Shown here piece after piece: positions 1 through 39,876 of a stretch of 39,876 nucleotides of DNA. A program made the position numbers and the translations under genes. The stretch is from Candidatus Methylacidithermus pantelleriae (GTDB lineage Bacteria > Verrucomicrobiota > Verrucomicrobiia > Methylacidiphilales > Methylacidiphilaceae), in NCBI RefSeq assembly GCF_905250085.1, contig NZ_CAJNOB010000013.1, forward strand, positions 1 to 39,876. Reading direction: 5' to 3'. Under the pieces are notes generated by a model. It worked only from the letters and a program-made list of their open reading frames with translations. It was not told the origin of the DNA and did not search any database. Each line of letters opens with the position of its first letter. The first letter of the stretch is position 1.

Positions 1-32
1 AACGACCTTTCCTCGGAGAGGAATAGCCGTTT

Positions 33-725
33 ATGCTCTTGGGAACGGTGTCGCTTAAGGAGCGTTTGGTTCAACCGGAAATCCTTGACGGGCTTTCCCC
101 GGAAAGCCGGGAGGCGCGACAAGCACGAGCGAGTCTGCGCCGGATCAATTTCCTCATGGGGAATTTTGGTTGGTTTCAAAGGAGACTTCGAGCCTATGTG
201 GAAAGCTTGCCCGTGGCGAGGCCAGTGCGGGCCCTAGAACTAGGCGCCGGGGATGGGACGCTCGCCAGAGTTCTTTCCCAAGATCCGGAGCTAGCCGGGC
301 GGTTGGTCGTCACCGGACTTGACCAGATTCCCCGTCCGAAAAATTGGCCTAAGGATTGGGGGTGGGTTTGCGGGAGGATCGAGGAATTCGCCCAATGGCA
401 AGATTATTCGATCGTTTTTGGGAACCTCATTGCCCACCACTTTGTTGCTGAGGATCTTGGGCGTCTGGGGAGTTTTCTTGGGCGTTTCGCCCATCTATTG
501 CTTTTTAGTGAACCGTTACGCGCTTTGCGCTCGGTGGTTTGGCTGCGGCTCATTAGCCCGGTCCTGCTTGACCCAGTGACCCGATATGATGCTATGGTCA
601 GTGTTCGAGCTGGGTTCCAGAAGGAGGAACTTCCTCATTTTTTGGGCTTACCTCAAGAGAAGTGGAAGGTGAAGGTCGAAACAACGCTTTGGGGGGCCTA
701 CCGCTTGGAAGCGGTGCGCGTCTAA
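33..725 (+). CDS. Class I SAM-dependent methyltransferase, substrate unknown
   Basis: A 230-residue protein with a Rossmann-type SAM-binding core. The glycine-rich motif I (LELGAGDGTLA) lies at about residues 68-78, and an acidic turn (GLDQIP) follows about 20 residues later, as expected for strand beta-2. A motif IV-like segment (IVFGNLIAHHF) follows near residue 130. The N-terminal 60 residues are helical and basic and resemble a small cap. There is no signal peptide or membrane segment, so it should act in the cytoplasm. A GAGAGGA-like ribosome site lies about 9 bases before the ATG. The methyl acceptor cannot be read from the sequence. It stands alone on the plus strand here and may be the last gene of an operon that begins before the window. 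The family is clear; the substrate is unknown. Confidence 0.82.
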   Translation: MLLGTVSLKERLVQPEILDGLSPESREARQARASLRRINFLMGNFGWFQRRLRAYVESLPVARPVRALELGAGDGTLARVLSQDPELAGRLVVTGLDQIPRPKNWPKDWGWVCGRIEEFAQWQDYSIVFGNLIAHHFVAEDLGRLGSFLGRFAHLLLFSEPLRALRSVVWLRLISPVLLDPVTRYDAMVSVRAGFQKEELPHFLGLPQEKWKVKVETTLWGAYRLEAVRV

Positions 726-728
726 GCA

Positions 729-761
729 AAGGAAAGATGGGTTTTTAAAAAATCTTTCCTT
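729..761. terminator. Perfect 10-bp inverted repeat just after the methyltransferase stop
   Basis: AAGGAAAGAT (729-738) and ATCTTTCCTT (752-761) are exact reverse complements around a 13-base spacer that is itself AT-rich (a T5A5 palindrome). It begins 3 bases after the TAA at 723-725. The stem is AT-rich and no long U-tract follows, so it is not a textbook intrinsic terminator. Its position makes transcript-end formation or 3'-end stabilisation the likeliest role. Confidence 0.45.
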
Positions 762-1279
762 CGGGATGGGTCTTGAGGCTTGGCGTACAGACAAGCCGAA
801 GTCAGTCTTCTGGGCCGTAAAACAAGCGGCTCGCTCGGGCTTTCTCGATTTTTGGTGCCCATAGAGCGTTTTTCCACAAAGGGCGGAAAGGTAGGACTCA
901 AGTCTTGGGTTTTTGCCTTCTTGGGCACGGCCAGTCAGTTAAGGAGTAGGAGAAGACGAAGCCATGTTTGGAGTTTCCGTCCTTGCTCTGGATCGGAATC
1001 GCGTGATCCGAGAGGCGACTTTCCCTCCAGGGGGGCCCATCCCGATGGGTCACCAGTAGGACTTCCTGGGACGCCGGATCTGGGCGAATCGAGAACCGTT
1101 TTGCGATCGAACTTTCGCAGAGCTCTTTCGAACGGTCACGGAGAAGTGCGAAAGGGGGTAGCATCTTTCGCGGAGGATAGCCTTGCGGGAGATTTTTTAA
1201 AAAAGATCCCGAAAAAAAGAAGGGAGTCGATAGGAAAGTCCAGAAACTATCTCCTCCGGTGAGAGGCTGGAGGCAACTA
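762..1279. other. Intergenic stretch, nothing recognised
   Basis: About 520 bases lie between the methyltransferase and the convergent LolA-like gene. Open frames exist on both strands, but none has a ribosome site, a recognisable motif or protein-like composition. No RNA gene or repeat was seen. Confidence 0.5.
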
Positions 1280-2113
1280 TTACGACTTTTTTGGGGCGCA
1301 AGCCCGCAACACTTGTTCCCCGCTGATAACCTCAATGAAGGTGCGCGAGGTCGATAGACCTCGTTCCGGAGACATACGAGAAATTTGCATTTCTTTCGCA
1401 ATATACCGATCTCCCATCCGTTCGACGGCATTGACTTCGAGCCTCTTTATGGGACTGTCTTGAGAGCCGTAACCGTCTGCCCGCAATAAGGCAAAGTATT
1501 CCTGGCTGATCCAATAGCGAACCTTGGAGTATTGGCTCGGTTCATTACCGGGTTCTGCTTCGAAGGCCCAGCTGGAGAGTGTTTTAATGGAATCGGTTCC
1601 CAGGGAACGGACATGAGTCCAATGGAGGAAGTCTAACGAGAGATCTTCATAGGAGACGTCCGTATCCAGGATGGGTTTGGTCCGATCCTTCGGGGCGACC
1701 TCCCGCCAGTTGGGATCTCTCGGACCTTTTTCTTGGACAAGCGTTCGATCCCGGTCGAAACGAATCCGGAAGGCCAAAGGGACCGAACGAAATCGATACA
1801 CAAGTTCCCGATTATGCGTGCGAAGCTCGAAAGGGTAGGTTCGGTTGCCGCATCGTAACACACCCTCCAAAAGAAAGTCTCCCAGTTGGAAATGTTTCCA
1901 AAACTGGGCCCGTATCCAACCAATGGGAGGAACGTGGCCGCGAGGGTCGGGTTCGGCTCGGGTTGGACCTGGGAAGGCTCCCAAAAGGACTCCAAAAGCG
2001 GAGAGGGTTAACCACCGGAAGAAAAACTTTCCTTGTCGCTTTCTTCGATCTAGTGGCTTCCGTTCCTTGCCCATGGGAGTTAAAAAATATCCTTGGGGCA
2101 CTCTCGCGCTCAT
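1280..2113 (-). CDS. LolA-like outer-membrane lipoprotein-sorting family protein
   Basis: A 277-residue exported protein. A basic n-region (KERKPLDRRKRQGK) is followed by a hydrophobic segment (about residues 32-49) ending in a signal-peptidase-like TRA-EP site. The mature part has the strand-rich pattern of the LolA/LolB-like fold. The block around 'DTDVSYEDLSLDFLHW' is the hallmark of proteins annotated 'outer membrane lipoprotein-sorting protein' in Verrucomicrobia and related phyla. Members are thought to bind lipid or lipoprotein acyl chains in the periplasm; that role is inferred from the family. Its ATG overlaps the stop of sfsA (ATGA), so the two are almost certainly co-transcribed, though no functional link is obvious. 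Its 3' end faces the methyltransferase. Confidence 0.72.
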   Translation of the reverse strand: MSARVPQGYFLTPMGKERKPLDRRKRQGKFFFRWLTLSAFGVLLGAFPGPTRAEPDPRGHVPPIGWIRAQFWKHFQLGDFLLEGVLRCGNRTYPFELRTHNRELVYRFRSVPLAFRIRFDRDRTLVQEKGPRDPNWREVAPKDRTKPILDTDVSYEDLSLDFLHWTHVRSLGTDSIKTLSSWAFEAEPGNEPSQYSKVRYWISQEYFALLRADGYGSQDSPIKRLEVNAVERMGDRYIAKEMQISRMSPERGLSTSRTFIEVISGEQVLRACAPKKS

Positions 2114-2865
2114 GGGGCGCCGGGAGTTGTTACCGGAACTGGGCCTACTATCCGGATCCCAGCTCGGTCAAGCCGGCATCTCCATGCAAAAAAGTGCACT
2201 CCAGCCTCGTGGGCTTGTGCCAGTTTTTGACAAAAAAGCGGATCTGACTCTGGATCCGGGTACAAGGCTTGGACGTCTGGGCGCTGGATGATCCAAATGA
2301 CAGCTGCTTGCCGTTCCCTTTGGGATCGCCACCGGACAAGAAGGTCCAGGTGCCTGCTCCCTCGTAGGGTTGGGGCGTCAGGAAAAAGTGCATAAGAACC
2401 CATTTTCCGGTTACAGTTTTTGAGTTCGACAAGCCAGGGACCCTGGGAGGTTTCGATCTGGAAGTCGATACGCTCGCTACCGACTTGGAGTTCTTGTTTC
2501 CACTGCAAAACCGGGCCTTTTCTTCGTACGAAAGTTTCGAGCGCTTTTGCCCATAAGAGATTGGGCAAGTGGGCATCGACCCCTACCCACTGGTCGTCAT
2601 CCTGCAAAGCAATAAGCCGTCCCACGGTTCGAAAACGGTCGCTTTTGCCAGTATGAGGGATGACCCATCCCGTGCGTCCGTAAACACAAAGTTCTCCCAT
2701 TCGGCCGGAGTTGGGGACATGGACCCGGGCTTTGGAACCGCTAGGGAGCCAGACTTCGGCGAGAAAACGGTTGATTCTCTGGCTAAACACGCAGGTTATG
2801 GGGGTTCGAGGCCATGCGAGTCCCCATGTGGTATGCTGGAGATAGGGAAAGAGTTTCGAGCTCAC
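2110..2865 (-). CDS. sfsA: SfsA family DNA/RNA nuclease-like protein
   Basis: About 251 residues, matching the ~235-residue SfsA (sugar fermentation stimulation protein A) family. Conserved blocks appear in order: NRFLAEV near residue 32, VHVPNSGRM near 48, VGVDAHLPN near 94, the nuclease-like RIDF...VELKN core near 132-150, and FPDAPTLRGSRHL near 161-173. The D...E-x-K arrangement in the core is the predicted PD-(D/E)XK-type metal site. The frame stays open upstream to 3108, but that would overlap the divergent avtA gene and add sequence unlike SfsA. A GTG at 2865 has GAGGAG three bases before it and gives a family-like length. A GTG at 2790 is the alternative but lacks a ribosome site. The cellular role of SfsA is still debated. 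Confidence 0.88.
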   Translation of the reverse strand: MSSKLFPYLQHTTWGLAWPRTPITCVFSQRINRFLAEVWLPSGSKARVHVPNSGRMGELCVYGRTGWVIPHTGKSDRFRTVGRLIALQDDDQWVGVDAHLPNLLWAKALETFVRRKGPVLQWKQELQVGSERIDFQIETSQGPWLVELKNCNRKMGSYALFPDAPTLRGSRHLDLLVRWRSQRERQAAVIWIIQRPDVQALYPDPESDPLFCQKLAQAHEAGVHFFAWRCRLDRAGIRIVGPVPVTTPGAP

Positions 2866-2978
2866 CGGCTCCTCACGGAAAAGGATGGGTTCAAAGCCTT
2901 GCACGGAGAAGGGCAAATTGGAATGGATCTTCCCTACGGTAGGCTTCACAATCTTGTGCGCCAGGGGAATCGGCGACA

Positions 2979-4259
2979 ATGAAACCTTCCTTTGAACTTT
3001 CCCAAGCAGGTCAGTATCTAGCCGAGGGAAGCGGTATTTTCGACCTAATGGAAGATTTGGGTCGAGCGGCTCGAGGGCCAGGTAAGACCCTTTTATTGGG
3101 AGGAGCAAGTCCGGGACGAATTCCCGAGGTCGAAAAGGTTTGGCAACGAAGATTAGAAGAGCTCCTTCGGGAACCTGACGCGCTTTACCGCTGCCTAGGC
3201 CTCTATGACCCGCCAGGAGGAAATCCGGCCTTTACAGGGGCATTGGCGAAGGCCCTTCGCGAGAGCTTAGGCTGGCCCGTCGAGCCAGACCACGTGGTGG
3301 TTACTCTGGGGAGTCAATGGGGGGTTTTCCTCCTTTTTCTTTTATTTGCTGGCCGATTCAGGAAGGGGAGCTTCCGACAGGTGCTATTACCCCGGCTGCC
3401 TGAATACCTGGGTTTTGCACAGCAGGGCTTGGGGGAGTCACTTTTCCGAGCAGCTTTACCGGCGATTGAGCTTTTGACCCCGCCATTTTTTCGGTACCGG
3501 ATGGATCGAACCGGGCTTATATCCCTGGTCAAAGAGGCTGGCGCTATTTGCCTTTCCTGTCCGTGTAACCCGACGGGTCAGACCTTTCGCCAAGAAGAGT
3601 GGCAATTTCTGAAAGAGCTTTCTTGCGGCTCTCAAATCCCTCTCATTGTTGATGGAGCCTATGGCGCGCCGTTTCCCAGCGTTACGCTCGATTTCCAGTG
3701 GTGGTCGTGGGATCCTAGTTTTATCTACTGCTTCACGCTGTCCAAGCTGGGTCTTCCCGGAGTAAGAACCGGGATCGTATTGGCACCGGCCGAGGTGGCC
3801 GCGGTGTTGCGTCGCGCCCAGAGTGTGCTGGCCTTAGCTCCCCCTGGGCTGGGTCAAGAACTCCTTCGCCCTCTTTTGGACTCGGGTGAACTTTTCCAAC
3901 TTGTCGAAAAACAAGTTCGACCCTTCTATCTTGCCCAATACGAGGCGGCTCTTTCTTTTGTGCGGCAATTCTTTGAGGGGCGTTTTCCCTACAGGGTTCA
4001 CATCTATGAGGGAGGATTTTTTCTATGGATATGGTTTCCCGAACTTCCCATCTCATCCGCCGAACTTTATGAGAGGCTGAAAACGCATGGGGTCTATATC
4101 GTTCCAGGCCGCCACTTTGCTTATGGCCTGTCCGAAGAGTGGGCACACGTAGACCAGTGTATTCGAATCTCGTTTACTCAGCCCCTGGAGATCCTTCGGG
4201 CTGGGATTGAAGAAATTGCCATTGAAGTGGAACGGCTCCATGGGAAGAGAGGCGGCTAA
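2979..4259 (+). CDS. avtA: Valine-pyruvate aminotransferase (AvtA), PLP-dependent fold type I
   Basis: A 426-residue protein that aligns along its whole length with E. coli AvtA as remembered. Shared blocks are GIFDLMEDL near residue 19, LLLGGASPGRIPE near 38, YDPPGGNPAF near 76, NPTG near 197, VDGAYGAPFP near 224 and SKLGLPGVRTG near 255. Lys256 is the predicted PLP Schiff-base lysine, Arg263 the phosphate ligand, and Asn197/Asp225/Tyr228 the usual cofactor contacts. The enzyme transfers an amino group between valine or alanine and their keto acids, linking branched-chain amino acid and alanine metabolism in the cytoplasm. The ATG has AGGGGA about 10 bases upstream. It is divergent from sfsA with about 113 bases between the chosen starts. 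AvtA is a better fit than a generic aspartate aminotransferase because the C-terminal blocks also match. Confidence 0.92.
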   Translation: MKPSFELSQAGQYLAEGSGIFDLMEDLGRAARGPGKTLLLGGASPGRIPEVEKVWQRRLEELLREPDALYRCLGLYDPPGGNPAFTGALAKALRESLGWPVEPDHVVVTLGSQWGVFLLFLLFAGRFRKGSFRQVLLPRLPEYLGFAQQGLGESLFRAALPAIELLTPPFFRYRMDRTGLISLVKEAGAICLSCPCNPTGQTFRQEEWQFLKELSCGSQIPLIVDGAYGAPFPSVTLDFQWWSWDPSFIYCFTLSKLGLPGVRTGIVLAPAEVAAVLRRAQSVLALAPPGLGQELLRPLLDSGELFQLVEKQVRPFYLAQYEAALSFVRQFFEGRFPYRVHIYEGGFFLWIWFPELPISSAELYERLKTHGVYIVPGRHFAYGLSEEWAHVDQCIRISFTQPLEILRAGIEEIAIEVERLHGKRGG

Positions 4260-4286
4260 CCAGCGCAAGCCGCCACAATGGGGAGA

Positions 4287-4309
4287 GCACAAGAGCTAAT
4301 TAGCTGTGC
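4287..4309. repeat. Palindromic inverted repeat between convergent genes
   Basis: GCACA (4287-4291) pairs with TGTGC (4305-4309), and the interior contains the perfect 12-base palindrome AGCTAATTAGCT (4294-4305). It lies 28 bases after the avtA stop, in the 263-base gap between avtA and the convergent Sel1-repeat gene. It could act as a two-way transcript end or as a dyad-symmetric protein site. No T-run follows. Confidence 0.35.
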
Positions 4310-4522
4310 GGGGTAAGGCTATTGAAGCTCGGAACGAACGATGGAGGAGCTTCTGGCTTGGAGGAAGAAAGCCCAAGGGAGGGACTGCTAGCTCGGACGT
4401 GCTTTAAGCCTTTCCTTGGTTATGGCCGGGCTCTATGGACGGCTGGGCTTTGTGGATCGGGTCCGGGTTTCGTTCTTTTTCGAGCCACAACGTTTTTTGC
4501 CCGACCAGTAGGAAAGAAGGCC

Positions 4523-6421
4523 CTAGAAAGACGAATCGTCCTCTTGTTTGGTTGCTCCTTTCTCTAGCGCCGTTGCAAGAGCCCAAAGCCAGGTTTCGAT
4601 TGCCCAAAAAGCCCATGGGCGTGCTAGCCCCTGTTTTTGCTCAAGCATACGAATCCATTCTGGCGGAACGGGCTTAGTGGCCGGGTGGACCTTGAGCTCC
4701 TGGAGTAACCCGCTTCGTGCTACGGCTAAAAGCGCTTCCCTTTCGAGCTGGTGTTTTGGAGAGGAAGGAAGATGAGTTTCCAGCTCTTGAGGATGGTCAA
4801 GTAGCGTAACGCCTTGGCGCGCCAAAGCATGCCAAAGACGTTGTTGAACTGGGGAAGCAGCGAGGGTGTGTTGGTTAGGAAGAGGCTCAGTGGGAGAGAA
4901 ACATTCCATGGATCCGGTCTTTGGAATCGATTCCGAAGGGGGAGCCGTTGTCTCGGTGAACGAACTCTTAGCGTCTTTTTTTCCTGGGAGGGAAGATTCT
5001 TCCAGGAACCTGGCAGAAGGAGATCCTGGAAGAAGCCAAGCCAGTAGCGCCAAAACAACCGCTACCAACGTGCACGTGAGAGTCCAGAATAGGGGAAAGG
5101 GAACGTCTTTGTTTGCAAGCCAAAGCTCGAGCAGAGATTGAGCTTGTGCCCACCATTGGCTGCAACGCTCCAGGATGGAGCCAAACCCTTGCTTCGCGGG
5201 CTCGCTTTGGGAGAGGTTGCTGGATTCCTTTAGGCTGTTGCGGGCGACTTGATTCGGGGACTCGTCGTGATTCGGCCGGGTCAACTCCTTAGGGGCTGGT
5301 CTGGAAGGTGTGTCCGGCCTAGAAGTTGTGATGCGATTGCTCGGATAGGATTGCGGTGAGGAAGAAGGAGTTAAGCTAGCCGCGGAAGAAAGCAAGCGAG
5401 ATTCCTTTTGCTGTGCCACAAGGGGTTGGCTCGTCAAACCAACTGCGGACCGGGCCTGGCTCAACTCTTCGAGCTGGCTCTGCAACGTTTCAAGGTCCCT
5501 GGGGGCAAGGCGGTTGCGAAGGCGTTCCAGAGTCTTTCTGGCTATAGGTGGTAAACTTTCTTTTCGCTCGGCCAAAAGGAGCCATCGAGTAGCCTGCAAA
5601 AGATCCTCTTTGACTCCCACTCCTTCCGCATAGGCTAGTCCTAGCCTCCATTGAGCTTCCGGTTCGCCCTGCTGGGCGGCTTTTTCCCAAAGGCGAACGG
5701 CTTCTTTTCGGTCCACCGACACCCCAATCCCTTCCCAGTAGGCTTTCCCGAGGGCAAGGGCTGCCTTTGGATCGTCTTGTTGAGCAAGCGCGGATAGAAG
5801 CATGGCGTACTCTTTGCGGATTTTGGCCAATTGAGGGGGGAAAAGAACGGATGGCAGGGAAATCTCCGGAAGAGAAGGGCTAGAGAGGTGCACGCTTTGG
5901 GCAACCCAACTCCACGCTAGAAGCTGCCAGCGATCCACGGAGCCTGGATTTCGGCTAGCCAGCTTGAGCCAGCAACCAAGAGCTACTCTGTCTCCTTTAC
6001 GAGCGGCTTCCTCGTAGAAAGACAGCGCTCGAGTGAGATCTCTTGGTTTTCCTCCGGATCCTTCTTCATACAGCTCCGCCAGTTTTCGAATGGCTGCGGG
6101 ATACCCAGCTTGGGCAGAAGCCTCAAGCCAGCGGAGAGCTTCCTTTTGGTTAGCCTCCCGAGCGTAGTAGGAAAAAAGAGCAAACGCACTAGCTGCATCG
6201 CCGCTTGACGCTTGGGAAAGGAGTCGGGCTATCTCCGGCGGCAAAGCCGGACTAGTTTTCTTTTCTTCCGGAGATTGGGTAAAAGGAGGGGAAGATTGGG
6301 GCGCCTCTTGCCCAGGAAGAGGAAAGACAGCCGAAAAAAAGACAATACTCGCCAAGAGTAGCCTGACGTTGGTGGACAAGTCTGGCGGCCCCCTTCGGGC
6401 TTGAATATGGAATGGAAACAT
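4523..6421 (-). CDS. Sel1-like repeat protein with one internal transmembrane segment
   Basis: A 632-residue protein. Residues 19-37 are a signal peptide or N-terminal anchor. Two Sel1/TPR-like solenoid blocks follow, at about 76-150 (e.g. EALRWLEASAQAGYPAAIRKLAELYEEG, shown here in part) and 216-290 (KAALALGKAYWEGIGV...AVRLWEKAAQQGEPEAQWRLGLAYAEGVGV, again in part). A Ser/Pro-rich linker covers about 330-410, and a strong membrane helix lies at about 443-465. About 165 residues of helical C-terminal tail follow. Sel1 repeats usually mediate protein-protein contacts. If the N-terminal segment is cleaved, the repeats would be periplasmic and the tail cytoplasmic. The ATG is preceded by GAAGGAGAA at short spacing. 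Function is unknown; a scaffold or envelope-sensing role is only a guess. Confidence 0.75.
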   Translation of the reverse strand: MFPFHIQARRGPPDLSTNVRLLLASIVFFSAVFPLPGQEAPQSSPPFTQSPEEKKTSPALPPEIARLLSQASSGDAASAFALFSYYAREANQKEALRWLEASAQAGYPAAIRKLAELYEEGSGGKPRDLTRALSFYEEAARKGDRVALGCWLKLASRNPGSVDRWQLLAWSWVAQSVHLSSPSLPEISLPSVLFPPQLAKIRKEYAMLLSALAQQDDPKAALALGKAYWEGIGVSVDRKEAVRLWEKAAQQGEPEAQWRLGLAYAEGVGVKEDLLQATRWLLLAERKESLPPIARKTLERLRNRLAPRDLETLQSQLEELSQARSAVGLTSQPLVAQQKESRLLSSAASLTPSSSPQSYPSNRITTSRPDTPSRPAPKELTRPNHDESPNQVARNSLKESSNLSQSEPAKQGFGSILERCSQWWAQAQSLLELWLANKDVPFPLFWTLTCTLVAVVLALLAWLLPGSPSARFLEESSLPGKKDAKSSFTETTAPPSESIPKTGSMECFSPTEPLPNQHTLAASPVQQRLWHALARQGVTLLDHPQELETHLPSSPKHQLEREALLAVARSGLLQELKVHPATKPVPPEWIRMLEQKQGLARPWAFWAIETWLWALATALEKGATKQEDDSSF

Positions 6422-6494
6422 TTCTCCTTCAAGGTAGCTCTGGAAAGAGCGTGGAGCACTTGCTTTTGCTCTCAGAAAACCAACGGCGTATTTC

Positions 6495-7556
6495 CTAAAG
6501 GCGCGTTGGGGGATCGTAAGGAACTTCCACCAGTTCTCGCCATGCCGTTAGGAGAGCAGCTAATACCGTAGGACCTAGGAACAGGCCGAGTAATCCAAAA
6601 GCTTCCAAGCCCCCTAAAATTCCGAGAAAAACCAGAAGGAACGGCATGCGAGCTGACCCGCTGATCAGGGCCGGCCGCACGAAGTGATCGGCGACAAACA
6701 GAATCAAACTGCCGTAACCCAGAAGCACAAGAGCGGCTACGGAACGGTCCTGGGCCAGAAGGTAGAGGGAGACCCCCCCGAAAACGATGGGTGCGGCAAA
6801 TGGAATCATGCCCAAAAACCCGGTGAGGCCACTCAGCAGGACCGCATTGGGAACATGCAACCAACTATAGGCGATGCCAAAAAGAACTCCTTCCCCAAGA
6901 CTCACCATGAGCAGGCCGTTCACAATGGAGCGGACGGCAGCAATGGAATGTTCGATGTAGCGTTCCGCCGGAGGCCCTAAAAGTCGCCGCGCCGCTACGG
7001 TAGCATCTTGAGTGAGCGATTCTCCGTGCCAGTAGAGGAAAAACAGTACCAGGACTGTGAGTGCGAGAACGACCACCCGGCGCAGAACCTCTAGCCCCAC
7101 GACTCTCGTCCATTTCAGGATGATCCCTGAATCTACGTCCCGAAGATAGCGAAGAACGGAACCTGGAACCCCCAAGGCCGCGTTCCATCGTGCTGCAAGG
7201 GCCGGTCCTAGCCACGGGATGTGTTCCACCCAAGCGGGGGCAGGCCATCCTTTGCGCTGAACCTCTTCCATCCACCGAGCAACGGTTTGTACATCCTGGG
7301 CCACGTCTGTGGCCGCGTAGACCAGGGGTCCCAGAAGCAAAAGCGTCACTAAGGCCGTACAGATGAAAGCTGGGACGCTTCGCCGAAACCGGAGAGGAAC
7401 GAGTCTTTGGAAAAACTGGAACACTGGCCAGGTGGCAATGGCGATCACCAAGGCCCAGGCGATGGAGGCAAGGAAACTTTTGAGGATCCAAAACGCAAAG
7501 AGCAGAAGGAGTAAGACGGAGATGCGTCGGGCTGTCTCTTGAAATCGGTCTTCCAT
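6495..7556 (-). CDS. AI-2E family transporter (PerM/YdiK/TqsA-type permease)
   Basis: About 353 residues and strongly hydrophobic, with an early helix pair, a central amphipathic domain (about residues 60-200), then a run of helices to the end. The C-terminal half carries family-typical glycine-rich segments, including GLTGFLGMIPFAAPIVFG and ILGGLEAFGLLGLFLGPTVLA. Members of the family export autoinducer-2 (TqsA) or run as Na+/H+ antiporters, so the substrate cannot be assigned here. The frame stays open from a GTG at 7607, but the ATG at 7556 starts exactly at the usual N-terminus (MEDRFQETARR then a helix). The ribosome site is weak for both choices. It is separated from the Sel1-repeat gene by about 70 bases and may be co-transcribed with it. 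The decayed region begins immediately upstream. Confidence 0.85.
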   Translation of the reverse strand: MEDRFQETARRISVLLLLLFAFWILKSFLASIAWALVIAIATWPVFQFFQRLVPLRFRRSVPAFICTALVTLLLLGPLVYAATDVAQDVQTVARWMEEVQRKGWPAPAWVEHIPWLGPALAARWNAALGVPGSVLRYLRDVDSGIILKWTRVVGLEVLRRVVVLALTVLVLFFLYWHGESLTQDATVAARRLLGPPAERYIEHSIAAVRSIVNGLLMVSLGEGVLFGIAYSWLHVPNAVLLSGLTGFLGMIPFAAPIVFGGVSLYLLAQDRSVAALVLLGYGSLILFVADHFVRPALISGSARMPFLLVFLGILGGLEAFGLLGLFLGPTVLAALLTAWRELVEVPYDPPTRL

Positions 7557-7607
7557 AGCTAAAGGGAATCCTGGGATTTCAGGTTTCTCCTGGTTAGGAC
7601 AACGCAC

Positions 7608-9727
7608 GAGCTTCGTATCGTCGAGCCTATTTTTTGTGTCTTTCCCCTTCTTTCTTTTTTCGGAACGAGCGACACGAGCGCGTGTATTGGGCTATCCGGT
7701 GTAAAAGTGGAGCCGTTGTCCGTGCCGCCTTTCTGCCAAGTCTCTAGGTCCGATGGAGGATGGGTTACTCCGCCCGCTCAAAAAAGACGAAAGCCATAGC
7801 GCAAAACGAGCCGGGTTATCCCGGCAAAATCGCCTTGCTCAACACCCCGGGGCAGAAACTCACCATGTAAGATTACACATCCCTCCGGAAAAAGTAAGCA
7901 TCTTCGCTTGGGATGGACTTAGGACGACCCATGAGGAGCTGCTCTCGCTTGCCTTCTTTCCTTGGTGGCATTCGCTAGTTGTTGATCTGGTGACCGAGAA
8001 GGCTAAAAACCCGTGGGTTAAAAGCCTCTCGATTTTTCCTTTGCAGTTTCAGCTGGTTGGTGGGCCCAATGACAGGAGGATTTCTCATGCTGGATGTGGA
8101 GACCCCCGATACGTTTGCCGGTTGATTGGGAAGAGTGGGCGCTGCAGGGCAGTTGGGTGCATTTGGTGATCCGAGCGCTGGAGGGATGGATGGGGGAAGT
8201 TTCGGGTGACTGGGCGAGGAAGAGCGGAGAATGCTCGAGGCGCGACCTTTGAGGATGCTTTCGTTATTGATTTACTGCTATGATTTACTCCTATGCCCAT
8301 CGGGTGTTTTCGAATCGTAGGGACCCCAGGGTGTTGACGTGGCGGGATGTGGCGGTGCGGCTTCTGCGTGGGAATACCCATCGGGGTCATGATCCAATTA
8401 GCTGGTTTCGGAGAGAGAATGTCCGAAACGGTGGCCGAGTGTTTCGGGGGGCGGGTGTTGGAGTTAGCTCGGCAGATGGCATTTTTGAAGGTGGATGCGG
8501 TGAATCTGGATGGAGAGCCCTGCCCATCGGGGCCAGCATCGCAAGGTGACTTGTCGGAAGCCGGGCGAGCCAACGGTGTTTTTAGCTGAGGATGGAGCGG
8601 AACTCTTGGAAAGGCCAATAGTACAGCGATCGGAAGGGAGAGGAGGATCCTGGAAGGTTACTCAAAGGAGCTCGTTCTTCAGTACCGCTTGGTGGAGAGG
8701 TTAGAAGAAGCGCGGCACAAGTGAGAGAAATGAGCAAAAACGAGGGAGCAAAAGGAAGGAGAAGGAAGAACAAAGGGCCAGAACCATGGGCCACAGAAGC
8801 CAGATGGCTTGGCTCAGGGGAAGCCAAGAGCAGGGGAATCTATCCGTTTGATGCATTCTGACCGTCACCTCCTGCCTGGGGGCCAGAGCGGAAGGTCGGG
8901 AACAAAGTTACAACGGAGAGGCTGCGGTGGATGTGGAGGGGAGTGGTGTGGTGCTTTCGGCCGGAGTTAGGGTTTGTTGCGAGTCAAGCTAACGAACTGG
9001 GGAGCTAACGTGGAGGCGATCCCTGCGATAGTGGGCTTGCGTGAACGCGGCGCTCGTGGATAGTGGCTAGGCAGATGAAAAGCAAATCGAAGCCCTGCAA
9101 AGAGAAGGAGCGGAGGTCTCTTAAGGTCGGAGGCGTCTCATCAGGAACGACGGTACGAGTTTTGTCCAGCGGATAGCCGTCTCGGCCAACGCCCGAGGAT
9201 GTGCTAGGCTGGTGATATCGGCTTTGTTGTGTGCGGTTCGATGTTCCGCTTGGTTGTCTCACCGTAAAGAGAGTTGTTCGCACTCCGTCAACTGGCACCG
9301 GGGAGACCGCTTCCCGAAAACGGTTGTTCTTAAGCCGGGCCAGTTGTGAATAACCCGCTTGGAGGTTATTCAAGGCGGAGGAAGCCAACGCTCCTATTTT
9401 TTGGCTTTTAGGCCCCAGCCGAAGCTTGGTTGCCTCTATGCGCGAAAGAGGGAGATCCAGGGAACCCGATCTTTGGGATTATCCAACCCATCATGGGTTT
9501 CCAAGGGTTCCGACTTCGGGCACATGCCAACGGTAGGGGATGAATGGCCACTTGATTGTCTGGCCTATAACGCGAAACGTCTAGGGAAGCTTATCCGAAC
9601 CCAATTGCCCACCTTCTCTCCGATCGGAATCGCCAAAAATGGCCTTCGGCTACGGAAGCAGGAGTTGCAGGCTCCGAGTTACCCCCGCTTTAGGTCTTTC
9701 CAAGGTTGGATCCTGGACTGTTTTCTC
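7608..9727. other. Decayed stretch without an intact gene
   Basis: About 2.1 kb with only short overlapping frames on both strands. Protein-like pieces switch frame often. On the plus strand, one reads VDWEEWALQGSW near 8120 and another YSYAHRVF near 8285. On the minus strand, a 127-codon frame (9005-9388) begins MASSALNNLQAGYSQLA. None is long or conserved enough to name. Base composition stays GC-rich, which keeps random frames open. The pattern fits eroded foreign genes next to the TnpB-related remnant. No tRNA, rRNA or repeat array was seen. Confidence 0.45.
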
Positions 9728-9743
9728 ACGGTTCCTGAACCGT
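9728..9743. repeat. Short palindrome at the end of the TnpB-related remnant
   Basis: ACGGTTC (9728-9734) and GAACCGT (9737-9743) are perfect inverted arms with a 2-base spacer. The right arm (CTGAACCGTT) is also present at the matching end of the second copy near 33014, where the left arm is missing. Terminal hairpins are typical of IS200/IS605-type elements, so this may be the element's 3' end signal. Confidence 0.4.
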
Positions 9744-11280
9744 TCCTAAAACCATAGACAACCATTCGGATACCAAGGAAGATCGTCCAGGACAGCTGAC
9801 GAACAGGGCTGCTGACGCTTCCCATGCCGGGGGTTCACCAGCAAAGACCGGGTAACGGCCCAGTCACGTGTTTTGGCGGACAAACGCGGGAGAGAGCCAA
9901 TTCCCTTCCGACCGGACGTGCGCCGCATGCGCTGCTTTGAGTCTCTTCCGAATCCCCGCCATAGAAACGACCATCCACGCTTTGTCCAATTGTTTCCGGG
10001 TAGGGGGAAGCTGACATGACTTCGTTGCGGGTCGGAACTACCTCCTCGCGCGCGGACGGACGTTCGGAGAGATCCAATCCTCTCCGGGGAAAGGACGAGG
10101 CCACGCCCTCGTAAGAACTCGTGTCCCGACGACCTGCGTAGTTGACCACGCCGATCACTAGCGTGTAGGCCCGCGTCGACTTTGATCCTCTCGACTCCCG
10201 CAAGAAAAAAAGCCGACTTGACCACCACGATTGCCTTGCTCGTAGGCGAAGGAAAAGAGCCAAGGGAGCCCAAACGGAATCCACCGAGTTAAGCTCAAGC
10301 TTTGCTCTTTGGAAGATCGAAGCATTCCATCGCAAGCGTCTTGCCTGATTCGTCGCAGGCGCCAGGGATCTCTTTGCGGGCATCACCAAAAATCGCTCTC
10401 GCCTACTCCCCGCTCTTGCCATGGAGATTCCATTGGATCTTGCGGATTCTCACGCGATTGCCAAAGGGGTCCCTTTGCGCCACGGCGAGATGAGCCCCGT
10501 TCGTGTCGATGCCGACCCCTCCGGCAAGCGGGCGTGTCACCAACGAGAAGGGGTCTGCGCCTCGACACTTGGGAAACACCCGCAACCCCTTTTCGCTCCC
10601 GCACGAAGCGGCTAGCTCAAAGCCGCGATCGCTCCGCCTTCCGGACAAGTTTTCCCCGTCTTGGTTGTCTCAATGATGATCCGCCTGACAGCAAGCGCCT
10701 GGAAGATGGCCTCCTGGCCATAGGCGAAGCGAACCTTTTCAAGAACGAGGTATTGGCTCGGGCTTTCCCAGCTGTCTAGCAGGCGCAACCGCAAGCCGAA
10801 AGACTCGCTTCCGGGGATACCGTGACTTGGCAGGACGGGTTGCCCGCGGTCTTATCCTTCGACCCGAGCAGAGAGAAGTCGCTTGTCCGCTCCGCTTGAC
10901 CATTTCTCTTCCGGTCCGCATGGGTTGCGCGCATCGGTTTTCTTCCAAGGAAAACGTTTTCGGCGAAGAGCCGGCCCAAACCCAAAGAGAGACGCACCCG
11001 CCCGGGACTCCTCTTCGGCCAGAAGCGCATGGAGTTTCGGCCCGAGGATAGCCAGCCGCCGGTTTTTCTCGCGCAAAACGTGTGATCTTGGCATCTTTTC
11101 CTTGAGCGTGCGGATGAGCTCTTCCGGATCCCGCTCATTAGCTTCCCTCCATGAGCTCGGGCCGCCCTTCACGCCGCTCGGGGCCATCTTGGCTTTACGC
11201 TCGGACCTGCAGGGTATCAAACTCTTGGGCGGTCCAGCTAAACCACGGCAAAAAGTATCGCTTACGTTTTCTTTAGCGAA
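9733..11280 (-). pseudogene. TnpB-related (IS200/IS605 OrfB-like) gene, copy 1, multiply frameshifted
   Basis: Read on the minus strand, consecutive pieces in different frames spell one TnpB-related protein of about 500 codons. A lysine-rich N-terminal part covers about 11280-10850 (REANERDPEELIRTLKEKM; KLHALLAEEES). A middle part covers about 10795-10610 (YLVLEKVRFAYGQEA). The RuvC-I-like block VGIDTNGAHLAVAQRD has its aspartate codon near 10505-10507. The C-terminal part spans about 10270-9740, including YTLVIGVVNYA and RRGLDLSERPS. At least four frame changes break it, so no active protein can be made. TnpB proteins are RNA-guided nucleases that accompany IS200/IS605 transposons; no TnpA gene is visible nearby. 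A second, shorter copy lies at 33013-33932. The upstream boundary (about 11280) is approximate. Confidence 0.78.
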
Positions 11281-11299
11281 CTACCAGCCGGCATCTGAG

Positions 11300-12030
11300 A
11301 GAAAAAACTCCGCTCCCGCCCGCGTAAGAGCGCCACATTCGATGTTACGACCCAAAGCCTCTTCCGGTGTAGGCGTCAAAACTCTCTTTTATCTACAAAA
11401 AATGGGAAAGCTTCCTTCGGAATGGCTTCGAGCGCTTTCTTGGGAGGGTTGTCCGCGGATTTTCTGGTAAAGCTTCCCACAGGGCCAATCAATAACCTCA
11501 TGGAGCTCGCGCACGATATCGTCGCGTCGCTCATCTCAATGGGATCCACCACCAGGATGGATCGACTCTGCGTGGCCAATGCTTTTTCCCCGCACTCGAA
11601 ACCCAAGCGCATTAGCCGGCGGCGATGCTCTACCAGGACGACGCCAACCTTCGGGATCACGCAGCTGCCTACCGACCCCTCTGCGATGAGCGTTTCTCCC
11701 GGAAGTGACCTTCTTGACCACCTTGACGACCCGCAAGAGTTTGCTTGAGAACCAACTGGGGAGAACCCAAGCGAATGGTTTGTCTCAATCGGCTTTTTCA
11801 CCGGCGTTTGCATACCCGCGCATAGAAAGCCACCCCGTCGGGAGGCGGCACTTCTGCACGGACGATCAGCGTCCCGGTCGGCAACGATTCTGCGGTAACT
11901 AGGCAAAGGCCCTTCCTTCCACATCCGCCCACCCGTCTTGTAACCAATACCCTGCTGCTTCGCCCATGCGCTTGAGTTTATTTGCATATTCTTACAGGAG
12001 GGGCCTTGTGTGGCCATGTATTTTTGCTTT
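11300..12030 (-). pseudogene. Decayed gene of unknown family ('X'), copy 1
   Basis: This minus-strand segment shares readable protein blocks with the segment at 37800-38540. Paired blocks are LPTGTLIVRAE versus LPIGTVIVHAG, VGVVLVEHRRRLMRLG versus IGMIWVEDPERLVRLG, and ATQSRSILVVDPIEM versus AVQSRSILVIEPNEM. Each copy needs frame shifts to read through, but the shifts fall at different places, which indicates a once-functional gene of at least about 240 codons. A 294-codon frame (11376-12260) covers part of it by chance continuation. I do not recognise the family. It sits directly upstream of the TnpB-related copy 1 on the same strand, so both may belong to one element. Confidence 0.5.
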
Positions 12031-12265
12031 TGGTAACCTTTCTTTTCTGTTCCGCGAGCATCGCCGACATTTTTGGCCTTAAGCACAAGAGGCTGGTAAG
12101 TCCTACCTTTAGGAGATTCACCTTGGGGAGAAATAAACCTGAGGGCAGATCTATAGGATTTTATTGGCTCCCTTCGAACCGGTCTTTTCTTTGTGGAGCA
12201 AATCTCCTTCAGCGCGGCATTTTGTCGCGGTATCTTTTTATTGAAAGAAGAGGATTCCACTGCTA

Positions 12266-12691
12266 ATGATAACCAGCATGTATGCGCAAGCCCGGACTAG
12301 CTGGAGAGCCTTAGGTCTACTATTGGGCTTTTTGGCTTTATCGAGTGCCAACGGGCTTCACTGGGGGATTTTCCAATTGGGAGCTTGGAGCCGAATGGCT
12401 TACATGTACTCGAGCGTCCTTGGCTTGCGAAGAGGGATGATCCAGACCCTCGATGGTCACCATCCTTGTCAACTCTGCCGAAGGATTGTCCAGGCAACGG
12501 CTCGGGAGTCTATTCTCAAAAGAATATCGCTTTGGAGCGCCTGGTTACAGAAAAATTCGTTCGCATTTTTGGATGGCGAAAGCTGGTCCGGAGCACCTGC
12601 GTCTTGGGTTGGGAGATTGCGAGATGAGCCCACCAACCTAATGACGCGTAGGGATCCCCCACCTTATCCTCCTCCTAGGTTTTGGGCGTAA
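12266..12691 (+). CDS. Small exported HPC-x-L-C motif protein upstream of a TonB receptor
   Basis: A 141-residue protein. An N-terminal hydrophobic helix (about residues 12-30, LGLLLGFLALSSANGL) looks like a signal peptide or anchor. An aromatic segment (WGIFQLGAWSRMAYMYS) follows, then the motif GHHPCQLCRRI at about residues 65-75, with Cys68 and Cys71 spaced as in metal- or redox-binding CxxC pairs. Small proteins with a W...M...HPC-x-L-C layout recur in Verrucomicrobia near TonB-dependent receptors and copper-related genes; this is from memory and not checked. It lies on the same strand as the receptor, 286 bases upstream. The start is weakly supported (AGAGGA about 11 bases upstream; ATG at codon 5 is possible). 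A role in handling metal in the envelope is inference only. Confidence 0.62.
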   Translation: MITSMYAQARTSWRALGLLLGFLALSSANGLHWGIFQLGAWSRMAYMYSSVLGLRRGMIQTLDGHHPCQLCRRIVQATARESILKRISLWSAWLQKNSFAFLDGESWSGAPASWVGRLRDEPTNLMTRRDPPPYPPPRFWA

Positions 12692-12977
12692 CCGACTCGG
12701 GTTGCCCGGTCCCGTTCTAGGGAGGGCTACCTGGGCGGGTCTCTTTTCCCAAAAAGTCCCGGACGTACGTTCCTTTCCTCGGTTAGTCCTACAAGCTTTT
12801 CCTGGGGAAGAAATCCCGGCCGGTTAAGCCTTCTCTCCCTGCCTTAAAAAGCGCGGGTTCTTGTGGGCCATCCGCTACCCGAATGCGAACAGGGCTAAAG
12901 CGTCCGCGGGGAAGGGGACCGGGTAGTAACTACGAAGAATCGCAAGAATGTTGCGTTAGAAGCAGGAGGAAACAAAA

Positions 12978-15515
12978 ATGGGAGAGATTTTAAGGTCGCC
13001 AGACGGAAAGAGGATCTCTCGGGTCGGGAGGTGGTTTGGGGAGAGATCCCGGTTTGATGAGAGGACAGGTTCCCGGGTCGAGGAAGGATCAAAGGATAGG
13101 GCAGTTCCCTTTGTGTCTATCTCTTGGGCCGAAAGCAACCCTTTTTCCTTGTTATGGAAAAGGAGAGAACTTCAAAGATGGATTGCATTAGTATGGGCTT
13201 TGGGGCTCATCCTTTTGGGCCAGGTCAATCCAGGGAGAGCAGAGGAGAGGAGTGTGGACAATAGCATCAGCTCTGGTTCTGATCGTAGAGAGGAGCCTGC
13301 TAGTTCTCCGGGGGTGCAAAAGAAAAAACAAAACTCAACCCAACGCAATGATCCTGAGCCAGTAGAACGGCTTCCCGAAGTGGTGGTTCGGGGAAAAGAA
13401 AAAGGTACCCTTACAGCCCCCAGTCCTGAAGAGGCCCAAAAAACCTTAGAGCAAATCCCGGGAGGAACCAATTACATTACTGCTGATGAGTATCGGAAGT
13501 ATCGCCCTGCCAATAACTTCGATGTTCTCGCGTACCAGCCGGGGGTCTATGCGGTTCCGGAATGGGGAGTAACTGGAGCTGGCGTTTACACGATTCGAGG
13601 GCAGGGATTGGATGAGCTTGATGGCGTTACGGGACTTTTATTCATGCAGGATGGCCTACCTCTCATTGGGGCCGATAATTTCATTCATGACCCGGTGCTC
13701 AATGACTTTCTTGGAGCGCAATATATTACGGTAGAACGCGGGGCCAACGCGTTTGATTGGGGAGCTGCAACCCTGGGAGGAGCCATTAATATGGTGACCT
13801 ATACCGGGATTAGTCATCCCTACACAAGCCTGTACGCTTCTACGGGAAGCTATGGCTTCTACCAGGGGCAGATCGCCACGGGGGGCGTGGAGGGGCCGTC
13901 GGACTATTTCGTCTCTCTGGATGACACAAGACAATATGGGTTTCGAAAACATGCGGAAGGGTATGATTTGCGGCTGATCTCGGATGTGGGATATCGCCCA
14001 TCGGAGGATATCGAAACGCGTTTCTACTTCCTATTTGTAAGCCAGAATCAGAAGCGACCTGGTACCGTGGGATTGAATGAGGTGGAAAACGATCCCACGA
14101 TCCCGGGTCCGATTGACGCGCCCTCTCCGGGTTCGGGGCCTTTTCACTCGTTTCCTAACTTTGCACAAGCAGACATTAAATCGGATATTACGTTTTATCG
14201 TTTTGCCAATAAAACGAGTTTTTTGGTGGATGATGGGCAAATCGATCTTGGTCTTTGGTGGAATAACTATGAGCTACTCCATCCAACGATTCCCCTGCTC
14301 TATTATGTTGACAACGATTACGGGCTTTTGGCTCGATATGTTAGCAACGCGATGTTATGGGGGCACTCCAATTACCTAAACGTTGGGATGATTCTCCAAG
14401 GTACCACCCAGGGAGAAACGGATTTTGGGATGGATGTAACGCAAATCAGTCCAACGGTATTTCTCGGCCCTATCTTTGGACCGCCACAGGCCAATTCCGA
14501 TCGGATTGCCGGAAGCCCTACGTTTTATATTTTGGATCGCTTCTTTATCACTGACGATGACCAGTGGTCAATCGTACCGGCTTTTAATTTTAATTGGGCA
14601 TACCGACGAGCGGAAGTAGGGACGTTTCCCTCGACACCACCTTTTGTGCCTAGTGTCGTTGCGCAAACATTGACCTATACGGGTTATAACCCCAAGCTAG
14701 GGTTGATTTACCAACCGCAGCCCAATATGCAATTTTTTTCGAATGTTGCGACCAGCTACCAGCCCCCGTCCTTTATGGATGAACTTTTGCCGGCTGCGGT
14801 CCTTTTACCGGCAGGGGCTGCCATGTTCCCTTTGCACGCACAGTATGCCATTACCTATGAACTAGGGACCCGAGGGAGCTACGGGCCGCTTCGTTGGGAT
14901 TTTTCGTTCTACCGGGCTTGGGTAAATAACGAGCTTTTGCAGCTTTTTTCAACGAATCCCCAATTTCCTTTGGTGCCGTTTGCGCTCAATGCAACTCCCA
15001 CCATTCACGAAGGGGTGGAACTCGGGATCGGGCTTGTGCTTGCCCAGGGAATTCTGGAGGACTCAAAGGAAAGGCCAAAGGATCGGCTCGTTTACCAAAT
15101 GGCACTAAACTGGTCAGACTTTCATTTCGTGAACGATCCCGTGTACCATGAGAATCACCTTCCGACGGTCCCGGAAATTTATTATCAAAGTTACATTCGC
15201 TATGAGCATCCCAGCGGATTGTACACGGGCCCGACCTTTACGATCGCGGATGGCTATTGGGCGGATCTTGCGAACACGTCGCGACAGCCGGGATATGTGG
15301 TTTGGGGATGGCAGTTTGGGTATGCGCGGGAAAAAGGGCCGTCGATCTATTTGGAGCTACGGAATCTCTTAGACAAACGCTACGCCTGGGCACCGATGGC
15401 CGTTCCGGATGCTAGCGCCATTGCCACAAGTAGCGGGGTTCCGATCGGGGAAGTACCGATCTATTATCCTGCCGACGGGCGCGCCATTTACGCGGGGATC
15501 GCATGGAATTTTTAA
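12978..15515 (+). CDS. TonB-dependent outer-membrane receptor
   Basis: An 845-residue protein. A hydrophobic export segment lies at about residues 68-82 (IALVWALGLILLG) with a likely cut after GRA-EE near 88. After a polar linker, the TonB-box-like LPEVVVRGK sits near residue 130, and the plug domain follows (about 150-290) with YTIRGQGLDELDG and the IERGxxxxxWGxxxLGGxIN-like block near 250-270. The rest is alternating strands of a 22-strand barrel that ends in ...AGIAWNF, with the C-terminal aromatic residue needed for outer-membrane assembly. It should import a scarce ligand, such as a metal chelate or cofactor, using TonB/ExbBD energy; no TonB genes are in the window. A perfect AGGAGGA site lies 7 bases before the ATG, so this start is well supported even though it gives an unusually long n-region of about 60 residues. 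The ligand is unknown; the upstream HPC-x-L-C gene hints at a metal. Confidence 0.93.
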   Translation: MGEILRSPDGKRISRVGRWFGERSRFDERTGSRVEEGSKDRAVPFVSISWAESNPFSLLWKRRELQRWIALVWALGLILLGQVNPGRAEERSVDNSISSGSDRREEPASSPGVQKKKQNSTQRNDPEPVERLPEVVVRGKEKGTLTAPSPEEAQKTLEQIPGGTNYITADEYRKYRPANNFDVLAYQPGVYAVPEWGVTGAGVYTIRGQGLDELDGVTGLLFMQDGLPLIGADNFIHDPVLNDFLGAQYITVERGANAFDWGAATLGGAINMVTYTGISHPYTSLYASTGSYGFYQGQIATGGVEGPSDYFVSLDDTRQYGFRKHAEGYDLRLISDVGYRPSEDIETRFYFLFVSQNQKRPGTVGLNEVENDPTIPGPIDAPSPGSGPFHSFPNFAQADIKSDITFYRFANKTSFLVDDGQIDLGLWWNNYELLHPTIPLLYYVDNDYGLLARYVSNAMLWGHSNYLNVGMILQGTTQGETDFGMDVTQISPTVFLGPIFGPPQANSDRIAGSPTFYILDRFFITDDDQWSIVPAFNFNWAYRRAEVGTFPSTPPFVPSVVAQTLTYTGYNPKLGLIYQPQPNMQFFSNVATSYQPPSFMDELLPAAVLLPAGAAMFPLHAQYAITYELGTRGSYGPLRWDFSFYRAWVNNELLQLFSTNPQFPLVPFALNATPTIHEGVELGIGLVLAQGILEDSKERPKDRLVYQMALNWSDFHFVNDPVYHENHLPTVPEIYYQSYIRYEHPSGLYTGPTFTIADGYWADLANTSRQPGYVVWGWQFGYAREKGPSIYLELRNLLDKRYAWAPMAVPDASAIATSSGVPIGEVPIYYPADGRAIYAGIAWNF

Positions 15516-16006
15516 CCCTTACTTGGACACTCTTCCTTGGAGAGAAGCCCCAAGGGGAAAGCCAGCGCTAGGGCGAGCAGCGCGCCCAAGATCCACAGAC
15601 AGACGGGAGCCCAGACGGTGGGTAGTGGGAGGGTCCAGTGGGAGAGCTGGGCCAAAAGGTAGAAAGACCACCCCAGTCCTACGACCGTGGGCCACACAAG
15701 GCTTCGTTTGGGAATCCTGTTCCAGGCCCGGACGACCTCCACCAGGGCCCCTAGGACAAGGAGTTTGCCCGCGATCAGAAGAACGGGGTGGAGGGAAAAA
15801 AGTTGCTGAAAGACGAAGGCAGGGTTAGTTCCCGGCCAACGCAAAAGGGAGTGGTAGAAGACCAGGAGCCAAGGGACGGCAAGCCAGAGGTAGAGGTAAG
15901 CAAAAAAAGGCCGGGCCTGCCACAAAGCAAGGAGTTTTGGGTAGGTCTCGTAGGCAAGGGTTGCTAGGATCCCTTGGGGTCGCGGTTGCCAGTTCCGTTT
16001 CGCCAT
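15512..16006 (-). CDS. Small four-helix membrane protein of unknown function
   Basis: A 164-residue hydrophobic protein with about four membrane helices: residues ~35-55 (FFAYLYLWLAVPWLLVFY), ~73-92, ~106-123 and ~131-153. A basic N-terminus (MAKRNWQPRPQG) favours a cytoplasmic start. I do not recognise the family. It converges on the TonB receptor, and their stop codons overlap inside TTAA (15512-15515). The upstream 400 bases are intergenic. Proximity to the receptor suggests, but does not show, an envelope or uptake role. Confidence 0.6.
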   Translation of the reverse strand: MAKRNWQPRPQGILATLAYETYPKLLALWQARPFFAYLYLWLAVPWLLVFYHSLLRWPGTNPAFVFQQLFSLHPVLLIAGKLLVLGALVEVVRAWNRIPKRSLVWPTVVGLGWSFYLLAQLSHWTLPLPTVWAPVCLWILGALLALALAFPLGLLSKEECPSKG

Positions 16007-16418
16007 GCTGTCCTCCTATGGTGTATTAGTTGTATTTATTTTTCGTGTCCAGATAAGTTAAGGCAAGCTTATTGATCCCGCAAGGGGTTTTTTTTCTTTT
16101 TTTTCGCTTTCGACTTTTCCAGCCCGATCGAGGTGGGTTCTGACCGGCCAGAGTGTCCCCGGGGGAGCCCCACGCCTTCTAGCCTTTGCAACCGCGCGCC
16201 CTGGGGAGTTACGGCTTACGGACAAAAAGATGGCTCGGGTTCAGAGCGGGCAATCCTCAGCGTCGCCTACCCTTCCTTGCCGTTTCTTTGTGGGGCCAGT
16301 GGCCAAGGACCACGGGCAGGGTACCCTTGCGCGCACCCGAGCAAAAGAAAACCGCCGAAAGCTCTGGTGGAAGTCGTTTGCCCTTGGGAAATCCCCAGTG
16401 CATAGGTATATGGCGCAT
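16007..16418. other. Intergenic stretch with T-rich tract upstream of panD
   Basis: This is the divergent region between the small membrane protein and panD. It contains a small CCC-GCAA-GGG hairpin followed by a long T-rich tract at about 16075-16110, which could form a weak plus-strand terminator although no plus-strand gene ends just before it. The panD frame stays open back to 16230, but the extra residues do not look like PanD. Promoters for both flanking genes should lie here; none is clear enough to place. Confidence 0.4.
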
Positions 16419-16790
16419 ATGCAGGTAGTTCTTTTACGGGCAAAACTTCACCGGGCTCGCGTCACAGAAAGCCGGCTCGATTATGAAGGGAGTATTCTCC
16501 TGCCGGAAGATTGGTGCCAGCGGGTGGGGATCCTTCCCTATGAGAAGGTGCTTGTGAGTAACGCAACCAATGCCACTCGATTTGAGACCTACGTGCTCTA
16601 CGGTCCCAAGGGAAGTGGTCAAGTCATCCTCAATGGGCCAGCGGCCCGGCTGGGCCAGCCCGGGGATGAACTTACGATTATGAGTTTCGGGCTTTTTGAA
16701 CCGGCAGAGGCCCTTTCCCATCAGCCACGCATTTTGGTTTTTGGAGAACAAAACGAGCTCATCAAGGCCATTGGGGAGGAAAGTCGTTGA
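16419..16790 (+). CDS. panD: Aspartate 1-decarboxylase (PanD) proenzyme
   Basis: A 123-residue pyruvoyl enzyme. With the ATG at 16419, the self-cleavage site YEGS falls at Gly24-Ser25, the same numbering as E. coli PanD. Ser25 becomes the pyruvoyl group; Lys9, Arg54 and Tyr58 match the known active-site residues. The segment RGS/NGAAAR-like (LNGPAARLGQPGDELTI) near 77-92 also fits. The enzyme makes beta-alanine from aspartate for pantothenate and coenzyme A. An in-frame ATG three codons upstream (16410) is an equally near alternative. It leads a plus-strand cluster with the NfeD/FloA genes, an unexpected pairing of cofactor synthesis with membrane-microdomain proteins. No other pan gene is in the window, and no PanM/PanZ maturation factor was seen. 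Confidence 0.93.
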   Translation: MQVVLLRAKLHRARVTESRLDYEGSILLPEDWCQRVGILPYEKVLVSNATNATRFETYVLYGPKGSGQVILNGPAARLGQPGDELTIMSFGLFEPAEALSHQPRILVFGEQNELIKAIGEESR

Positions 16791-16821
16791 AGTAGGGGTC
16801 CAAAGTGTTTGGCAGCGGACA

Positions 16822-18282
16822 GTGAAGGCGTGTTTCACCCGGGTTCTGGTGTCAGGTGCTCGCACCTGGGTGACGCATGCGATGGGTCTGGCCCTTCTTT
16901 TTTGGGCAAACGTTTCAGAGGCCGGGAGTCCGGTTTTTGTTCTCCCGATCCACGGGGAAATCGAGCCCGCGATGGTCTATTGGGTCAGGCGAGGGGTTCG
17001 GCAAGCGATCCAAGCCAAGGCAAGGGCACTGGTCCTTGATCTAGACACCCCCGGGGGGCGTGCCGATGCTATGGAAGCCATTTTGTCTGCGCTAAAAGGC
17101 TTTCCTCATCCGGACGCCACCTATTCCTTCATCCGTTCTCAGGCGCTTTCGGCCGGTGCGTTTCTCGCGGCGGCAACCCGGCACATCTACATGGCACCGG
17201 GTTCGGTTATCGGAGCCGCTACGCCTGTTCTGGTGGCACCCGGGACGTGGGCCCCGCAAGCCTTGCCGGAAAGCTACGAGAAGAAGATTACTTCGGCCTT
17301 CGAGGCACTGATTCGTGCGACCGCGGAAGCCAACGGTCATGATCCCCGGGTGTTTGCGGCGATGGTCGATCGAGAGCTTGGGCTTGTGATCGACGGGGTG
17401 GAAGTTCTCCCCAAAGGCAAGTTGCTCACCCTTACCAATAGGGAAGCGGAACGGAAGGTGGGGAACCCGCCTCGTTCGCTTCTCTCCGAAGGGACGGTAG
17501 CGACTTTGGAGGGATTGGTGGAACAGATTGCAGGCCCAGGCACTCCCGTTGTCTGGGTCCGGCCGACGGGTTTTGAGCGCCTGGCCCGTGGGATTAGCCT
17601 AGCTGGACCCCTCCTATTGACCCTGGGGCTTCTTTTAGGCTATCTGGAACTGAAACTTCCCGGAGCTTGGATCTTTGGTCTGGGAAGCCTGCTTTGTTTC
17701 CTGCTTTTCTTTTTCGGGCACTACCTGGCGGGGTTGAGCGGCTGGGAGCCGTTGGCGCTTTTCCTTTTGGGCCTTCTTTTTCTCCTTCTGGAGCTATGGA
17801 TGGTTCCGGGACTGATTCTTCCCTCAGTTGTGGGAATCCTTCTGGCCGGATTTGCCCTGCTCCTCGCCGCCGCTGGGGATTGGCCTGGTCGGACCCGGTC
17901 CGAAACGATCCGCTCCTGGACCCTGGCCCTCGGGGAACTTCTGGGTTCGATTGCGGTTTCCTTGATTTTTCTGTGGGTTTTCAGTCGCTGGCTTCCCCAC
18001 CGGGTTTGGAGCCAGGATCTTGACCAAGGAACGGTGTCGGGAAGCGGCTCATCCACAGACGCACACCCCACTGTGGAAGTGGGTGAGACCGGAGTGGCCT
18101 GGACGGTGCTTCGGCCGAGCGGCCAAGCACGCTTTGAAAACCGGCTGGTGGACGTGGTCACCGACGGGGTGTTTATTGCCAAAGGGACGCCCGTCCGCGT
18201 GGCACGCAGGGAAGGGAGCAAGGTGGTTGTGGAGCCGCTAGTGCCCGAAAGCGGCGGGGCCCCGGAGATGCAAGGAGAATAA
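16822..18282 (+). CDS. Long NfeD-family membrane serine protease (ClpP/SppA-like domain plus NfeD domain)
   Basis: About 486 residues. A signal-peptide-like n/h region covers about 1-34. A ClpP/SppA-type protease domain spans about 37-200, with LVLDLDTPGGR near 70, Ser110 in ALSAGAF as predicted nucleophile, the IYMAPGSVIGAA block near 122, and a Lys at 154/155 in the SYEKKI segment as the likely general base. Four to five membrane helices follow (about 255-390). A soluble OB-fold NfeD domain (GETGVAWTVLRPSG...) closes the protein. Family members pair with flotillin/stomatin-type SPFH proteins, and one cuts stomatin in archaea; the same pairing occurs here with floA. The frame is open from 16696, which overlaps panD. 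A GTG at 16822 gives a proper signal peptide, while ATG at 16882 would cut into it; the exact start is uncertain. Confidence 0.88.
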   Translation: MKACFTRVLVSGARTWVTHAMGLALLFWANVSEAGSPVFVLPIHGEIEPAMVYWVRRGVRQAIQAKARALVLDLDTPGGRADAMEAILSALKGFPHPDATYSFIRSQALSAGAFLAAATRHIYMAPGSVIGAATPVLVAPGTWAPQALPESYEKKITSAFEALIRATAEANGHDPRVFAAMVDRELGLVIDGVEVLPKGKLLTLTNREAERKVGNPPRSLLSEGTVATLEGLVEQIAGPGTPVVWVRPTGFERLARGISLAGPLLLTLGLLLGYLELKLPGAWIFGLGSLLCFLLFFFGHYLAGLSGWEPLALFLLGLLFLLLELWMVPGLILPSVVGILLAGFALLLAAAGDWPGRTRSETIRSWTLALGELLGSIAVSLIFLWVFSRWLPHRVWSQDLDQGTVSGSGSSTDAHPTVEVGETGVAWTVLRPSGQARFENRLVDVVTDGVFIAKGTPVRVARREGSKVVVEPLVPESGGAPEMQGE

Positions 18283-18286
18283 ATCG

Positions 18287-18769
18287 GTGGGAGCGTCGTG
18301 GGTCATTTGTCTTTTTCTTTCGGGGCTTTTTCTTTTGATTGCGGAGACCTTTGTTCCGGGTGTGATCCTGGGGGTATTGGGGGGTCTTTGCATAGCCGGT
18401 TCCCTTGTTTGCGGTTTCTATTTCCTGGGCCCGGGGTGGGGGATGGGAATTGCCGTGGCCGAGCTTGGGCTTTTGGTAGGGGTATTCCTTGCTTGGATCA
18501 AGTTTTTCCCTCGGACGCCTTTAGCCAAACGCATGGTCCTCTCTTCCTCCGCGCCTGCCTCTGTGGTCCCTTCTGACTGGAATCGGCTGGTAGGGCAAGT
18601 AGGACACTTAGAAAGTCCCTGCCGCCCGGTCGGGGTAGCTCGGATCGGCGGACGGCGGTACACAGTCGCAAGCGAGGAAGGGTTTTTGCCCAGAGGGACC
18701 CAGGTTCGTGTGAAACGCGTCGAAGGAACGCAGATGATTGTGGAAAGTCTTCGGGATCCTGCAGGATAG
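18287..18769 (+). CDS. Short NfeD-family membrane protein (NfeD1b-type)
   Basis: A 160-residue protein with three membrane helices in the first ~75 residues ([56 protein letters not shown]) followed by a C-terminal OB-fold NfeD domain (LVGQVGHLE...[10 protein letters not shown]...[17 protein letters not shown], shown in parts). The start is a GTG with AAGGAG nine bases upstream, four bases after the stop of the long NfeD gene. It lacks the protease domain. Short NfeD proteins are known to sit beside floA-type genes and to work with flotillins in membrane organisation, which matches the next gene here. Confidence 0.87.
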
Positions 18770-18791
18770 GGAGCGAAAGGGTGACTCACGT

Positions 18792-19796
18792 ATGGGGCTT
18801 ATCTTTCTTTCGCTTTTGGTTCTCGTCGCCCTGGCTGTGCTAGCCATTGTCGCTAGCTTCCTTGGCCTTTGGGTCAAATCGATCATTTCTGGGGCGCCGG
18901 TCAGCCTCTTGAATTTGGTCGCCATGCGGCTTCGAGGGATCCCGCCTTCCCTCATTGTCAACAGTCGCATCACAGCTGTGCGTTCCGGTCTTGACGTGAG
19001 CACGGCTCAGCTCGAATCCCATTACCTAGCCGGAGGAAATGTGGAACAGGTGGTTCGAGCCTTGATTGCTGCGGACAAGGCAGGCATTTCCCTTACGTTT
19101 AACCGGGCTTGCGCGATCGACCTAGCAACTCTGGGCACAGGGAAAAACGTCTTCGAGGCGGTCCGCACCAGTGTTAACCCCAAGGTGATCGATTGCCCCA
19201 ATCCGGCAAGCGGGCAGCAAAGTATTACGGGGGTGGCCAAAGATGGGATTGCCGTGAAGGCACGAGCGCGGGTTACCGTACGGACCAACTTGGATCGGTT
19301 TGTCGGAGGGGCCACAGAAGAGACGATTATCGCACGGGTAGGGGAGGGAATTGTAACGACCATTGGGAGTGCTCAGAGTTACAAGGAGGTCCTGGAGTTC
19401 CCCGATCGGATTTCCAAAACCGTCCTCGACAAGGGGTTGGATTCGGGGACGGCCTTTGAAATCCTTTCCATCGACATTGCCGAAGTGGAAATTGGAGACA
19501 ACGTGGGGGCGAAGCTTCAAGCAGAACAGGCGGAAGCGGATAAGCGTGTCGCGCAGGCGCGCGCAGAGGTGCGGAGGGCAGCCGCCGTTGCTTTAGAGCA
19601 GGAGATGAAGGCCAAGGTACAAGAAATGCGAGCGAAGGTTGTGGAAGCGGAAGCTTTGATTCCCCAAGCCATTGCGGAAGCTTTCCGACAGGGGCACCTG
19701 GGAGTCATGGATTACTACCGGCTTCGGAATATTCAAGCCGACACGGAAATGCGCCGGAGTCTTGCCCGGGAAGAGGGGGAGTCGGGACCGGCGTGA
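18792..19796 (+). CDS. floA: Flotillin-like protein FloA (SPFH/Band 7 family)
   Basis: About 334 residues, close to B. subtilis FloA (331). An N-terminal hydrophobic hairpin covers about 3-24, and an SPFH core with the family blocks [13 protein letters not shown] and [25 protein letters not shown] (in part) follows. The C-terminal half is an Ala/Glu/Lys/Arg-rich coiled coil (about 240-300: [17 protein letters not shown] and onward) that drives oligomerisation. It ends with the conserved [21 protein letters not shown] segment (in part). FloA builds membrane microdomains that affect signalling, secretion and fluidity. The frame is open 18 codons further up, but ATG 18792 gives the family N-terminus and a GAAAGGG site. 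It is part of the panD-nfeD-nfeD-floA operon. Confidence 0.94.
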
Positions 19797-20233
19797 CCAT
19801 CTCCGTGAGCGAAAGACCCGATATGACTCCAGAAGATACATGGCTCGGTTTAGGGAGTTTTCTCCTTTTCGTTCTGTGGCAGACACTACGAGGCCTTAAG
19901 AGCGCCAGGCGTTCCCGGCGGTCCGGATCCTTTCCCACAAAGCGGGAAACCCAAGAAACCAAAGAATTACACCTGTTCCCCGAGCTTACAGGGGCTAGCT
20001 CTTTGGAAACCGGGCAACGCGGAGAACCTCGAGCGCCAACCGGGGTTTTGCCTTACGAATATCCTGCAACATCCTTGGAGAAGCCTTTAGAAGACACAAG
20101 GGAAGGGCCCAAGCTCGAAAGGCACCATCACCCTCAGGTTCGAAGACGACTGGCAAAGGCCCTCCTTTGGCGGGAGATTTTGGCGCCCCCGCTTGCCTTC
20201 CGGGACTTTCGGGACGGAGACCTCTGGAGGTAG
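19793..20233 (+). CDS. Small basic protein downstream of floA, unknown function
   Basis: A 146-residue protein that starts with a GTG overlapping the floA stop (GTGA); an ATG at codon 11 is an alternative. It has a single hydrophobic helix near residues 17-31 ([16 protein letters not shown]), a long polar low-complexity stretch, and a C-terminal motif [21 protein letters not shown]. Similar '...LLxxEILGPPLALR' endings occur in small proteins of planctomycetes and Verrucomicrobia, as I recall. The overlap argues for translational coupling with FloA and therefore a related role, perhaps as an accessory membrane factor. The function itself is not known. Confidence 0.6.
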
Positions 20234-20456
20234 CCAGTTGACCGGGCCTGGGCAAGCAGGCGCTTGGGCGTGCAGGAACGAGTTTCTTCCCAGGCCCGGC
20301 GGGAATCAAAGGGGGCAAGTATCTTGAGGTCTGGGCCTGGAGGTTATGAGCCTCGAATCAAGGGGTGTGTCCCCACGCCTTGCCCTAAGAACATCTTAGG
20401 CGAAAGATGGCCCTGGGAGCCGGTCGACACCTCCTCGATTCAAAAGAGGCCCCAAT

Positions 20457-21104
20457 CTATTGTGAGGATTGCACCCGACGGCTTTGCCTAGCGAGCGAAC
20501 CACGAGCTTCTGCCGGCGTTGAGCCGACCACAAGCACCGGGGTCCCGACCGGGGTCGCATCGAACAAACGCTGGGCAAATCCTTCCAGCAATCGGATGCA
20601 CCCATGCGAGGCCGGGTAGCCCACGAGCCATCCTGCATGCATTCCCACAGCGTCATAGATCCGCATGTAGTAAAACATGTCGGCAGGCTCGTAGTGTAAC
20701 CCCGGAGGGGGGTGGGATCCGGCCGGAACGCCATATTCGACCACATGACCCGCTCGATCGACGAAACATCCGTACAGGGTCGAGCGATGGTACCGATCCT
20801 TTTCTAGCACGCGGTACCGGCCCGGACGGGTTTCATATCCGGGTTTTCCTGTACATACCGGGCCTTCCCCCACAAGTCTTCCATTCTGGTAGGCGAGCAC
20901 CTTTTGGTCAGAAAGACGAATGACAATAAGATTCACCGGTTGCCCTGGGTCAGCATCCCACCAATACGCGGGGGACGCTCGGGCTACAGGTTCTTGACCC
21001 ATGGGGAGATGCGAGCATCCCGAAAGGAAACCCAAAATGACGCACCCACAGACGCATGCCCAGATGAGGGAACCCAAGGAAAAGAGGAAAAGTCGCATGC
21101 TCAA
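20457..21104 (-). CDS. L,D-transpeptidase (YkuD domain) lipoprotein
   Basis: A 215-residue protein. The N-terminus has a hydrophobic h-region and a lipobox LSGC at residues 27-30, so it is probably a lipoprotein in the envelope. The YkuD catalytic domain spans about 56-195, with the motif HAGWLVGYPASHGCIRL: His156, Ser166-His167, the catalytic Cys169 and Arg171 are all present. Such enzymes form 3-3 peptidoglycan crosslinks or attach lipoproteins to peptidoglycan; which of these applies cannot be seen. It lies 73 bases downstream of gatB on the same strand and might be read from the same transcript. A second possible ATG is two codons in. Confidence 0.9.
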   Translation of the reverse strand: MSMRLFLFSLGSLIWACVCGCVILGFLSGCSHLPMGQEPVARASPAYWWDADPGQPVNLIVIRLSDQKVLAYQNGRLVGEGPVCTGKPGYETRPGRYRVLEKDRYHRSTLYGCFVDRAGHVVEYGVPAGSHPPPGLHYEPADMFYYMRIYDAVGMHAGWLVGYPASHGCIRLLEGFAQRLFDATPVGTPVLVVGSTPAEARGSLARQSRRVQSSQ

Positions 21105-21177
21105 AGCCGATCCTTACAAAGGGCAAACCGTCCTTTTCCGTAGCGGAGCCGTGGGGATGGAAGGCTTGCTTTTCCCA

Positions 21178-22632
21178 CTAGCGCTCTTCCCGCAGAAGCC
21201 TTTCGAGCAGTTCACCTACTAAGCGTGGATTGGCTTGACCTTGGGAGATTTTCATCACGTAACCTTTGAGGGCGTGAATGGCATTGGTTTTCCCGGCTCG
21301 GTAGTCGGCCACGCTTTTCGGATTGGCCTCCAGGGCCTGGCGACAAAGCCGTTCCAAGGTTGCTGGATCGGTAATTTGGGACACTCCTTTTTCCGATACG
21401 ATGGTGGCAGGCGAACGACCCGTTTGGATCATTTCTACCAAGACTTCTTTGGCTTGCCGGCTATGGATGCGGCCTTCTTCCAAGAGGTTAGCGAGCTCGG
21501 AGAAGTAATCGGGGGGAACGGGAAAAGATTCGAACGAATCGGCTAGCGCGAAATAATCATTGATGAAAAAATTGGCCACGGTCAGCTTGTTTTTCGCCTT
21601 TTGGGCGGCCGCTTCGTAGTAGCTGGTCACGCCAGGATCTGATGCGAGGACCCAAGCATGGTATTCGGGGAGTCCATACGTTTGAACCAGCCGCTCCTTT
21701 TTCTTTTCCGGTAGCTCCGGCATCCGGCGAGAGGCCTCGGACAAAAGACCGGTGTCTGTCCGTATGACCAATAGATCAGGGTCAGGGAAGTAACGATAGT
21801 CATGGGCCTGTTCCTTGCGACGCATGGGAATAGTACGCCCCTGAGCTTCGTCCCACCGCAAGGTTCGCTGGGATAGGGTACCTCCTGATTCTAGGATGCG
21901 AATCTGTTCGGCAATTTCATAGCGAAGAGCTTTGCGCACCGCACTGGAACTATTGAGGTTTTTAATTTCGCATTTGGTTCCCAAAATTGAGCTGCCCTTG
22001 GGCCGGACGCTCACATTGACGTCGCACCGTAGCTGTCCCTTTTCCATTTCGGCATCGCTGACTCCGCCGTACCGGAGAACCTGGCGCAGAGCTGTCAGAA
22101 AGGCGAACGCCTCTTCCGGTGTGTTGAGGTCTGGCTCCGTTACGATTTCTAAAAGTGGTGTCCCGGCGCGGTTAAAGTCGATGGCGCTTTTGTCTTCCCA
22201 GTGAAAACTCTTGGCCACATCCTCCTCCAGATGAATCCGCACAAGCCGGACCCACTTTCCGGCCCGAGCCTGCGGCTCTTTTTGCACATCCTTGGGAAAA
22301 GCCAGCGGGTAGAGGCGCAATCCACCCCCCCGGCATAGGGGTTCTTGGTACTGGGAAATTTGATAGTTTTTGGGCATGTCGGGATAAAAATAGTTCTTTC
22401 GATCGAAGCGACACCGGGTTGCAATGTGGCTCCCCAGCATTTTCCCAGCAAGAATGGTCCGGATGATAGCTTCTTCGTTGGGAACAGGAAGGGCGCCGGG
22501 CAATCCAAGGCACACCGGACAAACGTTTGTATTGGGAGGAGCCCCGTATTCATTCAAGCAACCGCAAAACATTTTGGTTCGGGTGGTGAGCTGGACATGA
22601 ACCTCTAGCCCGATCACTGCCTCATACTCCAT
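21178..22632 (-). CDS. gatB: Asp-tRNA(Asn)/Glu-tRNA(Gln) amidotransferase subunit B
   Basis: About 484 residues, the standard GatB length. It begins with YEAVIGLEVHVQL and has the zinc-region cysteines (MFCGC near 22-25 and CPVCLG near 40). The family blocks RKNYFYPDMPKNYQISQY, EEDVAKS, DFNRAGTPLLEIVTEPD and EIKNLNSSSAVRKAL all follow, shown in parts. The C-terminal YqeY-like tail runs to ...LVGELLERLLREER. GatB phosphorylates the misacylated tRNA carboxylate before amidation. The frame is open upstream to 22836 inside gatA, but ATG 22632 has AAAGGAG nine bases before it and the canonical N-terminus. It follows gatA by 40 bases. Presence of GatCAB implies indirect charging of tRNA-Asn and/or tRNA-Gln in this organism. 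Confidence 0.96.
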   Translation of the reverse strand: MEYEAVIGLEVHVQLTTRTKMFCGCLNEYGAPPNTNVCPVCLGLPGALPVPNEEAIIRTILAGKMLGSHIATRCRFDRKNYFYPDMPKNYQISQYQEPLCRGGGLRLYPLAFPKDVQKEPQARAGKWVRLVRIHLEEDVAKSFHWEDKSAIDFNRAGTPLLEIVTEPDLNTPEEAFAFLTALRQVLRYGGVSDAEMEKGQLRCDVNVSVRPKGSSILGTKCEIKNLNSSSAVRKALRYEIAEQIRILESGGTLSQRTLRWDEAQGRTIPMRRKEQAHDYRYFPDPDLLVIRTDTGLLSEASRRMPELPEKKKERLVQTYGLPEYHAWVLASDPGVTSYYEAAAQKAKNKLTVANFFINDYFALADSFESFPVPPDYFSELANLLEEGRIHSRQAKEVLVEMIQTGRSPATIVSEKGVSQITDPATLERLCRQALEANPKSVADYRAGKTNAIHALKGYVMKISQGQANPRLVGELLERLLREER

Positions 22633-22672
22633 GGCTTGCGACTCCTTTAGCTGGTTTTGCAGAGCTTTGGGT

Positions 22673-24112
22673 TCATAAGGGTGGCCGGCGCTTGTGCCAA
22701 TCGGTCGCCTGCTCGTAGGCGTAGGCGGCACGCAGAAGCGTTGCCTCGTGCCATGGGCCCGCAATGAGCTGGAGCCCAATGGGCAAGCCTTCGGAATCAA
22801 ACCCGCAAGGAAGGGAAATCGCGCAAACTCCGGCAAGGTTCACCGCGATGGTAAAAATATCCGCCAGGTACATCTGTAAAGGATCGTTAAGCCGTTCGCC
22901 TAGCCGGAAAGCAACCGTGGGGGAGGTAGGGGTCGCCAGAAGCTGGCACTGTTGAAAGGCCTCCAGAAAATCCGATCGGATAAGCCGGCGAACCTTTTGG
23001 GCCCTTAGGTAATAAGCATCGTAGTAACCCGAAGAAAGGACATAGGTTCCCAGAATAATCCTTCGCTTGACTTCTGCTCCAAACCCTTCGGCTCGCGTGA
23101 GGCAATAAAGGTCGTAGACGTCCGAAGCGTTTTCGGATCGATGGCCATAACGTACCCCGTCGTAGCGGGCCAGATTGGCCGAGGCCTCGGCTGTTGCAAC
23201 GATATAATAGGTGGCAATGGCGTATTCGGTATGCGGCAGAGAGATTTCTTCCAATGTCGCGCCTAGGTTTTCCAAAACGCCGAGGGCTTCTCTCACCCTC
23301 TGCTCGACTTCGGGTTGCATCCCGGGAACAAAATATTCCCGGGGTACCCCGATTCGAAGTCCGGCGATACCTTGCCGAAGCGAGGCCAGGTAATCGGGCA
23401 CAGGAATCGGCGCGCTTGTATTATCGCAAGGGTCTTCACCCGCAATAACTTGTAAGAGAAGTGCTGCGTCTTCCACCGTCTTAGTGATCGGACCCACTTG
23501 ATCGAGACTGGAAGCAAAGGCCGTGAGCCCGTAACGTGACACTCGCCCGTAGGTGGGCTTAAGACCCACGCAACCACACATCGCTGCGGGTTGCCGGATG
23601 GACCCCCCTGTGTCCGAGCCCAGGGAAGCGAACGCTTCGTGAGCTGCCACGGCTGCCGCTGAACCACCGCTGGATCCTCCGGGAATGCGATCAGGTTTCC
23701 ATGGGTTCCGTGTAACACCGAAGGCCGAGTTTTCTGTGGAGGATCCCATGGCAAACTCATCCATATTGGTACGACCGACAAGCAGAGCCCCAGCCTCTCG
23801 GAGTTTGGCAACTGCCGTGGCGTCATAGGGTGCGACATACCCCGTAAGAATCCGTGAGGCGCACCGGCAGGGTTCCCCTTTTACGTTCAGCACATCTTTG
23901 ATGGCGATGGGAATTCCGCCCAGCGGCTTGGTTACGTCCGCCTTTTCGGCGTCCTGCAAGGCGCGTTCCCGATCCAAATACACGTAGGCTCCCAGCTGGG
24001 GATCTACCTCTTCGATCCGGCGTAGCAAAAGCTCGACCAGTTCCTTTGGGTGGACCTCGCCCGCGGAAAGTTTTTTTCGTAATACCGCTACCGAATCAAA
24101 GACCAGGTTCAC
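22673..24112 (-). CDS. gatA: Asp-tRNA(Asn)/Glu-tRNA(Gln) amidotransferase subunit A
   Basis: A 479-residue amidase-signature protein. The catalytic triad is complete: Lys72 (IAIKD), cis-Ser147 ([10 protein letters not shown]) and Ser171 ([12 protein letters not shown]). The spacing (75 and 24 residues) is the same as in S. aureus GatA (Lys79, Ser154, Ser178). It releases ammonia from glutamine and channels it to GatB. The start is a GTG at 24112 that overlaps the gatC stop (GTGA), so translation is coupled. Second gene of gatC-gatA-gatB. Confidence 0.97.
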
Positions 24113-24396
24113 TCGACGATCTTGGGCACAATAAAGAAGTCCTTTATTCTCTGGGGAGAATTGGCAAGAGCCACATCCTGGCCAAGTCCGGGTCGCGGGA
24201 TATCGGCGCGAAGTCGGTTCTCACAACTCTCCTCTTCCCCCTCGAGGGAGACCCCAGAGACGTCTAACTCCCTGAGTTTCGCCACGTACGCCAATACGTC
24301 GCCAAGCTGCCGTTGAAACGCCTGGGTCTCTTCGGGGGTCAAGCGAAGGCGAGCCAGCTCCGCGACATAAGCCACATCAATTTCCACCGCAGCCAT
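24109..24396 (-). CDS. gatC: Asp-tRNA(Asn)/Glu-tRNA(Gln) amidotransferase subunit C
   Basis: About 95 residues, the expected GatC length. It has the typical [16 protein letters not shown] opening, the helix ending [19 protein letters not shown], and a C-terminal [17 protein letters not shown] tail that matches the usual '...F.VPKVVE' ending. GatC stabilises the GatA-GatB complex. ATG 24396 is preferred; an in-frame ATG at 24417 is possible, but an AAAGGA site and family length favour the downstream one. First gene of the minus-strand block, divergent from proS with about 150 bases between them. Confidence 0.94.
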
Positions 24397-24547
24397 ACCT
24401 AAGCCATTCCTTTCCATGGTTAAGCCGGGTACGAACCAAATGCAAGGGGGAAACTCCTTGGCAAGAGCCGTGTTCCGAGACCGCCTCCCTTCTTGAGGAT
24501 CAATTTGCCTTGCTACTGACTTTCATCACCCTTTTGAATGGGACACT

Positions 24548-26068
24548 ATGCGTCAAAGCGCAACAGCCATTTCGCCCACCCGGGAAGAGAATTTTGCCGA
24601 ATGGTACCAGCAAGTGATCGCGGGTGCGGAGCTAGCCGAAAACGCGGAGGTTCGTGGTTGCATCATTTTTAAACCGTGGGGCTATGCCATCTGGGAAAAC
24701 ATCCAGGGGTTGCTCGATCGGAGGATTAAGGAAACCGGGCACAAAAACGTCTACTTTCCGCTTCTGATTCCTTTGAGTTTTCTCCAGAAGGAAGCCGAAC
24801 ATGTGGAAGGATTTGCCAAGGAATGTGCGATTGTAACCCATCACCGCCTGGAACAGGATGCTACGGGGCGGCTTGTGCCCAGTTCTCCCTTGCCTGAACC
24901 GCTTGTCATTCGTCCTACTTCCGAAACGATTATCGGAGCGGCTTTTTCTCGGTGGGTTCAGTCGTACCGAGATCTTCCCCTTCGGGTTAACCAATGGGCC
25001 AACGTGGTCAGGTGGGAATTGCGGCCTCGACCCTTTCTCCGCACGACAGAATTCCTTTGGCAAGAGGGCCACACGGCTCACGAGACCCAGGAGGAGGCGC
25101 TCGAGGAAGCTCTCCACATGCTGGATCTTTATGAAGAATTTTTGCGGACGGAATTGGCTCTTCCGGCGATTAAAGGCGAAAAAACGGAAAGCGAGCGATT
25201 TCCAGGAGCGGTTCGAACCTTCACCGTCGAGGTCATGGTGGGAGATCGGAAGGCGGTACAGGCGGGTACCTCCCATTTTCTCGGTCAAAATTTCGCCCGG
25301 GCTAATGACATCCGTTTTTTGTCGCGGGAAGGGAAACTTCAATATGCCTGGACAACGAGCTGGGGTGTTAGCACGCGCCTTATCGGGACTCTCATTATGA
25401 CCCATGGGGACGATAACGGCCTTGTGCTTCCTCCTCCGATTGCTCCCCTTCATGTGGTGGTTATCCCTGTCTACCATAAGGAGGCGGATCGGGTCGGGGT
25501 TTGGGAACGTGCCGATCGACTGGCGGCCAAACTCCGGAGCTGTTTCTATCGTGGTAGCCAGTTGCGTATAGAGGTTGACCGCAGGGAGCTAGGGGGAGGG
25601 GCGAAGAACTGGTACTGGATTAAAAAAGGTGTTCCCCTTCGCGTCGAGCTTGGTCCTCGAGAGCTAGCCACCCAATCGGTCAGCGTGAGCAAGCGAGACG
25701 ATCCCCCGAAAGAAAAACAGCTCCTGCGCGAAGAAGAACTGGTTGAAAGAATCCCAGAACTATTGGAGTCCATTCACGGGAACCTCTACCAGCGGGCGCT
25801 GGCCTTTCGGCAGGCCCACACGCGCAAGATTGATTCGAAAGAGGAATTTTTTGCCTTTTTCACCCCCCAAGATTCGGACAGGCCCGAGATTCATGGCGGG
25901 TTTGCCCTCACGCACTTTTGCGGTCTGCGGGAAGTCGAACAGGAACTCAAAGAGGCCCTTAAAATTTCGATCCGATGCATTCCCCTGGGAGAGGAGCCAG
26001 AGCAAGGGATCTGTCCCTTCACGGGTAAACCGAGTTCGGGCCGGGTCCTTTTTGCCAAAGGGTACTAG
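24548..26068 (+). CDS. proS: Prolyl-tRNA synthetase, short archaeal/eukaryotic-like type
   Basis: A 506-residue class II aminoacyl-tRNA synthetase that attaches proline to tRNA-Pro. It opens with EENFAEWYQQVI and GCIIFKPWGYAIWENIQ, which is the archaeal/eukaryotic-like (ProS type 3) layout, without the ~180-residue insertion of the usual bacterial enzyme. Class II motif 2 is near RWELRPRPFLRTTEFLWQEGH (in part) and motif 3 near GVSTRLIGTLIMTHGDD. The anticodon domain begins at about 300 (APLHVVVIPV). The protein ends in a tyrosine (FAKGY), as is usual for this type. The C-terminal zinc-binding region retains cysteines (FCGLRE, CIPLG, GICPFTG). It is divergent from gatC, so two translation units share a 150-base control region. 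Confidence 0.95.
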   Translation: MRQSATAISPTREENFAEWYQQVIAGAELAENAEVRGCIIFKPWGYAIWENIQGLLDRRIKETGHKNVYFPLLIPLSFLQKEAEHVEGFAKECAIVTHHRLEQDATGRLVPSSPLPEPLVIRPTSETIIGAAFSRWVQSYRDLPLRVNQWANVVRWELRPRPFLRTTEFLWQEGHTAHETQEEALEEALHMLDLYEEFLRTELALPAIKGEKTESERFPGAVRTFTVEVMVGDRKAVQAGTSHFLGQNFARANDIRFLSREGKLQYAWTTSWGVSTRLIGTLIMTHGDDNGLVLPPPIAPLHVVVIPVYHKEADRVGVWERADRLAAKLRSCFYRGSQLRIEVDRRELGGGAKNWYWIKKGVPLRVELGPRELATQSVSVSKRDDPPKEKQLLREEELVERIPELLESIHGNLYQRALAFRQAHTRKIDSKEEFFAFFTPQDSDRPEIHGGFALTHFCGLREVEQELKEALKISIRCIPLGEEPEQGICPFTGKPSSGRVLFAKGY

Positions 26069-26201
26069 AAGGCGTAAATAGAAAACGTGGGGATCGCAAT
26101 GAGAGTTCTTTTCGTCTCCTCGACTAGCTCCGGCAACGGGGTCTACCGCAGGGCTTCCCGCACTTAAGGGAAAAGAGTCAAGCCAAGGTTTGCAGCCTTC
26201 C

Positions 26202-27734
26202 ATGCCGCTTCTTTCGAAAAAAACACTCAAAATTCACCTGGTGTTTGGAACGATTACCGCCGTCCTTCTTTTCATTCTCAGTACCCAGCCTCCTCGACGA
26301 CCCGCTTTTTCCTTCCAGGATGTTGTGGAAATGGCTCGTAAAAAAATTCGCGAGCCCAGGGTCTTACTTACGGTACCTAGCTTTTTATCCAATCTTAGCT
26401 ATGACCAGTATCGCCAGATTCGCTGGCGGGAAGAGCACACCCTCTGGCGCGCCGAAGGACTCCCCTTTCAAATTACGTTCTTCCATCTGGGATATCTTTT
26501 TACCCAACCTGTTCTCTTCAACCAGGTCGACGACGAGGGAGTCAAACCCATCCCTTATCTTCCCCGGTTCTTCGATTTTGGTTCCCTTCGCTTCCCCGGC
26601 CCGCTTCCAACCCGTTACGGCTATGCGGGTTTTCGGATCTTCTTTCCCCTGGACCGCAGGGATAGCTTAAACGAGGTGGCTTCCTTTTTGGGAGCAAGTT
26701 ACTTTCGCATGGTAGGGAAAAACCAAGTGTTTGGTCTTTCGGCACGCGGAATTGCCGTCAATACCGTTGCGCAAAAAAAGGAAGAATTTCCTGCTTTTAC
26801 CGAATTCTGGCTCCGGAAACCTTCTCCCAATGCACGGGAATTGGAGTTCTATGGGCTCTTGGAAGGGGAATCGGTTACGGGAGCCTATCGATTTCGCCTG
26901 ACTCCTGGCGAAGAGACTCGCCTGACGGTCCGAGCCGTTCTTTTCCTGCGGCGGGAGGTGGAAGAGATGGGCATTGCTCCTCTTACGAGCATGTTCTGGT
27001 ACGGAGAAAATACCGGGACCACTTTCGGCAATCCCCACCCGGAGGTTCATGATTCCGATGGCCTTCTGGTAGAAAGCTCTTCGGGGGAGTGGGTTTGGAG
27101 ACCTTTGGATTATGGGAAAACTCGTAGGGTCGAGGACTTTATCCTCATGGATCCCAAAGGATTTGGGCTTCTCCAGCGAGATCGGGAATTTTCCCATTAC
27201 GACGATCTGGCCATGTTGTACAACAAGCGGCCCAGTGCCTGGGTAGAACCAAGCACCCGCTGGGGGCGGGGGAGGGTGCGGCTGGTCCAGCTACCGACGA
27301 CGGATGCCAACGTGGATAACGTGGTCGCGTATTGGATCCCCGAAAGTTTCCCGCAGCCAGGAGGGCGTCCTTTGGAGGTGGAATACACAATCGATTGGTT
27401 TTCCGATCATCCGCAGCGCCCGCCGCTGGGACGTTGTATCTTGATGCGGGTGGATCATCAGGACGCGCCTAACTTGCGAACCTACATCCTAGACTTTGCA
27501 GGAGATCGTCTCAAAAATCTCCCTCCCGATACCCCTTTGGAAGTAAAAGTCACGGCCAGCGAGGGAGGATCCGTCAGTGATGTTCGAGCCGTCAAAAACC
27601 CTTTTGATCAATCGTGGCGTGTTACCTTTACTGTATGGTCACAACCCAAAGGGCCGCCCGTTCACTTGAGGTGTTGGCTCGTGCTTAAGGGGGAACCCCT
27701 TTCAGAGACCTGGGATTACATATGGACGCCGTAA
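26202..27734 (+). CDS. opgG: Periplasmic glucan biosynthesis protein OpgG (MdoG)
   Basis: About 510 residues, matching OpgG/MdoG. A short basic n-region and hydrophobic segment (about 9-27: IHLVFGTITAVLLFILS) target it to the periplasm. The mature protein contains the family blocks FSFQDVVEMARK, LSYDQYRQIRWR, the FDFG and YGYAGFR strands, and a Trp/Tyr-rich stretch MFWYGENTGTTFG, then an immunoglobulin-like C-terminal domain. OpgG acts with the membrane glucosyltransferase OpgH to build branched beta-1,2-linked osmoregulated periplasmic glucans. The frame also opens at a TTG at 26190; ATG 26202 was preferred. Its end overlaps the next gene by 13 bases. The 133 bases before the gene hold no recognisable feature. 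Confidence 0.93.
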   Translation: MPLLSKKTLKIHLVFGTITAVLLFILSTQPPRRPAFSFQDVVEMARKKIREPRVLLTVPSFLSNLSYDQYRQIRWREEHTLWRAEGLPFQITFFHLGYLFTQPVLFNQVDDEGVKPIPYLPRFFDFGSLRFPGPLPTRYGYAGFRIFFPLDRRDSLNEVASFLGASYFRMVGKNQVFGLSARGIAVNTVAQKKEEFPAFTEFWLRKPSPNARELEFYGLLEGESVTGAYRFRLTPGEETRLTVRAVLFLRREVEEMGIAPLTSMFWYGENTGTTFGNPHPEVHDSDGLLVESSSGEWVWRPLDYGKTRRVEDFILMDPKGFGLLQRDREFSHYDDLAMLYNKRPSAWVEPSTRWGRGRVRLVQLPTTDANVDNVVAYWIPESFPQPGGRPLEVEYTIDWFSDHPQRPPLGRCILMRVDHQDAPNLRTYILDFAGDRLKNLPPDTPLEVKVTASEGGSVSDVRAVKNPFDQSWRVTFTVWSQPKGPPVHLRCWLVLKGEPLSETWDYIWTP

Positions 27735-28294
27735 GACAGGTGCTCGTCCGGTTGGAACCCCAAACCGGGCGGGAGGAGGAGTGGAGCCAAGCGTGCGACC
27801 GCTTGGAGGCATATCTTTTGGTTTTGGGGGTTCAGTCAAGCCTTCGAAGGCACCAGCTTGTGTTAGCGCTTTTGGCAGAAGCCATGGCTCGTCACCGGGA
27901 AAACCCGGCTCGTTCCCCTACCGAGCTTCTTCTCTCATTTACTTTGGAACGCGTGCAAAAGTGGTTGGCGGACGAGGAAGGATTGGCTGTCGATCGGTGG
28001 GAACAAGCACGGCGTCTTTTAATCCTCTATTTGACGGGCGGACCCCAGATATGGCCGAAGGCTGCAGTGGGGGAAAAGACGCTTTTGGTCCCACGGAAGC
28101 TGGCTTCTTCCCTCCTTCCCGGACCGGAAGTCGTTCTTTCACATATGGCTTCTCAGCCTCTGGATTACGGACCGTTGGCAACGATTGCCAAGGAGGCCTG
28201 GGAGGATGTTTCCTGGAAAGATGTGCTGGTCGCCTTGCTATTCTGGGCGGCGGTCTTTCTCTGCGGCTACTTTTTTTGGCTCCGCCACGCATGA
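27722..28294 (+). CDS. Small helical protein with C-terminal membrane helix, between opgG and opgH
   Basis: A 190-residue protein, mostly alpha-helical and soluble, with a single hydrophobic helix at the very end (about 168-187: VLVALLFWAAVFLCGYFFW), the layout of a tail-anchored protein. No known domain is recognised. Its ATG overlaps the end of opgG by 13 bases and its TGA overlaps the opgH ATG (ATGA), so translation is probably coupled to both. In the usual gammaproteobacterial operon opgH follows opgG directly, so this inserted gene is notable. A role as an assembly or regulatory partner of the glucosyltransferase is an inference from position. Confidence 0.72.
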   Translation: MDAVRQVLVRLEPQTGREEEWSQACDRLEAYLLVLGVQSSLRRHQLVLALLAEAMARHRENPARSPTELLLSFTLERVQKWLADEEGLAVDRWEQARRLLILYLTGGPQIWPKAAVGEKTLLVPRKLASSLLPGPEVVLSHMASQPLDYGPLATIAKEAWEDVSWKDVLVALLFWAAVFLCGYFFWLRHA

Positions 28295-30468
28295 AGAATC
28301 CTCCTCGCTTGGGTGAAATCGCGCCGGACGTTCTTCCTTTTCGACGAGTAAGTTTCTTTGGAACGGTCGCCGGGTTCACGTTTCTTGGGACGTGGTTGTT
28401 TTATCGACTGTTAAAGCCCGGCGGGATCCATGCTCGAGAGGAAATTCTCCTTTTTCTCTTTGTTCTTTTGTTTTCTCAAATTGCCTATGGATCCGCCTTG
28501 GCTCTATTTGGTTTTTTCCAGTGGTTGCGCGGGGGGGATCCATTGGATCTTGGGTCGCTTGTGCGCCTAGACAAGAGTCCCCGTTTGGAAGGGGTCGCCA
28601 CCGCGGTGGTGATGCCCATCTTTAATGAGCCGGTCGGGCGCGTCTTTGCTGCGATCGAGAAAATGTTTGTATCCCTTCGCGAGGAGGGCTATGAGCAATC
28701 CTTCGATTTTTTTATTCTCAGTGATTCCAATGATCCAGCTGTTTGGATCGAAGAGGAAAAGGCCTGGTTCCATCTATGCCAGAAGCTAGGCGCATTTGGG
28801 AAAATCTTTTATCGCAAGCGGCGACTGATGACCCATGGCAAAAGCGGAAATATTGCAGACTTCTGTCGCCGGTGGGGTCGTCGCTACCGCTACATGATCG
28901 TCTTGGACGCGGATAGCATTATGACGGGGAAATTATTGGTCCGCTTGGTAGCTGCGATGGAAGCGAATCCCCGAGCTGGGATCATCCAAACGGCTCCGAA
29001 ACTCGTGCGAGGCCGTTCGCTTTTTCGACGCATTCAGCAGTTCTCGTTCCATCTGTGTGCCCCACTTTTTTTTGCCGGAAGCCACTTTTGGCAGCTGCCC
29101 GGAGGCACGTACTGGGGGCACAACGCAATCATTCGGCTGGAGCCTTTCATGCGGCACTGCGATTTGCCTGATCTCCCAGGACCAGGGAAGTTGCGTCTGC
29201 ACATTATGAGCCACGATACGGTCGAGGCTGCTCTTATGAGGAAGGCGGGTTACCAAATTTGGTTTGCGTACGCCGAGGATGGATCCTACGAGGAGGGGCC
29301 TACCCATTGGATAGAAAGCCTGGGCAGGGATCGGAGGTGGTGCCAGGGAAATCTCCAACATTTTTGGTTCCTTTTTGCTCCTTCGATTCCCTTCTCGAGT
29401 CGTGTGCACATCTATTTGGGGCTTATGTCCTATTTGAGCTCCCCTCTATGGCTTGTCTTTATTCTTTTAAGCACATGGGAAGCGTACCGTAACCAGCGAT
29501 TCGCTGTCTTAAGCTCGCTGATTGATAGCTACGCGACTCTGCAACTGGGCCACACGGGTGAAAAACTTCTTGCTCTTACGGTAACCTTGCTTTTTCTACC
29601 GAAGTTTCTTGGAATGATTCGATTATTTTCTTTGTCTTCTCTGTACGGGGGGCCCCTGTCCATTGTTGTAAGTAGCCTTTTGGAGTCTCTGTTTTGGGCG
29701 ATTGTAGCCCCGGTGCAGATGCTGTTCTATACGGGATTTGTGGGGCTTGCCTTGCTGGGGCAGAAAATTCCATGGCGCAGTCCCGGCCGATCCGAATCTG
29801 GGGGGATTTCCTGGCGAGATGCTTGGGCAACGTTTGGGCCTGTGAGCCTTGTGGGGGCATGCGCCACGATAGCTGTATGGCATTGGATCCCTTTTTTCTT
29901 TTGGGTGCTTTCCCCCATTGTCTTTGCTTGGACATTGGCCGTGCCGGTTGCCTGGGTCACGGGGTCGGTTCGACTCGGTGAGGTCACCCGGCGTCTGGGG
30001 CTTTTTCTTATTCCGGAGGAGCTTTCTCCTCCGAAGGAGCTTTTGGGTCTGGACGTGGGCCTCCCGGTGGAAGGCCAATCAGATGGAGTCGTCCCCTACA
30101 GGTGGCTTGCTCAGGTCATTTTGGATCCTTACTGCCATGCTCTCCACTTGCTTCTTTTACGAAGACCCAAGAGCGGCAAGGAAAAGCTCCGAGCTCGGTA
30201 TGGAGAACTTGCTCGCGTGCTCGTCCAGGAAGGTCCTGAAAAGCTAAGCGCTCGAGAGCGCTGGGCTCTTCTCTGGGACGCGGAAACCGTAGCCCGGCTG
30301 CACGAGACCATTTGGACCTTACCTTCAGACCGTTTGGCTCCTTACTGGAGGATGGCGATCGAGGCCTTTCAGAGAAAAATCCTCCAAGGCCTGGCTGCGA
30401 GTCTAAGTACCTCAGGGAAGGGAATTGTGGCCAGAGAACAGTTGAAACAGCGCTCCTCCGAAGAGTAG
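28291..30468 (+). CDS. opgH: Membrane glucosyltransferase OpgH (MdoH)
   Basis: A 725-residue family 2 glycosyltransferase in the inner membrane. Two N-terminal helices (about 21-40 and 51-75) precede the cytoplasmic GT-A domain. The GT domain carries TAVVMPIFNEP near 104, the DxD pair D206/D208 (VLDADSIM), D309 in SHDTVEA and the (R)xxRW-type motif RDRRWCQGN near 346-354. Further helices follow to about 590. It polymerises UDP-glucose into the glucan backbone and pushes it to the periplasm for OpgG. The frame stays open 170 codons further upstream across the preceding gene, but that portion is unlike OpgH; ATG 28291, overlapping the prior TGA, is the start. Confidence 0.93.
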   Translation: MKNPPRLGEIAPDVLPFRRVSFFGTVAGFTFLGTWLFYRLLKPGGIHAREEILLFLFVLLFSQIAYGSALALFGFFQWLRGGDPLDLGSLVRLDKSPRLEGVATAVVMPIFNEPVGRVFAAIEKMFVSLREEGYEQSFDFFILSDSNDPAVWIEEEKAWFHLCQKLGAFGKIFYRKRRLMTHGKSGNIADFCRRWGRRYRYMIVLDADSIMTGKLLVRLVAAMEANPRAGIIQTAPKLVRGRSLFRRIQQFSFHLCAPLFFAGSHFWQLPGGTYWGHNAIIRLEPFMRHCDLPDLPGPGKLRLHIMSHDTVEAALMRKAGYQIWFAYAEDGSYEEGPTHWIESLGRDRRWCQGNLQHFWFLFAPSIPFSSRVHIYLGLMSYLSSPLWLVFILLSTWEAYRNQRFAVLSSLIDSYATLQLGHTGEKLLALTVTLLFLPKFLGMIRLFSLSSLYGGPLSIVVSSLLESLFWAIVAPVQMLFYTGFVGLALLGQKIPWRSPGRSESGGISWRDAWATFGPVSLVGACATIAVWHWIPFFFWVLSPIVFAWTLAVPVAWVTGSVRLGEVTRRLGLFLIPEELSPPKELLGLDVGLPVEGQSDGVVPYRWLAQVILDPYCHALHLLLLRRPKSGKEKLRARYGELARVLVQEGPEKLSARERWALLWDAETVARLHETIWTLPSDRLAPYWRMAIEAFQRKILQGLAASLSTSGKGIVAREQLKQRSSEE

Positions 30469-31218
30469 GCCTAACGCAGGGGATCGACAGCTCAAAAAAG
30501 CGCCTTCCTTTTGTGCCGGGTGAAGCTTGGGGACGGAGGAGAGCTAGTTTCGGTTTGCCATAGGGCTTGTTTTTGTGCGCGATGTCGCTCTGGGATTGCC
30601 CGGTTCGTGCCGTAATTCAGCCTGGCAAAGCGCGACTGGACAAGGATCGGCAAGGAGTGAGGTGGAAAAAACGGTTGAGAACGCGTCCATAAGAAGGGGA
30701 TAGAAATGGCGAAATCACATACCCTGTCCCGATGACGATGAGCAAATGGACTAGGAGGCAAGCCATTCTCTCGAAGGTGCCTTCCCGCTGGATGCGGCAA
30801 GGGAGGATCCCGGTTCTCTTCGAAACAAGTGCCACCCCTAGCGATTCGGGTCGAAAAGCCGGAGGGCGCTTCTGGAGCCCGTGGCCCTGTGCGGCGGCCA
30901 GTGGGTCGGTCGCGAGAATCGGGAAAAAGATCGGGCAATTGTCCGGCTTGCGGCCTCGTGGAAAGGAACCCGGGTGGAGTTGTCAACTGGGGGGTCTCTG
31001 AGATCGAGTCGGGCCTCAACGGCGGCCGGTCCAAAGTCCTTCGCCTGCTTGGCCCCGAGCCGGAGGAGAATTGCCATCGTCGTCGAACCCCAGGAGGCTG
31101 ACTCGCGGGAATCCAGACCAAGGGAGTGAGTTTGACCCCTTTTGAATACTGGTGAGATCCAGCTTGCTGAAGGAAGGAGGGAGCGCTTAGTTGTAGTTTC
31201 AGAGCGGAAAAGGAACCT
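30469..31218. other. Intergenic stretch, no convincing gene
   Basis: About 750 bases between opgH and the cytochrome b/Mo oxidoreductase gene. A long minus-strand frame (30492-31262) is proline- and arginine-rich and looks like a GC artefact. A short minus-strand frame near 30620-30835 contains one hydrophobic run (CLLVHLLIVIGTGYVI) but no clear start or family. The last 20 bases hold the AAAAGGA ribosome site of the next gene. Confidence 0.45.
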
Positions 31219-32946
31219 ATGGCAGCACCTGACGATGCAGAGCCGCTACGAGCCAGCGTCACCCCTGCGGACGATCGGATCCGTCTCAGTCATTGGTTGC
31301 CACCCCGGGCAGGTACCGTGCCACAAATTCGGATGGGAAGCCGTTGGGTGAGTCTCGTTTGGCTTTTGGCTGGCGGCGTCCTCCTGCTCCTTGCGGCAAT
31401 CGTGCTCGCTAGAGTGCTCTACCAGGTTCCCGCCGTGCAGGAGTTCCTCGCGCGCTATCCCGGCAGTTCGTCCAGTGGCGTCCTGCCTCCAAGCGCTGGA
31501 TTTCCTTGGTGGCTCCGTTGGCAGCATTTTCTCAACCTCTTCTTCATGATGTTCATCATGCGATCTGGACTCCAAATCCTTGCCGACCATCCCCGCCTCT
31601 ATTGGAACGTTCACTGTACGCCGGGGACAGAATGGTTTCGCTTTCAGCGGGAGGTTCCCAAGGATCGTTTATGGACCGCGAAGGACGACTCCGTTACGCT
31701 GCCCAGCTGGCTCGGCCTCCCAGGCATTCGTCATTCGATCGGGTTGGCACGCTGGTGGCATTTTGCCTTTGATCTGCTCTGGTTGGCTAACGGAGTGATT
31801 TTTTACGTTTTACTCTTTCTGACTCCTCAATGGAGACGGATCGTCCCTCTCTCCTGGGACGTTTTCCCGAACGCCATTTCCGTCCTCTTGCAATATCTTT
31901 CGCTCCACTTTCCGTCCAATCAGAGTTGGACTCGCTACAATAGCGCCCAACAGCTTACGTATTTTCTGACCGTTTTTGTGGCTGCGCCACTTGCCCTAGT
32001 CACAGGGCTTCTTCAGGCACCGGCCATTGCCAATCGGCTGGCTTGGCTCGGTCCACTAGGAAATCGCCAGATTGCCCGCTCAATTCACTTCCTGGTGCTC
32101 TGCTGGTTCATCCTCTTTGTGGTGGTACACGTGACACTCGTCTTTCTTACCGGAGCGACGGAGAATCTGAATCACATGTTTGCGGGAATTCGCGGCGATT
32201 CTCCGCAAGGATGGATCCTCTTTGGTGCAGGGATGATCCTTGTCATTATCGCGTGGTGCTGGGTTTCGCCTTTGACTATTCGGCATGCCCGCGTTGTGCA
32301 AAAAGCAGGGGCCACGCTTTTGGGGCCCTTCTTGTTTCTGGGAGAATCCATTCCCCCGCGTGTTCAATATAGCGAAAAAGACATCTCGCCATTCCTCTGG
32401 CCCAACGGGAAGCTTCCCTGCAGCGACCAATACGAGAAGCTGGTCCGGGAAAGATTCGCCTCGTATCGCCTCCGGATCAGTGGGCTGGTAGAAACCCCGG
32501 CCGAATTCTCCCTGGCCGAGCTGCGAGCCATGCCGAAGCAGGAGCAGATCACGAATCACTTCTGTATCCAGGGCTGGAGCGGAATCGCCAAGTGGGGAGG
32601 AGTACCTATGCGGCATCTCCTTGAAGTAGTGAAGCCCAAGCCTGAGGCACGTTATGCAGTTTTTTACTCCTTCGGCGAAGGGGGGGAAGGTGGGGTCTAT
32701 TATGATGTCCACAGGATAGAGAACTTGCGGCATGAACTCACGATTCTGGCTTACGAGATGAACGGGTCTGCACTGAGCGTGCTGCACGGTGCGCCCTTAC
32801 GATTACGCTGCGAAAATGAGCTTGGCTACAAGCAGGTGAAATGGATTGCGGCCATCGAGTTTGTTTCCGACTTCACCCATCTCGGAGCCGGCGAAGGAGG
32901 ATACCAAGAAGACCATGAATTCTTCGGATATCGCGCGCCAATCTAA
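31219..32946 (+). CDS. Cytochrome b / molybdopterin-dependent oxidoreductase fusion protein
   Basis: A 575-residue two-part protein. Residues ~40-370 form about six membrane helices with histidines placed as haem ligands: His103 (WQHFLN), His181 (WWHFAF), His290 and His304 (SIHFLV, VVHVTL). This resembles cytochrome b561/formate-dehydrogenase-gamma-type subunits. Residues ~415-560 are a sulfite-oxidase-type molybdopterin domain (YRLRISGLVETP...), with Cys449 in FCIQGWS as the predicted molybdenum ligand and the downstream AYEMNGS and GAPLRL blocks. It should pass electrons between a substrate and the quinone pool at the membrane. No twin-arginine signal is seen, so the side on which the Mo domain sits is unclear. 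Substrate unknown; MsrP/YedY-type reductase activity is one option. The ATG has AAAAGGA about 5 bases upstream. It is flanked on both sides by non-coding or decayed DNA. Confidence 0.85.
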   Translation: MAAPDDAEPLRASVTPADDRIRLSHWLPPRAGTVPQIRMGSRWVSLVWLLAGGVLLLLAAIVLARVLYQVPAVQEFLARYPGSSSSGVLPPSAGFPWWLRWQHFLNLFFMMFIMRSGLQILADHPRLYWNVHCTPGTEWFRFQREVPKDRLWTAKDDSVTLPSWLGLPGIRHSIGLARWWHFAFDLLWLANGVIFYVLLFLTPQWRRIVPLSWDVFPNAISVLLQYLSLHFPSNQSWTRYNSAQQLTYFLTVFVAAPLALVTGLLQAPAIANRLAWLGPLGNRQIARSIHFLVLCWFILFVVVHVTLVFLTGATENLNHMFAGIRGDSPQGWILFGAGMILVIIAWCWVSPLTIRHARVVQKAGATLLGPFLFLGESIPPRVQYSEKDISPFLWPNGKLPCSDQYEKLVRERFASYRLRISGLVETPAEFSLAELRAMPKQEQITNHFCIQGWSGIAKWGGVPMRHLLEVVKPKPEARYAVFYSFGEGGEGGVYYDVHRIENLRHELTILAYEMNGSALSVLHGAPLRLRCENELGYKQVKWIAAIEFVSDFTHLGAGEGGYQEDHEFFGYRAPI

Positions 32947-33012
32947 CGAAGCCACCGTGGGCTAAAGCGAACAAGAGCCGCGAACGGGTTTGTGTGTATC
33001 CTTGCCAATAGC

Positions 33013-33932
33013 TCCTGAACCGTTCTGAAAACCATAGACAACCGTTTGCCTACCAGGGAAGATCGTCCGGGACGCCGGCCGCCGAACCGTGCTGCCGGCG
33101 ATTGGCGTATCGGGGTTTCACCGACAAAGCCCAGGTAGCGCCCAGTCCGGCGTTTTTGGGGACACAGGCGCGCGAGACAGCCCGATTGCATCCCGACCGG
33201 GCATGTAGTACACTTGCGCCGCGTTGAGTCTCCCCCGAACCCCTGGCCGGAACCACCACACCTGCTTGGTCCGATTGCTTCCGGGTAGGGCAAAGGTGAC
33301 ACTACCGCCGTTGCGAGAAGGCACGACTGCCCCCTCCCACGAATGGGCTTTCGGACAGACCCAATCCTCTCCGGGCGAGGGCACGAGGCCACGTTCTAGC
33401 TAGAACTTGTGCCATGACGACGTGCGTCATTGACCGCGCCCATCACAGGCGTGTGGGCCGCGTCGACTTCGGTTCGCCTCGACTCCGGCAGCAAAAAAAG
33501 CCGACTTCACCGCCGCGATCGCCTTGGCGTAGGCGAAGGAAAAGAGCAAGCCAGCCGCAACAGGATCCACCGACTCCAGCTCGAGCGTCCTCTTACAAAG
33601 ATCCAATCCTTCGATCACAAGCGCCTTGCCCGATTCAGCACAGGCGCGGATCACCTCCTTTGCACGCATCACCAAAAATCGCTTTGGCTTGCTCGTCGCT
33701 CTTGCCATGGAGATTGAATCGGATCCCGGGGATTCTCACGCCTTTATCAAAGCAGTCCGTTTCGGCCAAGGTGAGATGACCCTCGTTCGTGTCGATGCCG
33801 ACCGCTCCGGCAAAGCGGTGTGTCACCCAGGAAATGGGTCTGCGCCTCGACCCTTGGCAAACACCCGTTCCCCTTCCAGTCCCGCACGAATCGGTAGCTT
33901 TGCGGCGGATCCCTTTCGCTTGCGGAGGAGTT
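33013..33932 (-). pseudogene. TnpB-related gene, copy 2, 5'-truncated and frameshifted
   Basis: Homologous to the remnant at 9733-11280. Minus-strand pieces in changing frames read YRFVRDWKG, then VGIDTNEGHLTLAETD (RuvC-I-like aspartate near 33791-33793), LHGKSDEQAKAIFGDA, ALVIEGLDL (RuvC-II-like glutamate near 33610-33612), FSFAYAKAIAAVKSAFF, and a C-terminal part ending near 33013. Its last bases, CTGAACCGTT and beyond, match the end of copy 1. The N-terminal third is missing: at about 33930 the sequence switches to an IS1634-type transposase tail. Not functional. Confidence 0.75.
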
Positions 33933-35260
33933 TCCCGGCCAGTGATACACGGGACGGGCTTCCAGGGTGCTTCTGAGCTGGGAAAAAACCGGTTCAAATC
34001 TTGGCGACTCGCTTATGTTGAGTGACGAGCACTCCGGGGGAAGCTTCCGGTAGGGAGAGATGGGGCTCCCCGAGATACTATCCACCGATCGGTTCCTCTT
34101 CTGGGATCCGCTCCTCTCTTTACGCTTCCACCGGAGACCTTGTCGGTTGACTTCGTACTCGAAAGGATTTTTTGGGCTTGGAGGCAAAAGGGCTCCCCGA
34201 CCGACCGGGCTCCCCAGTTTGAGCGGATCGGCTTTTGGGCGATCGTTTTCGGAATCTCGGCCAACACCTCCTTCGCACGAGCTACCCGGCTTTGCCGCCG
34301 GGCCCGATCGCTCAAGGCTTAGGCCATTTTCCTGGGGCAATCATAGAATCGAACCCCATTGCTTTCCCCCTCGATGCCTTGACTCCGGTGGGTAAGGCAA
34401 AGCTGCGGATCTTTTGCGAAGAGTCCGAACATCGCTCTTGGAGCTTCGCCTCTCTTGCCTCAAGCGACATAGGGAAGCGCTCTCTCCGTCAAGCCCCTTC
34501 AAGTTCCACGGGCTTTTCCGTTCCTCCATCAAAAACGAGGGTTCTTTCTGGGATGCCCAACCGGCCTTGGAGTGTCACGAGCAACGCCACAAGAGTTTTC
34601 GAATCCGCCCGGTTTGCCCGCAAATTCTTTACAAGAAATCGGAACTTCTTGAGCATGGGTCGCAATCGAGAAGAAAAACTGGCCGCCGATCCCGTCGGTG
34701 ATCTCGGCTCTGTCCATAACGGGATAGTCCCTCCGGCCCTGCCCCTCAAAGTACACACGGCGGATAGATCATAAAGCACAAGACTCGTTCCCCGAAGGCG
34801 ACCCTCGCGATAGAGCTTCTTTTCCACCTAGTTCTAACCGCCGTTTCACCCATCCCTCGCGGAGGCAGAGCTCGTTCTCCTTCCAACTCCCTTTGTCCTC
34901 TATCCTCTGCCCCACAGCGTTCCCCCGAAGGTGTCCCCCTTGCTTCCTTCCGCAACGCACACTTCGAAGAGGCAAAAAGAGTCTGCCCCCAAAAGCGATC
35001 GCTTTACTCGACCGCCGCTTTCGCTCCGATCTTTTTCCTCCAAGGATTTCCTCTACACCGCAGCTTCGCGACACCTCTTCCCGTACCCCGCACCCCGCAT
35101 CATCGAATGGCTCTTCCAGCTGTAAGGCCTCTAGGGGGACAAGCTTTTGCGCTTTCAAGCTTGTGCGAACAACCTCCTGCCTTTCGACCGGGAGCCGCCT
35201 CCCATGGCCCAGTTGCTTCCGTTCACCTTTTTCACCTTTTCCCCAACCGGCAGGACTCCC
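33933..35260 (-). pseudogene. IS1634-type (IS4 superfamily) DDE transposase remnant
   Basis: Minus-strand pieces in several frames spell a DDE transposase. In order these are VPLEALQLEEPFDDAGC near 35130; EKKLYREGRLRGTSLVLYDLSAV near 34820-34760 (in part; first catalytic Asp in YDLS); YFEGQGRRDYP; a FAGKP/NRADSKTL block near 34610; ERTLVFDGG near 34530 (second Asp); and, near 33990-33940, RFEPVF-x-QLRSTLEARPVYHW, the family C-terminal signature with the catalytic Glu. There are many frameshifts and some deletion: about 1.3 kb against roughly 1.6 kb for an intact gene. Its end abuts the truncated TnpB-related copy 2, so insertion here probably removed that gene's 5' part. Terminal inverted repeats could not be defined by eye. 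Confidence 0.7.
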
Positions 35261-37790
35261 GAACCCTCGCCTGCCGCTACATGCTCCCGGTGCGATCGGT
35301 ACGGACCTCGTGGACAAAGATGCCTACAACCTGCAAGATCTATCATTTTCCTATGGAAGAATCAGCTATGCGCAATCTCTTGAGGAACCGACTCTATGCA
35401 CTTTTCCATAAGTGGTCTTATAACTGCAAAGGTCCGAAAACCTGAGAAACTGAAGCGAGTTGCCGGCTTGCCGTTCCCCGAAGTTCGTTATTCTTGGTAC
35501 CGAGTCGCCGGAGCATCCATCTCTACCCTTCCTTCTCGTAAAGCCAAAGATCCTCATGGGGTTGTCTTCTTGCCTTTGCTTTTTGCAAGTCAAAGCGGAG
35601 CCGATAACCATCTTGGGCGCCACGATCGGAAGCCATGGGAAAAGATAGACCCGCACGTGCCGGGAAGGCCACCCGTTATTCGTGCCTACAGCGGGTGGGA
35701 AAGCGGCGGCCTACCGGACCCAAGAAAACGCCGCCGCCGGTACATGGGGCCTTCGACAAAGAGACAGAATCTTTGGGAGAAGCCAACTCATTCGGTTTTT
35801 TCTTTCCCCTCTTCTTTCTTCCGTCATTCTTGTTCATCGCTTCCCCCAAGGAATGCGATTGCAATAGTTATAGTCTCTAGCAGAATCACGCGGGGGTTGT
35901 CAAAGTTTCTCCGTTGTTGCCACCTAATGCTCGTGGCAGGAGTAGATTGCCAGGCATGCGCGGGCTCACGCTGAGCCCCCGCAGGGGGGGTCAGTGGCGC
36001 TTGACCCTCCTAACTCCAGAAGTATTTGCTTGGGGATGCGCGGCCAAAAGCATTATGAATTGGGTTTTCTTCATCGAAAGATTAGCGCGATTCAGGTCGA
36101 AAGTAGCGATCCCCGGCACGCTTTGGCTTTGCCGGCTTTAAGGCCACATGAGCAGCGTCATGGCGGTCTACTTGGGTAGTGGCCCGATTGAGCGGACTAC
36201 TGCAATCGTACGCGGTCGCCACAAGATACTGGTTTCGAGGCGAGGCAGGATTTTCAATCAATCACTCAAGAAGCTCCCCGACAAGCCGCTCAAAACCCGT
36301 TCGTGAGCGAGCTTTCTCTTTTCCTCTTTCCAGCCCTGCTTGAGGCTGGCTTGTGAGCACATCTTCTCTCGGGTCACCAGCGGGGCCCTTGATTCCGGGG
36401 AACTCGTAGGAAGTGGGCTCAAGCCGGAGTTTCAGTGGCGCTTGAAACTCACCACCCTGCCTTTGCACACCGTCTGGACCGAGCAAGGAGAAAACAGGCT
36501 GTCCTGGTCGGTGAAAGGCGCGGTTTGAGCCGATGCACCACACAAAAAGGGGATAACGGAAAAACACCCAAGCGATTGCTCGGCGGGAAACGCGAAAAAG
36601 CAGGCTTACAAAAGCTATACCCGATCACTGCTTACGAGATAGGAAAAGATTGAGACTGCCAGCTGCGTACGAGTGGTGTACAAAGTTCGGCGATCCCCAG
36701 ACCAGACTCTGCAAGAAGAAGACGCTTCCATCGCCTCTCCGGGCATGGCGAAGCTGATGGATATCAACCGCCACTCTTCGTACGTCAACTTCTAGCGCTA
36801 CGAGGTATTCTAAAAGATCGACGAGCCGCACGCTCACCCCGAACCTTGCCAGAGGAGCCTGCGGCCGCCGAATGCCCGCCGGCTGCTGGATAACCGGGTC
36901 AAGGCTATAGCAATAACCTGGAAACCTAACGCGATGCACCATAGCTACGGGCGCCGTCACCTTGCCCAAACCAATAATGCGCCGATGGTGCTTATTGAGC
37001 GCGTCCATGAATCACCGGAGCTTCTCTAAAAAAAAGACTACCACCTGCTGGCCAAGCAAGAAGGACGCCCAGCGCGATTGGAACATTCGACCGTCTCTCC
37101 CTTGTCCAACGTCATCCCGTTTGCCACCGGGAACCTTTGGATCACCTATCACGGCTCCGGAGGAGTCGAACGGGCTTGTTCCCGATACGGCCCGACGTTG
37201 TGCCACCGACCCCGGGGGCCTAATGCGCACTGTTTGGCTTCTAAAATCCGTCCCGAGGTAGATCCATCGATTCCTAGGTAGGAAAAGGCGCGTTTTTTAA
37301 GCGATGTGCCCCGTGACCGAGCCATCCAAGCCCCCATAGAGCCTAACTCGTTGATGGCCAATCCTACCCCCCACGCGCTGCCCCCAATTTCCGGATACAA
37401 GTACACACAATCACGGCCAATCCGTTCCCAAGGGGATCCACCTGCGCCCTGGTGCTCTAGGACGCGCTTGTTCCGATGTGTCCCATGGTTCCACCACCAT
37501 GAACGTTGGAGCATCTCCACAAACACAGCGCCAGGCACACAACCCAAAGAACCCAGAACGGGATTTCCTCATCGTTTTGGCACTCCCTGACCCTTTTTGA
37601 TCTTCTCGCCCACCGGTGCTGGCCTAGCTTTGGATCCTGGGCAGTCTAACCCAACCCGCAGCTACGTTCACCGCCCAAGGGTAAGGACGCTGGGCAACCG
37701 GTTTCATTGCTGGAACCGGATCGCGTTCAAGTGCCGGTGAGGCAGAGGCGGCGCACGAGTGAGTGCTAGAGCTTGTTTGGCAAAATGCCG
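35261..37790. other. Long decayed stretch, content not identified
   Basis: About 2.5 kb with no intact gene on either strand. Short protein-like pieces appear, for example QWRLTLLTPEVF near 36000 and QWRLKLTTLPLH near 36430 on the plus strand, and RRIIGLGKVTAPVAMV near 36980 on the minus strand. They do not join into a recognisable protein. No direct-repeat array, tRNA or rRNA is seen. The stretch sits between the IS1634-type remnant and the second X copy and is probably eroded accessory DNA. Confidence 0.4.
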
Positions 37791-37799
37791 CGACCTGCA

Positions 37800-38540
37800 T
37801 CCGGGCAAAAAGGGCCGGCATTTGCCCGCCCGTAAAGCGCTGCATAGGCGTCCAGGCACCAAACCTGCCCGGGGTTAGCCGCAAAAACGGGTCTGCGAGG
37901 TAAAAACAAGGGGCTTACTCATGCCATTGGTTCGAGGGCCTTCTTCGGCCGGTTTGTAGCGGACCGCTTCCCGTAAACCCTGGCGCACAGGGAAACGATG
38001 AGCGTGCGCAGAGATCACCCACAATGTCCTCCGCTCCATCTCGTTGGGCTCAATGACGAGGATGGAGCGGCTCTGCACGGCTAATACCGCCCCCAGGAAT
38101 GGAAATCCCCAAGCGTACGAGCCGCTCGGGATCCTCGACCCAAATCATGCCTATCCTTGGATCAGGCAGCACGCTGATGAGACCTCTCCGGTGGCCGTTC
38201 ATTCCAGTCCGGCCTCAATGACACAACCTTTGGCGATCCGCAGCCGTTTGCTTTAGCATAAACTCGCGTCAAGCACGCCGGTTGCGTATCGGGATGGAGT
38301 TTTTGGGCGTCGCTGAACAGACGCGCGTAGAGAACGACGCCATCGGCTCGCTCCGGCCCCGCATGCACGATGACAGTTCCAATGGGCAGCCGGTCGGCCG
38401 GAAACGGGAACCGCCGCTCATTCCCCATCCGCTAAGCTGGTTTCTAACGGCTACCCTGCCGCTTGGTTCAGACAGTCAACTTCACGGGAATATCTTTTCA
38501 TGAAATACCCTTGTGGCCCATATATAATGCAGGTATTGGC
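37800..38540 (-). pseudogene. Decayed gene of unknown family ('X'), copy 2
   Basis: Paralogue of the 11300-12030 segment, on the same strand. Readable blocks in order are GPQGYFMKRYSREV near 38520, LPIGTVIVHAG near 38385-38350, DGVVLYARLF, PDPRIGMIWVEDPERLVRLG near 38150 and LAVQSRSILVIEPNEM near 38080-38035. A further block, RFGAWTPMQRFTGGQMPAL, lies near 37850. Stops and frameshifts separate them. Nucleotide similarity to copy 1 is visible directly at 38029-38086 versus 11529-11581. The family is not recognised. Confidence 0.5.
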
Positions 38541-39106
38541 ACCCCCGAGCACTGGCCTCCTCACGAGCTCGATGAAACGCTCTGTTGAGGTCGGGGAGAG
38601 AGGGAAAATCGGGTCCAAGACCAACGCTCCCTCTTTGCCAAGATCCTTTTGATGTCACAAATGGCTAGCAACGAGCTTCACCTATCCTTCTCGGGTTCTA
38701 ACTTATGCCCTCTTATACCCTACCCGAAGCACTGTGACACACGTCGCTCTGCAAGGAACGGAATGAGCCCGAGGCGGAGATGGGAACGCTTCGCTTTGAT
38801 CCCTTTGATATCGAGAGCTTTCTGCGTCGGCGTCCGACCTCTCCTCCTCCCGTTGGCGGGTGCCTATCCTTGGAAAAGCCTCTTTCTCCACGCCTACCAA
38901 GCGCAGCGCTGATAAAGCCTCTCTCAAAACCGCAGCTTCCCTTCCTTTAGCAAAGCCTACCTTCGGGCGAAACTTTGCTTTACATCGGTCTTTCGAAGGC
39001 TCGTCTTCCGAGGTGGAGAAAAGGCGTCTAGGATTTAAGCAGAGGCTGGCGCCGTTTGACATCTCTCCGCCGTGCACCTAGGATGAGGCGGTGCTTCATT
39101 TCTTGC
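38541..39106. other. Stretch between X copy 2 and the tRNA, no convincing gene
   Basis: About 560 bases. A minus-strand frame (38703-39077) includes KFRPKVGFAKGREAAVLREAL, which is helix-like, but it has no start signal or known domain. This may be more eroded element DNA. The promoter of the tRNA should lie just before 39107. Confidence 0.35.
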
Positions 39107-39178
39107 GCCGGCTTAGCTCAGCGGCAGAGCAGCGGTTTTGTAAACCGCGGGTCGTGGGTTCAAATCCCACAGCCGGCT
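39107..39178 (+). tRNA. tRNA-Thr (anticodon TGT)
   Basis: A 72-base cloverleaf. The acceptor arms GCCGGCT (39107-39113) and AGCCGGC (39171-39177) pair fully, and the discriminator base is T. The D arm contains AGCTCAGCGGCAGAGC. The anticodon stem GCGGT/ACCGC (39132-39136, 39144-39148) encloses loop TTTGTAA with anticodon TGT at 39139-39141, which reads ACA threonine codons. The T arm holds GTGGGTTCAAATCCCAC. CCA is not encoded. It borders the second decayed region, and tRNA 3' ends are common integration sites, but no duplicated 3' end was found in the window. Confidence 0.96.
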
Positions 39179-39876
39179 CTTAGATCTCACACGAGATAGG
39201 GAAGGAATTTCGTCCGCTAGCTAAAGCGTAACTCATTGTGCACGGAGACTGCCCACGGGTGACTTTTGGAGACCCAAAAGGTAGATCGGGCACGGCTTTT
39301 CTTTTCTGCGCTCCCACGGTGAGACATCGTGGAATTTGATGCCGCACCCAGTGGGGGATCACTCCCTCCCCACTGGTTGATGCCCTCTGGTCAGGGCGGA
39401 TGAGAAATAGCGATGGATATTTGGCGGCAATGGCTTGCTACAGGATGGGGTAGAAGTTCGCGTTACGAGCTATGTTTGCTGAAAACTGGCCATTTTGGTG
39501 GTCGCTTAAGAGGTAGGAGAGGCACTTTTGAAAAAAATGCCGTGACAATTGTGAGTAATCTTTTTGTGCAACGGAGAGCTTTTATGGAGGCTCCTATGGA
39601 GGGAATGGGGTAAGGATAAGAGATGGTTCTCCGCACGGCGCGGCTTCGTCCGAAAGATCAGTCGGAGGGGGAAGAGGTTCGCTTGGGGAAAAGCGATTGG
39701 GTACACGGGAAAGTCAAGGAGTGACGGGTTAAGAGCTTGGGACGCAAGGATGGATGAGAGGGGAATTGGGGTCGGTGGAGGGGGTTGCTTGGCCGGAAGC
39801 TTCTTACCCCTTTCGGGGAGGGGGGAGCCGAAGGAGTCGGCGGTTCGGGGCCCAGCGCTTTCTGGCTAGATATGTG
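39179..39876. other. Terminal stretch, no convincing gene
   Basis: Apart from the hairpin cluster listed separately and a small ATCTC-ACAC-GAGAT hairpin at 39184-39197, nothing is recognised. Short plus-strand frames (39413-39613 and 39564-39869) are Arg/Gly-rich without a ribosome site or motif and look like chance frames in GC-rich DNA. The next gene probably lies beyond the window. Confidence 0.4.
39314..39397. other. Three tandem hairpins, possible structured RNA
   Basis: Hairpin A pairs CCACG (39314-39318) with CGTGG (39328-39332). Hairpin B is a perfect 9-bp stem, CCAGTGGGG (39348-39356) with CCCCACTGG (39368-39376), around an 11-base loop. Hairpin C pairs GCCCT (39382-39386) with AGGGC (39393-39397). 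They follow one another within 84 bases and lie about 135 bases after the tRNA. No known riboswitch or ncRNA consensus was recognised, and strand is not certain. Confidence 0.4.

What the first reader, a model, noticed from the sequence alone, without database searches (positions are those of the whole stretch)
9733..12030. Two decayed regions share the same gene pair in the same order
On the minus strand, unknown gene X lies upstream of the TnpB-related gene at 12030-9733. The same two families recur at 38540-33013, again X upstream of TnpB on the same strand, with other debris and an IS1634-type remnant between them. Both loci are frameshifted independently. This suggests an old composite element, or a duplicated region, in which a TnpB-like nuclease travelled with an uncharacterised partner. 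The shared blocks and order are seen directly; the element idea is inference.
Basis: partly seen in the sequence, partly recalled or inferred. Interest (0 to 1): 0.62.

Follow-up and report, generated by a model that had tools for sequence, protein, structure and literature searches.

The report
Dead IS607 transposons, among many
The "unknown gene X plus TnpB" pair is an ordinary bacterial jumping gene of the IS607 family (X is its transposase), and the two spots in this window are remnants of the dozens of dead copies scattered through this methane-eating bacterium's genome.

Summary
X is not uncharacterised. It is TnpA, the serine-recombinase transposase of the IS607 family (NF033518, 141 bits against a cut-off of 110). 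X plus TnpB is the normal gene pair of that family. Window 12037-9741(-) is one full-length but dead copy of a ~2.28 kb element. The host genome holds 55 loci with tnpA remnants and 75 matches to the element's right end; no intact copy was found. In 28 full-length copies, divergence from the consensus is nearly equal at the three codon positions (0.164/0.153/0.194), against 0.228/0.174/0.451 for an intact relative: a burst, then unselected decay. The second locus is not one pair. Its X piece (38541-37712, 67% to consensus) and its TnpB piece (33936-33021, 86%) most likely come from different copies, with an IS1634-like remnant abutting the second. Intact pairs exist in a sister genus. Not foreseen: the right end carries a ~200-nt RNA with strong covariation in relatives (25 of 46 pairs with double changes) and no Rfam match, probably TnpB's guide-RNA scaffold. 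Intact TnpB relatives lack the zinc ribbon and a conserved third RuvC aspartate.

The parts
9741..12037 (-). full-length, dead IS607-family copy (consensus 1-2282, 80% identity)
   Evidence: BLASTN of the 28-copy consensus; sharp borders; right junction AACG|G
   Evidence: tblastn to an intact sister-genus TnpA, E 1.6e-21; consensus NF033518 141 bits
9903..11124 (-). tnpB remnant (matched part), frameshifted
   Evidence: tblastn to an intact sister-genus TnpB, E 5e-23 and 2e-15 for the two main stretches
9740..9935 (-). right-end RNA element (probable TnpB guide-RNA scaffold), decayed
   Evidence: model R1, 110.2 bits; structure supported by covariation in relatives
33021..33936 (-). 3' fragment of a second IS607 copy (consensus 1375-2282, 86%): C-terminal part of tnpB plus right end
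   Evidence: RNA model 118.3 bits at 33020-33222
33935..35445 (-). IS1634-like transposon remnant (consensus 1-1494 of 1815, 84%), one of at least 21 decayed copies in the genome; abuts the 33936-33021 fragment
37712..38541 (-). 5' fragment of a probably third IS607 copy (consensus 3-826, 67%): tnpA plus the start of tnpB
   Evidence: too diverged from the 33 kb fragment to be the same copy
1..48 (+). probable right-end remnant of a further IS607 copy at the contig edge
   Evidence: model R1 positions 151-199, 17.9 bits, cut off at the edge

Best explanation
Both loci are remnants of an IS607-family insertion sequence. An intact copy encodes TnpA (X), a serine recombinase with an N-terminal DNA-binding part that excises the element and inserts it at GG dinucleotides without terminal inverted repeats or target duplications. 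It also encodes TnpB, a RuvC/Cas12-like protein whose guide RNA is probably made from the structured right end. In this lineage the element multiplied to at least 55 tnpA-bearing loci; every copy examined has lost function and has decayed by nearly unconstrained mutation. At the second locus the X and TnpB pieces most likely come from different copies. Shown here: family identity, the paired organisation in intact relatives, ends and GG junctions, copy number, near-neutral decay, the covarying RNA in relatives. Inferred: the transposition chemistry (from the family) and the guide-RNA role of the right end.
For: Consensus X matches NF033518 at 141 bits (cut-off 110) and PF00239 at 37 bits (cut-off 23.3); an intact relative of X matches the solved IS607-family transposase 6dgb at E 1.8e-45. 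TnpB relatives match TIGR01766 (36 bits, cut-off 32) and weakly NF040570; best fold matches Cas12m/Cas12f on a weak model. Sharp ends and unalignable flanks in 28 copies; GG at left and right junctions in most copies, GG being the IS607 overlap dinucleotide (PMC4058570). Single-frame tnpA+tnpB pairs in L197, L198, L199, L201. Codon-position divergence 0.164/0.153/0.194 against 0.228/0.174/0.451. 62 tnpA matches = 55 loci; 75 right ends.
Against: The TnpB assignment rests on a short HMM match and a low-confidence model; PDB sequence searches found nothing. Third codon positions are slightly more diverged than the others (0.194), so part of the variation predates the burst. The assembly has 71 contigs, so an intact copy could be missing from it.
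Confidence: 0.93

Rival explanations
1. The second locus is one IS607 copy split by insertion of the IS1634-like element and other debris, so X and TnpB there are still one pair.
For: Same strand and order. A clean nested insertion of this kind exists on contig C21: IS607 pieces 1-1317 and 1318-2280 with an IS1634-like copy between them.
Against: 67% against 86% identity to the consensus, a difference of 0.19 where the largest in 28 copies is 0.094. About 550 bp of the element are missing, the IS1634-like copy lacks its own 3' end at the junction, and over 2 kb of other debris lies in between.
Confidence: 0.12
2. The two loci are copies of one duplicated chromosomal region, or ends of a composite element.
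For: Shared order and strand of the two families.
Against: Homology stops at the element's borders in all copies; the family is dispersed over dozens of sites; the second locus is a mosaic.
Confidence: 0.02
3. Besides one early burst, copies that were already broken kept spreading, moved in trans by TnpA from other copies or overwritten by gene conversion.
For: The window copy and the copy at C56:100304 share 210 derived substitutions and 17 indel columns (control pair 44 and 3), so their common ancestor was already frameshifted, yet the alignment between them stays inside the element. In relative G002 most copies examined have a frameshifted tnpA while several keep an open tnpB.
Against: Other copies look like a star with pairwise identity of mostly 67-76%, and the control pair shares few indels.
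Confidence: 0.4
4. X and TnpB form a host-serving or defence pair that was duplicated.
For: None beyond co-occurrence.
Against: All host copies are dead and dispersed; X is a transposase; intact copies in relatives have transposon ends.
Confidence: 0.01

Closest known systems
IS607 family (TnpA serine transposase plus TnpB), e.g. IS607, IS1535, ISC1904
   Same: TnpA family, gene order, overlapping or adjacent genes, GG junctions, no terminal inverted repeats or target duplications reported for the family (PMC4058570, PMC6188088)
   Different: Host copies are all broken; TnpB is ~500 aa, without zinc ribbon or a conserved third RuvC Asp
IS607 TnpB with RAGATH-18-derived reRNA (PMC11061315)
   Same: Structured RNA at the 3' end of tnpB in an IS607 element
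   Different: No RAGATH-18 or any Rfam match; TnpB ~500 aa rather than an average of 390
IS-rich, degrading genome of Amoebophilus asiaticus (PMC3196728)
   Same: Many diverged, truncated, inactive IS copies retained in a small genome
   Different: Amoebophilus is an intracellular symbiont and still encodes intact copies; this host is most likely Ca. Methylacidithermus pantelleriae, a geothermal methanotroph (inference from size, GC and isolated genus)

Membership tests
IS607 family | TnpA: serine recombinase of the IS607 type | tested here: met
   NF033518 141 bits over cut-off 110 on the consensus; intact relative to 6dgb E 1.8e-45
IS607 family | tnpA directly followed by tnpB on the same strand | tested here: met
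   consensus, 39 of 80 relatives by one TnpB query, four intact pairs
IS607 family | junctions at a GG dinucleotide, no terminal inverted repeats or target duplication | tested here: met
   Left flank ends GG in 22 of 27 readable copies; right junction mostly G|G (counted by eye); no repeat beyond GG seen at the ends, though no separate inverted-repeat search was run
IS607 family | catalytic transposition activity of TnpA | not testable with these tools
   no intact copy in the host; needs an assay with a relative
TnpB RNA-guided nucleases | TnpB family match | tested here: met
   TIGR01766 36.4 bits, cut-off 32; NF040570 37 bits, under its cut-off of 100
TnpB RNA-guided nucleases | RuvC D-E-D triad | tested here: not met
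   D297 and E357 invariant, no invariant Asp after them in 7 relatives; the usual site reads HQGAA. So it is filed as TnpB-related, not as a proven nuclease
TnpB RNA-guided nucleases | C-terminal zinc ribbon (CxxC pairs) | tested here: not met
   no CxxC pairs in the C-terminal part of 7 relatives; no PF07282 match
TnpB RNA-guided nucleases | structured guide-RNA scaffold at the right end | tested here: met
   46 pairs, 25 with double changes, 0 of 500 shuffles as high; that TnpB binds it was not tested
RAGATH-18 reRNA | Rfam RAGATH-18 match at the right end | tested here: not met
   cmscan of window and 8 loci, tRNA only

The most novel reading that the evidence does not exclude
This IS607 lineage (Methylacidiphilaceae and some proteobacteria) carries a TnpB subgroup without zinc ribbon and without a canonical third RuvC Asp, paired with an undescribed ~200-nt covarying guide RNA. 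It may cut DNA with a rearranged active site or act as an RNA-guided binder. In this host the lineage went from a large burst to extinction.
Probability: 0.3. Interest if true: 0.5.

Novelty: new member of a known kind. Interest (0 to 1): 0.28.

Why it matters
It removes a supposed new TnpB partner: X is the transposase. It also gives a countable case of a transposon burst followed by extinction, with many fossils kept, in a bacterium that is not known as a host-bound symbiont. The right-end RNA model and the odd TnpB active site are concrete, testable leads in intact relatives.

Tried and rejected
(1) Reading shared stops and frameshifts in the 28-copy consensus as proof of a dead master copy: columns are mixed at those sites and one is a homopolymer. 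A +1 change (CTCAAGCAAAC) is shared by most host copies and the frameshifted G002 copies; it stays unexplained. (2) A special mutation signature: G<>C changes are frequent (about 26%) and insertions exceed deletions in the host copies, but G<>C changes are also 19-21% among copies in relatives, so it is not specific. (3) PDB sequence search for TnpB: nothing useful. (4) AlphaFold of TnpB: weak, pLDDT 58, used only as support. (5) PF07282 as a TnpB probe: its 8 matches in the host do not include this family's window copy. (6) The one open IS607-like frame in the host (C1:100206) lacks the N-terminal part. (7) RAGATH-18 or other Rfam RNA at the right end: none. (9) A single frame of the window copy gives no Pfam hit, which is why X looked unknown.

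Full report
WHAT WAS CLAIMED. Unknown gene X lies upstream of a TnpB-related gene at 12030-9733(-), and the same pair recurs at 38540-33013(-).

THE OBSERVATION. The blocks are real. The TnpB blocks align at 75% over 893 bp (565 bits, shuffled maximum 29). The X blocks align weakly with each other (38.3 bits, shuffled maximum 31), but both match an intact TnpA (E 1.6e-21 and 1.9e-29). Both loci are full of frameshifts.

WHAT IT IS. Searching the host genome with 9700-12100 gave 52 matches, most near 70% identity and many spanning the same ~2.2 kb. An alignment of 28 full or nearly full copies has sharp edges and unalignable flanks. The consensus is 2282 bp and the window copy is 12037-9741. 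The consensus X is IS607 TnpA (NF033518 141 bits, cut-off 110; PF00239), and an intact relative matches the solved IS607-family transposase 6dgb at E 1.8e-45. The second gene matches a TnpB-related model in intact relatives (TIGR01766 36 bits, cut-off 32). Junctions read ..GG|GTTGCC ... GGAACG|G.. in most copies. PMC4058570 gives GG as the IS607 overlap dinucleotide, and PMC6188088 states that the family lacks terminal inverted repeats and target duplications and that only tnpA is needed for transposition. So X + TnpB is the standard IS607 gene pair.

INTACT PAIRS. Among 80 public loci with an X relative, 39 have a TnpB of this type directly downstream on the same strand; this count depends on one TnpB query, and other TnpB types would be missed. 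In two sister-genus genomes four copies have both genes as single open frames (L197, L198, L199, L201). IS607 transposases were already reported in a Methylacidiphilum (PMC8779874).

HOST AND COPY NUMBER. Genome G000 (2,459,655 bases, alone in its genus) fits Ca. Methylacidithermus pantelleriae (2.46 Mb, 55.2% GC, only member of its genus; PMC9543262); this is inference. The IS607 TnpA model gives 62 matches, which merge by hand into 55 loci; none is an intact full-length gene. The right-end RNA model gives 75 matches. A second family, IS1634-like, has at least 21 decayed copies.

DECAY. Copies are on average 82.8% identical to the consensus and 67-80% to each other. Divergence by codon position is 0.164/0.153/0.194, against 0.228/0.174/0.451 between the consensus and an intact sister-genus copy. 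Each copy has 12-43 frame-disrupting indels relative to the consensus. This is what a burst followed by nearly unselected decay leaves. Some later movement or gene conversion of broken copies probably also happened: the window copy and the one at C56:100304 share 210 derived substitutions and 17 indel columns, against 44 and 3 in a control pair.

THE SECOND LOCUS. The X piece is consensus 3-826 at 67%; the TnpB piece is consensus 1375-2282 at 86%. The 28 full copies show 5'/3' identity differences of mean 0.009, sd 0.030, maximum 0.094, so 0.19 is far outside. The two alignments were scored slightly differently, but the gap is large. An IS1634-like remnant (35445-33935) abuts the TnpB piece, with its own 3' end missing. 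The simplest reading is remnants of two IS607 copies brought together by later events. A clean nested insertion of the IS1634-like element into an IS607 copy does exist on contig C21, so a single split copy is not fully excluded.

AN UNEXPECTED PART. The last ~200 nt of the element, overlapping the 3' end of tnpB, form a conserved RNA fold in 14 relatives: 46 pairs, 25 with changes on both sides, 94.5% of cells paired, no shuffle of 500 as high, and all slid controls far lower. Several of the 14 are closely related copies, so the cell counts overstate independent events, and the structure was derived from the same alignment; but the proteobacterial members differ widely. No Rfam family matches. 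The model finds it in the window at 9740-9935 and 33020-33222. In the host's dead copies pairing (78.2%) is barely above shuffled (76.0%), as expected once the constraint is gone. By analogy with IS607 TnpB and its reRNA (PMC11061315) it is probably the TnpB guide-RNA scaffold; binding was not tested. The intact TnpB relatives keep D297 and E357 but have no invariant third Asp and no zinc ribbon. The AlphaFold model is weak (pLDDT 58); its best fold matches are nevertheless Cas12m and Cas12f.

VERDICT. Ordinary in kind: dead IS607 elements, with X the transposase. Mildly interesting for the size of the fossil family and for the RNA and active-site leads in intact relatives.

Noticed in passing
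window 9740-9935(-), 33020-33222(-); relatives L090, L091, L097, L165, L197, L214: A ~200-nt covarying RNA at the right end of the IS607 element, absent from Rfam; probable TnpB guide-RNA scaffold.
   Followed up: yes
window 33935-35445(-): Remnant of a second dead transposon family (IS1634-like), at least 21 decayed copies in the host, 84% to their consensus.
   Followed up: partly
window 1-48(+): The window starts inside a probable right end of a further IS607 copy (17.9 bits, cut off).
   Followed up: no
G002 loci L208-L216: In this sister-genus genome the copies with a single-frame tnpA (L208, L209) have a broken tnpB, while L211, L214, L215 and L216 have a single-frame tnpB and a frameshifted tnpA; none of the nine has both intact.
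   Followed up: partly
host copies and L211-L216: The same +1 change (CTGAGC to CTCAAGC) in tnpA is in the consensus of the host copies and in the frameshifted G002 copies, but not in G002 L208-L210. Shared descent, transfer or a hotspot; not resolved.
   Followed up: partly
L087, L098: Elements with an intact-looking tnpA and right-end RNA but most of tnpB deleted.
   Followed up: no
host IS607 and IS1634-like copies: Frequent G<>C changes (about 26%) and more insertions than deletions against the consensus in both families; G<>C is also common among copies in relatives, and the indel excess may be an alignment effect.
   Followed up: partly
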